NCBI GenBank assembly: GCA_021325355.1
Contig: JAJPHI010000019.1
Span: 186,001-250,000 of the forward strand
DNA from: Pseudomonadota bacterium
GTDB lineage: Bacteria > Desulfobacterota > Binatia > Binatales > Binataceae
Length of the DNA: 64,000 bases
Direction of reading: 5' to 3'
The notes under the pieces were generated by a model, which was given only the letters and a program-made list of their open reading frames with translations, made no database searches and was not told the origin of the DNA. Position numbers and translations under genes: made by a program. This document shows, in pieces, positions 1-64,000 of this stretch; position 1 is the stretch's first letter, and the number at the start of each line of letters is the position of its first letter.

Positions 1-169
1 CGAGATAATGGATCTGATCGAGAGGGCTGCCGTCACTGTACGTGGCGCGCGCGAGATCGAACTCGGAAGGCACCCTTGCGCCTGCGGCCATAATTTTACC
101 CTTGCGAGCGCTTCCGGCCTGACGTCTTTCCCGGGCAGTCGGCCGAACCGCGGACGGTTTCCGCTTCAT
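1..169 (-). CDS. Unknown protein, N-terminal part only (runs off left edge)
   Basis: An open frame of 56 codons starts with ATG at 169 and reaches the window edge without a stop. An in-frame TAA lies six bases upstream of the ATG, so the start cannot be much further up. The first 25 residues are rich in Arg and Lys; from about residue 33 the protein looks more ordinary (VPSEFDLARATYSDGSPLDQ) and codons end mostly in G or C, as in neighbouring genes. It lies 52 bases downstream of the second chromate transporter gene, on the same strand. I do not recognise the family. A forward frame at 8-199 is the alternative, but it has less coding character. Confidence 0.45.
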   Translation of the reverse strand, partial: MKRKPSAVRPTARERRQAGSARKGKIMAAGARVPSEFDLARATYSDGSPLDQIHYL

Positions 170-221
170 CGCAGCTTATGCCTGGTCGCCCTTCATTAGA
201 AAGCTTTTTTTGGTCGCGCGC

Positions 222-773
222 TCACGCTATCCGGAGGGCAAACCATCCGATTGCCGCGGCAAGGAGGATAAGCAGCGCCGGATTGATGCGGCGGAGCAGG
301 AGCACGGCCGCCACCGAGGCGGTGATCGCGCTGGTGATCAGGTTGTGGCGCAGGGAGTGGTGAAAGTTGAGCGTCGCCACGGTACCGATCGCGTAAACCC
401 CGGAAAGCATCAGCCCCACCGTGATCGGCGCCATCCCGCGCTGGACGGCGTCGCGCCAGGGCGATTCGCGAAAATGATCCCAAATCCGGCCGGCGGCGAA
501 GGCCAGCGTACAGGACGGCAGATAGAACGCAATCAGCACCAGCAGCGCCCCCGCCACACCGCCGACTTTGAAACCGATCACCGCCACCATGTTCATGTTG
601 GGGCCCGGCGCGAGCTGGCCGAGACTGTAGAGGTCGGTGAACTGCTCGGCGGTCATCCAGTGATGGAGTGCGACCACCTCATGCTTCATTTGCGGCAGGA
701 CGGCAGTGCCGCCGCCGACCGCCAATAACGACAGCAGCGCGAAGACGTTGACGAGGCCAACGAGCCGCTTCAT
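222..773 (-). CDS. chrA: Chromate transporter, C-terminal-type CHR subunit
   Basis: A 183-residue integral membrane protein of the CHR (ChrA) family, expected to export chromate or a related oxyanion across the inner membrane. The N-terminal part has the family pattern GGGTAVLPQM, and residues around 53-60 read GQLAPGPNMN, the conserved CHR-domain PGP motif. Several hydrophobic segments follow, ending in a Leu/Ala-rich C-terminus. The start codon overlaps the stop of the upstream partner by four bases (ATGA), so the two halves are probably translated together. Short CHR proteins encoded in pairs are known. Family confidence is high; the substrate is inferred from the family. Confidence 0.88.
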   Translation of the reverse strand: MKRLVGLVNVFALLSLLAVGGGTAVLPQMKHEVVALHHWMTAEQFTDLYSLGQLAPGPNMNMVAVIGFKVGGVAGALLVLIAFYLPSCTLAFAAGRIWDHFRESPWRDAVQRGMAPITVGLMLSGVYAIGTVATLNFHHSLRHNLITSAITASVAAVLLLRRINPALLILLAAAIGWFALRIA

Positions 774-1429
774 GCTCCCCCCTCGATGCGCTCGGGCGGG
801 GCTTCCCGATGCTGCGCGGCGCGACGCGCGTGAAACGCCGCCTGCTTCGCATGGTATTCCGCGGCGGCCACGCGATCGGTCGGCCGATAGCTCCAGATCG
901 CGATCGGCGCAAGCACCACCAGCATCGGCACCAGTGAGACATGCCAGATACCGACCGGCACGAAGGCCGCGGCCACAATCAGCAAATCGGCTAACCGCTG
1001 CACCGCGCGCCTGCCAATCTGTAGCGACACCGCGAGAATCAAACCCACCGCTGCCGCTCCAACGCCGGCCAGCGCGGCCCCGACATCGGGATTGGCCCGC
1101 AGATGCGCATAAAGCACGCCCAGTACGAAAATCATCAGCGCCCCCGGGATGATCATGCCGAGCGCCGCCGCAATCGCCCCACCGACGCCTGCGAGCCGCG
1201 ATCCCACGATCACGGCGACGTTGGTCGAAATCAGTCCCGGGACGGTTTCGCCGATTTCGAGAGCGGCGATGAACTCATCGTCATCCAGCCAGTTAAGCCG
1301 CGAAACCAGGTGATCGCGCAGATAAGCAACCACGCCGCCGCCAAAACTGGTCGCCCCCATGTACAGGAACGCCCAGAAGAGTCTCCCCGGGGTGACCCCG
1401 TTCTCGCCCTCGTGGCTCATTCGCTCCAT
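770..1429 (-). CDS. chrA: Chromate transporter, N-terminal-type CHR subunit
   Basis: A 219-residue CHR-family membrane protein and first gene of the two-gene transporter. Near residue 28 it reads SFGGGVVAYL, and around residues 61-68 GETVPGLIST, the counterpart of the PGP motif in its partner. Hydrophobic segments cover roughly residues 80-165. The C-terminal 45 residues are polar and rich in Ala, Arg and His, a cytoplasmic tail not needed for the CHR fold. ATG at 1429 is used here; a second ATG at 1420 has GGAG just upstream and could be the true start. The gene diverges from the cytochrome c gene across about 225 bases. Confidence 0.88.
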   Translation of the reverse strand: MERMSHEGENGVTPGRLFWAFLYMGATSFGGGVVAYLRDHLVSRLNWLDDDEFIAALEIGETVPGLISTNVAVIVGSRLAGVGGAIAAALGMIIPGALMIFVLGVLYAHLRANPDVGAALAGVGAAAVGLILAVSLQIGRRAVQRLADLLIVAAAFVPVGIWHVSLVPMLVVLAPIAIWSYRPTDRVAAAEYHAKQAAFHARRAAQHREAPPERIEGGA

Positions 1430-1654
1430 TTGCCGGATTCAGTAAGCGCCGCAGGCCCGCCGGACCGTGCCCCCCTCACACTTTGTGTCTCGCCCTGATG
1501 TAAGTACCAATGTATGCGACGGCTTGTAATACTTGACAGCATCCGTCGCGTGCGTTACGAGCGAGATGCCCTCGCTGATGGGACAGGTCGGCCGGGGATG
1601 GAGAAACGGTAGGGGGATGCTACCAACAGATTGTTCGACGCAGGGGAGGAAATG

Positions 1655-2113
1655 ATGCGAAGGGATTTCGGCTTGCGGAAGCTGGCGTCCGTGATGGCGG
1701 TAAGCGGCGCGTTGGTTTGGGCGGCATCAGCGGGGGCGCAAACAATGGGCCCCGGTGGTGAGCTTATCACCGGCAAAGGGCTGTTCCGCGCACATTGTGC
1801 GCAGTGCCACGGGATGGACGGGAAAGGTGACGGACCGGTCGCGCCGGCGCTCAAAGTAAAGCCCGCCAACCTGACGTTGCTGGCTCAGAAAAACGGCGGC
1901 ACCTTCCCTGAACAGGAAGTGACTGACGCCATCAAGGGCACCTCGCAGATCAGGGCTCACGGGACGGGTATCGGCCAGTCCCCGATGCCCGTGTGGGGCC
2001 TCGAGTTCCGCTCGTCGACCAACTCGGGCGCGGGCGCTAACTTTACGCCGCAGGAGGTTGACCAGAAGATCCATCTCCTGGTCGATTACATCAAGACGAT
2101 CCAGGTTAAATAA
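1655..2113 (+). CDS. Periplasmic mono-haem c-type cytochrome
   Basis: A 152-residue exported cytochrome c that probably shuttles electrons in the periplasm. After a basic N-terminus (MRRDFGLRKL) comes a signal peptide ending near ASAGAQ. The single haem site is CAQCH, followed by GMDGKGDGPVAP, typical of class I cytochromes. A Met in the later SPMPVWG segment is a plausible distal haem ligand. Adjacent ATGs lie at 1652 and 1655; GGGGAGGA at 1643-1650 gives better spacing to 1655. A strong hairpin follows the gene, so it looks monocistronic. The redox partner cannot be told from the sequence. Confidence 0.85.
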   Translation: MRRDFGLRKLASVMAVSGALVWAASAGAQTMGPGGELITGKGLFRAHCAQCHGMDGKGDGPVAPALKVKPANLTLLAQKNGGTFPEQEVTDAIKGTSQIRAHGTGIGQSPMPVWGLEFRSSTNSGAGANFTPQEVDQKIHLLVDYIKTIQVK

Positions 2114-2132
2114 ATCCGTTTTCGCTCTGAAC

Positions 2133-2167
2133 GGCAGAGGATGCGAGAGTCTCGCTCCTCTGCCTTT
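2133..2167 (+). terminator. Rho-independent terminator after cytochrome c
   Basis: GGCAGAGGA at 2133-2141 pairs perfectly with TCCTCTGCC at 2156-2164, and the inner GCGA pairs with TCGC. A short TTT follows. It lies 20 bases after the cytochrome c stop codon. The U-tract is short, but stem strength and position fit a terminator. Confidence 0.75.
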
Positions 2168-2503
2168 ATGATTCCGTTGCCAGCTCGGCAACCGATCATC
2201 GTGCGCCGCGTCGCCGACGTTTGGTGCCTGATTATCGCCTAAGCGACCGGACGATTAATCTCCCAAGGCGATCGATCAATTTTCCCTTTCCCGTAAGCCC
2301 TCCTCGCGCCAGCGCCGAGCGTCGCAGCGGGCGCCTGGTCCGACCGGGACCGGCGGTTTTCCTCTTTGGTCCGAACGTTTTTCCACGATGAAAAATCGCG
2401 CCCGAATAACAAATACCGGTTGACAGCCGATTAGTTGAGGCGGATGCCCTTAGGCGTAAGTTTGGCGACGGCAAAGAAAACTCAAGCAAGGGAGCTCAGA
2501 CAC
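2168..2503. other. Intergenic region upstream of the glutathione transferase gene
   Basis: About 335 bases with no supported gene. The stretch 2270-2410 changes from GC-rich to AT-richer sequence. It contains TTGACA at 2420-2425, but no acceptable -10 element follows at 16-18 bases, so I do not call a promoter. The transferase promoter presumably lies here. Confidence 0.4.
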
Positions 2504-3133
2504 ATGATGAAGCTTTACGTTTTTCTGAGGTCGCCTCGCGCCTTCAACGTGATGGCCGTGGCGAACCATCTGGGTCTCGACTACGAGATCGAAGGGCTCA
2601 ACCCCGCCAAAGGGGAGCATCTGACACCGCAGTATGCCGCGATCAATCCCAACAAGCGCATCCCGACACTGGTCGAGGATGGTTTTATCGTCTGGGAGGC
2701 CAACGCGATCACCCAATACATGGCGTCAAAGAAGCCGGAGGCGGGACTGCTGCCGGCGGACCTCCGTCAGCGGGCGGACGTCGCGCGCTGGCAGTTCTGG
2801 TCCGCCTCGAGCTGGGAGAACGCCTGTGGTCTGATGGCTTTTGAACGAGTGGTCAAGAAGCTCCTTGGACTGGGCGATCCGGACCCGGCGCGAGTCAAGG
2901 AAGGCGAGGAACTGTTTCACAAGTATGCCCAGGTGCTGAACGATCATCTCAAGGGACGCGCCTGCCTCGTCGGCGATCGTCCGACTCTGGCGGATTTCGC
3001 GATCGCTCCATGGCTCAACTTCGCCGAACTCGGCAGCTTTCCAGTGGCGCCCTATGGTGAACTAAAACGCTGGCACGCCGCGTTTATGGCTTTGCCCGCG
3101 TGTCAGAAGGCGCTGTCCGCAGTCCCGCGATGA
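2504..3133 (+). CDS. Glutathione S-transferase family protein
   Basis: A 209-residue cytosolic protein with the two-domain GST layout. The N-terminal thioredoxin-like domain (about 1-80) reads MMKLYVFLRSPRAFNV, and the glutathione-binding pattern NPNKRIPTLVEDGFIVWEAN gives the cis-Pro and the Glu/Ala pair. The C-terminal helical domain contains the N-capping box GDRPTLADFAIAPWL. The residue after the first strand is Ser rather than Tyr, suggesting a theta- or phi-like class. The start at 2504 (ATGATG) is chosen because GGGAG lies about nine bases upstream; the open frame extends further up to 2435. The substrate is unknown and it stands alone. Confidence 0.88.
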   Translation: MMKLYVFLRSPRAFNVMAVANHLGLDYEIEGLNPAKGEHLTPQYAAINPNKRIPTLVEDGFIVWEANAITQYMASKKPEAGLLPADLRQRADVARWQFWSASSWENACGLMAFERVVKKLLGLGDPDPARVKEGEELFHKYAQVLNDHLKGRACLVGDRPTLADFAIAPWLNFAELGSFPVAPYGELKRWHAAFMALPACQKALSAVPR

Positions 3134-3145
3134 GCCGACTCTAGG

Positions 3146-3181
3146 CTCCGCGAGTCCGGATTCCCTGCTATAATCCCGCGT
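3146..3181 (+). promoter_or_regulatory. Probable sigma-70 extended -10 promoter for mfd
   Basis: A perfect TATAAT at 3169-3174 is preceded by TGC, giving an extended -10 element. The expected -35 region has no good match, which extended -10 promoters tolerate. It lies about 64 bases upstream of the mfd ATG, on the correct strand and between genes. Confidence 0.55.
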
Positions 3182-3237
3182 GACGTTGGGCGCGCCACCC
3201 TTCCGGCGGCGCGTCGGCGTCTATCTGTGCCTGTTAA

Positions 3238-6200
3238 ATGTCGGAACGGAGCATCAAAGAGGCTATCGGCGAGCTCGAAGCGCGAATCGCGCGGGGGCTT
3301 GAACGGCGTTTTCCGGTGATGGGTGTGAAGGGGGCGGCCAACGCGCTGATGCTGCGTGAGGCGGCACTGGCACTCAAGCGGCCGTTGATTGCGATTACGC
3401 CGCAGGCCAGCGAGGCCGAGACGCTGGCGGCCGAACTCGCTTTCTTCCTCGATCAGTCAGCCGAGGCCGACGCCGCCGCTCGCGCAGTGCATCTGCTGCC
3501 CGCATGGGATTTGCGTCCATTCGCGCAGCTCTCGCCGCCGAGCCATGTACAGGCCGCGCAACTCGCGGCCTACTACGCTCTGCTCCGCACAGCGAACCCG
3601 ATAATCGTGACGTCGGTCGAGACCCTGATGATGAAAACGCTGCCGCGCGCGGTGTTTGAAGCGTCGGTGATTCGCGTGACGCCGGCCGACGTCATCGATT
3701 TGGAGGCCCTGACTGATGCGCTGACCGGGATGGGTTATCAGCGCGTCCCGCTCACCGAAGAAGCCGGCGATTTCAGTATCCGCGGCGGTATCGTGGACGT
3801 CTTCTCGCCGCTTCATCACCATCCTGTCCGCCTCGAGCTCGAAGACGACATCGTCACTTCCATCCGGCACTTCGATGCGTCGAATCAGAAGTCGCTCGGC
3901 GAGCTTGCCGAAGCGACCATTATCCGGACCCGCTACGTACCGGCGGCCGCGCTGCGTGACAAGCGGCTGGTGGATCGGGTGGCGATGCGCTGCGCGGATA
4001 TCGGGATGGTGCGGAAGGAAGCCGCGGAGCTTATCGAGACGATCGAGAACGGGTTGCTCTTTCCGGGTGTCGAGTTGATTCTGCCGCTGCTTTATGAACA
4101 GGGGCTGCAGGCAGTCTTCGACTACCTGCCGGACAACGCCGTGGCCTGGCTGACCGATCCGGGACGCATCCTGGCCGAGGCGGAGCGTTATCACGAACGG
4201 ATCATCAGCGAAGCGGACGCCGCGCAGGCCAGACCCGTCTTTCATCCGGCGCCGTCAGCCTTTTACCTGACGGTCGAGGAGATCGAACGCGCGCTGTCCG
4301 CGCTGCTGGCGGTTGAGGCCGGCTCGCTGGTCACGCTCGTCGCCCCGCGCGAGGGATGGGCACCGCCCATCGAAGTCAAAACGCAACCGTGCCTGAAGCT
4401 CGGGTCGGCGGAGCTGGTCGGCAGTCGCGGCGCCCCGTCATTCGAGCCACTGGCACTCGAGCTCAGGGAGATTCAACGCGGGCAGGGACGCGCGCTGCTC
4501 GTGGTCGAAGGAGCGAATCAGGCGGCGCGCCTCAGGCGCCATCTGGAAGCCTACGATATCGAGGTCAACGTCGAGTGTCGGAGCTTTGCCGAGATGCTCG
4601 AGTTGCCGGACCATCGCCCGGTGATCATGGAGGGCGAAGTCGCGACCGGAACGGTGCTGCAGCAGGACGGGCTGTACATTTACGGCGAGGAAGACCTTTT
4701 TGGCGAACCGCGCGCCCATCGGCGGGTCCGCAAGACCGATCGCGGCGCGCTGCTGAATCTCGACGAACTCCGCCCCGACGACCTGGTGGTGCATCTGGAA
4801 CATGGCATCGGCCGGTTCCGCGGTCTCAGGCACATGAAGATCGCCGATATTGAGGGCGATTTTCTCAACCTCGAGTATGCCGGCAACGATACGATGTACG
4901 TGCCGGTCGAGCGGATCAATCTGGTGCAGCGCTATATCGGCGGCGACGGCGTCGAGCCGAAGCTCGATCGCTTGGGCAGCGGATCCTGGGATCGGGTCAA
5001 GACGCGGACCCGTCAGGCCGTGCTGGCAATGGCGTCGGAGCTGATCGAAATCTACGCCGCGCGTGAGGCGATGGAGGGTCACGCCTATCTCCATCCGGGC
5101 CGCGCCTACGACGAGTTCGCCGAACGTTTCGAGTTCGAGGAGACGCCGGATCAGCAGGCCGCCATCGACGAGGTTATCCGGGACATGGCGAAGCCCAAGC
5201 CGATGGACCGGCTGATCTGCGGAGACGCCGGCTTCGGCAAGACCGAAGTTGCCCTGCGCGCGGCCTTCATTGCCGTGATGGACGGACGGCAGGTGGCGGT
5301 GCTGACGCCGACCACGATTCTTGCCGAGCAGCATTGGAACAGCTTCCGCAATCGCTTCAGGGACTATCCGGTGCGGGTCGAGATGGTTTCGCGTTTTCGC
5401 ACGCCGAAGGAGAATCGGCGGGTGATCGAAGACGTGCGCAAGGGGCTGGTCGATATCGTCATCGGCACCCATCGCCTGCTGCAGTCGGACGTTGAATTCC
5501 CGAAGCTGGGCCTGCTGGTTATCGATGAAGAGCATCGCTTCGGCGTGGCCGACAAGGAGCGGATCAAGCGGATGCGGAAGCTCGTCGAGGTGTTGACGCT
5601 GACCGCAACGCCGATCCCGCGGACGCTGCACATGGCGATGCTGGGGATCCGCGATTTATCTGTCATCCAGACCCCGCCGCCCGATCGCCAGGTGATCCGC
5701 ACCTTCGTCGCGCATTTCGACGACGGCCTTATCCGCGACGTGGTGCTGCGGGAATTGAATCGCGGCGGCCAGGTGTTCTTCGTCCACAATCGCGTCGAGA
5801 ATATCGAGATCATGGCGCGCCATCTGGCCGGGCTCCTTCCGGAAGCGAAAGTCGCGATCGCGCATGGCCAGATGAAGGACACGGCGCTCGAAGAGGTGAT
5901 GCGGGAATTCATCGAAGGCCGCGTCAACCTGCTGGTCTGCACGGCGATTATCGAATCCGGCCTCGACATTCCGAACGCCAACACGATGATCATCAATCGC
6001 GCCGACCATTTCGGACTGGCGCAGCTTTATCAACTGCGCGGACGCGTCGGACGCTCAAAGCGGCGCGCCTACGCCTATCTGCTGATTCCGGGCGAGCATA
6101 TCATCACGCGCGACGCCAAGCGGCGCATCGAGGCGCTGCGCGAACTGGTCGAGGCCGAGACCGGCACCGGCTTCAAGCTCTCGATGAGGGACCTCGAGCA

Positions 6201-6816
6201 TCGCGGCGCCGGCAATCTGCTCGGCAAGGAACAGTCGGGGGAGATTGCGGCGGTGGGCTTTGAGCTTTACGCCGAGATGATGGAGCAGGCGATTCATGAG
6301 CTGCGCGGCGAACCGCTGCGCCCGGATTTCGAACCGGAGTTGCGACTGGGCATCCCGGCTTATCTGCCGGAGGCCTTCGTGCCGGATGAAAACGAGCGGC
6401 TGGTGCTCTACCGTCGGCTGGCGCGCGCCTCATCCGCTGCCGATCTTGCCGAAATCAAGGACGAGCTGCGCGACCGTTTTGGTCCGGTGCCGACCCTGGT
6501 CGATAATCTGATCGCGGCGATGAACCTGCGTCGCCGCATGAAGGAACTGCTGATCATGAGCGCGCTGCTCAAGGGCAGCGAACTCGAGATCAAGTTCCAT
6601 CACGAGGCGCCGGTTGAGGTCGATAAGCTCGTCGCGCTGGTCAACGCCAATCGCTCATCGATGCGCCTTACTCCTTCGTACCAGGTGTACGTCCGGCTCC
6701 CCGACGCCTCCCACGAGCAGATTTTCGCCCATCTGGAGAGCGTATTGCAGGCGCTGGCAGCGTGTGAAAAGTTGGAACAACCGGTCGAGGATCACGCGGG
6801 ACAACTGACCCATTAG
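3238..6816 (+). CDS. mfd: Transcription-repair coupling factor Mfd
   Basis: A 1192-residue ATP-dependent translocase that removes RNA polymerase stalled at DNA lesions and recruits UvrA. The N-terminal third has the UvrB-like repair module. The RNA-polymerase-interacting domain lies around residues 505-575 (LDELRPDDLVVHLEHGIGRF). The RecG-like motor follows: Walker A GDAGFGKTEVA near 662, DEEH box (IDEEHRFGV) near 763, the TATPIPRTLHMA motif, and QLRGRVGRSKRRAYAYLL in helicase motif VI. The C-terminal TRCF domain (about 1040-1140) is complete. Length matches the family. The adjoining uvrA supplies its repair partner. No clear Shine-Dalgarno precedes the ATG. Confidence 0.98.
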   Translation: MSERSIKEAIGELEARIARGLERRFPVMGVKGAANALMLREAALALKRPLIAITPQASEAETLAAELAFFLDQSAEADAAARAVHLLPAWDLRPFAQLSPPSHVQAAQLAAYYALLRTANPIIVTSVETLMMKTLPRAVFEASVIRVTPADVIDLEALTDALTGMGYQRVPLTEEAGDFSIRGGIVDVFSPLHHHPVRLELEDDIVTSIRHFDASNQKSLGELAEATIIRTRYVPAAALRDKRLVDRVAMRCADIGMVRKEAAELIETIENGLLFPGVELILPLLYEQGLQAVFDYLPDNAVAWLTDPGRILAEAERYHERIISEADAAQARPVFHPAPSAFYLTVEEIERALSALLAVEAGSLVTLVAPREGWAPPIEVKTQPCLKLGSAELVGSRGAPSFEPLALELREIQRGQGRALLVVEGANQAARLRRHLEAYDIEVNVECRSFAEMLELPDHRPVIMEGEVATGTVLQQDGLYIYGEEDLFGEPRAHRRVRKTDRGALLNLDELRPDDLVVHLEHGIGRFRGLRHMKIADIEGDFLNLEYAGNDTMYVPVERINLVQRYIGGDGVEPKLDRLGSGSWDRVKTRTRQAVLAMASELIEIYAAREAMEGHAYLHPGRAYDEFAERFEFEETPDQQAAIDEVIRDMAKPKPMDRLICGDAGFGKTEVALRAAFIAVMDGRQVAVLTPTTILAEQHWNSFRNRFRDYPVRVEMVSRFRTPKENRRVIEDVRKGLVDIVIGTHRLLQSDVEFPKLGLLVIDEEHRFGVADKERIKRMRKLVEVLTLTATPIPRTLHMAMLGIRDLSVIQTPPPDRQVIRTFVAHFDDGLIRDVVLRELNRGGQVFFVHNRVENIEIMARHLAGLLPEAKVAIAHGQMKDTALEEVMREFIEGRVNLLVCTAIIESGLDIPNANTMIINRADHFGLAQLYQLRGRVGRSKRRAYAYLLIPGEHIITRDAKRRIEALRELVEAETGTGFKLSMRDLEHRGAGNLLGKEQSGEIAAVGFELYAEMMEQAIHELRGEPLRPDFEPELRLGIPAYLPEAFVPDENERLVLYRRLARASSAADLAEIKDELRDRFGPVPTLVDNLIAAMNLRRRMKELLIMSALLKGSELEIKFHHEAPVEVDKLVALVNANRSSMRLTPSYQVYVRLPDASHEQIFAHLESVLQALAACEKLEQPVEDHAGQLTH

Positions 6817-6910
6817 AAAGGCGAGGGACAAATTCCGGTCTGGTGAACCGCTTCGCGAACTTCCGCGACCTGGCTCGCGCCGCTCGCCGGCTCAAAGTGA
6901 CAGAGGGGCT

Positions 6911-8005
6911 ATGGAGAGGTTTGTAAGCTGGCTCGGAGGGACCGCGCTAGGGTTGATCGTGGTCGTGGGTGGATGCTCGAGCAACGGCCTGCATCTGCCT
7001 TTCGGAAATTCCTCTTCTGCGACCTCGAAGACCGCGCCGCGGGTGGCGACGGGCACAGCCGCCGACATTGCCGCGGCGGTGCCCTACACGCCGCCGCCAC
7101 CCCCTCCGGTGGATGGTGCGGTGATCGACAGCGTGGTGGCGAGCGTTGATGGCACACCGGTCACCTCGCAGGATGTGGCGAGCTTCTCAACCAAGGATCC
7201 AACCGACAACAGCCCTGACGACGCGAGCTCGGATGACCCCAACGCCAAACTGAAGGCGATCATCGGCCAACAGCTCATGGCCAGCGAAGCGGAGAAATAC
7301 GCCAGCGTGGTTTCCGAGACCGACGTGGATCACTACATCGAGAATCTCGAACAGCGCAATCAGATAACCGACGAACAACTGCGCGCGCAACTGCAGGCGC
7401 AGAATGTCAGTTACGCGAGCTTCCGGCAGAGGGTCCGCCGACAGCTCGAGGCGATGGCGGCGTTCCAGAAGGAGGTCCGTGATAAAATCGTCGTCTCCGA
7501 TGCGGATATCGAGCAGTTCTACAAGGACCACGCCGACGAATTCACGGTTACTGACGAGAAGTACCAGCTCGCGCAGGTGCTGATCGCCGTGCCGCCGAAC
7601 GCGCCGCCGCAGACCGTCGCGACCGCCCGCGCGCGCGCCGAGGACGTGCAGAAACAGGCGGCCGCCGGCGCTGACTTTGCCGACCTCGCGCGGCGCTATT
7701 CCGATGATGATTCCAAGGACAAAGGCGGCGAGTTGGGCGTCTTCAGCCCGAATGATCTGAACGACAATATTCTCGCCGGCATCAAGAATCTCAAACCCGG
7801 CGAGGTCTCGAAGGTAATCCGCACCAAGTACGGCTTCCATATCCTCAAAGTCGAGGCGCATCAGGTGCCGGGACGGACGCCGCTGGCGGAGGTCAAGTCC
7901 ACGATCCGCGAAAGAATCCAGTTTGAACGTTCGAAGAGCGACCTGCAGCAGTGGGTGGATCAGGACCTGGTCAAGAGTCATTACGTTGAGACGAACCCGG
8001 AGTAG
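6911..8005 (+). CDS. SurA/PpiC-type peptidyl-prolyl isomerase lipoprotein
   Basis: A 364-residue envelope chaperone/isomerase. The N-terminus is a lipoprotein signal with lipobox VVGGC (Cys22), followed by a Pro-rich linker (PYTPPPPPPVDG near 58-70). A SurA-like N-terminal helical domain spans about 75-195. One parvulin (PpiC) rotamase domain runs from about 210 to 305, with FADLARRYSDD, GGELGVF and TKYGFHILKVE. E. coli SurA is soluble with two parvulin domains; this one is a membrane-anchored single-domain version. It sits between mfd and pdxA, echoing the surA-pdxA order of gammaproteobacteria. The likely job is folding of outer-membrane proteins. Confidence 0.9.
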   Translation: MERFVSWLGGTALGLIVVVGGCSSNGLHLPFGNSSSATSKTAPRVATGTAADIAAAVPYTPPPPPPVDGAVIDSVVASVDGTPVTSQDVASFSTKDPTDNSPDDASSDDPNAKLKAIIGQQLMASEAEKYASVVSETDVDHYIENLEQRNQITDEQLRAQLQAQNVSYASFRQRVRRQLEAMAAFQKEVRDKIVVSDADIEQFYKDHADEFTVTDEKYQLAQVLIAVPPNAPPQTVATARARAEDVQKQAAAGADFADLARRYSDDDSKDKGGELGVFSPNDLNDNILAGIKNLKPGEVSKVIRTKYGFHILKVEAHQVPGRTPLAEVKSTIRERIQFERSKSDLQQWVDQDLVKSHYVETNPE

Positions 8006-8014
8006 GATACGGGA

Positions 8015-9079
8015 ATGAGACGCCAACCCCGCACGCCCCTGCTGGCGATAACCATGGGGGACCCGGCCGGGATTGGTCGCGAAATAATCCTGCGCGCCGC
8101 GGCGGCGCTGGCCCGCAAACGCGCGGCGCCGCGCCTCATCGTGATTGGCGACTGCGCGGCGATGCGCGATGAGTATCAAAGGATCGGGATCGACACCCCG
8201 GAACCTCGTCCGTGGTCATCGGAACTCGCCGCCGAGCGAACCATCCTTCCGGTCATCAACGTGGGCAAGTTGCCTGCCGAAGCCTATCAACCGGGGCGGC
8301 CGACGGTCGCGGGCGGCGACGCCGCGTATCGTTACATCCTGGAGGGCGCCCGGATGGCACTCGAGGGACGCGTCGACGCGCTGGTGACCGCGCCCATCAA
8401 TAAGGAATGGCTAAACCGCGCGGGGCATCATTTCCCAGGCCATTCGGAGTTGCTGGCCGAGATGGCCGGCATGCGGAAGTGGCGGATGATGTTCGCCGGA
8501 CGGCAATTGCGGGTGGCGCTCACGACGGTCCACGCCGGTTTGAAGGATGCCATCGGCCAACTGTCGGTCGAGCGGGTGTTCGAGACGATTCTGCTCCTCA
8601 ACCATCACCTGCAGCGTCACGACGGTCTGGCGCGGCCGCGCATCGGGGTGCTCGGCCTCAACCCGCATGCGGGCGAAAACGGCTTGTTTGGCGATGACGA
8701 GCAGCGGGTGATCAAACCCGCCCTGCGCGAAGCGCAGCGTGCCGGAATCGAAGCCTTCGGACCGCTGGCGCCGGATACCGCCTTCGTTCGCCGCGAAGGC
8801 AGATTCGGCTTTGACGGCGCCGTGGCAATGTATCACGATCAGGGATTGATTCCGCTCAAAACCATCGATTTTGACTGTGCGGTGAACATCACGCTGGGAT
8901 TGCCCTTTATCCGTACTTCGCCCGATCACGGGACGGCTTATGATCTGGCGGGACTCGGCGTGGCCAGCGCAACGAGCATGATCGCCGCGATTTCCTACGC
9001 GGCGGCCGCGGTGCGCAAGGCCCGGGCGCTGTCCCGCGGCGCGTATCCCTCCACCGGCGCGATTCACGCGGCAGGCTAG
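8015..9079 (+). CDS. pdxA: 4-hydroxythreonine-4-phosphate dehydrogenase PdxA
   Basis: A 354-residue NAD-dependent dehydrogenase of DXP-dependent vitamin B6 synthesis, acting on 4-phosphohydroxy-L-threonine. Family landmarks are [13 protein letters not shown] at the N-terminus and the three metal-binding His contexts: FPGHSELL near 144, [12 protein letters not shown] near 273 and [13 protein letters not shown] near 304. Length is slightly above the usual 330. It starts nine bases after the SurA-like gene and ends four bases before uvrA, so the three are probably co-transcribed. No pdxJ is visible in the window. Confidence 0.96.
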
Positions 9080-9083
9080 AGCG

Positions 9084-11918
9084 ATGGACCGCATCGTTAT
9101 CAAGGGCGCGCGCGAGCACAATCTCAAGAACCTCGATCTCGAGATTCCGCGCAACCAACTGGTGGTGATCACAGGGCTCAGCGGCTCGGGCAAATCGTCG
9201 CTGGCCTTTGACACGATCTATGCGGAGGGCCAGCGTCGGTATGTCGAATCGCTCTCGGCCTACGCGCGACAGTTCCTCGAACAGATGGAGAAGCCGGACA
9301 TTGACTCGATCGAGGGACTGTCGCCGGCGATCTCGATCGAGCAGAAGAGCAGCTCGCGCAATCCGCGTTCGACGGTCGCGACGATAACCGAGATCTATGA
9401 TTATCTGCGGCTGCTTTTCGCGCGCGTCGGCCACGCCTTCTGCTACAAGTGCGGTCGCGAAATCGCGCAGCAGAGCGTACAGCAGATCGTCGACCAGATT
9501 CGCCAGTGGCCTGAAGGTACGCGGGTGCAGGTGCTGGCGCCGATTGTGCGCGATCGCAAAGGCGAATATCGCAAGGAGCTTGCCGACCTGCGGCGCGCCG
9601 GCTTCGTCCGCGTCAAGGTCGACGGCAAGGTGCTGGAGCTGAGCGACGAGATCGCGCTGAACAAGAATCAGCGGCATACGATTGACGTGATGGTCGATCG
9701 CCTGGCTATCCGCGCAGGGATCGAAAAGCGGCTCGCCGATTCGCTCGAAGTTGCCTTCAAGTACGGCGGCGACCTCCTCAAGGTCGAACGGCTGGAGGGC
9801 AACGACCGCAGCGGCGAAGAGGTTTACTTCAGTCAGCGCTTCGCCTGCGTCACCTGCGGCATCTCGTATCCGGAAATCACGCCGAGAATGTTCTCGTTCA
9901 ATAGTCCGCACGGCGCCTGCACGGAATGCTCGGGCATCGGCTCGATCATGTACTTCGATCCCGAGCTGGTGGTGCAGAACGAGGATCTGAGTTTCAACGA
10001 CGGGGTGATCGCGCCGTGGGCTGGGATGAACTACATGCAACCGGTAATCGAAGCGCTGGCGGCGCATTACAAGTTCACCCTCGAGCAGCCATGGAAAACG
10101 ATCCCGGCCAGGGTGCGCAAGGCGCTGCTTAACGGTTCCGGCGATGAGGAAATCGAGTTCGGCTACGAACGCGGCAGGCATCGCCACACCTACGCGCGCC
10201 CCTTCGAGGGCGTGCTGGCGTGGCTCGATCGCCGCTACAAGGAAACCGAGTCGGAGAGTATTCGCGAGACGCTCGAAGCCTACATGAACATGCGGCCGTG
10301 CCACGTATGCAACGGCACGCGGCTCAAGAAGGAAAGCCTGTTTGTCCGCTTCAACGGCAAGTCGATAAGCGAAGTCACCGCGATGTCGATCAAGCAGGCG
10401 TGCCAGTTCTTTGAGGCGCCGACGCTCTCCCCGCAGGAAGCCGAGATCGCGCGGCTGATTCTCAAGGAGATCCGCGAACGGCTGAATTTTCTGGCGGGTG
10501 TCGGTCTCGATTACCTCGCGCTTGATCGCACGGCGGGCAGCCTTTCCGGCGGCGAGAGCCAGCGGATCCGACTCGCCACCCAGATCGGCTCGAGCCTGGT
10601 CGGCGTCCTGTATATTCTTGACGAGCCGTCAATCGGCCTTCATCAGCGCGACAATGCGCGGCTGCTGGCGACGCTGAAGCGGTTGAAGGAACTGGGCAAC
10701 TCGGTGATCGTCGTCGAGCACGATCGCGACACGATGCTCGAGGCCGATCATATCATCGACATGGGTCCCGGCGCGGGCATCCATGGCGGCTACGTAGTCG
10801 CGCAGGGCACGCCGCAGGAGATCATGCGCAACCCGGCCTCGCTCACCGGGAAGTATCTGTCGGGCGAACTGGAAATTCCCCTGCCACAGCGGCGTCGCGC
10901 ATTGGGTAATCGATGGCTCACGATAAGGGGCGCGCGAGAGAATAATCTCCGCGACCTGACCGTCGGCTTTCCGCTCGGCGTAATTGTCTGTGTCACCGGG
11001 GTCTCGGGCTCCGGCAAGTCCTCCCTCGTGCTGGATACGCTTTATCGCGCGCTGGCCCATCGACTGGGTGGCAGTCGCGAGCGGGCGGGAGCCTTCAAAA
11101 CGATCGAAGGCATCGAGCATCTCGACAAGGTGATTCATGTCGATCAGAGTCCGATCGGTCGCACGCCGCGGTCCAATCCGGCGACGTATACCGGGCTCTT
11201 CACGCATATCCGCGAGCTGTTCGCGCAGCTTCCGGAGGCGCGGATGCGCGGTTATGGGCCCGGCCGTTTTTCCTTCAATGTCAAGGGCGGGCGCTGCGAG
11301 GCCTGCCAGGGCGACGGTATCATCCGCATCGAGATGCACTTTCTGCCCGACGTTTACGTCACCTGCGAAGTCTGCGGCGGCCGGCGTTACAATCGCGATA
11401 CGCTCGAAGTTCAGTACAAGGGCAAGAATATCGCGGAGGTGCTCAACCTGACGGTCCTCGATGCGCTCGAGTTCATGAGCTCGGTGCCGCCCATCCGGCA
11501 GAAGCTCGAAACCCTGCGTGACGTCGGTCTTGACTATATCCACCTCGGGCAGTCGGCGACGACGCTCTCGGGCGGCGAGGCCCAGCGCATCAAACTCGCC
11601 AAGGAGCTCTCACGGCGGGCGACGGGTCGCACGCTCTACCTGCTCGATGAGCCGACGACGGGTCTCCATTTCGACGATATCAAGCGACTGTTGGCGGTGC
11701 TGGGCCGGCTGGCCGATGCCGGCAATACCATCATCGTGATCGAGCACAATCTCGACGTGATCAAGACTGCCGACTACGTGATTGACCTCGGCCCGGAGGG
11801 CGGCGACCGTGGCGGCCGTATCATTGCGCAGGGCACGCCCGAGGAAGTCGCCGCCGCGCGCGATTCGTATACCGGAGAATTCCTGCGCCAGGTGCTCGGC
11901 GCTCGGGCCGCCGCCTGA
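9084..11918 (+). CDS. uvrA: Excinuclease ABC subunit A (UvrA)
   Basis: A 944-residue damage-sensing ATPase of nucleotide excision repair. Two ABC modules are complete: Walker [15 protein letters not shown] near residue 31 and [14 protein letters not shown] near 639, signatures [13 protein letters not shown] and [13 protein letters not shown], and Walker [11 protein letters not shown] and [10 protein letters not shown]. Zinc-module cysteines appear in CVTCG/CTECSG around 255-290 and in [14 protein letters not shown] around 740-765. The UvrB-contacting region [13 protein letters not shown] follows the first Walker A. Length equals the family norm. Its location in the mfd operon suggests coordinated expression of coupled repair. 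Confidence 0.98.
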
Positions 11919-11969
11919 AGCGGAGTAACGCAACCCCCCGACTAAAGTCCTTTCACGGAGGATAAAGCC

Positions 11970-12767
11970 GTGTCACAAAGTGTCGAAGCCGCTGTCTCAA
12001 CCTACGATTGGAACGCGATTGTCGATGACCTCAGCCGGTTGCTCAGGCTCAAGACCACACCGATCGGCATGAAGCTGTTTACGACGGTCGCGGAGATGGA
12101 AGCGATTCCCAAAATCCGCCGTCCATCCTCGATCCACACGACCGATCAGATCGTTGCGCAGGCGGCGCGGCTGGGCTTTACCGTCGGGATCACGCAAAAG
12201 GACCTGGTCGGTGCACAGTGCGGTGCCGTGATCGGCTTGCATCCGCAGGACGCGGACTGGCGATCGGGTCGGCAGATGGCGGGCGTCTGGTATGCGACGC
12301 CGCAGGACGCCGCCGCCCATCAGGAGGCGATGGACGTGGTGCCGCACGGCAAATATGCCGCAATGGCGGTATCACCCCTGGCCAGCGGACGGTTGAATCC
12401 GCCCGATATCTGCCTTATCTACGGCACGCCCGGCCAGATGATCATCTTTATCAATGGGCTGCAGTGGAGCGGCTATCGAAAATTCAACTGGGGCGTGGTC
12501 GGCGAATCGGCCTGTGCGGATTCGTGGGGCCGCGCCCTGAAAACCGGCGAGCCGAGCCTTTCGATCCCGTGCTTCGCGGAGCGGCGCTACGGCGGTGTGC
12601 TCGACGACGAGCTGCTGATGGCGCTGTCGCCGCACTTTCTGCCGAAGGCGATTGAGGGAATGAAGCGGCTCGCGGCCAATGGTCTGCGCTATCCGATTCC
12701 GCAGTACGGTATCCAGGCCGATGCGCGCGCGGGTCTTGCCGTGAGCTATGGCACGAAGCGCGAATGA
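11970..12767 (+). CDS. DUF169 family protein
   Basis: A 265-residue protein of the DUF169 (COG2043) family, whose biochemical role is not established. Visible family features are the opening LSRLLRLKTTPIGMKLF and the Cys-containing central stretches DLVGAQCGAVIG and WGVVGESACADSW. It has no signal peptide or membrane segment, so it is probably cytosolic. The start is GTG at 11970 with GGAGGA at 11957-11962. It follows uvrA by 51 bases on the same strand and may still belong to that transcript. The conserved cysteines hint at metal or cofactor binding, which is inference only. Confidence 0.85.
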   Translation: MSQSVEAAVSTYDWNAIVDDLSRLLRLKTTPIGMKLFTTVAEMEAIPKIRRPSSIHTTDQIVAQAARLGFTVGITQKDLVGAQCGAVIGLHPQDADWRSGRQMAGVWYATPQDAAAHQEAMDVVPHGKYAAMAVSPLASGRLNPPDICLIYGTPGQMIIFINGLQWSGYRKFNWGVVGESACADSWGRALKTGEPSLSIPCFAERRYGGVLDDELLMALSPHFLPKAIEGMKRLAANGLRYPIPQYGIQADARAGLAVSYGTKRE

Positions 12768-12865
12768 TAGCCGCATCTGAACCTGGATAGCCTGACCCTC
12801 CGCGCGGTGCCCCAGAATCCCCCTTGAGTCGACCGCGCGGGGGAGGCCAGGCAGGCTGGCAACCG

Positions 12866-14248
12866 ATGTACGTCGCCGACACGATCGTGGCCCCTGCAAC
12901 GCCGCCGGGACGAGGCGCCGTCGCCATCATCCGCTTGTCCGGCAAGGAGGCAATCGCGATCGCACGCACGCTGTGGCGCCCGCGCAAGCCCGGGGAGCTG
13001 CGACCGCGCGAGTTGCGGCTCGGCGCGATTCGCGATCCGTCGTCCGGCGCCACCATCGACGAGGCGCTCTGCGTGATTTTCCCCGCGCCGCACAGCCTGA
13101 CTGGCGAAGACGTCGTCGAGCTTCATTGTCACGGTGGAGTTTACCTGGTCCGTCGGATCCTCGCGCTGACGGCGGACCTGGGCGCGCGGCTGGCGCAGCC
13201 GGGCGAGTTCGCGCGCCGTGCTTATCTCAACGGACGCATCGACCTGACGCGCGCCGAGGCCATCGCCGACCTGGTCGAGGCGCGCGGCGAGGAGGCGCTG
13301 GTGCGGGCGACAGCACAGCTAAGCGGCGCGCTGGCGCGGCACGTCGAAGGCTTGCGCGAGAAGGTGATCGGAATCCGCGCATATCTCGAAGCCGAGATCG
13401 ATTTCGCCGACGAGGACCTCGACCTGCCGTCGCGCGCGCAGCTCGCATCTTCGATAAACGAGTTGGCCGACTCGGTCCGCCTGCTGCGCGACAGCTTCGC
13501 CCGCGGGCGCATCGCGCGCGAAGGGGTGCGCGTCGCGCTCATCGGCAAGCCGAACGCGGGCAAATCGAGCATTCTGAACCTGCTCCTCGGCAGCAACCGG
13601 GCGATCGTCACGCCTATTCCGGGGACCACCCGCGATGTAATCGAAGAGTCGATTAGCCTTGGTCCGTGGTCGGTGGTGCTTTCCGATACGGCCGGGCTGC
13701 GTGACAGTGTCGAGCCAATCGAGCAATTGGGAATCGCGCGGACGCGGGCAGCCGCAGACGAAGCGGATCTGCTGCTGGCGGTGTTCGACTCCTCACGTCC
13801 ATTCGACTCCGATGATGCACAGGTGGTCGCTGCGACGCGCGAGCGGAGCGGGATCGCGTTGCTGAACAAGTGCGACCTCGCCGCGCGGCTCGACCGTGAA
13901 AGGCTGCGCGCCGAGGGCATGAAACTCCGGGTAGTCGAGTTCTGTGCGCTCACGGCATACGGTCTGGCCGAGCTCCGTCGGCATCTGGAAGTCACCATCG
14001 ACCAAATGGCCGGCGGGCCACAGACGGACGGGAGTCCCGCGATCACGCGCGAGCGGCATCGCGTAGCCCTCGATCAGGCGCTCGCGGCATTACAGGCGGC
14101 GCACGATGCGGCGCTGGCGTCGATGCCGCCGGAGATTGTCGCGGTGGACGTGGCGCGCGCTGCCGACGCGCTGGCGTCGATCACCGGCGCCGTTTCAACC
14201 GAGGACGTACTCGACGCCGTGTTCAGCCAGTTTTGTATCGGCAAGTAA
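12866..14248 (+). CDS. mnmE: tRNA modification GTPase MnmE
   Basis: A 460-residue GTPase that, with MnmG, modifies the wobble uridine of certain tRNAs. The N-terminal formyl-THF-binding domain begins YVADTIVAPATPPGRGA and includes GEFARRAYLNGRIDLTRAEA. The inserted G domain has G1 GKPNAGKSS near 227, the TPIPGTTRD switch, G3 DTAG near 274 and G4 NKCD. The C-terminus ends in FCIGK, with the catalytic Cys that defines MnmE. ATG at 12866 is chosen because the family begins there; the frame is open up to a TTG at 12824. An inverted repeat (12800-12808 with 12832-12840) lies in the leader. No mnmG is in the window. Confidence 0.97.
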   Translation: MYVADTIVAPATPPGRGAVAIIRLSGKEAIAIARTLWRPRKPGELRPRELRLGAIRDPSSGATIDEALCVIFPAPHSLTGEDVVELHCHGGVYLVRRILALTADLGARLAQPGEFARRAYLNGRIDLTRAEAIADLVEARGEEALVRATAQLSGALARHVEGLREKVIGIRAYLEAEIDFADEDLDLPSRAQLASSINELADSVRLLRDSFARGRIAREGVRVALIGKPNAGKSSILNLLLGSNRAIVTPIPGTTRDVIEESISLGPWSVVLSDTAGLRDSVEPIEQLGIARTRAAADEADLLLAVFDSSRPFDSDDAQVVAATRERSGIALLNKCDLAARLDRERLRAEGMKLRVVEFCALTAYGLAELRRHLEVTIDQMAGGPQTDGSPAITRERHRVALDQALAALQAAHDAALASMPPEIVAVDVARAADALASITGAVSTEDVLDAVFSQFCIGK

Positions 14249-14368
14249 CGACGACCGCGGCGCTTTCCGCCGTCACCACGACGCAACTCTACGCTCCCCC
14301 GAGCGTCCTATTATGCAGAGTGCGCGGCGTGTGCCCGCATCGTGCCCGGCAAGGAGAACGAAGCAAAA

Positions 14369-14860
14369 ATGCGACGCAAGCGATGGTTTTTGACGCTCGG
14401 ACTGATGGCGATTCTGGCGCTTCCGCTGCCCGCCCTGGCGTTCGGTCCTCATGGGATGGGGCCCGGGGGCGGCGACGGCATGATGCCTATGATGATGCTG
14501 CTGCATCATGTGAACCTGACCGCGGATCAACAATCGCAGATTCAGCAGATCATGCAGGCGAACTGGCAGCAATCGAAACCGCTGGTGCAGCAACTCCGTT
14601 CCATCCATGAGCAGATGGCCAATGAGCTGCTGAGCAGCGGCACCGTCACGGCCGCCAATTTCACCACTCTGCAGAACCAGGAAGAGCAGGTCCGACAGCA
14701 ACTCGACGCCAATATGCTCAACACGGCGCTCAAGGTTCGCGGCGTGCTGACGTCCGACCAGCTTGCGCAGGCCGCGACCCTGCACAGTAAGCTCGTCTCG
14801 CTGCATCAGCAGATGGAAGCGCTTTTAGGCAACGACGAGCCGCCGCCTCCGGCCGAGTAA
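14369..14860 (+). CDS. Met/His-rich CpxP/Spy-like periplasmic protein
   Basis: A 163-residue exported, mostly helical protein. A signal peptide (MRRKRWFLTLGLMAILALP) is followed, about residues 27-47, by a Gly-rich segment holding six Met and three His, a likely metal-binding patch. Two LTxxQ motifs occur, LTADQ near 50 and LTSDQ near 127, as in CpxP/Spy-type proteins. The rest is Gln-rich helix; the tail is NDEPPPPAE. The start at 14369 has AAGGAGA upstream. It directly precedes an ECF sigma factor and a membrane-anchored partner, an arrangement resembling metal-sensing CnrX-type systems. It may be a periplasmic sensor or chaperone; the metal is not known. Confidence 0.8.
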   Translation: MRRKRWFLTLGLMAILALPLPALAFGPHGMGPGGGDGMMPMMMLLHHVNLTADQQSQIQQIMQANWQQSKPLVQQLRSIHEQMANELLSSGTVTAANFTTLQNQEEQVRQQLDANMLNTALKVRGVLTSDQLAQAATLHSKLVSLHQQMEALLGNDEPPPPAE

Positions 14861-14953
14861 AGGTCTGTTGTGCGAAGCTGCGCGGTGTCCATCGCCGAGG
14901 CCGGCGGTGGACACCAATCTCAGCGCGAACCGGGACGCCGGCGTATACTGACG

Positions 14954-15535
14954 ATGATGGATCTGACCGGAACTTCGGTTGCCGGACCGGCGTCAGCTTT
15001 GATCGAACGGGCCTGCCGTGGCGACGACCGGGCGACCGAGCAACTGATTCGCGCCTATCAAAATCGTATCGCGGCGATGGTGCGTGGGCTGGTCGGCGAT
15101 GCCGAGGGCGAATGGGCCGATCTGTGTCAGGAGATCTTCGTCAAGATGGTGCTGGCGCTGCCGAAGCTGAAGACCACGGCGGTTTTTGAACCGTGGCTTT
15201 TTCGCATCGCGCGCAACGCCTGCTATGACCATTTGCGCCGTCGCCGGGCGCGCCGCTGGCAGGTGCCCTGGGAGCCGCATCATGACGCGACGCCGGACCA
15301 TCGCGGGGAGCCCGGAAGCGTGGACGAAGCCGATGCCGCCAGCGCACGCCTGACCGCGGCGATCGCGCAACTTCCGGCAGATCAGCGCGAACTCATCGAG
15401 CTGGTGCGCAACGAACACTGGAGTTACGAGAAGCTGGCGCGCCGTTCCGGCGAAACCCTCGCGGCAATCAAGTCGCGGCTGTTTCGGGCGCGCCGGCGGC
15501 TGCGCCAGTTAATGGTCGAGGCCGACCATGAGTGA
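14954..15535 (+). CDS. ECF-type RNA polymerase sigma factor
   Basis: A 193-residue sigma-70 family extracytoplasmic-function factor. Region 2 reads LIRAYQNRIAAMVRGLV, then DLCQEIFVKMVLAL, and continues with FEPWLFRIARNACYDHLRRR. Region 4 is a helix-turn-helix around 140-185: LPADQRELIELVRNEHWSYE, then ETLAAIKSRLFRARRRLRQ. The linker is long and acidic (about 105-125). The start at 14954 (ATGATG) is preferred over the open frame from 14870 because the family fold begins there. Its stop overlaps the start of the next gene by eight bases, pointing to coupled synthesis with a partner or anti-sigma factor. The target promoters are unknown. Confidence 0.93.
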   Translation: MMDLTGTSVAGPASALIERACRGDDRATEQLIRAYQNRIAAMVRGLVGDAEGEWADLCQEIFVKMVLALPKLKTTAVFEPWLFRIARNACYDHLRRRRARRWQVPWEPHHDATPDHRGEPGSVDEADAASARLTAAIAQLPADQRELIELVRNEHWSYEKLARRSGETLAAIKSRLFRARRRLRQLMVEADHE

Positions 15536-15941
15536 ATTGATTAATCAACCTCCCTATGAGCCTGAAGGTGCCCTGTTGCCGGACGATTTCGCCCATCGGG
15601 TGATGCTCCGCGTGGGGCGAATCAGACGGCGGCGTATGATCGTGCGGCGGACGTTTGCAGCCGCCGCAGCGCTGCTCGTTGTCGCGGTTCCGCTCACCCT
15701 CCGCGAGCACTGGGCCGGCAATCCGGTATCGGTGGGCGGGCAATCTTCGGCGTCAGCGCTTGAAGCGGACTATGAGCAGCTCGCCCGCGTCGAGCAGCCG
15801 CCCCAGTTGACCGACTACCTGATGCCGGCGGTGGACGCCGATAGCAGTTTTGCGGCTGAATACTCCGGCGGGCTCTGGACTGACTACTCGGCGGGAGCGG
15901 ACTATGCGGCGGCGACCGATTACTCCTCCGCCGACGAATAG
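15528..15941 (+). CDS. Small single-pass membrane protein, putative anti-sigma factor
   Basis: A 137-residue protein whose N-terminal 35 residues would be cytoplasmic and end in a very basic stretch (GRIRRRRMIVRRT). One membrane segment follows (about 43-57, AAAALLVVAVPL), then a periplasmic tail. The tail ends in an acidic, Tyr-rich run with DYS/DYA units (TDYSAGADYAAATDYSSADE). The gene overlaps the ECF sigma gene by eight bases. Topology and coupling fit a small anti-sigma factor of the CnrY type, but no zinc-binding anti-sigma motif is present and the sequence resembles no family I can name. The function is inferred from position. Confidence 0.6.
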   Translation: MSELINQPPYEPEGALLPDDFAHRVMLRVGRIRRRRMIVRRTFAAAAALLVVAVPLTLREHWAGNPVSVGGQSSASALEADYEQLARVEQPPQLTDYLMPAVDADSSFAAEYSGGLWTDYSAGADYAAATDYSSADE

Positions 15942-16031
15942 CCAGCTTGCGGACGGGGCGCAGAATCCGGGCATACCCTGCACCGGGTTGTTACCGGCGC
16001 CGCGACGATCCGCTAAGCTCTTGCCGCAGCG

Positions 16032-16271
16032 GTGAGACTCATATCCGACATCCTGATCTTCTTCGGCGCGATTCTGTTGACTCTCGGCACGGACCTGGTG
16101 GTCGAAACCGCGGGGCAGAACCTGACGAGCGTCGGCGGTTTATTGGGCGTCCTCGTCTCGGTAATCGGAGTCTCGATGCTGACGGCCGGCCTGCTGAGCC
16201 ATTTTCGCCTCTCGCGCGAGAGTCACGCTGAGCCCGACGCCAAACCTGGCAATTCACGTAGTCGCGGATGA
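16032..16271 (+). CDS. Small two-helix membrane protein, unknown
   Basis: A 79-residue protein with two hydrophobic segments (about 3-20 and 33-54) joined by a short polar loop (TDLVVETAGQNLTSVG). The C-terminus is polar and charged (ESHAEPDAKPGNSRSRG). The start is GTG at 16032. It overlaps the next gene by four bases (ATGA), which supports real translation. No family is recognised. Confidence 0.6.
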   Translation: MRLISDILIFFGAILLTLGTDLVVETAGQNLTSVGGLLGVLVSVIGVSMLTAGLLSHFRLSRESHAEPDAKPGNSRSRG

Positions 16272-16591
16272 TTTCCGAACAGCGCGAGGGTTTGCGCCGG
16301 ATCCGTAGCCGGCGGCTACGGCTTTGGTCAGGAATTTCCCTGGGGTTCACGCTGCTGATCGCCGCGTCGTGGATGCATCGCGTATGGCTGGCGCTGTTTG
16401 CGCTGGGATGCACTGTCGGAGTGGGGATCTATCTGGCAATTCGCGCTTCCCGCGCCCGCTGTCCGCGTTGCGCACAGTACTTTCACTCGCCGTCCGCCGA
16501 TCCTTCATTGCGGCGATTGCTGACCACCCGATGCCTTCATTGCGGCCTGCCGCTCTCCGCGGACCGGGTGGTATATCCGAGCATGGAGTGA
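16268..16591 (+). CDS. Small membrane protein with C-terminal zinc ribbon
   Basis: A 107-residue protein. The N-terminal 18 residues are basic (MISEQREGLRRIRSRRLR); two membrane segments lie at about 20-35 and 38-56. The C-terminal cytoplasmic part has CPRCAQYF and, about 30 residues on, CLHCGLPL, a four-Cys zinc-ribbon pattern. It is translationally coupled to the preceding small membrane protein by an ATGA overlap. The pair may form a small membrane complex; the function is unknown. Confidence 0.65.
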   Translation: MISEQREGLRRIRSRRLRLWSGISLGFTLLIAASWMHRVWLALFALGCTVGVGIYLAIRASRARCPRCAQYFHSPSADPSLRRLLTTRCLHCGLPLSADRVVYPSME

Positions 16592-16615
16592 GCGTGCGCC
16601 GCGTACGGCAGGGGA

Positions 16616-16644
16616 TTGTTTAGCGACCCGCGTTCGTCTATCCT
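16616..16644 (+). promoter_or_regulatory. Candidate sigma-70 promoter for rplS
   Basis: TTGTTT at 16616-16621 and TATCCT at 16639-16644 are separated by 17 bases. They lie in the gap directly upstream of rplS, about 33 bases before its ATG. Both elements are imperfect. Confidence 0.4.
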
Positions 16645-16676
16645 AGCCATTCCGATTTTCTCGGGGGCCGATTTCC

Positions 16677-17021
16677 ATGAACAGTGTGATCCAGAAGCTC
16701 GAAGAGCGCAGCCTGCGCAATGATCTCCCCGAGTTTCGGGTCGGCGATACGGTACGCCTGCAGGTCAAGGTAGTTGAAGGCGAAAAGGAACGCCTGCAGC
16801 CGTTTGAAGGGATCGTTATCAAGATAAATCGCGGCGGCAGCCGCGCGACCTTCACGGTGCGCAAGGTCTCCTACGGCATCGGGGTGGAGCGCATCTTCCC
16901 GCTCCATTCGCCGCGGATTGAGAAGATCCAGGTGCTGAGCCGGGGAAGGGTTCGCCGCGCCCGCTTGTACTACCTGCGCAGCCGCTCCGGCAAGGCCGCC
17001 CGCGTCGAAACGATCGGCTGA
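16677..17021 (+). CDS. rplS: 50S ribosomal protein L19
   Basis: A 114-residue ribosomal protein at the interface between the 30S and 50S subunits. Family features run throughout: [56 protein letters not shown] and the basic tail [17 protein letters not shown]. Length is normal. In many bacteria rplS ends the rpsP-rimM-trmD operon; here none of those genes is beside it and a candidate promoter sits directly upstream. It converges with the bactofilin gene 17 bases downstream. Confidence 0.97.
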
Positions 17022-17038
17022 CAACTCCTCGAGCGAAT

Positions 17039-17476
17039 CTACGGTGAGTCCTGTCCAGTTCCGGCACGGACATCGCCGTCGAGCGACGCCCCTTCGCAGA
17101 CCGTCAGCGAGTCACTCTCGACATTGCCCCTGACTCGCGCGCGAGGGCCGAAAATCGCCGAACGCGCGCCGATCACATCGCCGATCAACTCACCCAGAAC
17201 GAGAACTCGCGACGCCCGCACGCGTCCTTCGACCGAGGCCTGCTCGGTGATCACAACGAGCTCGCTCGAGCTGACCTCACCGCGAAAACGTCCTTCAATC
17301 CGGACCGGCTCCTGGAAGACCAATCGTCCCGAGACATTGACGCCGCGACCGACTGCGACCCGCGTGCGTTCTTCGATCCACGCCTGTTCGGGCGTGATGG
17401 GCGCGCCGACCGCAGTGGGCATATCCAAGTGGGCTTGCGCTTGAGCTGCGCTGGAATCTTTTCTGAGCGGCATCAC
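17039..17476 (-). CDS. Bactofilin family protein (polymer-forming cytoskeletal)
   Basis: A 145-residue protein with the bactofilin core at about 45-135: VNVSGRLVFQEPVRIEGRFR, VVITEQASVEGRVRASRVLV, GELIGDVIGARSAIFGPRAR and VRGNVESDSLTVCEGASLDG, a repeating pattern of hydrophobic residues and Gly that forms a right-handed beta-helix. The N-terminal 40 residues are polar and probably disordered. Bactofilins polymerise without nucleotide into membrane-associated filaments used in cell shape or protein positioning. The neighbours do not reveal which process it serves here. It begins 10 bases after the stop of oppF. Confidence 0.87.
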   Translation of the reverse strand: MMPLRKDSSAAQAQAHLDMPTAVGAPITPEQAWIEERTRVAVGRGVNVSGRLVFQEPVRIEGRFRGEVSSSELVVITEQASVEGRVRASRVLVLGELIGDVIGARSAIFGPRARVRGNVESDSLTVCEGASLDGDVRAGTGQDSP

Positions 17477-17485
17477 TGACCATCG

Positions 17486-18517
17486 CTAATCAATTCGGTC
17501 AGGAGGAAAAACGTGGCACGCGACAGCATGTCCGGTTCGACCCGCGATAAGAGGCGGCGCAGTAGCCGCACAGATATCTTTCGCATATGAGCAGCGTGGA
17601 TGGAAGGCGCAGCCGCCGGGTGGATTTATCGGGCTGGGCACCTCGCCCGGCAACTTGATCCGTTCAATCCGCGCGGTCCGGTCCACTTGCGGAATCGCCG
17701 ACAGCAGGGCCCGGGTGTAAGGATGCCGCGGCGCTCGATAAAGTTCCTCGCGCCCGGCGATTTCGACAATCTTGCCCAGATACATGATCGCGACGCGATG
17801 GCTGATATGCTCGACCACCCGCAAATCGTGGGCGATGAACAGGTAGGTCAGATGCAGGCTGTCCTGCAGGTCCTGGAGCAGGTTGATGATCTGCGCCTGA
17901 ATCGACACGTCGAGCGCCGAGACCGGCTCATCGAGAACGAGAAAACGCGGTTGCACAGCCAGCGCCCGGGCAATGCCGATTCGCTGCCGTTGCCCGCCAG
18001 AAAATTCATGCGGATAACGGTCGAGGGCGTCCGGCGCGATCCCGACCATCCGGAGCAGATCACGCAGCCGCGCTTCTTTCTCCCGGCCGCTCGCCAGACG
18101 ATGGATCTCGAGGCCCTCGCCGACGATGGCGCGGATCCGCAGGCGCGGATTCAATGACGCGTATGGATCCTGAAATACCAGTTGCATCTGGCGGCGCAAG
18201 GCGCGCATCTCCCGCGAGCTTAGCTGCGATAGATCACGACCGGCAAAATAGACGCGGCCGGCGGTGGGTTCGATCAACCTGAGAATCAGCCGCCCCAACG
18301 TGGACTTGCCGGAGCCTGACTCCCCTACCAGTCCAAGCGTTTCGCCGTCGAAGATTTGCAGATCCACGCCGTCCACCGCCTTGACGGTTAACGCGCGGCC
18401 AAAGAGCCCGTCCGCGCCGGCCGGAAATTCCTTGCGCAGGCCGACGCAACGCACCAACGGCTGCGCGCCGGGCGCCGATTCTCCTGACGTCGCAGTGGGT
18501 TCCGGCGGCTCAGACAC
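17486..18517 (-). CDS. oppF: Oligopeptide/dipeptide ABC transporter ATPase (OppF-type)
   Basis: A 343-residue ABC ATPase energising peptide or nickel-type import at the inner membrane. Walker [15 protein letters not shown]-loop [15 protein letters not shown], signature [15 protein letters not shown], Walker [13 protein letters not shown] and H-loop IAHD are intact. The C-terminal oligopeptide extension contains [15 protein letters not shown] and the Cys pattern [16 protein letters not shown]. The start is GTG at 18517, overlapping the oppD stop by eight bases. No permease or substrate-binding protein gene is in the window, so the pair must work with membrane partners encoded elsewhere. Confidence 0.93.
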
Positions 18518-19469
18518 GGATACAGGCTACATCATGCTGAGGTGCTTTGGCTTGCAGGGGCGGGACGATCTCCGAGCATCGCGGAATCGCCAGCGGACAG
18601 CGCGGATGGAAGCGACAGCCGGAGGGCGGCGCCGCCGCACTCGGAATCGTTCCGGCGATCGCCTTCAGGCGCCGCCGCGGCCCCCCGCTGCCGGGAATCG
18701 ATTCGAGCAGGGCCTGCGTATACGGATTAAGCGGATGCTGGAACAGTTCCGCTTTCGCGCATCGCTCCATCACGCGCGCGGCGTAGAGTATTACCACCTC
18801 ATCGGCGTATTGGGCGACGATACCGAGGTCGTGGGTCACGAGGATTACCGCGAGATCAAGTTTCTGCTGCAACTCGCGGATCAGATCGAGGATTTGCGCC
18901 TGGATCGTCACATCGAGCGCGGTCGTCGGCTCATCCGCGATCAGCAGATGCGGATTACACGCGAGCGCCATCGCGATCATCACCCGCTGGCGCATCCCGC
19001 CCGATAACTGATGAGGATAGTCGTGGATCCGCCGCTCCGGATCCGCAATCCCAACCATTCGCAATGCGGCGATCGCGCGGTCGCGAGTCTCCGCGCGACC
19101 GGTTCGCTGATGCAGGCGGATAGCTTCGCCAACCTGATTGCCGATGGTAAAGACCGGATTCAGCGAGGTCATCGGCTCCTGGAAAATCATCGCCATCCGC
19201 GCGCCACGGATCCGGCGCATTTCGGCCTCGCTCAAGGTCAGCAGATCGCGGCCCTCGAAGGTTATCGAACCGCTGACGATTCGCGCCCCGGGCGGCAACA
19301 GCCTCATGAGCGAAAGCGCCGTCATCGTTTTGCCGGAGCCTGATTCGCCAACGATGCCGATCAGACGTCCGCGATTCACGGCGAAGCTGACGTCGTCGAC
19401 GACGCGCGTTTCCCGCCCGTCGCTGAAGAACGACGTACTGAGTCCTGTCACTTCAAGCAGTGGCTGCAA
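18510..19469 (-). CDS. oppD: Oligopeptide/dipeptide ABC transporter ATPase (OppD-type)
   Basis: A 319-residue ABC ATPase, heterodimer partner of the adjoining OppF-type protein. It shows Walker [17 protein letters not shown]-loop [15 protein letters not shown], signature [15 protein letters not shown], Walker [13 protein letters not shown] and H-loop VTHD, then the C-terminal [16 protein letters not shown] and the Cys pattern [14 protein letters not shown]. The start appears to be TTG at 19469 with no obvious Shine-Dalgarno. The substrate cannot be told without a binding protein. A 7-bp inverted repeat lies about 110 bases upstream. Confidence 0.93.
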
Positions 19470-19575
19470 GCGACGTTAAATCTATCACTGGATCGGCCCG
19501 GATCGAAATTTTTTGCACGCCGACCGAGGGTCAGGCGGCTGATACTTCGACCTGCCGAAATGGACAAAGTTCGCA

Positions 19576-19595
19576 CGCGCAAATATCCTTGCGCG
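19576..19595. repeat. Inverted repeat between divergent oppD and lipoprotein genes
   Basis: CGCGCAA at 19576-19582 and TTGCGCG at 19589-19595 form a perfect 7-bp inverted repeat with a 6-base AT-rich spacer. It sits in the 166-base divergent gap, about 40 bases before the lipoprotein start. It could be an operator or an RNA hairpin in the lipoprotein leader. Confidence 0.35.
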
Positions 19596-19635
19596 TTGCC
19601 ACTATGGTCAAGTTTGTCGAAGGGTACCGCTTGAG

Positions 19636-19902
19636 ATGAAATCGCTCCGTACGGCAGTGCTTATCGTCCTCACCCTCGGGTCTCTGTATGGATGTTCCGA
19701 CACCTTCGGAGACAAGCTCAGCGAGCATCGTTACTGCGTCGGCGTTGCGCAAATCCAGCCGCAAAAGGTGGATGACTGCCTGCGCGATACGAACGGCCAT
19801 CGCGAGCAGATCGATTCGTGCCTGTCCGGCGCGATGGTGCCCGATCGCAAGATCGCGATGCTGAATGATTGCGTGGAGTCGAGCGAGCACGGGGGTTATT
19901 AA
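19636..19902 (+). CDS. Small Cys-rich lipoprotein, unknown
   Basis: An 88-residue protein with a lipoprotein signal (MKSLRTAVLIVLTLGSLYGC, lipobox LYGC). The mature part holds four further Cys, in YCVGV, DDCLRD, DSCLSG and NDCVES, evenly spaced and suggestive of two disulfides or a helical hairpin. I do not recognise the family. The last bases are shared with the convergent MauE/DoxX gene: both stop codons lie inside TTAA at 19899-19902. It faces the thiol-redox gene block, but whether it belongs to that system is unknown. Confidence 0.65.
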   Translation: MKSLRTAVLIVLTLGSLYGCSDTFGDKLSEHRYCVGVAQIQPQKVDDCLRDTNGHREQIDSCLSGAMVPDRKIAMLNDCVESSEHGGY

Positions 19903-20339
19903 GCTTTGGCGCGAGCCTGCAACACATAGATGATCGCGCAGCCGGCGACCGTGAACAGGTTACGCACCAAATCGATCCACGGATTAGTCGTTGAGGCGCC
20001 CGGCCCGAAGCATCCGCAGTTGACGTCGAGGCCGCGCGCCAGCGCCTGAGCAAGCGCAATCACGAAAATCAGCGAAAGCACGAACACGGCCGCGGCGCCG
20101 ATCCGGCGAGGACGGCCGCCCAAAATAAGCAGGCCTGCGATGATTTCGAAAATCGGCAGCGCCAGGGCGAAGATGCTGACGATAGCGTTGGGCAGGATCG
20201 CGAACGATGCGACACTGTCGGCGAAACCCAGCGGATCGCCGACTTTGCTCCATCCGGCGTAGACAAACTCCAAACCGATCGCCGTGCGCAGCCCCAGCTC
20301 GACCACAATCCAGCCGCCGCGACGTTGCAGTCTGAGCAT
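19899..20339 (-). CDS. MauE/DoxX-like membrane protein
   Basis: A 146-residue protein with four predicted membrane helices. The N-terminal part, LRTAIGLEFVYAGWSKVGDP, is typical of the DoxX/MauE group, and the motif NCGCFGPG in the loop before the last helix carries the paired Cys of MauE-like proteins. MauE family members are linked to disulfide formation or maturation of periplasmic redox enzymes. It is the last gene of the leftward block, three bases after the rhodanese gene, so it is surely co-transcribed. It probably moves electrons or thiols at the inner membrane; the partner is inferred, not shown. Confidence 0.82.
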   Translation of the reverse strand: MLRLQRRGGWIVVELGLRTAIGLEFVYAGWSKVGDPLGFADSVASFAILPNAIVSIFALALPIFEIIAGLLILGGRPRRIGAAAVFVLSLIFVIALAQALARGLDVNCGCFGPGASTTNPWIDLVRNLFTVAGCAIIYVLQARAKA

Positions 20340-20342
20340 CGT

Positions 20343-20873
20343 TCAATGCGCGACCGGCTGTCCGGCAGCAGTCCACGCCGGCCATCCGCCGGTGAAGATC
20401 CGGACCTGCGAGAAACCAAGGCTCAGCAGCGCGCTGGCGACCATCCGACTATCCTGACACTCGCCGCCGGAGCAATAGACGATGATAGGCGCGTCCTTTG
20501 CGCGATCGAGCTGCGGCCGCAGCCGAACATAGTCGCGCGCGAAGTCGGCACGCGACAGATTCAACGCGCCCGGCACGTGACCCGCATCGTAGAAAGTCTT
20601 CGCGCGCGCATCGAGGATCACGGCTCGGTGGTCGCGTACCGCAGCCTCGAACTCATCCAGCGGCACCGTCGCAAAGTTCGACAACTCGAAGGCGGGCGCC
20701 CGGATTAGCTCGCCGAGCTCCGCCGCCAGACGTTGCTGCGGCGTCTGATAGGACAGTGGGAGTGGCGTGCCGCGCAGATGGTTCGTCGCGACCCCCAGCA
20801 CTGCCGAGATAACCGCGAGGACCGCCACGGCGGCACAGTCGCGCGCCAGGATATCAAGAGCAGGCGCCTTCAC
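20343..20873 (-). CDS. Membrane-anchored rhodanese-domain protein
   Basis: A 176-residue protein with one N-terminal hydrophobic segment (about 12-30) and a single rhodanese domain (about 70-172). Rhodanese landmarks are AVILDARAKTFYDAGHVPGA and the active-site loop YCSGGECQDS, whose first Cys would carry the persulfide; the loop holds a second Cys. FTGGWPAWTAAGQPV closes the fold. The domain probably faces the periplasm. Its start overlaps the SCO1 stop by four bases and it ends three bases before the MauE-like gene. It may relay sulfur or handle thiols for the other proteins of the block. Confidence 0.85.
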   Translation of the reverse strand: MKAPALDILARDCAAVAVLAVISAVLGVATNHLRGTPLPLSYQTPQQRLAAELGELIRAPAFELSNFATVPLDEFEAAVRDHRAVILDARAKTFYDAGHVPGALNLSRADFARDYVRLRPQLDRAKDAPIIVYCSGGECQDSRMVASALLSLGFSQVRIFTGGWPAWTAAGQPVAH

Positions 20874-21526
20874 CCGGCTGCGGGCTCACCACCGCCCAAG
20901 CGCCGGGCAAGCTGCTCGCCTTTAAGCACCTGCTCGACGTCGCCCGCGATTTTTGTCGGCGGCGTATCCGTGGCCAGATACTGCATCAGCGGACGCCCAT
21001 CCGCGCCGACCAGGAAAAACTCCAGGACGTGGTCGACCGTGCCGTCGGCTTCGCGCTGCCGCTTCAGCCTGAATCGCGCCATCAGCCGGTCAATCGTGGC
21101 CGGCGGGCCGGTCAGAAACAGCCATCCGGAGCGTTCGGCGCCCTGCTCTTTTGCGTATGTTTTCAGAACCGACGGTCCGTCATGCTCCGGATCAACGGTC
21201 ACCGATACCAACCATACCCTGGTGCCGACGTTCGATCCGAGCTGGTTCGCGATCGATCGCATGCGCGCGGTCATGACGAGACACGGGCCGGGACAGGTCG
21301 TATAGATAAAGTCGAACAACACCGGCTTGCCTTTGAGGGAGGCGAGCGAGAGTTGTCGTCCATCCTGATCGGTCAGCTCCAGCGCGGGGAGACAATCCCG
21401 CTTCGCGGTCTCCGAGTCCGAACTGACCGATTCCGTATTGCTGTTGCAGCCAGTCAACGAAGGGCCGAACAGAAGACTGAGGATAACTAATGTTGTGAGT
21501 ATACTATGATTGTGAGTGGACTTCAT
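20870..21526 (-). CDS. SCO1/SenC/PrrC-type copper-binding lipoprotein
   Basis: A 218-residue periplasmic lipoprotein: signal peptide with lipobox LTGC (about residue 27), then a thioredoxin-like SCO domain. The copper or redox motif is CPGPC in FIYTTCPGPCLVM, and the third ligand is probably the His of TVDHVLEFFLVG. SCO proteins deliver copper to CuA of cytochrome oxidase or act as thiol-disulfide reductases; no oxidase gene is present here. It lies between tlpA-like and rhodanese genes, overlapping the latter by four bases. This context points to a thiol or metal role outside oxidase assembly. Confidence 0.9.
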   Translation of the reverse strand: MKSTHNHSILTTLVILSLLFGPSLTGCNSNTESVSSDSETAKRDCLPALELTDQDGRQLSLASLKGKPVLFDFIYTTCPGPCLVMTARMRSIANQLGSNVGTRVWLVSVTVDPEHDGPSVLKTYAKEQGAERSGWLFLTGPPATIDRLMARFRLKRQREADGTVDHVLEFFLVGADGRPLMQYLATDTPPTKIAGDVEQVLKGEQLARRLGGGEPAAG

Positions 21527-21552
21527 ATCTCAGTACAGATCCGGGTTATTCA

Positions 21553-22101
21553 CTAATCAACTGTTCCGGTCGGATGCGCTGAGGGCGACGAACGCCGCGC
21601 AAGCAGCGGCGCGACGACGGCCGACAGCGAGGTCTCCGTCAATTCGGGCTGGTCGGGAGTATGAATCGCGCGCACTTCGCCGCGAGGTCCGATGATGACC
21701 GTCACCGGTAAGGTTCCCGGTTGCCCGAAGCCGTCGGCGCTGGCGTCGTCGCGCATCGCGCCTGGCAAGCCGTATTCACTCATCATCCGGACGGCCTCGT
21801 TCCGGTCGTGGGAGCGGTCAAGACTCAGGGCGATTAGCTCGAGACCCTTGCTATGGTAGCGGTCGTATACCGCCTTCAGAGCGGGCAATTCGGCGCGGCA
21901 CGGGGGGCACCAGGTTGCCCAGAAGTTTACGATCACCACCTTGCCGCGCTCCGCGGCGAGGTTGAAGCTGCTGCCGTCAAACTTCTGAACGGTCAGTTGA
22001 GGCGCCGGCTGGCCCACCTCCAGCGCAAGCACCGGCGGCGCGAAGCCTAAGATCGCCGACAGCAGGAATCCCGAAACCATCCGAAGGCCACGGTAGCGCA
22101 T
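21553..22101 (-). CDS. TlpA/ResA-type thioredoxin-like protein
   Basis: A 182-residue exported thiol-disulfide oxidoreductase. A signal peptide ends near PVLALEVG; the thioredoxin fold follows with active site WATWCPPCRAE and the TlpA-type extension KGLELIALSLDR. A cis-Pro is seen in GTLPVTVIIGPRGEV. CPPC is typical of reductants used for cytochrome c maturation or SCO reduction. It lies between the outer-membrane barrel gene (12 bases) and the SCO gene (26 bases). TlpA reducing SCO-type proteins is known in Bradyrhizobium, so the two may work together here. Confidence 0.92.
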   Translation of the reverse strand: MRYRGLRMVSGFLLSAILGFAPPVLALEVGQPAPQLTVQKFDGSSFNLAAERGKVVIVNFWATWCPPCRAELPALKAVYDRYHSKGLELIALSLDRSHDRNEAVRMMSEYGLPGAMRDDASADGFGQPGTLPVTVIIGPRGEVRAIHTPDQPELTETSLSAVVAPLLARRSSPSAHPTGTVD

Positions 22102-22113
22102 CGTTCCAATCGC

Positions 22114-23094
22114 TCAAAAATCATAGCTGAGCACGGTCTTCAGCAGATAGGGCGCCGTTATCTGATTGCCGTTCATGTTCTGAAACACCGGAATGCCAAC
22201 ATCGGTGTACCAGCGGATAATTCCGATTTTAGTCTCGACGCCCGGAGCAATCAGCAGGCGCGAATAGCCGGTATTCGTGGGATCGGCCTGCGACTGGCTG
22301 TCGCGCGCTCGATCCGAAGCGACCAGCGAAACCAGCGGGGCGAACTCCTTAAGAAAGCCGATCTGGCCCCAATTGTAGATAAGGCCGAGTGCGCCATCGA
22401 ATTCGCGGCCGGGCTTGTAATGATCCTGCGTGAAGACCGGCAGGTCATACGATCCCTGCACGTACCAATTGAGCGGACGCTCGAGCAGACTGAAGGGCAG
22501 ATTCCCCAGATGATAAGCGCCGAACAGAAGGTCCGTGCTGCCCGTGCCGATCTGGTTGTCACGATCGACGTGCGGATAGGTGTACCATCCGCTCGGCACT
22601 TTCAGGCCGCCGACGAGACCCGTGGACATATCCTCGGAAAAGCCGGTGTACATGCCTTCGATGCGAATGTCGCCGATCGAGTTCCAGTTGTAGGACTGAA
22701 AGTTGGCGTTATCACCGGTGTACGCCCCGCGATAAAACCGCTGCCAATAGGGGATCTGAATCATCGCCCCCCAATTGCGATTGAACATGTACTGCAGACC
22801 CACCGTCGTGAAGTTGGTCCGCAGCACCTTGTCGTTGTTGTTCGCCGCTGAGGCGATATGCGCCGCATGCCAGTTCAGATACTGGTCCATATAATCGTAT
22901 TCGATCCACGCCGTGCCGCCGGCCCCCTGAGGGAACAGCGAAGAGGTGCCGACCTCGAACACCCCGCATCCGCAGGCGCACGCATGGGCGCTCGAGCGAA
23001 AAGTCGCAAGCAGAATAAAGCCTAAGACCGCGAGTGCGTATCTACACGCTCGCCGAGCGGAGTTCCTGTACCAGTCCGACCACAAGTAAGACAT
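22114..23094 (-). CDS. Outer-membrane beta-barrel protein with N-terminal CACGC motif
   Basis: A 326-residue exported protein. The N-terminus is a signal peptide of about 37 residues ending SSAHA; the mature protein would begin CACGCGVFEVG, with three Cys in five residues. The rest alternates polar and aromatic residues in strands (WIEYDYMDQYLNW, YMFNRNWGAMIQIPYWQRFY, LIYNWGQIGFL) and ends in YLLKTVLSYDF; a terminal Phe is the usual outer-membrane barrel signal. It resembles transporter-like barrels of the phenol MetA degradation group. In this block it is probably the outer-membrane component. The Cys cluster at the periplasmic N-terminus may bind metal or accept electrons from the thiol proteins. 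Confidence 0.8.
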   Translation of the reverse strand: MSYLWSDWYRNSARRACRYALAVLGFILLATFRSSAHACACGCGVFEVGTSSLFPQGAGGTAWIEYDYMDQYLNWHAAHIASAANNNDKVLRTNFTTVGLQYMFNRNWGAMIQIPYWQRFYRGAYTGDNANFQSYNWNSIGDIRIEGMYTGFSEDMSTGLVGGLKVPSGWYTYPHVDRDNQIGTGSTDLLFGAYHLGNLPFSLLERPLNWYVQGSYDLPVFTQDHYKPGREFDGALGLIYNWGQIGFLKEFAPLVSLVASDRARDSQSQADPTNTGYSRLLIAPGVETKIGIIRWYTDVGIPVFQNMNGNQITAPYLLKTVLSYDF

Positions 23095-23190
23095 CGCTTC
23101 TCCACCAGACTCGAGTTGACCATCGGAGCAGGATCGGGCGGCCGCGTTTTCGCGGCGCGCGATCTACCGTCCCCGGACGTGACTGTCGCT

Positions 23191-23493
23191 TCAGGAGAAA
23201 GCGATTCTGGGCGGAGGAGCTGGCGGTTGCTCGGGACTGCGCAAACTCGGCGGCTGCGCCGCGTCCAGCGCGGCCAGATCAAAGGGCGGCGTCGCCAGGT
23301 TGGTGCCCGCGCTTGGTAGCGGGAGACTGCAATGCGTCGATTCGACGCTGACGGACTGGGCCGGGTGGCAGATATCCATCGTGAAGCTCGGATGCTGATC
23401 GCGATTGACGTGCGCCACCACCAGTGGCACACCCGCAACCATCATCGCCAGCATCAGCAGCGCGGCGAGCAGCGGTGATTTGAGCCGAATCAG
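23191..23493 (-). CDS. Small exported protein with ICHP motif, unknown
   Basis: About 100 residues. A hydrophobic signal-like segment (SPLLAALLMLAMMVAGVPL) leads to a short mature part with MDICHPAQSVSV and THCSLPLP, giving two Cys and two nearby His, then a Pro-rich tail. No ATG exists at a sensible place: the frame crosses the upstream DUF2318 stop, where CTG at 23493 overlaps the TGA (CTGA), with AAAAGGGA upstream. I take this coupled non-ATG start as most likely; the frame is also open further upstream. The family is unknown. Position suggests a small periplasmic partner, possibly metal-binding. Confidence 0.55.
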   Translation of the reverse strand: MIRLKSPLLAALLMLAMMVAGVPLVVAHVNRDQHPSFTMDICHPAQSVSVESTHCSLPLPSAGTNLATPPFDLAALDAAQPPSLRSPEQPPAPPPRIAFS

Positions 23494-23942
23494 AATTGTC
23501 CGCGTCCCTTTTCCAGATCCGCCACCTTGAGTTGAATCATTCCATGGCTCTGCGTATTTGGCAACTGAAGCGGCACGCACGAGGCCCTGCCCTTTTCCAT
23601 CTCGCCGATACGATAGCGATTCCCGCAAAAGCGGCAGACCACCTCATCCTTGTCTGTGCGATAGCCCTGATGGTAGCGGCCGCACTGCGCGCAGGCGTCC
23701 ATAACCGAATGAATGCGGCCGGTGCCGTCCTGGGCGAGAATGAAGCGAATGCGTTCGCCGGTGGCGTCGCGATAGCAGAAAAGGTGCGCCCGTCCTCGCG
23801 CCAGGAGGGCGAGCGGAACGCTCACTGACTCCGCCCCGGTAACCTCGGTGCAGGCATCGCGCGCCGTGTAGAGCGCGAGCGCACCGACTATCAGCGCGAT
23901 CGCGCCGCCGGCCAAGAACCATTTCCGCGCGGCGTACCTCAC
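23490..23942 (-). CDS. DUF2318-type membrane-anchored redox/metal protein
   Basis: About 150 residues: one N-terminal membrane anchor (WFLAGGAIALIVGALALYTA), then a periplasmic domain. It carries the DUF2318 pattern of two CxxC pairs, CAQCGRYHQGY and VCRFCGNRYRIGEME, after a segment on the amino-acid usage VRFILAQDGTGRIHS. DUF2318 proteins occur beside FTR1/P19 iron-uptake genes and TlpA-like thioredoxins, for example in Campylobacter; FTR1 and P19 are absent here. The start is uncertain: GTG at 23942 puts the anchor at the N-terminus, while the frame stays open to 24209. This is the first gene of the leftward block. Confidence 0.75.
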   Translation of the reverse strand: MRYAARKWFLAGGAIALIVGALALYTARDACTEVTGAESVSVPLALLARGRAHLFCYRDATGERIRFILAQDGTGRIHSVMDACAQCGRYHQGYRTDKDEVVCRFCGNRYRIGEMEKGRASCVPLQLPNTQSHGMIQLKVADLEKGRGQF

Positions 23943-24236
23943 ATCAGTATGCTTGCCGCAATTACCCTTGCCGGACAAGCGCTGAAGGGAGAAATCGGCC
24001 GTAACCGCGCGATACGTGAAAAGTAACCCGTTCGATGTGGCAACAGGAGTCCGACAACTCTTGTGTATGGCGTCGAATTCGGCGAGACTTAGGGTGCATT
24101 CGGAACGGTTCACGGCGTCGAGGCTGGACAGGCACGGTACTGGGCGTCTCGGGGAGTGGGAATGCTGCAACGCAGTCCGCTCACTGAAAGAGTCGTTCTC
24201 ACAACACATAAGGAAGGAACCGACGAGGAACGCAAG
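23943..24236. other. Divergent intergenic region
   Basis: About 290 bases between the divergently oriented DUF2318 and monooxygenase genes. Promoters for both must lie here. I find no convincing -35/-10 pair or operator-like palindrome. If the DUF2318 gene starts higher than 23942, part of this stretch is coding. Confidence 0.4.
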
Positions 24237-26123
24237 ATGAGCGCGGCAATCCGTATCGATCCCGAGACCGGCCGGAAGATTTTCAACACCCGAGCGGCCA
24301 AGGCGTACGAAAAGATCACTGGCAAAGGCTATTCAGTCCTGGCCGATCAGAAGCTCAAGGAACTGCCGGAGATGCCGGCCGGCGCCACCTTTAATGCTGA
24401 TGAGCAGGCCAAGTATCGGGCTTTCAAGGAAGCCCGCCTCGGCGCGGCCGACTATATCGCGATGGAAGGCGAGTTCAAGAAGTATTTGAACGACGTCTAT
24501 TCCGAACCGCCGATTCCGCGTGAAGCGCTGACCGACGAATGCGAGGTCCTGGTGGTCGGCGCCGGCTTCGGCGGACTCCTGCTGTGGCACAAGCTCAGCA
24601 ATGCGGGCTTCACCGACGTCCGCTTCTGCGAGAAGGGCGGCGATGTCGGCGGCACCTGGTACTGGAACCGCTATCCTGGTATCGCCTGCGACGTCGAATC
24701 CTACAGCTACCTGCCGCTGCTCGAAGAGATGGGTTACATCCCGTCGATGAAGTTCGCCTCCGGCTTCGAGATTCTCGAATATTGCCAGGCGATGGCGCAG
24801 AAGTTCGGCTTTTATGATCACTGCCTCTTCCATACGACGGTCGAGGCGACCACCTGGGACGAGGAATCCGGCCGCTGGATAGTTGAGACCGATCGCGGCG
24901 ACAAGATGCGCGCGCGTTTCGTGATTTTGGCCAACGGCATCCTGACCACGCCGAAACTGGCGCGGATCAACGGCATGGAGAAGTTCCAGGGCGTGGCCTT
25001 CCACACCTCGCGATGGGACTACAATGTCGATCTGCGCGGCAAGACGGTCGGCATTATCGGTACCGGCGCAACCGCCGTGCAGGCGATCCCGGAACTGGCG
25101 AAGGTCGTCGGCCAGCTCTATGTCTTCCAGCGCACGCCGTCGTCAGTTGACGTGCGCGACCAGCGCGCCACCACCGACGAGGAGCGTCAGACCTGGGCTA
25201 ACGAACCCGGATGGGCGCGGGCACGACGCGCGCGCTTCGCCAGAATCTCGGCCGGGCGCACCGCGATTCAGGCCAACGACGACTATCTCGCCGGAAAGAT
25301 CGAGGAGATCAAGAAGCCCAAGCAATACGAGCGCAAACTGACGCCCGTGGAACTGGTGCAGAAGCAGCTTGATGCCAACTTCCGCATCATGGAGCAGATC
25401 CGGGCGCGCGTCGATGCGATCGTCAAAGATCCCAAGACGGCGGCGGCGTTGAAACCGTACTATCCCTACGGCTGCAAGCGACCCACCTTCCACGACGAGT
25501 ATCTGCCGACCTTCAATCTGCCGCATGTGCATCTGGTGGACGTCGCCCCGCTCGGCGTGCGGGAAATCAACGAACGCGGCGTCGTGCACGAGGGCGTCGA
25601 GTACCCCCTGGACGTGCTGATTTACGCGACCGGCTTCCAGTGGATGGGAACTTCGACGTTCAATCGGATCACCGGACGCGGCGGTCGTACGCTCAAGGAA
25701 AAATGGGAAACCGAGGGTACCAAAACCTTTCTCGGCCTGCATAGCAAGGGTTTCCCCAACCTGTTTATCGTAACCGGCCCTCAGGGCGGCGGTGGCAGTT
25801 TCAACTTCACCGACGCGATCGATGCTCACGGCGACTATCTGGTCTGGATGCTGCAGACCATGCGCGAGCGCGGCGCCCGTATCGTCGATGTGCGACAGGA
25901 ACACGAAGATACTTACGCGGAGCACTGCCGCGTCGTCGATATCGCGACGGCGCCGTTGCGCGATTGCGTCTCGTACTACAATGGTGAAGGTAAGGCTGAG
26001 CCCGGAAGCCTCGCTTACTACGGTGGCGGTCAGTGGCACAAGCATCGTATCGCCGCGCAATCGTCGCTCGAGCCTTACGTGTTTGACTATTCTGAGTCGG
26101 TGATGACCGCCTCACCCAAGTAA
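24237..26123 (+). CDS. Flavin-containing Baeyer-Villiger monooxygenase
   Basis: A 628-residue FAD- and NADPH-dependent enzyme that inserts oxygen next to a ketone to give an ester or lactone. The FAD Rossmann motif VVGAGFGGLLLWHKL starts near 105. The type I fingerprint FxGxxxHxxxW appears as FQGVAFHTSRW near 250, and the NADPH motif GIIGTGATAVQ near 272. The domain is preceded by about 100 residues typical of longer members such as HAPMO- and cyclododecanone-type enzymes. ATG at 24237 has GAGGAA upstream; the open frame begins at 24156. A strong terminator follows, so it is a single-gene unit. The substrate is unknown. Confidence 0.93.
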   Translation: MSAAIRIDPETGRKIFNTRAAKAYEKITGKGYSVLADQKLKELPEMPAGATFNADEQAKYRAFKEARLGAADYIAMEGEFKKYLNDVYSEPPIPREALTDECEVLVVGAGFGGLLLWHKLSNAGFTDVRFCEKGGDVGGTWYWNRYPGIACDVESYSYLPLLEEMGYIPSMKFASGFEILEYCQAMAQKFGFYDHCLFHTTVEATTWDEESGRWIVETDRGDKMRARFVILANGILTTPKLARINGMEKFQGVAFHTSRWDYNVDLRGKTVGIIGTGATAVQAIPELAKVVGQLYVFQRTPSSVDVRDQRATTDEERQTWANEPGWARARRARFARISAGRTAIQANDDYLAGKIEEIKKPKQYERKLTPVELVQKQLDANFRIMEQIRARVDAIVKDPKTAAALKPYYPYGCKRPTFHDEYLPTFNLPHVHLVDVAPLGVREINERGVVHEGVEYPLDVLIYATGFQWMGTSTFNRITGRGGRTLKEKWETEGTKTFLGLHSKGFPNLFIVTGPQGGGGSFNFTDAIDAHGDYLVWMLQTMRERGARIVDVRQEHEDTYAEHCRVVDIATAPLRDCVSYYNGEGKAEPGSLAYYGGGQWHKHRIAAQSSLEPYVFDYSESVMTASPK

Positions 26124-26134
26124 GCGCAGAATAC

Positions 26135-26157
26135 CCTTCGCGGCAAAACCGCGAAGG
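26135..26157. repeat. Perfect hairpin downstream of the monooxygenase
   Basis: CCTTCGCGG at 26135-26143 and CCGCGAAGG at 26149-26157 form a 9-bp stem with loop CAAAA. The following sequence has only a weak T-run (GTTTTC). It lies 12 bases after the stop codon and just before a second, stronger hairpin. Confidence 0.6.
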
Positions 26158-26184
26158 TGAGAGTTTTCGAAAATGTCGTTCTCA

Positions 26185-26225
26185 AGGATAACGTTCCGGT
26201 CGAACCGGAACGTTATCCTTTTTTT
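26185..26225 (+). terminator. Strong Rho-independent terminator
   Basis: A 17-bp perfect stem (from AAGGATAACGTTCCGGT at 26185 to its complement ending near 26221) with loop CGA, followed by six T. This is the clearest terminator in the window. It closes the Baeyer-Villiger monooxygenase transcript. Confidence 0.92.
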
Positions 26226-26409
26226 GACCGACCGCGCCCGCCTCGAGCGAACGCGTGCGTCAAACCGCGGGCGCGAAAGCGTCACGTCATCGGCGCCGCG
26301 CACTTTCGCATAAGCGCAAGCGAGAGAAATCGTTACCATTTCCTGCTAAGCTCGCCTTCGCCTCCGCCGTTTTGCGGAGCGATAACACAAGCGGAGACCG
26401 CGCCGCCGG

Positions 26410-27861
26410 GTGAAGATAACGATGCAGGAACTGGCTTATAGCAGCGCCGCTGAAATCGCCAGGAGGATCCGTCAAGGCGAGTTTTCGAGCCGCGAGGCGC
26501 TCGATTACTTCCTGGCGCGTATCGCGCAGCTCGATGGGAAAATCAACAGTGTTGTCACGATCGACGCCGACCGCGCCCGCGCCGAGGCCGCCCGCGCGGA
26601 TGCCGCTCGGGCTCGCGACGACGCGATGGGACCCCTGCACGGCGTGCCGATGACGGTCAAGGATTCCTTCCAGACCGCTGGGATGCGAACGACCTCCGGC
26701 GCGCCGGAACTCGCCGATTACGTACCGGCTGAAGATGCCTGGCCGGTCGCCCGATTGCGTGCGGCGGGCGCGATCATTTTCGGTAAGACCAATCTGCCAA
26801 TCTATGCAGGGGACCTGCAGAGCTACAATGCGGTCTTCGGCACCACGAATAATCCCTACGACCTCGCGCGGACGCCCGGGGGTTCTTCGGGCGGATCGGC
26901 CGCCGCGTTGGCATGCGGCTTCACCCCGATCGAGCTGGGCAGCGACATCGGGGGTTCGATCCGGCTGCCGTCTCACATGTCCGGAGTCACAGGTCACAAA
27001 CCAAGTTACGGCATCGTTCCCGCCCACGGGCAGATTCCAGGACCACCGGGAACGCTCACCTTGGCCGATCTCGCGGTGGTCGGACCGATGGCGCGAACGG
27101 TCGAAGATCTCGAGATTGGGCTCGACGTCATGGCCGGTCCGAATCGATGGGACATCGCGGCCTGGCAACTGCGTCTGCCGCCGCCTCGGCGCAGCGAACT
27201 CAGGGACTATCGAATTGCCGCCTGGCTCGATGATCCGGCGTGCCCCGTCGAGCCGGAGTCGCGTCGACTCCTCGAACGCGCGGCCGAGACGCTCGCCACA
27301 GCCGGGGCGGTCGTGAACTATGAAGCACGCCCCGCCTTTTCGCTGGAAAAGGCGAATGAAACGTTTCTCGCCTTATTGCAGGCCGCGCTCGCCGGTGGAA
27401 TCGCGCGCGACCGTATCGAAGAGTACGCCGCCGACCATACTGACACGTCCACCGGTCGTACGCGCCGTCTTCTGGCAATGCGCCATCGCGACTGGCTCAG
27501 CTACAACGAGCGGCGCCTCCAGATGCGCAGACGCTGGGAGGAATTCTTCCGCGAATGGGACGTCGCCCTGTTACCGGTCATGCCCTGTCCGGCGATACTC
27601 CATGATCACTCGGAGCCGCAGGCTGCCAGAACCGCGATCGTCGGCGGCGAACCGCGGCCCTACTGGAACCTGATCACCTGGATGGCGCCGGCCGGAGCCT
27701 GCTACCTGCCAGCGACCGTTATCCCGGTCGGCCTTACGCAGAACGGCTTGCCGATCGGGATTCAGATCGTCGCGCCCTATCTTGAAGATCGCACGACGCT
27801 TGACGTCGCCAGGCGACTGCTTGCGCTGACGGGCGGTTGCCCGAAGCCGAACGGCTTCTAG
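26410..27861 (+). CDS. Amidase signature family protein
   Basis: A 483-residue serine amidohydrolase. The amidase signature triad is visible: catalytic Lys in PMTVKDSFQTAG near 82, cis-Ser in GGSSGGSAAALACG near 160, and nucleophile Ser in GSDIGGSIRLPSH near 183. N-terminal helices (SSAAEIARRIRQGEFSSREA) and the C-terminal GLPIGIQIVAPYLED fit the family. It lacks GatA-specific context (no gatB or gatC nearby), so it is probably a free amidase acting on an unknown amide. The start is GTG at 26410, or ATG at 26422. It follows the monooxygenase terminator and has its own unit. Confidence 0.9.
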   Translation: MKITMQELAYSSAAEIARRIRQGEFSSREALDYFLARIAQLDGKINSVVTIDADRARAEAARADAARARDDAMGPLHGVPMTVKDSFQTAGMRTTSGAPELADYVPAEDAWPVARLRAAGAIIFGKTNLPIYAGDLQSYNAVFGTTNNPYDLARTPGGSSGGSAAALACGFTPIELGSDIGGSIRLPSHMSGVTGHKPSYGIVPAHGQIPGPPGTLTLADLAVVGPMARTVEDLEIGLDVMAGPNRWDIAAWQLRLPPPRRSELRDYRIAAWLDDPACPVEPESRRLLERAAETLATAGAVVNYEARPAFSLEKANETFLALLQAALAGGIARDRIEEYAADHTDTSTGRTRRLLAMRHRDWLSYNERRLQMRRRWEEFFREWDVALLPVMPCPAILHDHSEPQAARTAIVGGEPRPYWNLITWMAPAGACYLPATVIPVGLTQNGLPIGIQIVAPYLEDRTTLDVARRLLALTGGCPKPNGF

Positions 27862-27953
27862 CCCGAGCCGGCAAACAACCACGCTCAACGCGCGAGATCG
27901 TCTGTAACAGCAAGCCTTCGCCGAGAGCTGTCAACTGGCGAAACCTGGCGACG

Positions 27954-28115
27954 TCACAAAACGGCTCTGCCGGCAATCAGCGTGATCACCAGCAATACCA
28001 AGAAGATAAAAAAGAGAATCTTCGCAATTTCGGTTGCTGCCCCCGCGATGCCGCCGAAGCCCAGCACGCCAGCGATTATCGCGATTATCAGAAATACTAT
28101 TGCGTAATGAAGCAT
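27954..28115 (-). CDS. DUF1328 small membrane protein
   Basis: A 53-residue, very hydrophobic peptide of the DUF1328 (YtjA) family. Two membrane helices are joined by [13 protein letters not shown], and the sequence begins [20 protein letters not shown]. It is common in proteobacteria and of unknown function, often stress-linked. ATG at 28115 matches the family start; the open frame above it is treZ-proximal spacer. It follows treZ by 49 bases and may share that transcript. Confidence 0.85.
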
Positions 28116-28164
28116 GTTTTCCGAGGGAGCAAGATGTGTACCGCCTTTTGCAGGACTCAAGTTG

Positions 28165-29889
28165 CTAAGATCGCTTGAAAATCGCTACTGTTTCCGCCGG
28201 CAGGCGTAAGAATTGATGTGAAAACTCTACATTAGTGTCTGACGCCAGAACCATCACCGGTGGCGCCGAATAGTGGCACGGAATTTCGCGCGTCGCCTGG
28301 GAAAAATTACACACTGTCAGAATCGAACCGCGTTCGTACACCAGCCATCGATCCACCTCGCTGAACGCGACTTCGCCGCGACCGCGACGACCGTCGCTCA
28401 ACTCGGGCAGTTCCTTGCGCAACCGGATTAATCTCCGATACCAATCGAGCATCTCGCCATGCGGACTCTCGGTTAACTCATCCCAGTTCAGTTTTGAGCG
28501 CAGGTAGGTTTCGAGCGCCTGGGGATCGGGAACTTCATCCTCGGGCCAGCCGAAAGCCACAAACTCACGCTTGCGACCCTCGCTCACGGCACGACCCAGC
28601 TCGGGCTCCGGATGACCGCTGAAGTACAGAAACGGACTCGACGCGGCCCACTCCTCACCCTGAAAGAGCATCGGCACAAACGGCGCGACAAAGACCAATG
28701 CTGAAGCGATTTTGACCATCCGCAAATTGACGAGCATCGATATTCGCTCGCCCTTCGCGCGATTGCCCACCTGATCGTGGTTCTGCAGAAACCCAACGAA
28801 CCGATGGCCACTTAACTCCGCTGGAGTCCGCCCATGATTTCGTCGCCGATAGCGCGAATATCGGCCATCGTAAACATACGCACTGCGTAGCGCGGTTGCG
28901 ACGTCTCCGAGGCTGCCGAAATCGAGGTAATACCCGGACCGCTCCCCGGTTATATAAGCATGCAGCGCATGATGAAAATCGTCGTTCCATTGCGCGTCGA
29001 TCCCATAACCACCAACCTCGGTCGCTCGTACCACGCGCGGGTCATTGAGATCGCTCTCGGCGATCAAACAAAGTCGCCGGCCGAGATGCGCCTCCAACGA
29101 CCGCACTTCGCTGCTCAACTGCTCCAGAAAATGAATCGCCGAACGGTCGAATATCTCATGAACCGCGTCGATCCTCAGCCCATCGCAATGATATTCCCGC
29201 AGCCACATCAGCGCACTGTCGCACAGGAACCTGCGAACCTCAGCGCTGCCTTGATCATCGAAATTGACTGCTTTGCCCCAGGGCGTGCGGTATCGATTCG
29301 TATGGTATGGTCCAAACCGTGGCAGGTAATTGCCCGAGGGTCCGAAGTGATTAAAGACAACGTCGATCAATACCGCCAAACCATGCTGATGGCAGGCATT
29401 GACGAGACGCTTCAGGGCACCGGGACCGCCATAGATATGATGGGGAGCGAACAGATCCACCCCGTCGTAACCCCATCCGCGATCCCCCGAAAATTCTGCC
29501 GTTGGCATCAGCTCGATATGCGTCACGCCCAGATCTTTCAGATAGCCGAGCCTTGCAATAATCGCGTCGAACGTTCCTTCCTGGCTAAAAGTTCCGACGT
29601 GAAGCTCATAGATTATTGCCGACGACAGCGGCGGAGCATTCCAGGCGGCATCCTCCCAGGCAAAGTCGCAATCGTCGATGATCCGCGAAAAACCATGTAC
29701 ACCGTTCGGCTGCCATCGCGAGCGCGGATCTGGTAACGGCGCATCACCGTCAAGGGCAAATGCGTAGTCTGTTCCCGCACGTGGTGAGGCGGCGCTCCAC
29801 CAGCCGTTTGCCTCTCGCTGCATCGGCGTCCGCTTCGATCCGGCGACCAGCTCAACAGCTTTCGCCTGCGGTGCCCATACTTTAAGCAT
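28165..29889 (-). CDS. treZ: Malto-oligosyltrehalose trehalohydrolase (TreZ)
   Basis: A 574-residue GH13 enzyme that releases trehalose from maltooligosyl-trehalose made by TreY. The N-terminal carbohydrate-binding-like domain (about 1-90) is followed by the alpha-amylase barrel: [12 protein letters not shown], catalytic Asp in [11 protein letters not shown], catalytic Glu in [13 protein letters not shown] and [30 protein letters not shown] is typical of TreZ. Length is normal. The ATG lies five bases after the treY stop, so the genes are tightly coupled. Confidence 0.95.
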
Positions 29890-29894
29890 TTGGC

Positions 29895-32543
29895 CTAAGT
29901 ATCCTCGCGCACCAGCAGCGCCACGGGGAATTGGCTGGTGAGCTCACGCAACCCGATACTGCCGCCTTGGAAACAGCGATCATCGAGCACGTTGCGCCAT
30001 TCTCCCGATAAAAGCTCGACTGCGGTATCCTGCCAGTCGCCCCGCATCTGCATGATCAGTCGCGGGACAATGGTAGTCACAACTCCACCGCGACAATAGG
30101 CAACAACGTGGCGGGCGCGCCCGCCGCGGACCTGCAAAGGTAAAAACGAGCCTTGTCGCCCGAAGGCCTCGGGATAACGGCGCCGAGTCGCCAGTCCTTG
30201 ACGAATCGTCCACAACTTCGGCAACCCCTCATCCGCACCGCGACGCACCTCATCCAGCGAACCGTCGCGAAGCCTACGCAGCAACCGCCGCCGCGTTGCA
30301 AAATCAACCGGCATCCGATTATCCGGATCGACCAGTGTAAGGCACCATAGTTCCGAACCCTGGTAAAAATCTGGTACCCCGGGCGCGGTGAGTTTTATCA
30401 GGGTGCAAGCGAGCGAATTCACCCGTCCGGGCTCAACTAAAAGCTCGACGAAATTGCCAAGGTCGCCAACGAACCATTCATCCTCGAACAGGTTGTCGAC
30501 GAATTGTCGTACTGCCTGCTCGTAGCTCTTCTGCGGGCGACTCCACGAGGTGTGCTCCTTCGCCTCGCGCATCGCTTTCTCCACGTAAGCGTGCATCCGC
30601 TCTCGACTGATCGGCCAGGCGCCAACCAATGTCTGATAGATCAGGTATTCGAGATTCCGATCCTTCGGACCCTGCCAGTAGCAATCATTATGCGCAGACC
30701 ATTGCGAGACCCTTGCTCTCCACTCCTCGGGAATCTCCGTAAGCAAGGCGACTCGCGCGCGAACGTCCTCGCTGCGCTTGGTGTCATGCGTCGATGTTGC
30801 GGACAATCCGCATGGATATTTTGCCTGGATTTCCACGCACCGACGGTAGAACTCAACCCGGGTTGTACCGAACTTCAGCGGATTGCCGCCGACTTCGTTC
30901 AAACATAAAAGACGGTTGTAGCAGTAGAAGGTAGTATCTTCTACCGCCTTCGCCATCACGGGCCCGGTGAATTGCTGAAGCCGCTGCGCCAGCTCATTCT
31001 CCAACTCGCCGCGTACCGTAAGCAGCAGAATACCTTGCAGAAAATCGAATAATTCAGCGTCAATATCCGCGCGACATTTTTTGGCCGACGCGATGGCCTC
31101 AATGATATAGCGTCGATCCTGATCCGAACACTCGCCAGTCTCGGGATTCACGTACGTGCGATAAACCGGCAATTCAATTGTGATCGCTTTCAGGGCTTCA
31201 TGCAGATCATGCCGGCTATAATCCCGATAATCCGGCCGGCCTTCGCAGATTTGCAGCAGCATCGCGGTGAGCCGATTGAGATCGCTGCCGAGCACCTCAT
31301 CAAGGACCAGTCGCTTTTTGTCGCGTACAAGCGCCGAATAGTCACTCGGGTGCCCGATAAACTGCTCGTAAGTTGCCGTAAGCTCGAGCTCGGCAGCGGC
31401 GTCTATAAAGAGTCCATCAACAAGGGACATGAAATCGTAACCGGTCGTGCCATCAACCGGCCACGAGTCCGGCAGCCGTTCGCCTTCTTCAAGAATCTTC
31501 TCAACCACCAGCCACACGGCCGGCGCCGCTTCACGCAAGCGCCGCAGATAAGCCTCGGGATTCCGCAAACCATCGATGTGATCGATTCGTAGGCCGGCGA
31601 CAGCGCCCCGATCGAGGAGGTCAAGCGTCAGCGCATGAGTTTCGGCGAATACTTCCGCGTCCTCCATTCGCAAACCAATGAGAGAATTTATGTCGAAAAA
31701 CCGACGGTAGCCGAGGTCCCGTTCGGCAGCGCGCCAATATGCAAGGCGGTAATTCTGACTCTCCAAAAAGGCGTGAAGCGCCGAGTAGTCAAGATTCAGC
31801 TCCGCGATCACCTGGTCGATAGCGTCACTCAGTCGACGGTCCGTCGACAGCATCTCGTCCAGCCAGTAGCCGATTACCCGCCGATCGCGATGACGCCGCA
31901 CTCGCTCAGCCTGGTCGGTGGTGGTCGGCAGCGGCAATTCGTGCAAAATGTCGGCGATCAGCGCAAGCTCATCGGAGTTCGCGCGAGTGGCGGCCTCGCG
32001 CAGAATCGAGGCGAGCGAACGCGGCGCCGCCGGGAGTTCCTGATCATTGCAGACAACCTCGAATACTCCGCGCCTCCGCCGCAGCCGTATAGCGCCCGAT
32101 CTGAGCGCCTTACCGTATTGCTCGCCCAGCATCGGCAGCAGAATCGTATTGCGCAGGCGGGCCTCCGGCGGCTCCCAATCAACGTCGAAAAACGACGCAT
32201 ATCTGCTCGACGGTCCGTTCTCGAGAACGTCCCACCACCATCGGTTCCCCTTCGCCGAGATCGCCATGTGGTTGGGAACGACGTCCATGAGTTGACCGAG
32301 GCAGCAGCGCTTGAGCGCGGCGCACATCCGCTCATAGGCCGAGTCCCCGCCCAACTCGTGATTCACGATGCCGTAGTCCACCACGTCGTACCCATGCTCG
32401 CTGCCCGGAGCGGCCTGTAGATATGGCGAACAATAGACGTGGCTGATTCCCAGTTCGGCCAGATAATCGGCCAAATCAGCTACTTCATCGAAGCCGAATC
32501 CGGGCTTCAACTGAAGTCGATACGTAGCGACAAATAGACTCAC
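29895..32543 (-). CDS. treY: Maltooligosyl trehalose synthase (TreY)
   Basis: An 882-residue GH13 enzyme that converts the reducing-end glucose linkage of a maltodextrin into a trehalose unit. Landmarks are ATYRLQLKPGFGFDEVADLA, YCSPYLQAAPGSEHGYDVVD, VVPNHMAI, catalytic GLRIDHIDGLRNP, VEKILEEGERLP and TSTHDTKRSEDVRAR. GVPDFYQGSELW near the C-terminus is characteristic. The start is GTG at 32543 without a strong Shine-Dalgarno. It lies 73 bases after glgX and works with TreZ to produce trehalose, a stress protectant, in the cytoplasm. Confidence 0.95.
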   Translation of the reverse strand: MSLFVATYRLQLKPGFGFDEVADLADYLAELGISHVYCSPYLQAAPGSEHGYDVVDYGIVNHELGGDSAYERMCAALKRCCLGQLMDVVPNHMAISAKGNRWWWDVLENGPSSRYASFFDVDWEPPEARLRNTILLPMLGEQYGKALRSGAIRLRRRRGVFEVVCNDQELPAAPRSLASILREAATRANSDELALIADILHELPLPTTTDQAERVRRHRDRRVIGYWLDEMLSTDRRLSDAIDQVIAELNLDYSALHAFLESQNYRLAYWRAAERDLGYRRFFDINSLIGLRMEDAEVFAETHALTLDLLDRGAVAGLRIDHIDGLRNPEAYLRRLREAAPAVWLVVEKILEEGERLPDSWPVDGTTGYDFMSLVDGLFIDAAAELELTATYEQFIGHPSDYSALVRDKKRLVLDEVLGSDLNRLTAMLLQICEGRPDYRDYSRHDLHEALKAITIELPVYRTYVNPETGECSDQDRRYIIEAIASAKKCRADIDAELFDFLQGILLLTVRGELENELAQRLQQFTGPVMAKAVEDTTFYCYNRLLCLNEVGGNPLKFGTTRVEFYRRCVEIQAKYPCGLSATSTHDTKRSEDVRARVALLTEIPEEWRARVSQWSAHNDCYWQGPKDRNLEYLIYQTLVGAWPISRERMHAYVEKAMREAKEHTSWSRPQKSYEQAVRQFVDNLFEDEWFVGDLGNFVELLVEPGRVNSLACTLIKLTAPGVPDFYQGSELWCLTLVDPDNRMPVDFATRRRLLRRLRDGSLDEVRRGADEGLPKLWTIRQGLATRRRYPEAFGRQGSFLPLQVRGGRARHVVAYCRGGVVTTIVPRLIMQMRGDWQDTAVELLSGEWRNVLDDRCFQGGSIGLRELTSQFPVALLVREDT

Positions 32544-32616
32544 CAGCTATAACACCGGACGCAGGGCTGCTTAGGTGCCCAAGGCGGCCTCCGATCCTTG
32601 TCGCTCCGGACTCGAC

Positions 32617-34842
32617 CTAGCTGGCCGCGGTGTCTTTGGCGACTTCTTCACTCGTCGTAACCGGCTGTATCGATTCACTTTCAGACCGTTGCGAGTCTGC
32701 CGCCGGCTGCGCACCCTGGAAATCCGCACGCTCGAGTAACATCAACGAGCGAGCCGTGAGAGCGACCTTGCTCCCTGCTGCTACCCGCACTTCTTCCAGA
32801 GGGTAACCTTCTTCAGCCGAGGTATCGAGCACAATCCGCCACGTGCACGAGGGATTGTCCGGTATGCAAAAGTCGATTGGCTCATGATGGGCATTCAGCA
32901 GAAGAATGAAATCCCGATCGCTCAGCGGTTGACCGTGAGCGTCGAAATCGTTGAGGGCGTCGCCGGCGAGACAGACCCCCAGGCAACGGGCGTACGATTG
33001 ATTCCATTCCGTATCGGTCATCTCGAGCCCGTTAGGCCCGAGCCAGGTAATATCCTTGATGTCCGCGCCCCTCAGCGGTCGCCCCTGAAAGAAGTTGCGT
33101 CGCCGAAACGTCGGATGGGCTCGACGTAATTCGATGAGGCGCCGCACGTACCCGGTCAACTGCAGCGCTTCCGGCGTTTCGTGCCAGTCGACCCAGCTTA
33201 TTTCGTTGTTCTGCGCGTAAGCATTATTGTTTCCCCGCTGCGTGCGGCCGAACTCGTCGCCGCCGGTCAGCATCGGCACGCCCTGCGAAAGCAAAAGCGT
33301 CGCGAGGAAGTTGCGCATCTGCCGACGCCGCAAAGCGTTGATTTCCGGATCGTCAGTCGGCCCCTCGGCACCGCAGTTCCAGCTCCGGTTGTTGGATTCG
33401 CCATCGCGGTTGTCTTCGAGGTTGGCTTCGTTGTGCTTCTGGTCGTAGCTCACCAGATCGTTGAGCGTGAAACCGTCGTGGCAGGTTATAAAGTTGATAC
33501 TCGCGTAGGGACGTCGACCATTGTGCTCGTATAGGTCGCTCGACCCGGTTAGGCGATAGGCCAGTTCGCCGATTAGCCCGCCATCGCCTTTCCAATAAGC
33601 TCGAATCGAGTCGCGATACTTACCGTTCCACTCGGTCCAGCCGGAGGGGAAATTGCCGACTTGATAACCGCCTTCGCCGAGATCCCACGGCTCAGCGATC
33701 AGCTTGACGTTTGACAGAACCGGGTCCTGGTTCACCACCTCGAAAAACGCGCTCAGCCGATTGACGTCGTAGAGTTCGCGCGCCAGCGCCGAGGCGAGAT
33801 CGAACCGGAAGCCATCGATGTGCATTTCGGTGGCCCAGTAGCGCAGGCTATCCATGATCAACTGCAGTACGCGCGGCTGTATCAGGTTGAGCGTGTTGCC
33901 GCATCCGGTGAAATCCATATAGTACCGCGGATCGTCCGGAACGAGCCGGTAGTATGACTGGTTATCGATACCGCGGAAGCTGAAGGTTGGCCCGAGTTGA
34001 TTTCCTTCCGCGGTATGGTTGTAAACGACGTCGAGGATCACTTCGATGCCGGCGCTATGAAAGCGCTTGACCATTGTCCGAAACTCGCCGACCGAGCCGC
34101 TCGCGCAGTAGCGCATGTCTGGAGCAAAGAAAGCGATCGAGTTGTAGCCCCAGTAATTGCTCAGCCCCTTTTCGATCAAATGACGGTCGTCGACGAAGCC
34201 ATGCACCGGCATCAGCTCGATCGCGGTAACGCCGAGTCGCTTCAGGTACTCGATTACCGGAAAGCTGGCCAAGCCAGCGTACGTCCCCCGCAGATGCTCG
34301 GGCACGTGGGGATGAAGTTGCGTAAAACCCTTGACGTGCAACTCGTAAATGATTGTGTCCTGCCAGGAGGTCGCCGGCCGCCGGTCGTCACCCCATGAGA
34401 AAGCGGTATCGATTACCCGGCACTTGGGCATCGCGAACGCGCTGTCGCGGCGATCAAGGCTCAGATCCTGACGACGGGAATTTACGCGGTAACCGAAGAG
34501 CGCATCGTGCCAGATCAGTCGTCCGACCAATTGCTTTGCATACGGGTCCAGAAGCAGTTTATTTCGATTGAATCGTGCGCCCTGCGACGGTTCGTACGGA
34601 CCGCTTACGCGATACGCATAGAGCTGGCCAGGGCGAGCCTCGGGAAGATAGCAGTGCCATACGTGTTCAGTTTGGAAACGTAGTGGGATTCGCTCGACCT
34701 CATGGCGTCCCGAGGCGTCAAAAAGACATAGTTCGACGTCTTCTGCGTGTTCAGAAAAGATTGAAAAATTAACGCCTTCGCCGTCCCAGGTGGCGCCGAG
34801 CGGAAAGGGACGGCCGGGCCATACCGAGCGTCGTGCCGTCAT
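32617..34842 (-). CDS. glgX: Glycogen debranching enzyme GlgX
   Basis: A 741-residue GH13 debranching enzyme that cuts alpha-1,6 branches of glycogen to give linear maltodextrins, the substrate of TreY. An N-terminal CBM48-like domain (GATWDGEGVNFSIFSEHAED) precedes the barrel: VVYNHTAEGN, nucleophile in HIDGFRFDLASALA, LIAEPWDLGEGGYQ, ITCHDGFTLNDLVSY and GGDEFGRTQRGNNNAYAQNN. The C-terminal 30 residues are Ser/Glu/Ala-rich and non-conserved. GGGAGA lies six bases before the ATG. It is first in the glgX-treY-treZ order, which matches the metabolic sequence. Confidence 0.96.
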   Translation of the reverse strand: MTARRSVWPGRPFPLGATWDGEGVNFSIFSEHAEDVELCLFDASGRHEVERIPLRFQTEHVWHCYLPEARPGQLYAYRVSGPYEPSQGARFNRNKLLLDPYAKQLVGRLIWHDALFGYRVNSRRQDLSLDRRDSAFAMPKCRVIDTAFSWGDDRRPATSWQDTIIYELHVKGFTQLHPHVPEHLRGTYAGLASFPVIEYLKRLGVTAIELMPVHGFVDDRHLIEKGLSNYWGYNSIAFFAPDMRYCASGSVGEFRTMVKRFHSAGIEVILDVVYNHTAEGNQLGPTFSFRGIDNQSYYRLVPDDPRYYMDFTGCGNTLNLIQPRVLQLIMDSLRYWATEMHIDGFRFDLASALARELYDVNRLSAFFEVVNQDPVLSNVKLIAEPWDLGEGGYQVGNFPSGWTEWNGKYRDSIRAYWKGDGGLIGELAYRLTGSSDLYEHNGRRPYASINFITCHDGFTLNDLVSYDQKHNEANLEDNRDGESNNRSWNCGAEGPTDDPEINALRRRQMRNFLATLLLSQGVPMLTGGDEFGRTQRGNNNAYAQNNEISWVDWHETPEALQLTGYVRRLIELRRAHPTFRRRNFFQGRPLRGADIKDITWLGPNGLEMTDTEWNQSYARCLGVCLAGDALNDFDAHGQPLSDRDFILLLNAHHEPIDFCIPDNPSCTWRIVLDTSAEEGYPLEEVRVAAGSKVALTARSLMLLERADFQGAQPAADSQRSESESIQPVTTSEEVAKDTAAS

Positions 34843-35222
34843 TTCAGTCTCCCAGTCCGTTTAACGTCTGTTGCAGAGCAGCGAATGGTCTCACGGGTCG
34901 GAGAATAATAAACCCAGGTATATCGCGGGGCGCAGACATAATGATTTTCTTTTGAAATAGAGCGACGTTTTTGCAGCAGGATGAGCAATTATCGCGCCCT
35001 TTTCTTTTGCTATCTCCTGCGTCTTTTAGACACGACGAGTGTGCGTGCGACTCACGGTGTTGCCCGAAAGTTCGCAGGGATTGCGTACCGGCTTCGCCGG
35101 TTACCGGCATTTTCTCGGATAGATGGGGAACCTCTTCGTGACAAAATTTGCTGAGGGCGAGTTTCACCAATTCGCTAACCGAGTCATCACGCCCTCGCGA
35201 AGATGAGGGATGCCCGTCCGAC
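34843..35222. other. AT-richer intergenic region upstream of glgX
   Basis: About 380 bases without a supported gene. Base composition is visibly more AT-rich than the flanks, especially 34890-35060. A small hairpin ACCGGC-TTC-GCCGGT lies at 35087-35101. The glgX-treY-treZ promoter is expected here, with AT-rich hexamers on the reverse strand near 34905-34960. A long reverse frame through it (34844-35713) overlaps the DUF1028 gene in another frame and looks spurious. Confidence 0.45.
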
Positions 35223-36155
35223 TTATTCGAGCAGAGCCCTGATGCGCGGCTCCAATTCCGATCGGTTCGCCAGAAACATCTCCGGCAGACGCAGCGCCAG
35301 CGTAATCCAGTTGCGGTCGCGCTGAGCGATCTCCCGCAGCAACCCGAGACCCCTATCGACATTGCCCAGGCCGAGTAAAGCGATGGCGTGCCAGAAACGC
35401 ATCTCCGGATTATTGCCAACGAGCCGCTCGGCTGCGGCGTACTCACGTTCGCTAGCGCTAGCATCACCGCGCATCGCGGCCTGGTTGCCCGCTCCCAGAT
35501 GGATATGAGCCCGCCGAACGCCAACCAGACGCCGCAGCTCAACCAGCGGCTCCGACGCGTCATCGACCCGTAGATTAAAGACCGAGTCGTACCATGGTCG
35601 GCCGCTGTCCTGGCCGGCCACGATGAGAATTGCCGCCGACTGCCGTCCGCGAATATCACCACCCTCCTGCTCCGCCGCATCCAGGGCAGCGAGCATCCGT
35701 TCGGCAAGGTCACCTTCGGCAGCTTCGTAGGCCTTAGCCATGGCCGACCAGACCGTATTCTTGAGCATCATGTTGGCCTGCGCGGAAAAGCCCTCGCCGA
35801 CCCAGTGACCGGCTTCGGCAACGGTCAAGTTGCCGGTGTGGGCGGCGACGCCGCCGCGTGCGTCAACCATCGCGACCTGGCGAATCTCGCGGTTGGAATC
35901 GCTGGCCAGCAGACCAGCGAGCGCGGTGGCTGCGCTCTTCCCGGCGCGCATCAAATCCAGACCGAGCTTGCCGTACGACGGATCGGCCAGAGCCTGGGTC
36001 GCCACGGCGCCGACGCCCGCTTCCGCCCACGTCACCACTGCGCCAACCGCCGGATGATGGGATTGCACGGCGACCCCGAGCTGACCGGTGGCCGCGTCGC
36101 GCGCAACGATCGAATAGGTGTGGCAGAGAGAATCGGTATTGGGTCGCATCAGCAT
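35223..36155 (-). CDS. DUF1028 family protein (Ntn-hydrolase-like fold)
   Basis: A 310-residue protein. The N-terminal 210 residues match DUF1028: YSIVARDAATGQLGVAVQSH, WAEAGVGAVATQALADPSYG and a later GRQSAAILIVAGQDSGRPWY. The family resembles N-terminal nucleophile hydrolases, but its reaction is unknown to me. The C-terminal 80 residues are helical with Ala-rich repeats (AGNQAAMRGDASASEREYAA, FWHAIALLGLGNVDRGLGLL), resembling TPR units. No signal peptide is visible. It diverges from the YchF-like gene over about 125 bases. Confidence 0.85.
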   Translation of the reverse strand: MLMRPNTDSLCHTYSIVARDAATGQLGVAVQSHHPAVGAVVTWAEAGVGAVATQALADPSYGKLGLDLMRAGKSAATALAGLLASDSNREIRQVAMVDARGGVAAHTGNLTVAEAGHWVGEGFSAQANMMLKNTVWSAMAKAYEAAEGDLAERMLAALDAAEQEGGDIRGRQSAAILIVAGQDSGRPWYDSVFNLRVDDASEPLVELRRLVGVRRAHIHLGAGNQAAMRGDASASEREYAAAERLVGNNPEMRFWHAIALLGLGNVDRGLGLLREIAQRDRNWITLALRLPEMFLANRSELEPRIRALLE

Positions 36156-36280
36156 CTTACCTCCTTAACCGCACTTAACTTATCGGATGCCCGTCCGGTC
36201 AGCGCATGCCGATTTGTCAACCCGATGGCGGTTACGCTCGTCCGCGCCTTGTGACAACCTAATGGGAGACGGAGGTTCGA

Positions 36281-37327
36281 GTGAAGAGCGGCATCATCGG
36301 GGCGCGCGGGGTCGGCAAATCCACGGTTTTTCATGCGCTGACGGGTCTGGCGCCAACCCAAGGTCAGGCGGACGCGCGAAATCGCGCGCGACCGGGACAG
36401 ATTAAAGTGGTGGATCCCAGGCTGGATTTTCTGGAAGCGACCTACGGTTCGAAAAAGAAGGTGGAAATCGAACTGACGCTGCTGGATTTCGCGCCGAATC
36501 CCAAAGAGCAGAAAGAGGGCGCGGCGCTCGATCCGAGTCTCCTGCCACTCATTCGCGACCTCGACGCGCTGTTGTTCGTCGTGCCGGAATTCGGTGGCGC
36601 CGCGATACCGCTCGAGACCGCGATCGAGCGAATCGAGGGCGAGCTGGTATTTGCAGATTACGATCAGGTCGAACGTCGCCTCGAACGCCTGAAAAAGGAA
36701 AAAGGGCCGGTCGACTTCGAGCGCGCAGCCTTGACCAAGTGCGCCGGATGGCTGGAAGAAGGTCGGCCGCTGCGGCAGCTCGATCTGACGCCACAGGAGC
36801 TGCAGGCTTTTGCGAGCTTCGGATTTCTCTCGCGCAAGCCGGCTTTGGTCGTCGTCAATTGCGATGTTGAGAATGCGGGCACGGAGCCGACGCCAGCCCA
36901 ACGCGAAGCGCTCGGCGCGCGTGGTCTCGAATTTTTCCGCCTGCCGGCGGCGTTCGAAGCGGAGTTGTGGGAGCTCGACGCCGAGAGTCGCCGCGAGATG
37001 CTGCGCGAGGCCGGACTGCAGGCGCCCGCCCGTGATCGACTGCTCCAGGCGCTGTTCCGCTATCTGGGGTTGATAACCTTCTACACCGCCGGTGAACCGG
37101 AGGCGCATGCCTGGTCACTGCGCCGCGGTGCCACCGTGCTCGAAGCCGCCGGACGGATCCACAGCGATATCGCGCGCGGTTTCATTCGCGCCGAAGTGGT
37201 CAGCTACGAGGACTTCGCCGCCCTGCGCTCCGACTTGAAGGTCAAGGAGGCCGGCAAACTGCGCCTCGAAGGGCGCGACTATGTCATGCAGGACGGCGAC
37301 ATCATTCATGTCCGCTTCAAGGTGTAA
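36281..37327 (+). CDS. Divergent YchF/OBG-type protein with TGS domain
   Basis: A 348-residue protein related to the universal P-loop ATPase YchF. The P-loop is present, GARGVGKST near residues 8-16, and VVDPRLDFLEATYGSKKKVE matches YchF. The G3 motif (DIAGLV in YchF) is replaced by DFAPNPK, and the G4 region reads VVNCDVENAG. The helical middle domain and C-terminal TGS domain are well kept: FYTAGEPEAHAWSLRRGATV, GFIRAEVVSYEDFAALR and VMQDGDIIHVRF. GTG at 36281 has GGAGG upstream. It is probably a paralogue with altered or lost nucleotide hydrolysis; a canonical ychF would be elsewhere. Confidence 0.85.
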   Translation: MKSGIIGARGVGKSTVFHALTGLAPTQGQADARNRARPGQIKVVDPRLDFLEATYGSKKKVEIELTLLDFAPNPKEQKEGAALDPSLLPLIRDLDALLFVVPEFGGAAIPLETAIERIEGELVFADYDQVERRLERLKKEKGPVDFERAALTKCAGWLEEGRPLRQLDLTPQELQAFASFGFLSRKPALVVVNCDVENAGTEPTPAQREALGARGLEFFRLPAAFEAELWELDAESRREMLREAGLQAPARDRLLQALFRYLGLITFYTAGEPEAHAWSLRRGATVLEAAGRIHSDIARGFIRAEVVSYEDFAALRSDLKVKEAGKLRLEGRDYVMQDGDIIHVRFKV

Positions 37328-37383
37328 TCCCTCGGCAGGTCGACTCCCGCCGGCGACGTGATCCGGAAGCACGAAACATCGCC

Positions 37384-37415
37384 CGAAGCCCTCGGGCGCC
37401 GCGCCGAGGGCTTCG
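37384..37415. terminator. Bidirectional terminator-like hairpin
   Basis: CGAAGCCCTCGG at 37384-37395 and CCGAGGGCTTCG at 37404-37415 form a perfect 12-bp stem with an 8-base loop. It sits between two convergent genes, 57 bases after the YchF-like stop and 11 bases from the CoA transferase stop. There is no T-run on either side, so it may act as a Rho-independent-like or RNA-stabilising structure. Confidence 0.6.
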
Positions 37416-37425
37416 CGCAGCGTCG

Positions 37426-38610
37426 TCACTTGATTACGCCGTCGGCGCGCAGTCGCGCCAGATCCTCGGCGGTATAGCCATAGCTCTTGAGAACCTCGTC
37501 GGTATGCTCGCCGAGCAACGGCGGGCGCGCGATCGCGCCGGGCGTATCGGACAGCTTCACCGCAAGGCCGGTGGTCCGAATCTCTCCGTGCACCGGATGA
37601 GCCAGTCGCAATATCATCTCGCGAGCGGCGGCCTGTGGATGGTCGAACATTTCCGCGATCGTCAGGATCGGACCGGCGGGGATACCGGCGGCGTTTAAGC
37701 GATCGATCCAGTACTCGGCGGGATACGGCCTGAGAGCATCATTGATAGCCGCCGTAAGTTCCTCGCGATACTTCAGACGATGCCCCAGATTGTCGAAGCG
37801 CGAATCGGCGGCGAGCTCCGGACGGCCAATCACGCCGACAAAGGCCTGCCACATCGCCTCGTTGCCGACCGCGATATTGAACGGGCGATCCGCGGCCTGA
37901 AAAACTCCGTGGGGCGCGCCGAGCGGATGGTGGTTACCGGCGGGGCCGGGCGTTTTACCGGTATCGAAATAGATACCCGCCGACCAGCTCAAAACGCTGA
38001 CGATCGCTTCAAGCAAAGAAGTCTCGACCTTTTGCCCACGCCCGGTTTGATGGCGGGCCTGCAGCGCCAGGAGAATGCCTTGCGCGGCAAAGATCCCACC
38101 GAGCAGGTCGCAGATGGCGATGCCGACCCGGGTCGGACCGCTCTCGGCGGTCCCCGTTACGCTCATCAGACCGGAGAACCCCTGGGCGATTTGATCGAAG
38201 CCCGGATAGTCGCGGAGCGGCCCGTTGCTGCCGAACCCCGAGATGCTGCATGAAATGATCCGCGGATTTCGTTGCGCCAGAGTCTCATAGCCGAAGCCCA
38301 TCGCGTCGATGATGCCCGGTCGAAAATTATCGACCACGACATCGGCCGTTTCGAGCATCCGGTCAAGGATGGCGCGACCGGCCGGCTTGCGCGTGGAAAT
38401 CTGCACGCTTTTCTTCGACCGATTCGTGCACATGAAGAAGTATGAGTCCTTCCCGCTGAAGCCGCCCATCTCAGCCCGCGCGTTCTCAACGGGTTCGACC
38501 TTGATAATCTCGGCGCCATAGTCGCCCAGAATCTGCGTGCAAAACGGGCCGGCGAGATAACGCGTAAAATCAATCACCTTGACGCCCGTCAGCGGCCGTA
38601 GCGCAGTCAT
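37426..38610 (-). CDS. CaiB/BaiF family (class III) CoA transferase
   Basis: A 394-residue family III CoA transferase that moves CoA between acyl carriers. Landmarks are LTGVKVIDFTRYLAGPFCTQ, LGDYGAEIIKVEPVENARAE, NRSKKSVQIS, VVDNFRPGIIDAMGFGYETL, ISGFGSNGPLRDYPGFDQIA and the segment GIAICDLLGGIFAAQGI, whose Asp is the likely catalytic residue. The C-terminal PPLLGEHTDEVLKSYGYTAE is typical. No acyl-CoA ligase or dehydrogenase genes are adjacent, so the substrate is open. It diverges from macA with a 63-base gap. Confidence 0.93.
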   Translation of the reverse strand: MTALRPLTGVKVIDFTRYLAGPFCTQILGDYGAEIIKVEPVENARAEMGGFSGKDSYFFMCTNRSKKSVQISTRKPAGRAILDRMLETADVVVDNFRPGIIDAMGFGYETLAQRNPRIISCSISGFGSNGPLRDYPGFDQIAQGFSGLMSVTGTAESGPTRVGIAICDLLGGIFAAQGILLALQARHQTGRGQKVETSLLEAIVSVLSWSAGIYFDTGKTPGPAGNHHPLGAPHGVFQAADRPFNIAVGNEAMWQAFVGVIGRPELAADSRFDNLGHRLKYREELTAAINDALRPYPAEYWIDRLNAAGIPAGPILTIAEMFDHPQAAAREMILRLAHPVHGEIRTTGLAVKLSDTPGAIARPPLLGEHTDEVLKSYGYTAEDLARLRADGVIK

Positions 38611-38673
38611 CGCGATCCTCCTTTGATGAAACCTCGTCGGTCGAGCCTCGTCTTTACGCTATAGGATTGGACT

Positions 38674-39939
38674 ATGGCATCGCCGACAACGATGAGTGAA
38701 ACGCGCGCGCTTTATGCGGCGCCCATCGGTGCGCGCCGGACCCGGATGATCCGCTCGACGCCGTTGCTGGTTGCGGCGATCATTTTAATCTGTGCCGGCG
38801 CCTATTTCTTCCGCGGTTCGCGCGACGCCACGCAATACCTGACCGAGCCTGCCACCCGCGGCCCGATCGTCCGCACGGTGACCGCCACCGGAACGGTCAA
38901 CCCGGTGACGACGGTGCAGGTCGGAACATACGTTTCCGGGCCGATCAGCGCAATCTATGTCGATTTCAATTCGGCTGTGAAAGCCGGCCAACTGTTGGCC
39001 AAGATTGATCCGCGGCCATTTCAGGCGCAGGTCGATCAGACGACCGCGGCATTAGCTAACGCGCGCGCTCAACTGGGCAAGGACGAGGCCAACCTCGCCT
39101 ATCAGAAAATCACCGCGCAGCGCGACAGCCGCTTGTTGAGGGAAAAGGTCATCTCGCAGGACCAGATGGACAGCCAGGAAAGCTCCTATCAGCAGGCTGT
39201 CGCCCAAATCGCCCTCGACCGCGCCGCCATCGAGCAGCAGGCCGCCAATCTGAAGGCGGCCCAATTGAATCTGTACTACACCAACATCATATCGCCCGTT
39301 GATGGCATCGTCGTGTCGCGCAACGTCGATGTCGGTCAGACCGTCGCGGCGAGCTATCAGACACCAACGCTCTTCCTGGTCGCCAAAGACCTCACCAAGA
39401 TGCAGGTTGATACCAATGTCAGTGAATCGGATATAGGCAGCGTGCGGGTCGGGCAACCGGTCGAGTTCACGGTGGACGCCTACACCACCGAGCTCTTCAA
39501 GGGCAGCGTGGTCCAGGTGCGCCAGGCGCCGATTACGGTGCAGAACGTCGTGACTTACGACGTGGTGGTCGGCGTGGCGAATCCCGATCTACGGCTGATG
39601 CCCGGGATGACCGCCAATATCACGATCGTCAGCGAGCGGCGTAATGACGCTCTCCGCGTGCCGCTACGCGCGCTGGCCTTCTCGCCGCGTCAACGCGGCC
39701 GTCACCCCGATTCCGCCGACAATGATCAGATTCAGCGCGCGCCGCGGATATGGATTGAGCAGGGCGGCAGAATCCATCCCGTGAATATCACGCGTGGTAT
39801 CGATGACGGGAACTACGTTGAAGTCTTGAGCGGTGACGTCAAGCCCGGCGATGCGATCGTCACCGATCGCGCAAACGGCAGTGGCGCCGGCCCTTCCGCT
39901 GGCGGCCAGGGACCGGGTATGCACTTTATCCACATGTAA
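38674..39939 (+). CDS. macA: MacA-like periplasmic adaptor (membrane fusion protein)
   Basis: A 421-residue HlyD/MacA-type adaptor. One N-terminal membrane segment (PLLVAAIILICAGAYFF, about 31-47) anchors it. Then come VRTVTATGTVNPVTTVQVGT and SGPISAIYVDFNSAVKAGQL (lipoyl half-motif), an alpha-helical hairpin at about 120-195 rich in Ala and Gln, the second half-motif IISPVDGIVVSRNVDVGQTV and a beta-barrel domain. The C-terminus is Gly-rich. It links an inner-membrane MacB to an outer-membrane channel. macB starts nine bases downstream. No TolC-type gene is in the window. Confidence 0.92.
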   Translation: MASPTTMSETRALYAAPIGARRTRMIRSTPLLVAAIILICAGAYFFRGSRDATQYLTEPATRGPIVRTVTATGTVNPVTTVQVGTYVSGPISAIYVDFNSAVKAGQLLAKIDPRPFQAQVDQTTAALANARAQLGKDEANLAYQKITAQRDSRLLREKVISQDQMDSQESSYQQAVAQIALDRAAIEQQAANLKAAQLNLYYTNIISPVDGIVVSRNVDVGQTVAASYQTPTLFLVAKDLTKMQVDTNVSESDIGSVRVGQPVEFTVDAYTTELFKGSVVQVRQAPITVQNVVTYDVVVGVANPDLRLMPGMTANITIVSERRNDALRVPLRALAFSPRQRGRHPDSADNDQIQRAPRIWIEQGGRIHPVNITRGIDDGNYVEVLSGDVKPGDAIVTDRANGSGAGPSAGGQGPGMHFIHM

Positions 39940-39948
39940 GCTGTCTCG

Positions 39949-42120
39949 GTGATGCCTGTGGAACCCGTCATTCGCATCGTCGAGCTCGGCAAGACCTACG
40001 ATCTGGGCGAGATCAAGATCGAAGCCCTGTGCAATGTCAGCTTCGAAATTGAGCGCGGCGAATTCGTCGCGATCATGGGCGCTTCCGGCTCCGGCAAGTC
40101 GACCCTGATGAACCTCATCGGATGCCTCGATCGGCCGACACGCGGACAGTACTACCTCGAAGGGGTCGCAGTCGCGTCGTTGAATGAAGAGGAGCTGGCG
40201 GCAATTCGCAGCCGCAGAATCGGCTTTATCTTTCAAAGCTTCAATCTGCTGTCGCGCACCTCTGCGATCGATAACGTCGAGCTGCCGCTCTTCTACTCGG
40301 GCTGGCCGGCCGACGGCCGCGAACGCGCGCAGGAACTGCTCGATCTCCTTGGCCTGCGCGGCCGCGAGCTCAACCATCCGAGCCAGCTTTCGGGCGGCCA
40401 GCAGCAGCGCGTGGCGATCGCTCGCGCCTTGATCAATCAACCGACGATTCTGCTGGCCGACGAGCCGACCGGCAACCTCGACACAGCGAATTCCGTCGAG
40501 ATTCTGCAAATCATCCGCCGATTGAATCGCGAGCGCGGCCTCACCGTAATCGTGGTAACGCACGATCCGGAGGTTGCGGCCTACGCCGACCGCGTCATCA
40601 CCTTTCGCGACGGCGCAATAATTTCCGACAAGCGCAACGCGAGCGCCGTAACGCCCGCTTCGATTTCGGGGTCAGAACCCGCGTCCCCGAGACCTCTGGC
40701 GAACGAATCGGCCCGCAGCGACGCGACGGCGGCTGAAAGCGCCTGGACTTTCGGCTCCATGGCGCTGACCGCGGCCGCGCGGGCGCTGCAACGGAACAAG
40801 CTCCGCGCGGCGCTGACCATGCTCGGAATCTTTATCGGCGTCGCCGCGGTGATCGCGATGGTCGCGGTGGGCAACGGCGCGCGCTACTCAGTGCAGCAAC
40901 AGATTCAGAGTCTCGGCACCAATCTGTTGATCGTACTGCCCGGAGCGACCACCTCAAACGGCGTCCATGCCGGCTTTGGCAGCACCTCGACGCTGACGGT
41001 CGACGATGCCGAGGCTATCGCGAAAGAAGCCCGCGGCGTCGACGCGGTCAGCTACATGGATCGCCAGGTCGCGCAGGTCGTTTACGGCAATCATAACTGG
41101 AGCACGACCATAACCGGCACAACGCCCGACTACTTCACGATTCGCGACTGGCCGGTGGCCAGCGGACGCGCTTTCACCGAGCAGGAGGCCGCGAGCGCCG
41201 CGCCGGTCTGTCTATTGGGGCAGAGTGTCGTCAACAACCTGTTCCCGGAAGGCGAAAATCCGGTCGGCGCGATCATTCGGGTAAAGAACTTTCCACTTAA
41301 GGTTATCGGCGTCCTCGCGGTGAAGGGCCAATCGTCCTATGGGCAGGATCAGGACGACGTTGTCGTGATGCCGTTTTATACGGCCCAGCGCAAGGTGCTC
41401 GGCAGCTCGCAGGTGACGGCGACGGTCGCGGCAACGACCGGTAACGGCTCGTCAAATCCGGTGCTTAATCCTTACGCCGGCGTGCCGACCACCAATTCCG
41501 TATATGCCTCTGATATCGCGCTGATCGATCCCTTTACCAACAATTCACCCACGCTCTCGGGCATCGTCAATAATATCTTCGTCAAGGCTTCGGACTCGAA
41601 GGTGGTTGATTCGGTGCAGTCCCAGATGCAGGAAATTCTGCATCGACGCCATCGTATTCAGGCGGACCAGGTTGACGATTTCTCAGTGCGCAGTCTCAAC
41701 GAGATCGCCGAGGCCTCCGAAAACGCCAGTCAGGTCATGACCTTGCTGCTGGCCGCTGTCGCCTCGATCTCGCTGCTGGTCGGCGGTATCGGAATCATGA
41801 ATATCATGTTGGTCTCGGTGACCGAGCGCACCCGCGAGATCGGCATTCGAATGGCGATCGGAGCGCGCCGGTTGCATATCCTGCTGCAGTTTCTCGTCGA
41901 GTCGTCGCTGCTCAGCATTTTGGGCGGTATCGCGGGGATTATCCTGGGAATACTCACCTCCAAAACGCTCTCAGCGTTCGCACACTGGCCAACCCTGGTG
42001 TCGTCAGGATCGGTGGTCGGCGGCTTTGTTTTCGCCGCGGCGGTCGGCGTGTTCTTCGGATGGTATCCGGCGCGCAAGGCCGCGCTGCTCGATCCGATCG
42101 ACGCTCTGCGCTACGAATGA
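39949..42120 (+). CDS. macB: MacB-like ABC exporter (ATPase fused to permease)
   Basis: A 723-residue fusion of an ABC ATPase and a MacB permease. ATPase: Walker [13 protein letters not shown] near 44, signature [15 protein letters not shown], Walker [14 protein letters not shown] linker at about 225-265 is Ala/Ser-rich. Permease: first membrane segment near 290 ([18 protein letters not shown]), a periplasmic domain, then three membrane segments at about 600-720 with [20 protein letters not shown]. The periplasmic domain carries an extra Thr/Asn/Ser-rich stretch at about 483-535, making the protein longer than E. coli MacB (about 650). It exports an unknown toxin, lipopeptide or macrolide with MacA. 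The start is GTG 39949 or ATG 39952. Confidence 0.93.
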
Positions 42121-42146
42121 CGATCGCCGGTCGCCGAAGGTCAGCC

Positions 42147-43979
42147 CTACTCGACCGTCACCGACTTGGCCAGATTGCGCGGCTGATCGACGTCAGTTCC
42201 GCGATAAACGGCGATATGATACGCCAGCAGTTGCAAGGGTACCGTGGTCAGAACCGGCATCAGGAAGCGATTGGTGGTGGGCACGTCGATGATCTCCCAG
42301 GCGACCTCCTCCAGCTCCGGCGAGCGGTAGTCGGTCACCGCAATAATCCGCCCATTACGCGACTCGACTTCCTTGAGATTGGATAAGGTCTTGTCGAAGA
42401 CATTGTCGTTGGGAATTATCACCACGACCGGCATTTCCTCATCGATAAGCGCGATCGGGCCATGCTTCATCTCACCGGCTGAATACCCTTCGGCATGAAT
42501 GTAGGAAATCTCCTTGAGCTTGAGCGCGCCCTCGAGCGCAACCGGATAGTTGATTCCGCGGCCGAGGTAGAGAAAGTCCCGAGCTTTGCCATACTTGCGT
42601 GCGATCTTTTCGATCGCGCGCTCGGTTTTGAGGATGGCATCGATCTGATTCGGGATGGCGAAGACTGGCTGCAGGAGCTCCTGCGCCTGCATTTCATCGA
42701 CACGATGCTGTCGCGCGGCGATATGAATCGCCAGCAGATAGAACGCCTCGATCTGCGTTATAAAGCATTTCGTCGTGGTCACGCTGATTTCGGGACCGCA
42801 GCGAGTGTAGAGCTGCGCATGGGCCTTGCGTGCGATGGATGAATCGACGGTGTTGGTGATCGCCAGCAGGTGACATCCGCGACGTTTTCCTTCCTCCATC
42901 GCGGCCAGCGTGTCGGCGGTCTCGCCCGATTGCGATACCGCGATAATCATCGTGCGATCGTCGATGGCCGGACGGCGATAGCGGAATTCTGCCGAATAGT
43001 CGACTTCGACCGGAATGCCGGTCAGCTCCTCGAGCATGAATTTGCCGATCTGCGAGGAAATCCACGACGCGCCCGCGGAAACAATCACGATGCGGCCGAT
43101 TCGTTCCGGACCTTCGCGCGGCAGCAGTTCCGCTTCAAAGCGCACGACACCCGAATTGGCGGCCGCCCGACCACTGAGCGTATCGATCCAGGCCTGCGGC
43201 TGCTCGGCAATCTCCTTGCGCAGGTAATGCTGGTACCCGCCCTTGGTCGCCGCGACAGGGTCCCAGTCTATGACCCGGGGCTGACGCTCGATCGGATCAC
43301 CGCCGAAGGTGCTGAGGCGGACGGCATCCGCCGTCACTTCGGCAATTTCACCGTCCTCGAGGACAAAAGCGCGGCGCGTATGCTCCAGAATCGCCGGGAT
43401 ATCCGAGGCGACGAAGTTCTCACCGTCCCCGAGGCCCAGCACGAGCGGCGTCGCGGTCTTGGCAGCGATCAATCGATCCGGCTCCGTTTCCGACAGCACG
43501 ACCAGGGAAAACGATCCACGCAATTCAGCGACCACCGAGCGGACGGCTTCGAGCAGATGCGGCGTGCGCCGCAAACGCTCTTCCACCAGATGCGAGACCA
43601 GCTCGGTATCCGTCTCCGACTTGAGCTTATGCCCCCGCTTGAGCAGACTTTCGCGCAGCTCGACGTAATTCTCGATAATGCCATTGTGAATCACCGCCAC
43701 CGGACCGGCCTGATGGGGATGGGCGTTGGTCTCCGAGGGACGACCGTGCGTAGCCCATCGGGTGTGGCCGATGCCGACGTTGCCGCGCAGCGGCATTTCG
43801 TCAAGAAGTCTGCGCAAATTGTCGAGCTTGCCGACCGCGCGGCGAATCGCCATGTTTTCGCCCGCGGCGAGCGTCGCGACGCCGGCCGAATCGTAGCCGC
43901 GATACTCCAACCGCTTGAGTCCATGCAAAAGGATTGGCGCGGCATCGCGCGGTCCCACGTAGCCGATTATTCCGCACAT
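42147..43979 (-). CDS. glmS: Glutamine-fructose-6-phosphate aminotransferase (GlmS)
   Basis: A 610-residue enzyme making glucosamine-6-phosphate, the entry step to UDP-GlcNAc. The catalytic Cys follows the initiator Met (MCGIIGYVGPRDAAPILLHG), so the start is ATG at 43979; the longer open frame above it is glmU sequence. The glutaminase domain has GIGHTRWATHGRPSETNAHP. Two SIS domains follow, with VSAGASWISSQIGKFMLEEL, AVSQSGETADTLAAMEEGK and EGALKLKEISYIHAEGYSAG. The C-terminus ends NLAKSVTVE, as is usual. It begins 17 bases after glmU; no glmS ribozyme is possible in so short a leader. Confidence 0.97.
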   Translation of the reverse strand: MCGIIGYVGPRDAAPILLHGLKRLEYRGYDSAGVATLAAGENMAIRRAVGKLDNLRRLLDEMPLRGNVGIGHTRWATHGRPSETNAHPHQAGPVAVIHNGIIENYVELRESLLKRGHKLKSETDTELVSHLVEERLRRTPHLLEAVRSVVAELRGSFSLVVLSETEPDRLIAAKTATPLVLGLGDGENFVASDIPAILEHTRRAFVLEDGEIAEVTADAVRLSTFGGDPIERQPRVIDWDPVAATKGGYQHYLRKEIAEQPQAWIDTLSGRAAANSGVVRFEAELLPREGPERIGRIVIVSAGASWISSQIGKFMLEELTGIPVEVDYSAEFRYRRPAIDDRTMIIAVSQSGETADTLAAMEEGKRRGCHLLAITNTVDSSIARKAHAQLYTRCGPEISVTTTKCFITQIEAFYLLAIHIAARQHRVDEMQAQELLQPVFAIPNQIDAILKTERAIEKIARKYGKARDFLYLGRGINYPVALEGALKLKEISYIHAEGYSAGEMKHGPIALIDEEMPVVVIIPNDNVFDKTLSNLKEVESRNGRIIAVTDYRSPELEEVAWEIIDVPTTNRFLMPVLTTVPLQLLAYHIAVYRGTDVDQPRNLAKSVTVE

Positions 43980-43996
43980 CTTACTATCTCTATCGG

Positions 43997-45445
43997 TTAC
44001 TTCCGGCTTTGCCGTGCATTGGCTCGCGGATGCCCGGCGTGTCGCCGATGCCATTGCGCGGTCCATCCGGGCTTCTCGCGTTGCGGATGTTGCGACATTA
44101 CCAACGCGCCGTCCGGCACGTCGTGGAGAATCGTCGTCCCCGACGCCACGTAAACGTCGTTGCCGACAGTCACCGGCGCGATGAGCTGTGAATCGCATCC
44201 GACCATGCAGCGGTCGCCGACGCGAGTTTCGTGCTTGTCGTAACCGTCGTAATTCACGGTGATCACACCGCATCCGACGTTCGTCTCCTCGCCAATGACG
44301 GCATCGCCGAGATAGCTCAAATGGCTCGCTTTGGTGCCGCGCCCGATCCGCGCCTTTTTGGTTTCGACAAAGTTGCCGATTCGATTATGGCCCTCAAGTC
44401 GCGTACCCTCGCGGAGATTGGCAAACGGCCCGACTTCGCATTCCTCGCCGATCACGCAGTCTTCGGCGCGAACGCCGAGCTTCAGGTGAGAGCGATCGCC
44501 GATTTCGACGTTGCGCAGCCAGGCCGTTCCATCGATCAGCACGCCGGACCCGATTCGGCTGTGCCCGAGAATCTGGACGTTGGGGCCGATCGTGGTATCG
44601 ACGCCGATTTTTACCTCCGGGGCGATGTAGACAGAGGCTGGATCGATCAGGGTAACGCCCTCAGCCATCAGCCGCCGATTGACTTCTTCGCGTAGGTGAC
44701 GTTCCATGCGGGCCAGTTCCTCTCGTGAATTGATACCGGCAAATTCCTCGGCTACCGGCGCCTGCCAGGCGACGACCCGATATCCGCGTTGCCGCGCGAT
44801 CCCGACAATATCTGTCAGGTAGTACTCATGCTGAGCATTGTTGGCACCGAGTGCGGCGAGCGCCTGGCGCAAGACGGCGCTATCGGCCAGATAGATTCCA
44901 CCGTTGATCTCCTTGATTGCGAGTTCCGGTGGCGAGGCGTCACGCGCTTCGACAATCGCGCTGACCTGCCCGTCGGCGCCGCGTACCACGCGTCCGTACG
45001 CCGCCGGATGGTCCAGCATCAGACTGGTAAATGAAAGCGGTGCGCCGCTCGCGCGATGAGCCTCGATGAACCGCCGCAAGGTCGGCGCCGTGAGCATCGG
45101 CATGTCGCCGTAGCCGATGAGGATATCGCCGGCGAAATCCTGGGGGAGGAGCTCGAGCCCGCATCGAGCGGCGTCGCCGGTCCCACGCAACACGTTCTGG
45201 ATGGCAAACCGGAGTCGGGCTTGCGCCTCTCTCCCCGAATAAGCGGTGCGCACGGTTTTTTCGACGTCCGCAGCCTGATGCCCGATAACCACCACGAGGA
45301 AACCGGGGTCAAGGGCGGCAAAGGCGCGCACGCTGCGCACAATCAGAGGTTCGCCCGCAAGTTCGTGTAGAACTTTGGCGCGCGCCGATCGCATCCGCGT
45401 GCCGAGTCCTGCCGCGAGCACAATCGCAGCGAGGGGCCGTTCCAT
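43997..45445 (-). CDS. glmU: Bifunctional GlmU (GlcNAc-1-P uridyltransferase / GlcN-1-P acetyltransferase)
   Basis: A 482-residue bifunctional enzyme completing UDP-GlcNAc synthesis. The N-terminal uridyltransferase has IVLAAGLGTRMRSARAKVLH, QNVLRGTGDAARCGLELLPQ, GYGDMPML and KEINGGIYLAD. The C-terminal left-handed beta-helix (about 255-460) shows hexapeptide repeats and GNFVETKKARIGRGTKASHL, SYLGDAVIGEETNVGCGVIT and NYDGYDKHETRVGDRCMVGC. The tail of about 25 basic residues extends past the usual end (456 in E. coli). It is first in the leftward glmU-glmS unit. Confidence 0.97.
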   Translation of the reverse strand: MERPLAAIVLAAGLGTRMRSARAKVLHELAGEPLIVRSVRAFAALDPGFLVVVIGHQAADVEKTVRTAYSGREAQARLRFAIQNVLRGTGDAARCGLELLPQDFAGDILIGYGDMPMLTAPTLRRFIEAHRASGAPLSFTSLMLDHPAAYGRVVRGADGQVSAIVEARDASPPELAIKEINGGIYLADSAVLRQALAALGANNAQHEYYLTDIVGIARQRGYRVVAWQAPVAEEFAGINSREELARMERHLREEVNRRLMAEGVTLIDPASVYIAPEVKIGVDTTIGPNVQILGHSRIGSGVLIDGTAWLRNVEIGDRSHLKLGVRAEDCVIGEECEVGPFANLREGTRLEGHNRIGNFVETKKARIGRGTKASHLSYLGDAVIGEETNVGCGVITVNYDGYDKHETRVGDRCMVGCDSQLIAPVTVGNDVYVASGTTILHDVPDGALVMSQHPQREKPGWTAQWHRRHAGHPRANARQSRK

Positions 45446-45535
45446 GCGCTTATTCTAACGTATAGCGGCAGCCGAAGCTGCGACCGAATTAGGCTCCCAC
45501 GGATGGGATCCCGGTCAAAAGTAACCTCCGCGCCA

Positions 45536-46420
45536 CTAGTGCGAGGACATCATCCCGGGTGGAGCTTCCGCCGGTGGAGTTTCCGCCGCAGCGACGTTCG
45601 CAACGTGCTTCCATCGCGACAGATCACAGTCGATCAGGTCTTCCAACTCTTCGATCTCGGCACGATAGCGTTCGCGCAGCCTCAGCTCGGTCTCGGGCCT
45701 GATCCGCGGAAACTCACCCGCGAAACAGAGCTTCCATATGCCGAGTCGTCCGAGCCACGACACCGCGCGGTCGAGGTTGCGGTCCTCGAGCCAGTTCATC
45801 GCGCGGCGCCCCTTGCGCGCCAGCGAAGGGTAGCGCGGCTTGAGATAATGGGCATTGATCGCGCGCGCCGGAAGTTCGAGCTCCGCCAGATCGATTTTCG
45901 GAACCTCAATAAATTCGCAAACCCGGTCGATATAGGCTTGCGGCGATCGTCGCAAATCATCAAATAGAAGGATCAAGACTCGATCTCTGCCGAACGCGTT
46001 CAACCAGTTGCGCAGATCCCGCGCATAGGTGTTGCCATCCATGATGCGCGGAGTCGTCTCGATGGCGCGTTCGAAATCGTCGTTGGTCAGTTCGTTGTAC
46101 AGGGCGAACTTGTAGGCGGAATAGGCGCGGTCGACCGGATCGCGCAACTGGCAAATAATCCGGCAGTCCGGGATATGACGGGCGATCCGTTCGCAGGCTC
46201 GTGGCGATTGAAAATAGGGACAAATCTCGGCCACCACCGCAGCGGTGGCGCAATGAGCGAATCTTTCGGCGTACCACTCGATACCGCGATTATAGTGATG
46301 GTCAAAGAAGTGAGTTTCCTTTTCCGGCAACGGCAATCCAACGCGCGCTTTAAGTACCCAATGAAGCCACGTTGTTCCAGCGTGCGCCGGACCGATTCCA
46401 ATTACGTCAGGCAGTCTCAT
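45536..46420 (-). CDS. Sulfotransferase family protein
   Basis: A 294-residue PAPS-dependent sulfotransferase. The 5'-phosphosulfate loop is GPAHAGTTWLHWVL at the N-terminus (about 10-23), and the 3'-phosphate motif is CQLRDPVDRAYSAYKFAL near 92-109. KETHFFDHHYNRGIEWYAE matches heparan-type sulfotransferases, with a likely catalytic Glu/Lys. The C-terminus is Ala/Pro/Glu-rich. No signal or membrane segment is visible, so it is probably cytosolic and acts on a small molecule or glycan precursor. ATG at 46420 is preferred over TTG at 46426. It lies between glmU and an efflux operon, without PAPS-synthesis genes. Confidence 0.87.
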   Translation of the reverse strand: MRLPDVIGIGPAHAGTTWLHWVLKARVGLPLPEKETHFFDHHYNRGIEWYAERFAHCATAAVVAEICPYFQSPRACERIARHIPDCRIICQLRDPVDRAYSAYKFALYNELTNDDFERAIETTPRIMDGNTYARDLRNWLNAFGRDRVLILLFDDLRRSPQAYIDRVCEFIEVPKIDLAELELPARAINAHYLKPRYPSLARKGRRAMNWLEDRNLDRAVSWLGRLGIWKLCFAGEFPRIRPETELRLRERYRAEIEELEDLIDCDLSRWKHVANVAAAETPPAEAPPGMMSSH

Positions 46421-46734
46421 AGGCAACTTAACTGGTCCAGCAAGGCGATCAGCAGAACGAGACTATGATGGATAGAGGTTGAGTTCAACGCGTCTCAAGT
46501 CGCAGCTTCTTCCGGGGAACTGCGCTACTTTTGAGGCGAGCATTCGTCAGATCACTGAAGATATTGTTTGCTTCGATCTGGGAAATCTAAGCGCTTGCCG
46601 TTCACGTCTGGCTTTTCGTTTTTCTTAGCTGAATACGAGATTTGCCGGGCGGCTCCGTTGATTCAACGAGCGGGGCCGGACCGTCACCGCGCCAAACATG
46701 GTCGGCGAGTTTCTTTTAGCTCCAGCGCTCGGCA
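46421..46734. other. Intergenic region upstream of the RND operon
   Basis: About 310 bases between the divergent sulfotransferase and RND genes. It is AT-richer than the flanks and has no supported gene; a 60-codon forward frame at 46568 lacks coding character. A short palindrome GTTGAGTTCAAC is present near 46478. It probably carries the promoter and any regulator site for the efflux operon. Confidence 0.4.
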
Positions 46735-47976
46735 ATGCAGGAACGATTGATGGATTTGGATAAATCTACCCTCGACGCGCCCGCCGGTCTGCACGCCCGC
46801 GAAGGCGCCGGAAGTCGGGTCAGCGCATCGCCGGATCATTCGGCGCGGCTCAAATGGCTGGGCGTGCTGACGGTGATCGTCTTTGGCGGCTATTTCTGGT
46901 GGCGCCACGCCGCCTCTCCGCCGCCGCTCAAAATCATTCCGCCCATACCGGTCGAAGGCGTGGTGGCGCGGCGCGGAGACCTGAAGATCTTCGTGAGTCA
47001 GATCGGCACGGTGACGCCCTTCGCCACCGTTACTCTCAAAAGCCGGGTCGCCGGCCAGATCATGAAGCTCGGCTTCCAGGAAGGCCAGATTGTGAATGCG
47101 GGCCAACCGCTTTTCTATATCGATCCACGGCCGTATCAGGCGACGCTCGATCAGTATCGAGGTCAGTTGGCGCGCGATCAGGCGACCCTGGTCAACGCGC
47201 GAATTACCCTCGCCCGCGACGAAAAGCTGTTCCGGGAAGGCGTGATAGCCCAACAGGATTTGGATAATCAACGCGCCACGTATGAACAGGCGATCGGTAC
47301 CGTCGCCGACGATCGCGGACTCATCGAAGCGGCTCAGGTCAATCTCGACTATTGCAAGGTCACCGCTCCCATCGCCGGACGTATCGGCCTGCGAGAAGTC
47401 GATCTCGGCAACTATGTCGCGACGACCGACAGCCTGGCGGTGATCACCCAACTGCAGCCGATCTCGGTGATCTTCAGCCTGCCCGAGGACAACATTGCCG
47501 CTGTCGCGCGGGACATGTCGGCAAATCGCACCGTCGCAGTAGAGGCGTGGAACCGCGACTTCAGTCGCAAACTCGCCGACGGTTTCCTTCTCACCTTCGA
47601 CAACCAGGTGGATCAGGCGACTGGAACCGTGAAGCTGCGGGCCCAGTTCGCCAACACTGACTACTCGCTGTTCCCCAGCGAATTCGTCAACGCCCGCCTG
47701 CTGCTCGATACGCTTCAGAACCAGGTGCTGGTGCCGACGGCGGCGATTCAGAATTCGCAAAAGGCCGCGTACGTCTACGTCGTGAGCCCGGACCATACGG
47801 TTGCGCGCCGCCAGGTGACGATCCGCGCCCAGCAGAATGAAACGGTCGCGCTCGCGAGCGGCGTTCAGCCGGGCGAGATCGTTGTTACCGACGGCCTCGA
47901 CAAGCTTTCGCCGGGCAGCCGCGTCAACCTCCAGGTGCAACAGGTCGCCACCCCGACCGATCAACCGGCTTCCTAG
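46735..47976 (+). CDS. mdtA: RND efflux periplasmic adaptor (MdtA-like)
   Basis: A 413-residue membrane fusion protein. A cytoplasmic N-terminus of about 40 residues precedes a membrane anchor (LGVLTVIVFGGYFWW). The lipoyl halves are SRVAGQIMKLGFQEGQIVNA and VTAPIAGRIGLREVDLGNYV, flanking an alpha hairpin (QATLDQYRGQLARDQATLVN). The beta-barrel has ISVIFSLPEDNIAAVARDM and LLLDTLQNQVLVPTAAIQNS. It is closest to MdtA of the MdtABC group. It sits 12 bases upstream of the first RND pump gene and would couple both pumps to an outer-membrane channel encoded elsewhere. Confidence 0.93.
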   Translation: MQERLMDLDKSTLDAPAGLHAREGAGSRVSASPDHSARLKWLGVLTVIVFGGYFWWRHAASPPPLKIIPPIPVEGVVARRGDLKIFVSQIGTVTPFATVTLKSRVAGQIMKLGFQEGQIVNAGQPLFYIDPRPYQATLDQYRGQLARDQATLVNARITLARDEKLFREGVIAQQDLDNQRATYEQAIGTVADDRGLIEAAQVNLDYCKVTAPIAGRIGLREVDLGNYVATTDSLAVITQLQPISVIFSLPEDNIAAVARDMSANRTVAVEAWNRDFSRKLADGFLLTFDNQVDQATGTVKLRAQFANTDYSLFPSEFVNARLLLDTLQNQVLVPTAAIQNSQKAAYVYVVSPDHTVARRQVTIRAQQNETVALASGVQPGEIVVTDGLDKLSPGSRVNLQVQQVATPTDQPAS

Positions 47977-47988
47977 TCTGCGTTCGCC

Positions 47989-50900
47989 ATGGAGTTATCC
48001 CGGCCCTTTATTCTCCGCCCGGTCGCGACTTCGCTGCTGATGGCAGCGATTCTGATGGCCGGGGCCTTTGCCTATCGCGAACTGCCCGTCTCCGCCCTTC
48101 CAGAGGTCGATTATCCGACCATCCAGGTGGTGACTTTCTATCCCGGAGCGAGCCCCGATGTAATGGCGTCGTCGGTGACGGCGCCCCTCGAGCGCCAGTT
48201 GGGCGAAGTGCCAGGGCTCAGCCAGATGACTTCGACCAGTTCCTTTGGCAGTTCGCTGATAACGCTGCAGTTCGAGCTTAATCTCGATATCGACGTGGCC
48301 GAGCAGGAAGTTCAGGAAGCCATCAACAGCGCTGCCACCTACCTGCCGGCGAACCTGCCGACGCCGCCCGTCTATAGCAAGATCAATCCTGCCGATGCGC
48401 CCATCCTGACGTTGGCGCTCACCTCGACCGAACTGCCGCTCAACCAGGTCGAGGACCTCGCCGATACGCGGCTCTCCGAAAAAATTTCGCAAGTGCCCGG
48501 AGTCGGTCTCGTGAGTATCAGCGGCGGCCAGAAGCCGGCGGTCCGGGTCCAGGTCAATCCCCTGCAACTAGCCGCTTACGGACTGACACTCGAGCAGGTG
48601 CGCGCGGCGATAGCCGCCTCCAACGTCGATGAGGCAAAGGGCAATTTCGACGGTCTCGATCTCGACTACACCATCGAGGATAACGATCAACTGCTGGCGG
48701 CCGCCGATTACCTGCCGATCATTATCGCCTATCACAACGGCGCGCCGGTGCGCCTGTCGAATATCGCCACCGTCGTCACCGACGCTGAAGACGTCAATCA
48801 ATCGGCCTGGATGAACCGTACGCCGGCCGTCCTACTCAACATCCAGCGCCAGCCCGGCTCGAATATCATCGAGGTCGTCGATCGTATCAAGCAGCTTCTT
48901 CCGCGTCTGCAGAGTTCGTTGCCGAGCTCGATCAAGCTGAGCATCCTGACCGACCGCACGGTCACCATCCGCGCGTCGGTGGCCGACGTTGAATTCGAGC
49001 TGATGCTCACCGTCGCGCTGGTCGTAATGGTCATCTTTTTGTTCCTGCGCAGCCTTTCCGCGACCATCATTCCCAGCGTCGCCGTGCCCTTGTCGATCGT
49101 CGGCACATTCGGCGCGATGTATCTGCTGGGCTTCAGTCTGAACAACCTCACCCTGATGGCCCTCACCATCTCGACCGGCTTCGTGGTCGATGATGCGATC
49201 GTGATGATCGAAAATATCGATCGTTTCATCGAAGCGGGCGAGCCTCCGCTCGAGGCCGCACTCAAGGGCGCGCGGCAGATCGGCTTTACGATCCTGTCGC
49301 TGACCGTCTCGCTCATCGCGGTCCTCATCCCGTTGCTCTTCATGAGCGACGTGGTCGGCCGCCTGTTCCGGCAATTCGCCATCACGCTGGCCATCACGAT
49401 CCTGGTTTCCGCCATCGTCTCGCTGACGCTAACGCCGATGATGTCGGCGAGGCTTCTCTACCGTCGCGCAGAAACTGAAAAGAGCCGCCTCTACAAAGCC
49501 TCTGAGCAGGCCTTCGAAAACGCGATCGCTTTTTATGGTCGCACCCTCACCTGGGTGTTGGAGCATCAGTTCGAGACCCTCATGGTGGCAATCGCGACGG
49601 TGGTCCTCACGGTGCTGCTCTACTGGTACGCACCCAAGGGTTTTTTCCCGGTTCAGGACACCGGCGTCATTCAGGGTGTATCGGAGGCTGCGCAGGATAT
49701 CTCCTTCGCGGCGATGGCCACCCGGCAGCAGGCCCTCGCGGCGGTAATCCTGCAGGACCCGGCGGTCGAAAGTCTTTCATCATTCATCGGGATCGATGGC
49801 ACTAACACCACCGTTAACAGCGGACGGCTGTTAATCAACCTCAAGCCCAAAGCTGAGCGCGGCGTGACGGTCACCCAGGTAATCCAGCGGCTCGAGCCGA
49901 AACTGGCGCAGATTCCTGGAATCCAACTCTACCTCGAGCCGGTGCAGGACCTGACCGTCGACGACCGTGTCAGCCGCACCCAGTACCAGTTCACCCTCGA
50001 GGATGCCAACTCCGAGGAATTACAGCAGTGGACCGCAAAGTTGCTCGCCCGGCTGCGAACCGCGCCCGCCCTCACCGCAATTGCCACCGATCAGCAGAAC
50101 TCCGGCCTTGGCGTGCAGCTGGTTATCGATCGTCCGACCGCCTCACGACTGGGAATCACTGCGTCCATGATCGACAACACTCTCTACGACGCCTTCGGTC
50201 AGCGGCAGGTCTCCACGATGTTCACGCAGCTCAATCAATATCACGTTGTTCTTGAGATTGATCCCGCCTTTCAACATGATCCGGCAATCCTGCGCAATAT
50301 CTACCTCGGAAGCAGCTCCGGTGGCGAGGCGCCCCTCAGCACCTTTGCGCATTTCGAGCGCACGACCGTGCCCTTGACCATCAACCATCAGGGTCAGTTT
50401 CCAGTCGTCACCATCTCATTTAATGTTGCGCCTGGCTATTCGCTGGGCGAGGCCATTGCCGAGATCGAAGCGGCGCAGCGCGAGATTCATTTGCCGGACA
50501 GTGTTCAAACTGCCTTCGTCGGCAATGCCGCGGCATTTTCCGCGGCGCTCTCGAGTGAACCACTGCTCATACTTGCCGCGCTGGTGGTCGTGTATATAGT
50601 GCTCGGCGTTCTTTATGAAAGCTATATTCATCCAGTGACTATTCTTTCCACGCTTCCTTCCGCTGGCGTCGGCGCCATCGTCGCCCTGCTCATCTGCCAC
50701 ATGGAACTCGATCTCGTGGCGTTGATCGGCATCATACTGCTTATCGGCATCGTCAAGAAAAATGCGATCATGATGATCGACTTCGCTCTCGAAGCGCAGC
50801 GCGACGAGGGCCGTTCGCCGCTCGACGCGATCTTTCAGGCCTGCCTGCTGCGCTTTCGGCCGATCATGATGACCACGATGGCCGCGCTGCTGGGCGCTCT

Positions 50901-51099
50901 GCCGCTGGCGCTCGGCACCGGCCCCGGCTCGGAGCTGCGCCGCCCGATGGGCGTGGCGATCGTCGGCGGTCTGCTGCTGAGTCAACTGCTTACCCTTTAT
51001 ACAACTCCCGTCGTGTTTCTGTACTTTGAGCGCCTGAGCGAGCGATGGAGCGAGGCGCGCGCGACGGCCGCGACAGACCGCGACCGCTTGAGCGCGTAA
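47989..51099 (+). CDS. mdtB: RND efflux pump subunit (MdtB-like)
   Basis: A 1036-residue HAE1-type RND proton antiporter with twelve expected membrane helices and two large periplasmic loops. It begins [20 protein letters not shown]. The proton-relay Asp pair is in [17 protein letters not shown] near 400, and the essential Lys in [20 protein letters not shown]. Periplasmic motifs include [20 protein letters not shown] and [20 protein letters not shown]. MdtB and MdtC form a mixed trimer in E. coli; the tandem order here suggests the same. The substrate (drug, bile salt or natural product) is unknown. The next gene starts six bases after its stop. Confidence 0.95.
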
Positions 51100-51105
51100 G
51101 CTGCC

Positions 51106-54369
<3,264 letters not shown>

Positions 54370-54463
54370 CCAGGGCTTGCGCCGGCCATGGTCTCTCGCT
54401 TTGCCATCATCGCAATGGAATCGTCTCGCGCGAGGGGCACGCACCGCCAGAGCTCGCGACGGC

Positions 54464-54492
54464 TTGCGGCGGGGACACGCGGGAGCAATAAT
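54464..54492 (+). promoter_or_regulatory. Candidate sigma-70 promoter for tRNA-Val
   Basis: TTGCGG at 54464-54469 and AATAAT at 54487-54492 are 17 bases apart. The -10 ends 12 bases before the mature tRNA 5' end, a normal distance for a stable RNA gene. The elements are good but not perfect. Confidence 0.5.
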
Positions 54493-54504
54493 CAATCTTC
54501 GCGT

Positions 54505-54582
54505 GGACGCATAGCTCAGCCCGGTTAGAGCACTTGCCTCACATGCAAGGGGTCCCTGGTTCAAGTCCAGGTGCGTCCACCA
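54505..54582 (+). tRNA. tRNA-Val (anticodon CAC)
   Basis: A complete cloverleaf: acceptor GGACGCA/TGCGTCC, D stem GCTC/GAGC, anticodon stem CTTGC/GCAAG with loop CTCACAT (anticodon CAC, reading GTG codons), T stem CCTGG/CCAGG with TTCAAGT loop. CCA is encoded at 54580-54582. The discriminator base is A. It stands alone between the RND operon and a convergent unknown gene. Confidence 0.97.
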
Positions 54583-54607
54583 CCGATACGCGCTAATCAC
54601 GGCTTCA

Positions 54608-54997
54608 CTAGCGTCGGCGCTCGCGCCCTATCGCGTCGAGGGCATCGTTCAACATATCGCCCACCTTTCCCCGCGCGCCGGCACCGTAGGCGAGTCGAAT
54701 ATCATCCTCGTCCCGTACGACCAATAGCACCACCCGGTCATTATTCAGGCTCTCGGATACGACGCGGACAAATGCGCGAGTTGTCGTATCGGGATCCTGC
54801 TCTTCCAATTGATTCAGCCGGCGCAGGCACACCGACAGGATCGCTCGGGCGTTGAGTCCGCCACTTTCGGAGGCGCCCATCCTTATCCTGCTCCCATCCC
54901 GGACCAGCAACAAAATCTCGCCGTCGAATTCCTCCCACGCCGCACCGACAAAGGCCTGCAGCACAGAGCGATCGAAGTTTTGTGATTCTTCCGCCAT
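54608..54997 (-). CDS. Unknown small cytosolic protein
   Basis: A 129-residue protein, acidic overall, with no signal or membrane segment. The first half predicts a beta-rich unit with hydrophobic strands (EILLLVRDG and RVVLLVVRDEDDIRLAYGAG) around a helix (ARAILSVCLRRLNQLEEQDP). The two similar strands, each ending VRD plus an acidic or polar turn, suggest a duplicated half-fold. It converges on the tRNA-Val gene. Codon usage is like the neighbours. I do not recognise the family. Confidence 0.6.
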   Translation of the reverse strand: MAEESQNFDRSVLQAFVGAAWEEFDGEILLLVRDGSRIRMGASESGGLNARAILSVCLRRLNQLEEQDPDTTTRAFVRVVSESLNNDRVVLLVVRDEDDIRLAYGAGARGKVGDMLNDALDAIGRERRR

Positions 54998-55165
54998 CAG
55001 GCCCGTCCGCGCCTAACGGTCAATGACCCTCGACGGTGACCATTCAAGCTTATTGTGTGAGAACATTTTGCCGTATCCGCACGATCATTCCCGCCCTCGT
55101 TCAACTTTGAACCCGCCTCCACCACGCTCTGCCCGATGCCTAACCATGATTGAGACCCGGAGCGC

Positions 55166-56050
55166 TCAGAGCCTTGCCGCCGGCACGACGAGTTCCTCCG
55201 CCAGTCGCTCGACGTCGCCTCGCACTGTCCTCGGATCGCGCGGAATCGCGCCGGCAATCACCTGATGCACCCCGGCGTCGCGATAACGCTTCACCTGATC
55301 GAGCGTCACCGGCGCCCCGATACCCGGGCCTACCGAAAAATGGAGCTTGGCCGGATCGCGTCCGGCCGCGCGCGCATACTGCTTCATCCGCTCGATCTTG
55401 ATTTTCGCCTCGTCGGGGGTGACGTTGACGCCAAACCATCCGTCACCGATTTCGCCGACGCGTCGGAGGGCGGGCGCGCTTTCGCCGCCGAAAATAATCG
55501 GCGGATGGGGTTTCTGCACGGGCTTCGGATATGAACACACCGGCGGGAAACTGCAGAATTCCCCGCTGAATGCCGGTTCTTCCTCGGTCCAGAGCAATTG
55601 CATCGCGTTCAGGTATTCGCGCGTACGATCGGCGCGGCGCTCCCATGGCACGCCGACGGCGGCAAACTCCTCGGCCAGCCAGCCGATCCCGACGCCGAAA
55701 TCGAACCGCCCGCCTGAAAGCTTATCGAGGCTCGACACCTGCTTGGCCAGGACCACCGGATTATGCTCGGGCACGAGGCATATACCCGTACCCAACCGGA
55801 CGTTCTTGCTATGAGCCGCGGCAAAGGTCAGCGTGGCGAACGGGTCAAGGAAATCAACCCTGGTTGTCGGCAGCGGCATCCTGCCGTCAGGGGTGTAGGG
55901 GTATTTTGATTCGTACCGGCTGAAAAGGACGACGTGCTCGCCCGTCCATAATGAGTGGAAACCGCAATCGTCAACTGCTCGCGCAGCGAGCGCAAGGAGC
56001 TCCGGTTGAGCACTCGGACCGATGCCAACCGCGAAGAACCCGATCTGCAT
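55166..56050 (-). CDS. LLM-class flavin-dependent oxidoreductase (F420-type)
   Basis: A 294-residue luciferase-like monooxygenase fold protein. It starts MQIGFFAVGIGPSAQ, then CGFHSLWTGEHVVLFSRYES, RVDFLDPFATLTFAAAHSKN, VRLGTGICLVPEHNPVVLAK and LDKLSGGRFDFGVGIGWLAE, with a later PPIIFGGESAPALRRVGE. This is the TIGR03619-like group of probable F420-dependent enzymes; whether it uses F420 or FMN cannot be told here. ATG at 56050 has GGGAGA upstream; the frame is open up to 56122. The substrate is unknown. It diverges from the yghU gene. Confidence 0.9.
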   Translation of the reverse strand: MQIGFFAVGIGPSAQPELLALAARAVDDCGFHSLWTGEHVVLFSRYESKYPYTPDGRMPLPTTRVDFLDPFATLTFAAAHSKNVRLGTGICLVPEHNPVVLAKQVSSLDKLSGGRFDFGVGIGWLAEEFAAVGVPWERRADRTREYLNAMQLLWTEEEPAFSGEFCSFPPVCSYPKPVQKPHPPIIFGGESAPALRRVGEIGDGWFGVNVTPDEAKIKIERMKQYARAAGRDPAKLHFSVGPGIGAPVTLDQVKRYRDAGVHQVIAGAIPRDPRTVRGDVERLAEELVVPAARL

Positions 56051-56276
56051 AGATGTCTCCCTCTCGGCGAGATACTGCAGGTATCCTAATCCGCGCGCGG
56101 CCAAACGCAACCGACAGCTCAAACCTCGGAGCCCTTCCCACAGCGGATGGATACCGATATAAGGTCGATAAACCGGCGGGGACGGAATGCTCGGGCTGAG
56201 CGCTCGCGCCGGCGCCCTCCGTTCGTCGCGCCGGCGTTCCGATTCCCGTTAACTTTACAGAAACGGATAAAGTGGC

Positions 56277-57155
56277 ATGTCGGATTCATCCAATTACGTC
56301 CCTCCCAAAGTATGGACCTGGAATAAGGCGAGCGGCGGTCGTTTCGCCAGCATCAACCGACCGGTTGCTGGACCCACGCACGAGAAGGAACTGCCCATCG
56401 GACGCCATCCTTTGCAACTTTATTCCCTCGGCACACCAAACGGCATCAAGGTTACGATTCTGCTCGAGGAACTTCTCGCCCTCGGACACCGCGGCGCCGA
56501 ATACGATGCTTGGCTCATCAATATTGGCGAGGGCGAACAATTCGGCAGTGGTTTCGTCGCCATCAACCCGAACTCGAAGATTCCCGCCCTGGTCGATCGC
56601 AGCGGGCCGCAGCCGATCCGCGTCTTCGAGTCTGGTGCTATTCTCGTCTATCTCGCCGAAAAATTTGGCGAATTTTTGCCGACGCAGGCCGGCCCGCGCG
56701 CCGAATGCCTCTCGTGGCTCTTCTGGCAAATCGGCAGCACGCCGTATCTCGGCGGCGGCTTCGGGCATTTCTACGCTTACGCCCCCGAAAAGATCGAATA
56801 TGCAATCGATCGCTACGCGATGGAAACCAAGCGCCAGCTTGACGTCCTCGATCGGCGCCTGGCGGAGAGCGAGTATATCGCGGGCGACACCTACACCATC
56901 GCGGATATGGCGATCCTGCCCTGGTACGGCGGACTGGTAAAAGGTTCGCTCTATGGCGCGGGCGAGTTCCTAAGCGTCCAGGATTACAAGCACGTCCTCC
57001 GCTGGACGGACATGCTCAATGCGCGGCCGGCGGTCAAGCGCGGACGGATGGTCAACCGCACCTATGGCGACCCGTCGAGTCAGCTCCGCGAACGACACGA
57101 CAGCAGCGACTTTGACACCAAAACGCAGGACAAGCTCGCTGCGGACAAGACTTGA
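56277..57155 (+). CDS. yghU: YghU-type glutathione transferase / disulfide-bond reductase
   Basis: A 292-residue nu-class GST closely similar to E. coli YghU along its full length: KVWTWNKASGGRFASINRPV, GPTHEKELPIGRHPLQLYSL, GTPNGIKVTILLEELLALG, NPNSKIPALVDRSG, GGGFGHFYAYAPEKIEYAID and ERHDSSDFDTKT near the end. YghU reduces organic disulfides and hydroperoxides using two bound glutathiones. Thr and Asn residues after GTPNG are the key contacts. No partner gene is adjacent. It is a cytosolic antioxidant enzyme. Confidence 0.95.
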   Translation: MSDSSNYVPPKVWTWNKASGGRFASINRPVAGPTHEKELPIGRHPLQLYSLGTPNGIKVTILLEELLALGHRGAEYDAWLINIGEGEQFGSGFVAINPNSKIPALVDRSGPQPIRVFESGAILVYLAEKFGEFLPTQAGPRAECLSWLFWQIGSTPYLGGGFGHFYAYAPEKIEYAIDRYAMETKRQLDVLDRRLAESEYIAGDTYTIADMAILPWYGGLVKGSLYGAGEFLSVQDYKHVLRWTDMLNARPAVKRGRMVNRTYGDPSSQLRERHDSSDFDTKTQDKLAADKT

Positions 57156-57340
57156 ACTCCAAAACCGCGAACGCGTCATGATTCACCTTTCGACGTGGTT
57201 GGCTTGCGCAAAGCTTGCGCCTCGCGCCGAGCTTGCGCGCCGACCCTCGCGTAAACTCTAAGCCTCGCCCTCTGCAACTCGTCGATCCGCTGCAAGCCTG
57301 ACCATAGGCAGTGGAGACCCTTGCAGACGGCCCCAAGCGG

Positions 57341-59209
57341 ATGGATTCTCGTCTGCGGAAGGTGCCTGCGGCGCCACGCGCCTGGAGCCGGATAGGTATC
57401 TGCGCCGTCCTGCTCTTCGCGCTTTCGATTCTGCGCGCTGCTGCCGCGCCGATTGATGCGGCCCAGTTGGATCCCGCGCGCCATTACCAACTTGCCCGTA
57501 TCGATTTTTCCGGACTTTCCGCCTTTTCCGCTGAGCAGATCAAATCCATCATGACCCTGAAAGAGCGACCGTGGTACCAGATTTGGAAGCCGCTTCCGCC
57601 CTTTTCAAAATCAAGTCTTGAGGACGACCTAAGTAACATTCGACGCTTTTACGAAGCCCACGGCTACTACGACGTCGCCACGTCATACCGTCTCGAAGCC
57701 CGCCGGAACGCGATCACGGTTCTAATCGCAATACATCAGGGCCGGGCGACCAGAGTGGCGGTTCTGCGCGTCACGGTTGCCGGCAACGCACCCACGCCCC
57801 GGCAACTTGATCTCGCCCTTAAGATGCCTCTCAAGGAACACGACATTTTTGATCAGACGGCTTACCAAGATACCGCGCAGACGCTGCTCAACACCTATAA
57901 GAGCCATGGCTATGCGCACGCCGTCGTTCAACGTCGTGCGATAGTCACGATAGCTGAGCGGCGGGCAACTGTTTACTATCAAATCATACCTGGCGAACGC
58001 TGCGTTTTCGGCACTACTGCGATCGTCGGCCTGCACAAGGTCAGCTCCGAGCTCGTCCGCAGACAGCTCGTTTACAAGACCGGCGAGCTATTCGATATCC
58101 GCAAGTTGGCGGCCTCGCGCGAGGCTCTGGTTGCTCTCAACCTATTCAACTCCGTCGATATTCAGCCCGGCACGGATCCGACGAATGGAGCGGTCATTCC
58201 GATCACGGTTGCGCTCAGCGAGGGACCAAAGCACACGATCAACGGCGGAATCGGCTACAACACGCAAACTCAGTTCAACGCAACTCTCGGCTGGAACGAC
58301 TACAATTTCATCGGTGGTGGGCGCCAGTTCTCGGTGACAGGTGCGTATTCCAACGTTACGAGTGTTTTCGATGCCAAGCTTTTGCAACCGGACTTCATTA
58401 CGCCGCCGCTCAGCCTCACGCTAGAGGGTTCCGGGCAGCAGCAAAGCTACCAGACCTACACCGCCTATATTGTCGGCCTCGATCCGCACCTTGATTATAA
58501 ATTCACCAGGTTTTTGACCGGCGCGCTGGGATGGCGCCTCGAGTACCTGAAGTTCAACTCGGTAAATCCCAGCACCATCGCAGCGATCGGCGGCTTTCGC
58601 AGCAACGGCATACTGTCCGGACCTTTTGCGAGTCTGAACTTCGACGATACCGAAGACCCCTTCAACCCGCAGCAGGGCGAGCGCGTGTCGCTGCTCGCCA
58701 ACGTATCCAGCCACAGCTTCGGCGCCGATTATCGCTACTGGCGCGCGCTCGCCGACGCTCGCAAGTACGTTCCACTGGGATGGCGAACGGTTCTCGCCGG
58801 TCGCGCGCGCATCGGGCTTGAAGACACGCTCAGCCACATCGACGACATTCCGTTATCCGAACGCTTCTATTCTGGTGGCGAAGGCAGCGTGCGCGGGTAT
58901 GGGCTCCGACGTATCGGTCCGCTTAGTCTCAGCAATGATCCGCTCGGCGGCCGGAGCCTGGTCGAGACTTCGGTCGAGTTGCGACGACCCATCGTCTGGA
59001 AGCTCATCGGCGCGGTCTTTTTCGACTGCGGGCAGGTGGCACTGCAATCCTTCGACCTCCGCGTCGATTCGCTCCAATGCGGCTACGGTCCCTCGCTCGG
59101 ACTCAATTCTCCGGTCGGACCGATTAACTTTTACCTGGGCTTTCCAACGCAAAAGCCGCGCGGCGACAGTAACTGGCAATTCTATTTAAGCATCGGGCAA
59201 TACTTTTGA
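57341..59209 (+). CDS. tamA: TamA-like Omp85 outer-membrane protein
   Basis: A 622-residue Omp85-family protein. After a signal peptide (about 15-37, ending ILRAAAAP) come POTRA-like repeats (about 45-290, for example YQLARIDFSGLSAFSAEQIK and FYEAHGYYDVATSYRLEA). A 16-strand barrel follows. The L6 signature VRGYG is in GGEGSVRGYGLRRIGPLSLS near 515. The C-terminus, FYLSIGQYF, ends in Phe, the outer-membrane sorting signal. ATG at 57341 is chosen; GTG at 57311 is an alternative. It is followed at once by tamB, so the two are co-translated. TamA acts with TamB in outer-membrane protein or lipid transport. Confidence 0.92.
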   Translation: MDSRLRKVPAAPRAWSRIGICAVLLFALSILRAAAAPIDAAQLDPARHYQLARIDFSGLSAFSAEQIKSIMTLKERPWYQIWKPLPPFSKSSLEDDLSNIRRFYEAHGYYDVATSYRLEARRNAITVLIAIHQGRATRVAVLRVTVAGNAPTPRQLDLALKMPLKEHDIFDQTAYQDTAQTLLNTYKSHGYAHAVVQRRAIVTIAERRATVYYQIIPGERCVFGTTAIVGLHKVSSELVRRQLVYKTGELFDIRKLAASREALVALNLFNSVDIQPGTDPTNGAVIPITVALSEGPKHTINGGIGYNTQTQFNATLGWNDYNFIGGGRQFSVTGAYSNVTSVFDAKLLQPDFITPPLSLTLEGSGQQQSYQTYTAYIVGLDPHLDYKFTRFLTGALGWRLEYLKFNSVNPSTIAAIGGFRSNGILSGPFASLNFDDTEDPFNPQQGERVSLLANVSSHSFGADYRYWRALADARKYVPLGWRTVLAGRARIGLEDTLSHIDDIPLSERFYSGGEGSVRGYGLRRIGPLSLSNDPLGGRSLVETSVELRRPIVWKLIGAVFFDCGQVALQSFDLRVDSLQCGYGPSLGLNSPVGPINFYLGFPTQKPRGDSNWQFYLSIGQYF

Positions 59210-59211
59210 CG

Positions 59212-62200
59212 ATGCGCCGCGTAACTCACATCGCGCTCCGTATCCTGCTGGCCGGACTTTTCCTTGTTGTTCTGCTGGTGGTTGCCTTGGTTTGCTTCAC
59301 CCGCACACAATCCTTCAGCGACCTGTTACGAACTAAAGTAAACGCGCTGCTCGCAGCGACCTACCAAGGGCAAATAACCGTCGCCCAAATCGATAGCTCT
59401 TACCCCGGGCGCCTCCTGATGCGCAACCTCACGATTCAGTACGAGGGTCAAGTTATCGCGCGAATCAGGGAAGTCTCGGTCGACTACTCACTGCTGCCCT
59501 TGTTATGGGGCCACGTTCGTCTTGACATTTCAGCAGTTGATCCTGAGGCCCGTCTCGCTCGCGACCAGCGCGGCAACTGGAACCTGATCGCCGCTTTTAC
59601 GCCGCGGGTGGTCTCGAAAGGCACGACGGCGACTTCTTTCGTCATCGATATTTCGGCTCTCACGGTTCAGGAAGGCGCGGTCGAGGTCGCCCCTGATAGC
59701 GTCCACGGCCCGACTTACAATCTCGACCACGTAAATCTTCAGGCGGCGATCGCGATTTCCTCGGACAATCTCGTGGCGCGCCTGACTCAGCTCCAACTGC
59801 AGCTCAAGACGCCGTCGATGCCCACCGCGTATGTCAAAACGGCGATCTTTTATGACGCCACACACAACCGATCACGCATTGAGGTAACCCAACTCAGCGT
59901 TGCCACCGCGCACTCCGCGTTATCCGCCTCCGGCACCATCGATGACCTGCGGACTTTTTCAAGCAATCTCCAGGTATCGATCACGCGTCTCTCGCGCGCC
60001 GATCTCAGTCAGATTCTTGCTGACTATCCATGGCAACAGGACATCAGCGGCACGATCACCGTAACCGGCCCGCTCGACGCGATGACCCTGCAGGCTCACC
60101 TGGCGTCCGCGAGCGCCCGACTTGCCGCGCGTCTTTTCGGCGATTTTGCAGCGAAACAACCAAGCATCAAGCTCGATTTGCAGCTCGCGCATCTGGATCT
60201 CCATGACCTGCAGCTCGGTCAACGCGCCGCCGGTCGCTTAGACGCTTCCGTTAACGCCAGCGTTACGGACTTGAAGCCCGAAGCCGTCAAAGCTGGCGTC
60301 TCAGCGGTCGGACAAAATCTGCAGCTTGGCAACATGCTTTTCGGCAACCTGACTCTCGATGCGCGCGCGCAGGACGGCAATACCCAGTTTGCCGCGCGAC
60401 TGGACAACGGACCAGGGCAGCTTAACCTGAGCGGTTCGGCCTCGCTGATCCCACCACGGCGCTGCTCGGCAGTTCTGAATCTGACTCGGTTCGACCTCCA
60501 CCGCATATTGTCCTCGCTACCCGCAAATAGTCTCAATGGTAAAGTCACCGCCGAGGCCGTCGGCAGCGATCTTGATACTGCCAGCGGTCACCTTACGGTC
60601 GCTTTGCGCGGTTCGCAGTTCGCGCAGTTCCCACTCAATGCAAACATTGCGGCCGTTCTTGCGAATGGCAGCGTCGCCATCGACCGCGCCGAAGTTCTCA
60701 GCAGTACTACGCGACTGAGCGTCTCAGGCACAGTCGGCGTTGCGCGCGGCCTCCCCACCCTGCTCAGCTATCAGGTTTACGCGCCGCGTCTCGATCCCTT
60801 GGCGCGGCTCGCGAAGATTTCCGCTCAGGGCACGTTGAACCTCCAAGGCAACGCACGCGGCGTTCTTCGCGGCAAGAGCGGCCCGTCCTTCGACACCGGC
60901 GGCAAACTCACAGTGCGCGCGATTCACGTCGCATCCATAGCGGTTGAGAACGGTAACCTGGACTATCGTCTGCATGGCATCGGCGCACCCGGATGGCCGG
61001 CCGGCGAGGTCGTTACGCAACTTAACGCCGTCGTTATAAATACTATAAAGTTCCCCGGTATCTCTGCCCACCTACGGACGAGCGGCGGCGATGCTCCTCG
61101 GAGCGTTATCTCGCTCGTCGTTCGTGACCACAATAATCATGTAAACGAGGTTCATTCGAGCATTGACTATAGCTCGCAAGGAATCAGGGGAGAACTCAGC
61201 CGCGTCCGGCTTGTGCTTGCCGACGGCATCTGGCAGCTCGCTTCACCGGCGCAGTTTGTAAACAATTCCCATCAGGCCGCAATCCAACGGTTTGTTTTGA
61301 TCAACGGCGTGCGCCAACTGAGTATCGACGCGAACCTTGCCTCGAGCGGCGAGCAGTCTGCTGTCGTCCATGTGCGGACGCTCGACCTCGCGTTGCTGCA
61401 GCCATTGATGGGTCCCGACATCAAAGCCGCCGGCACGGTGTCCGGTGATTTGATTATCGCCGGCACTGCCCAGGCGCCCGTCATTCGCACATCGTTGCAG
61501 GGACGCAACCTGGCGCTTAACCGGCATTCGTTCGGGAAGCTCGACACGACCGCGAGCTACGCCGCCGGTCTCGCGCAGTTCACTCTGCTGCTCGATCAGG
61601 ACGCGACGCATCGCCTATCCGCCGACGGTCACTTGCCGATGACGCTCGCGTGGCATCGCGGAGTTGCTCTAGTAATCGGCAATAGCGAACAGGTCCGGAT
61701 CTACAGCGACGCTATTGACCTCGCGCCATTAGGTCCCCTCTTAGCGGATCGCCTCAAGAACTTTGCCGGTATCTTGAGACTCGACTTGACGTTAACCGGC
61801 CAGCCGTTTCGACCGGATATCAATGGCACGCTTGCCGTCGATTCGGCTCACGCCGAAGTCATCGCAACCGGCGTAACCATCAGCGATTTGACCCTCGCAC
61901 TGAACGTGTCGCCGCAGCAGATCACTATCGCTCGACTATCGGCTAATGCTGGCTCGGGTTCTTTAACGGGACACGGTACGATCAGCCTGCGGCAGCCTTA
62001 CTCGCCGGAAGCCATCAGCGCCTCGGTCCAATTCAACCGCTGGCCCGCCATCGCCACCGACCAGTATAAGTCTACGCTCGACGGTGAGCTGATCGCGTCA
62101 GGCACGGCCACGATGCCGGTGATAACGGGGACGCTCAACCTGCGCGATACGACGATTCATCCGAGTCTCGATTTTCTCAGCGGTTCGAACGTTCCACCGC

Positions 62201-63021
62201 CGGACAAAACCATTCTGATAGTTCGCCCGGGCCAGCCGCTTCCGGCGGCAACCCCTGCAGACCAGTCTTCAATGGTCGTGGCGCCTCCGCAGTCGTTAGC
62301 CGTGCCGACCTTCAGGAATCTGAGGGTCGATATCCGCGTCAATCTTCATCGCAATACCTGGATTCGACATGAGAATGCCGAGGTCGAACTGGACGGTCGC
62401 GTCAGGATCACGAAAGATCCGGGCGGTCCCATTATGTTGATCGGTGAAGTCGATACAGTTCGCGGATGGGTCAACTTTCACGACAAGAGATTCAATCTGG
62501 TGAGCGGCCGAATATTGTTTACCGGCGGCTCGACAGTAAACCCTTCTCTGGATATCGACGCCCAGTATGTGATTAATCAGTACACCATCGACATTCTGGT
62601 CACCGGGACCGCGGCGAAACCGCAGATTAAACTGCAGAGCCAGCCGCAGCTCGCACAGGCCGATATTCTTTCACTGATCCTGTTCGGCACAACCACCGAT
62701 CAGTTAAGTCAGAATCAGAAGAGCAATCTGCAGCAACAGGCGCAGTCGATGGCGCTTGGTGCGGCAGGTCAGGCGCTCGCGCAATCGCTGGGACTCGAGT
62801 CGCTGGGCGTGACGGTCAGCGGCGAATCGGTGAGCTTCGGTCACTACATCGGCCGCAACACCTATATTTCATTTGCGCCCAGTTTCGGCCCCAGCACCCC
62901 CGGAGCGCCTACCCAAGTCGCCGCCGTACAGTACTTTCTGCGACGCTGGCTGAATGTTACTACAGCCACGATGTCTGATGGCTCACATCAGATATTTTTG
63001 AACATAAACCGACGTTACTGA
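59212..63021 (+). CDS. tamB: TamB-like translocation and assembly module protein
   Basis: A 1269-residue AsmA-like protein of the TamB/YtfN family. One N-terminal membrane anchor (LLAGLFLVVLLVVALVCF) is followed by long beta-taco repeats rich in Ala, Leu and Gly, then the C-terminal DUF490 domain (about 1000-1269) with VNLHRNTWIRHENAEVELDG, RFNLVSGRILFTGGSTVNPS and the tail YFLRRWLNVTTATMSDGSHQ. It spans the periplasm from the inner membrane to TamA and is thought to move phospholipid or help barrel assembly. A TTG at 59206 overlaps the tamA stop; the first ATG at 59212 is preferred. Confidence 0.93.
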   Translation: MRRVTHIALRILLAGLFLVVLLVVALVCFTRTQSFSDLLRTKVNALLAATYQGQITVAQIDSSYPGRLLMRNLTIQYEGQVIARIREVSVDYSLLPLLWGHVRLDISAVDPEARLARDQRGNWNLIAAFTPRVVSKGTTATSFVIDISALTVQEGAVEVAPDSVHGPTYNLDHVNLQAAIAISSDNLVARLTQLQLQLKTPSMPTAYVKTAIFYDATHNRSRIEVTQLSVATAHSALSASGTIDDLRTFSSNLQVSITRLSRADLSQILADYPWQQDISGTITVTGPLDAMTLQAHLASASARLAARLFGDFAAKQPSIKLDLQLAHLDLHDLQLGQRAAGRLDASVNASVTDLKPEAVKAGVSAVGQNLQLGNMLFGNLTLDARAQDGNTQFAARLDNGPGQLNLSGSASLIPPRRCSAVLNLTRFDLHRILSSLPANSLNGKVTAEAVGSDLDTASGHLTVALRGSQFAQFPLNANIAAVLANGSVAIDRAEVLSSTTRLSVSGTVGVARGLPTLLSYQVYAPRLDPLARLAKISAQGTLNLQGNARGVLRGKSGPSFDTGGKLTVRAIHVASIAVENGNLDYRLHGIGAPGWPAGEVVTQLNAVVINTIKFPGISAHLRTSGGDAPRSVISLVVRDHNNHVNEVHSSIDYSSQGIRGELSRVRLVLADGIWQLASPAQFVNNSHQAAIQRFVLINGVRQLSIDANLASSGEQSAVVHVRTLDLALLQPLMGPDIKAAGTVSGDLIIAGTAQAPVIRTSLQGRNLALNRHSFGKLDTTASYAAGLAQFTLLLDQDATHRLSADGHLPMTLAWHRGVALVIGNSEQVRIYSDAIDLAPLGPLLADRLKNFAGILRLDLTLTGQPFRPDINGTLAVDSAHAEVIATGVTISDLTLALNVSPQQITIARLSANAGSGSLTGHGTISLRQPYSPEAISASVQFNRWPAIATDQYKSTLDGELIASGTATMPVITGTLNLRDTTIHPSLDFLSGSNVPPPDKTILIVRPGQPLPAATPADQSSMVVAPPQSLAVPTFRNLRVDIRVNLHRNTWIRHENAEVELDGRVRITKDPGGPIMLIGEVDTVRGWVNFHDKRFNLVSGRILFTGGSTVNPSLDIDAQYVINQYTIDILVTGTAAKPQIKLQSQPQLAQADILSLILFGTTTDQLSQNQKSNLQQQAQSMALGAAGQALAQSLGLESLGVTVSGESVSFGHYIGRNTYISFAPSFGPSTPGAPTQVAAVQYFLRRWLNVTTATMSDGSHQIFLNINRRY

Positions 63022-63046
63022 GAATCGCCTCCCGCCGGCTCTTCAT

Positions 63047-64000
63047 TCAGTATGCCTTGGCAAAGTAGGCGCGCTCCCGGGATTCCTCTCCACATACGAT
63101 ACACACGCCTGTCGCATCATTCTGGCTCAGCGGAATCGCCCTGCAGGTGGCTCGCGTCTCCTCGCGAATTTTCAACTCGCAGTTGGGATTGCCGCACCAG
63201 TAAATGTCGACCAGGCCGCCACCGCCTTCACCCTCCATCCGCCGCTTGAGATCGGCATAGGAGTCCAGTCGATACGTATTGGAATCCATCGCAGATTTCG
63301 CCTGCTGATAAAGATTCCGCTGAATCTCAGTCAGCAGCTCTTTGACCGGACTCATCAGTTGATCCAGGCGGGCCTTTGACTTGCCTTCCCGACCCGCGAT
63401 ATCGCGACGGGCCAGAACCGCCTCATTGGCGGCGACGTCGCGTGGTCCGATCTCGATCCTGAGTGGAACGCCGCGCATCTCCCAGTCGTTGAACTTGAAG
63501 CCGGGAGTCAATCCCTCGCGATCGTCGAGGCGCACGCGCACTCCAGCCTCGGTCAAGGCCGTTTGCGCCGCACGTGCAGCGGCAAGCACGCTTTCACCCT
63601 CTTCAGTTTTGCGCCAGATCGGCACGATTACCACCTGAGTGGCGGCGACGGCCGGCGGCAGCCGGAGCCCCTGGTCATCCCCGTGCGTCATGATGATCGC
63701 GCCGAGGAGCCGCGTCGATACGCCCCAACTGGTCTGATGCGGATACTTGAGTTCATTATTCTCATCGAGGAATCTAATCTCGAAGGCGCGCGCAAAATTA
63801 TCGCCCAGATAATGCGACGTGCCGCACTGCAGCGCACGCCCGTCCGGCATCAGGCTCTCGATCGTGTACGTCTCCTCGGCTCCAGGAAACCGCTCAGCCG
63901 CGCTCTTGCGTCCATAGACCAGTGGGATCGCGAGAAACTCCTCGACGAAACTGCGATATACTTCGAGCATTAGCTGCGTCTCACGCTGCGCCTCTGCCGG
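63047..64000 (-). CDS. proS: Prolyl-tRNA synthetase, type 3 (ProRS), C-terminal part
   Basis: The 3' end of a gene that continues past the right edge; the frame is open to base 64000 (residues PAEAQRETQLMLEVY precede the visible part). It attaches proline to tRNA-Pro. Class II motif contexts are ALQCGTSHYLGDNFARAF and YPHQTSWGVSTRLLGAIIMT, with THGDDQGLRLPP. The anticodon-binding domain follows, and the C-terminal zinc domain has CGNPNCELKI, CRAIPL and CIVCGEES, ending AYFAKAY. This is the archaeal/eukaryotic-like ProRS without the inserted editing domain. It converges on tamB with 25 bases between stops. Confidence 0.93.
   Translation of the reverse strand, partial: PAEAQRETQLMLEVYRSFVEEFLAIPLVYGRKSAAERFPGAEETYTIESLMPDGRALQCGTSHYLGDNFARAFEIRFLDENNELKYPHQTSWGVSTRLLGAIIMTHGDDQGLRLPPAVAATQVVIVPIWRKTEEGESVLAAARAAQTALTEAGVRVRLDDREGLTPGFKFNDWEMRGVPLRIEIGPRDVAANEAVLARRDIAGREGKSKARLDQLMSPVKELLTEIQRNLYQQAKSAMDSNTYRLDSYADLKRRMEGEGGGGLVDIYWCGNPNCELKIREETRATCRAIPLSQNDATGVCIVCGEESRERAYFAKAY

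Follow-up and report, generated by a model that had tools for sequence, protein, structure and literature searches.

A block of seven open reading frames (ORFs), all on the minus strand, occupies positions 19899-23942 of the window, the 64-kb stretch of DNA analysed here, which belongs to a genome grouped with Candidatus Binataceae (Binatota). The genes, families, predicted folds, neighbours and leader-ORF anatomy described below were computed, with ORFs picked mechanically and without a gene caller (Table 1). The initial annotation had listed the same seven genes in this order and on this strand; all the ORFs are present, five with Pfam family matches, and the cysteine motifs are as it described them, namely CAQC and CRFC in the DUF2318 protein, CACGC in the barrel, CPPC in the thioredoxin, CPGPC with a histidine in SCO1, CSGGEC in the rhodanese and CGC in MauE.

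Table 1. Features of the block in order of transcription, with positions in the window
Feature	Position	Strand	Basis
DUF2318/FtrD-like protein, 150 aa	23490..23942	-	PF10080; fold model; Cys conservation
Small exported ORF, CruR/CutF-like leader ORF candidate	23191..23493	-	ORF anatomy; start uncertain
Leader ORF-barrel gap, 96 nt	23095..23190	-	Spacing; predicted RNA folding
Outer-membrane barrel, 326 aa, candidate copper channel	22114..23094	-	CACGC; COG4313-like predicted fold
TlpA/ResA-type thioredoxin, WCPPC	21553..22101	-	Pfam AhpC-TSA
SCO1/SenC copper chaperone, CPGPC and distal His	20870..21526	-	Pfam SCO1-SenC
Membrane-anchored rhodanese, CSGGEC	20343..20873	-	Pfam Rhodanese
MauE/DoxX membrane protein, CGC	19899..20339	-	Pfam MauE

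Layout of the block and its proteins

The genes are tightly packed. Several overlaps had been announced but only two are found, between DUF2318 and the small ORF (4 nt if the latter starts at CTG 23493) and between SCO1 and the rhodanese (4 nt); the remaining spacings are gaps of 96 nt (small ORF to barrel), 12 nt (barrel to TlpA), 26 nt (TlpA to SCO1) and 3 nt (rhodanese to MauE). Between 19400 and 24400 no terminator-like site was found, against 4.2 expected in shuffles. A promoter scan gave five matches versus 1.2 expected, one preceding the small ORF and none preceding DUF2318, and is uninformative; the match (9/12) directly upstream of the small ORF, at 23564-23536, makes a separate transcription start there possible. 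Tandem repeats were not found in 19000-25000, nor was plasmid carriage indicated by tblastn, which gave no match at 1e-5 among 72,556 plasmid records.

The downstream proteins are readily assigned to Pfam families: AhpC-TSA of the TlpA type (E 9e-21), SCO1-SenC (PF02630, E 1e-26), Rhodanese (E 1e-19) and MauE (E 5e-28). The window SCO1 combines the features that define SCO1/SenC membership, that is the family match, a CxxxC motif and a distal histidine (DHV). The first gene of the block matches FtrD-like/DUF2318 (E 4e-18) and encodes an N-terminal membrane helix; its start was placed at GTG 23942 in the initial annotation, and an in-frame ATG exists at 24209. In addition to its CAQC and CRFC motifs the protein has a fifth cysteine, and CxxC...CxxC plus this fifth cysteine are invariant across 36 sequences (alignment A5: 30 of 32 references, the window protein and five others). 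A search by sequence for solved DUF2318 relatives returned only two weak matches, to transposon proteins (E 0.07 and 0.13). With the structural model, nearly all the PDB matches listed have the Rieske fold (E down to 4.4e-4; Z up to 10.4, in a second comparison limited to Foldseek's own candidates). Rieske clusters are held by CxH...CxxH ligands. These are absent from DUF2318, which has CxxC...CxxC instead, and the domain is predicted to be a Rieske fold in which CxxC/CxxC replaces CxH/CxxH.

The small ORF as a candidate leader

The small ORF is short, with a hydrophobic N-terminal stretch, a cysteine motif (DICHP), a proline run near the C-terminus (PPPR, 48 residues further on, in the terminal APPPRIAFS) and an outer-membrane gene downstream. 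Its start is uncertain: the likeliest, CTG 23493, overlaps the DUF2318 stop and gives 100 residues, and TTG 23628 would give 145. Two of the filters used in the CutF paper, PP in the last 15 residues and a same-strand gene within 1000 nt, agree with its terminus and with the barrel 96 nt downstream. A further filter of that paper combines a length under 150 residues with a cleavable Sec signal peptide, for which the window ORF shows a hydrophobic stretch. The intervening gap is GC-rich and structured in predicted RNA folding, and no common stem was seen to cover the start of the barrel gene. In its second half the small ORF is richer in C than in G, a weak resemblance to rut sites.

Among 81 related loci of several phyla, 57 have an ORF of leader type ahead of the barrel, as against 14 of 405 control ORFs, the filter being looser than that of the CutF paper (60-200 residues, a hydrophobicity score, overlaps of up to 120 nt allowed) and the controls being ORFs of at least 250 residues located at least 3 kb from the barrel, with 1000 nt of room needed versus 300 nt for barrels. 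The filters are failed by 24 of the 81 loci. Six of these 24 (L030, L047, L055, L083, L097 and L104) have a match to the small-ORF profile nearby.

Neither Pfam nor NCBIfam gave a match for the window ORF at E 0.1, and this includes the DUF2946 model (PF11162, Pfam, E 0.1). Binatota small ORFs show no detectable profile homology with DUF2946-type ORFs (hhalign probability 1) and lack the CxxC and RAPP of DUF2946, the window having DICHP and APPPR in their place. Two candidate leader types may lie outside DUF2946, C[HQ]P...PPP[KR] in Binatota and HPCxLC...PPPR in Verrucomicrobiota. The distance between cysteine and proline motifs is nearly constant. Counted from the last residue of C[HQR]P to PPP, a measure not identical to that of the CruR paper, it is 48 residues in the window; of 12 Binatota ORFs 11 have 47, and of 21 such ORFs 18 have 46-49. 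For CruR the published spacing is 45 residues, within 1-2. Among the 19 RAPP-type ORFs listed, CxxC stands at 45-48 in nine, at 51 in one and much farther away in two, and is absent in seven. By its anatomy, the small ORF looks like a regulatory copper-sensing leader ORF, presumably acting through ribosome arrest, and not like the carrier within the pathway that the initial annotation had made of this Cys/His protein. Copper-type leader ORFs would then extend to sequence types missed by the DUF2946 model, with the near-constant Cys-to-Pro spacing as their recognition mark.

The barrel and its gene company

No Pfam or NCBIfam family matched the window barrel at E 0.1. Its model resembles the COG4313 channel 4rl8 (Z 24.6, rmsd 2.6 over 252 residues) at 11% identity, and the cited text makes no mention of copper for COG4313 channels (PMC4493636). 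The model has 14 strand segments, where the COG4313 criterion is 12 strands with the N-terminus in the lumen, and its N-terminal residues are of low confidence, as are most of residues 30-46, which include CACGC. This motif, probably the mature N-terminus of the barrel, occurs at 83 of 85 barrel loci, partly by construction, since CACGC[GS]VF was one of the two scan patterns and the best 80 of 181 relatives were kept. Alignment A4 of the barrel took in 70 of 82 trimmed references, the window protein and four distant ones. The 22 strands and plug of TonB-dependent transporters are absent from this protein of 326 residues and 14 strand segments, and there is no TonB-receptor match; the protein is put forward as a TonB-independent candidate for a copper channel. 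Copper genes or copper-type leader ORFs adjoin members of the family in metagenome-assembled genomes (MAGs) that carry the labels Alpha- and Gammaproteobacteria, Verrucomicrobia, Binataceae and others, and also in the genomes of Rhodanobacter sp. C05 and MP7CTX1. Homology to the barrel was considered for the second outer-membrane-like protein of CopC operons and rejected (hhalign probability 2).

Clustering of these genes is more than chance. At 6 of 85 barrel loci, the window included, four or more of the six partner families lie no farther than 6 kb from the barrel; the exact seven-gene order was seen only in the window among the loci inspected. Recurrent neighbours of the barrel are TlpA, SCO1, CusF-SCO1, PCuAC and CuA-type (COX2-type) proteins, and the core kept in other phyla consists of the small ORF, the barrel and TlpA or SCO1. 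Matches to TlpA, SCO1, PCuAC and COX2 number 87 in 397 kb near the barrel against 10 in 897 kb far from it, a count that is partly circular because the profiles were built from the neighbours themselves; 31 of the 85 loci have no such match within 3 kb.

Where relatives lack the barrel, DUF2318 is the first gene of CopC-CopD operons, most of which also have a small ORF of this kind. In 21 of the 25 family genomes that have both, DUF2318 and CopC stand on the same strand no more than about 3.2 kb apart; CopD follows in these operons. Intact barrel and CopC tend to be mutually exclusive, CopC being present with 2 of 9 intact barrels and in 26 of 32 genomes otherwise (Fisher p 0.002, ancestry ignored). 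The genome has three SCO1 genes, and the two outside the window both adjoin copper enzymes, one a copper monooxygenase operon and the other a galactose-oxidase-like gene. The monooxygenase was rejected as a dedicated client, since the barrel does not track it (2/9 vs 13/32, p 0.44).

A probable copper operon and the alternatives

We read the block as a copper acquisition and delivery operon, with a probability of roughly 0.6. We infer the metal solely from the gene company, in which CopC, CopD, CusF, PCuAC, SCO1 and CuA-type proteins are the neighbours, and the direction of transport is likewise conjectural. When copper is low, the ribosome would pause at the C-terminal PPPR of the small exported ORF and the downstream genes would be made; copper at the Cys/His motif about 47 residues earlier would relieve the pause and turn the genes off, as in the CruR mode. 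The barrel would admit copper across the outer membrane, and Cu(I) would bind to its N-terminal CACGC, placed at the periplasmic mouth or inside it. Electrons from TlpA and from membrane-anchored DUF2318 with its predicted Rieske fold may keep copper in the Cu(I) state and the cysteines in reduced form, SCO1 would hand copper to cuproenzymes, and the rhodanese and MauE could maintain a thiol or persulfide state or help assembly; we infer both the electron flow and these last two roles. The single pathway of the initial annotation is retained as a block linking inner membrane, periplasm and outer-membrane barrel by thiol/metal redox, but the metal, which it had left open, is indicated by the neighbours to be copper.

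It had also been held that no described system fits. Leader-ORF-controlled copper operons are, however, known in Bordetella (cruR-crtA-crpH) and Rhodobacter (cutFOG) (PMC9426467, PMC9973294), and on our best reading the block would function like the former, DUF2946 membership of its small ORF not being found by profile. As described for Bordetella pertussis cruR-crtA(bfrG)-crpH, a Cys-sensor leader with a C-terminal Pro motif at a conserved distance precedes, across a gap, an outer-membrane barrel, the same operon encodes a candidate periplasmic reductase, and the operon is linked to oxidase function (PMC9426467, PMC12914433, PMC13038864). Where Bordetella has the TonB-dependent transporter CrtA and the PepSY_TM protein CrpH, the block has a small barrel and a DUF2318 protein of predicted Rieske fold; its leader ORF comes second instead of first and shows no detectable DUF2946 relationship, and the block further includes TlpA, SCO1, rhodanese and MauE. 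Rhodobacter capsulatus cutFOG shares the short exported ORF with a metal motif, a C-terminal PP and a same-strand gene downstream, but CutF controls a multicopper oxidase whose production is raised by copper, and the neighbours named for CutF-like leaders in the cited text are efflux, TonB-like and PCuAC proteins, the window-type barrel not being among them (PMC9973294). The sense of CutF is opposite to that of CruR, and therefore the sign of control could be either.

Were the leader to act in the CutF mode, the block might serve copper tolerance, with the barrel and SCO1/TlpA binding or removing copper. The rise of CutO production with copper (PMC9973294) and the CusF and CopC/CopD neighbours of relatives agree with this, but SCO1, PCuAC and COX2-type neighbours are delivery parts, and the annotated recurrent neighbours, a non-exhaustive set, included no recognisable P-type ATPase, RND efflux or multicopper oxidase; we consider tolerance unlikely. 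Ferrous iron transport, served by DUF2318 and TlpA, is suggested by the association of DUF2318 with thioredoxins at FetM/FetP iron loci, which had been pointed out correctly: in Campylobacter fetMP-fetABCDEF, FetA has DUF2318 and YHS domains, and FetE and FetF are membrane thioredoxins (PMC10783030). A YHS-like ORF, below the Pfam cut-off, occurs in one relative (L023:7833-8237). The Campylobacter cluster, however, has an FTR1-type permease and an ABC transporter, and SCO1, barrel and leader ORF are not named in the cited text (PMC10783030). FTR1 and cytochrome oxidase genes are indeed missing from the window block, as had been noted, but not from the genome, where the sole FTR1 match lies at G000:C6:187619 (contig C6) and the oxidase genes also lie outside the block; with SCO1, CopC/CopD and PCuAC as neighbours, an iron uptake system is very improbable.

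A thiol or sulfur relay along the lines of the initial annotation, in which disulfides, sulfide or persulfide would be processed by rhodanese, MauE, TlpA and DUF2318 with the barrel as a substrate of the relay, would account for four of the seven proteins belonging to thiol families and for the recurrence of the rhodanese-MauE unit, fused into a single ORF in locus L038. Yet rhodanese and MauE are the rarest neighbours of the barrel (3/85 and 2/85 loci) and other phyla dispense with them in the core, which leaves the relay distinctly improbable. Least credible of all is a barrel that passes hydrophobic molecules, as an ordinary COG4313-like channel would, and lies near copper genes for some other reason, for example feeding the copper monooxygenase: the predicted fold match, the implication of COG4313 proteins in hydrophobic uptake (PMC4493636) and the monooxygenase operon in the genome fit it, but the presence of the barrel does not follow that enzyme, and both the leader ORF and the copper neighbours are seen again in other phyla.

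Bradyrhizobium pcuABCDE is a single copper-starvation operon, comprising a small periplasmic protein, an outer-membrane receptor, copper chaperones and a membrane protein; its receptor is TonB-dependent, and DUF2318, rhodanese and MauE are not known to be part of it. Within the copper acquisition reading, we propose more tentatively, and with rather less than even confidence, a class of TonB-free copper import channels: small barrels whose mouth or lumen would be gated by an N-terminal CACGC copper site, under arrest-peptide copper sensors outside DUF2946 (Binatota, Verrucomicrobiota) and served by a four-Cys Rieske-fold periplasmic copper reductase. The orphan domain DUF2318 would gain a testable fold and role, and the locus nominates for copper a different barrel family, testable since it is present in Rhodanobacter sp. 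C05 and MP7CTX1.

The block and its leader-ORF candidate

The genome that carries the window (3.36 Mb in 35 contigs, 95% complete) encodes seven consecutive minus-strand ORFs at this place, and the seven-gene leftward block of the initial annotation is correct in substance. We rate it as a probable copper system of a known kind, headed by a leader ORF, with a new outer-membrane part.

Genes of the block in order of transcription
Feature	Position in window	Strand	Basis
DUF2318	23942-23490	minus	ORF + Pfam
Small ORF	end at 23191	minus	ORF
Barrel	23094-22114	minus	ORF
TlpA	22101-21553	minus	ORF + Pfam
SCO1	21526-20870	minus	ORF + Pfam
Rhodanese	20873-20343	minus	ORF + Pfam
MauE	20339-19899	minus	ORF + Pfam

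The small ORF is the key gene of the block. Its short product, with a hydrophobic N-terminus, a DICHP motif and a C-terminal APPPRIAFS, has the anatomy of two published systems, CruR of Bordetella and CutF of Rhodobacter. CruR is described as a DUF2946 protein in which copper is sensed by a CxxC and a RAPP motif, 45 residues further on, is required for low-copper expression of the downstream TonB-dependent transporter (PMC9426467); it is reported to arrest the ribosome at RAPP in vitro (PMC12992588). With CutF, copper is reported to increase production of a copper oxidase (PMC9973294). The Binatota small ORFs show no DUF2946 membership detectable by sequence, in Pfam or by profile comparison.

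Leader-ORF filters patterned on those of the CutF paper (a PP in the final 15 residues, a hydrophobic N-terminus, a Cys, location on the same strand and at most 1 kb away) were run on the 81 barrel loci whose upstream sequence extends for 300 nt or more, other long ORFs of the same loci serving as controls. They were passed upstream of the barrel in 57 of 81 loci, versus 14 of 405 control ORFs (Fisher p 2e-41, the loci being related). The small ORFs end mostly in RAPP, RGPP or HAPP in proteobacteria-labelled loci, in PPPR in most verrucomicrobial loci and in PPP[KRE] in Binatota.

Cys and proline motifs are separated by a near-constant number of residues, while the intervening sequence is mostly variable. 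The separation is 47 in 11 of 12 Binatota ORFs adjoining the barrel (48 in the window ORF), 46-49 in 18 of 21 Binatota ORFs that follow DUF2318 elsewhere, and 46-48 in five DUF2946-type ORFs; among 31 verrucomicrobial ORFs it is 59 in 23, 58-70 in six and unmeasurable in two. RAPP-type ORFs speak against a uniform spacing rule: among the 19 printed, the CxxC lies at 45-48 in nine, at 51 in one and much farther in two, and is absent from seven. Constant spacing would fit a ribosome-stalling mechanism whose sensor sits just outside the ribosome.

The outer-membrane barrel and its neighbours

Neither Pfam nor NCBIfam gives a match for the barrel, which is present in 14 of 96 relatives; nine of these belong to the window's family and carry it intact, the window counted. 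A scan of genome contigs yielded 181 relatives, the best 80 of which were examined. AlphaFold2 models a barrel with confidence (pLDDT 88.2, pTM 0.80). Among the solved structures compared, the COG4313 channel 4rl8 matches it best (Z 24.6, rmsd 2.6 over 252 residues, 11% identity), followed by FapF (Z about 22), with the copper-related PcoB lower (12.3).

Signal peptidase cleavage follows a simple -3/-1 rule. Judged from sequence, CACGC is probably the mature N-terminus of the barrel, because the preceding residues obey this rule in 82 of 83 motif-bearing barrels. The motif would sit near the periplasmic mouth, although model residues 30-42 and 44-46 have pLDDT below 50; in 4rl8 the first 14 residues are described as folding from the periplasm into the barrel lumen (PMC4493636). 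CACGC occurs in 83 of 85 loci, the motif having been among the selection criteria of the scan. Among four distant barrels from Binatia, three begin with CDLC or CDIC and one is without the cysteines. A frame-broken second copy in G029 (L030:2130-3082) and a truncated gene in G005 (L025:5096-5533) suggest operon decay in some relatives. A relative with 40% identity lies on a contig titled 'MAG: Rickettsia typhi' (L111), an organism label that looks doubtful.

At 85 loci, genes on the barrel's strand and no more than 3 kb from it were counted. Small ORFs were of verrucomicrobial (31), Binatota (12) or DUF2946 type (9); the other genes were TlpA (29), SCO1 (28), PCuAC (8), COX2 type (4), DUF2318 (4), rhodanese (3) and MauE (2). 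Pfam confirmed representatives of PCuAC, DUF2946, COX2, a CusF-SCO1 fusion, PCYCGC and ZIP. At 31 of the 85 loci TlpA, SCO1, PCuAC and COX2 are all missing within this distance; these include both Rhodanobacter loci, where only a DUF2946-type ORF is present.

Several neighbours are of separate interest. SCO1 is fused to a CusF domain at a verrucomicrobial barrel locus (L074:11562-12443). In Binataceae, a COX2-type protein with a CuA domain stands behind SCO1 (L017:7366-7839, L021:7746-8348, L034:12226-12828) and carries a Cys-rich NCDSxCxCATxxM at the expected CuA ligand position, which may be an altered copper site. A PCYCGC-motif protein (PF13798, of unknown function), by association a candidate copper protein, lies between SCO1 and rhodanese (L022:14007-14516) or behind SCO1 (L030:4755-5219). 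L093:4650-10110 holds a TonB-receptor-like ORF (by eye), a DUF2946-like ORF, barrel, SCO1 and a second DUF2946-like ORF. In the window, a small Cys-containing lipoprotein-like ORF (19636-19902, plus strand; no match in Pfam) runs towards MauE and shares 4 nt with the end of that gene; a Cys lipoprotein of similar appearance follows TlpA in L024, L030, L036, L037 and L038.

DUF2318 and the CopC operons

DUF2318 was found in 35 of 41 searched genomes of the window's family. Relatives without the barrel often have, behind DUF2318, a like small ORF, then another outer-membrane-like protein, CopC and CopD, with SCO1 in some. Of the 25 family genomes with both DUF2318 and CopC, 21 place them on one strand within about 3.2 kb. 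CopC is mostly absent from genomes with an intact barrel, occurring in 2 of these 9 against 26 of the 32 remaining genomes (Fisher p 0.002, in a test that ignores ancestry). The swap of barrel and CopC was not one ancestral event, since it is seen inside three genera (g1, g11 and g15).

Rieske-fold proteins make up nearly all listed matches to the DUF2318 model (pLDDT 87.5; best E 4.4e-4, best Z 10.4). Where Rieske proteins carry CxH...CxxH, DUF2318 has CxxC...CxxC, together with a fifth invariant Cys. Our literature search found no paper linking DUF2318 with Rieske proteins; DUF2318 membrane proteins are among the listed members of the copper CsoR regulon predicted for gut Firmicutes (PMC4938975).

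The protein between small ORF and CopC in Binataceae (L129:7573-8490, L136:9324-10262, L126:6848-7771) belongs to a second outer-membrane-like family, with no Pfam match and no detectable relatedness to the barrel. Its mature N-terminus may begin with His (AHGVVGDY), a possible Cu(II) ligand.

Proposed working, alternatives and possible clients

A close parallel is cruR-crtA-crpH, described as a leader ORF, an outer-membrane transporter and a candidate periplasmic copper reductase (PMC12914433, PMC13038864). In the window, the leader ORF is preceded by a Rieske-fold protein, a small barrel replaces the TonB-dependent receptor, and behind the barrel come TlpA and SCO1. Leader ORF, outer-membrane transporter and candidate reductase would most likely act as in that system, with TlpA as reductant and SCO1 as chaperone.

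That the metal is copper we infer from gene company alone. The block might instead confer copper tolerance in the mode of CutF, take up iron as FetMP-like systems do, relay sulfur or thiols, or provide a hydrophobic channel. A literature search, with most subscription journals outside its reach, recognised no description of the barrel in copper operons or of the gene set.

In the window genome, cytochrome oxidase could be a client of such a copper system, as could a copper monooxygenase operon that has an SCO1 gene of its own close by. The latter operon (L146:6167-13701, contig C4) comprises AmoC, AMO and Monooxygenase_B by Pfam, with SCO1 3.7 kb downstream. Copper monooxygenases are reported from 9 of 48 Binatales genomes (PMC8262859); barrel presence does not track them, the monooxygenase occurring in 2 of 9 barrel genomes versus 13 of 32 others (p 0.44). 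On contig C14 of the same genome, SCO1 stands back to back with a galactose-oxidase-like gene (PF09118; L147:6830-10541), possibly a radical copper oxidase.
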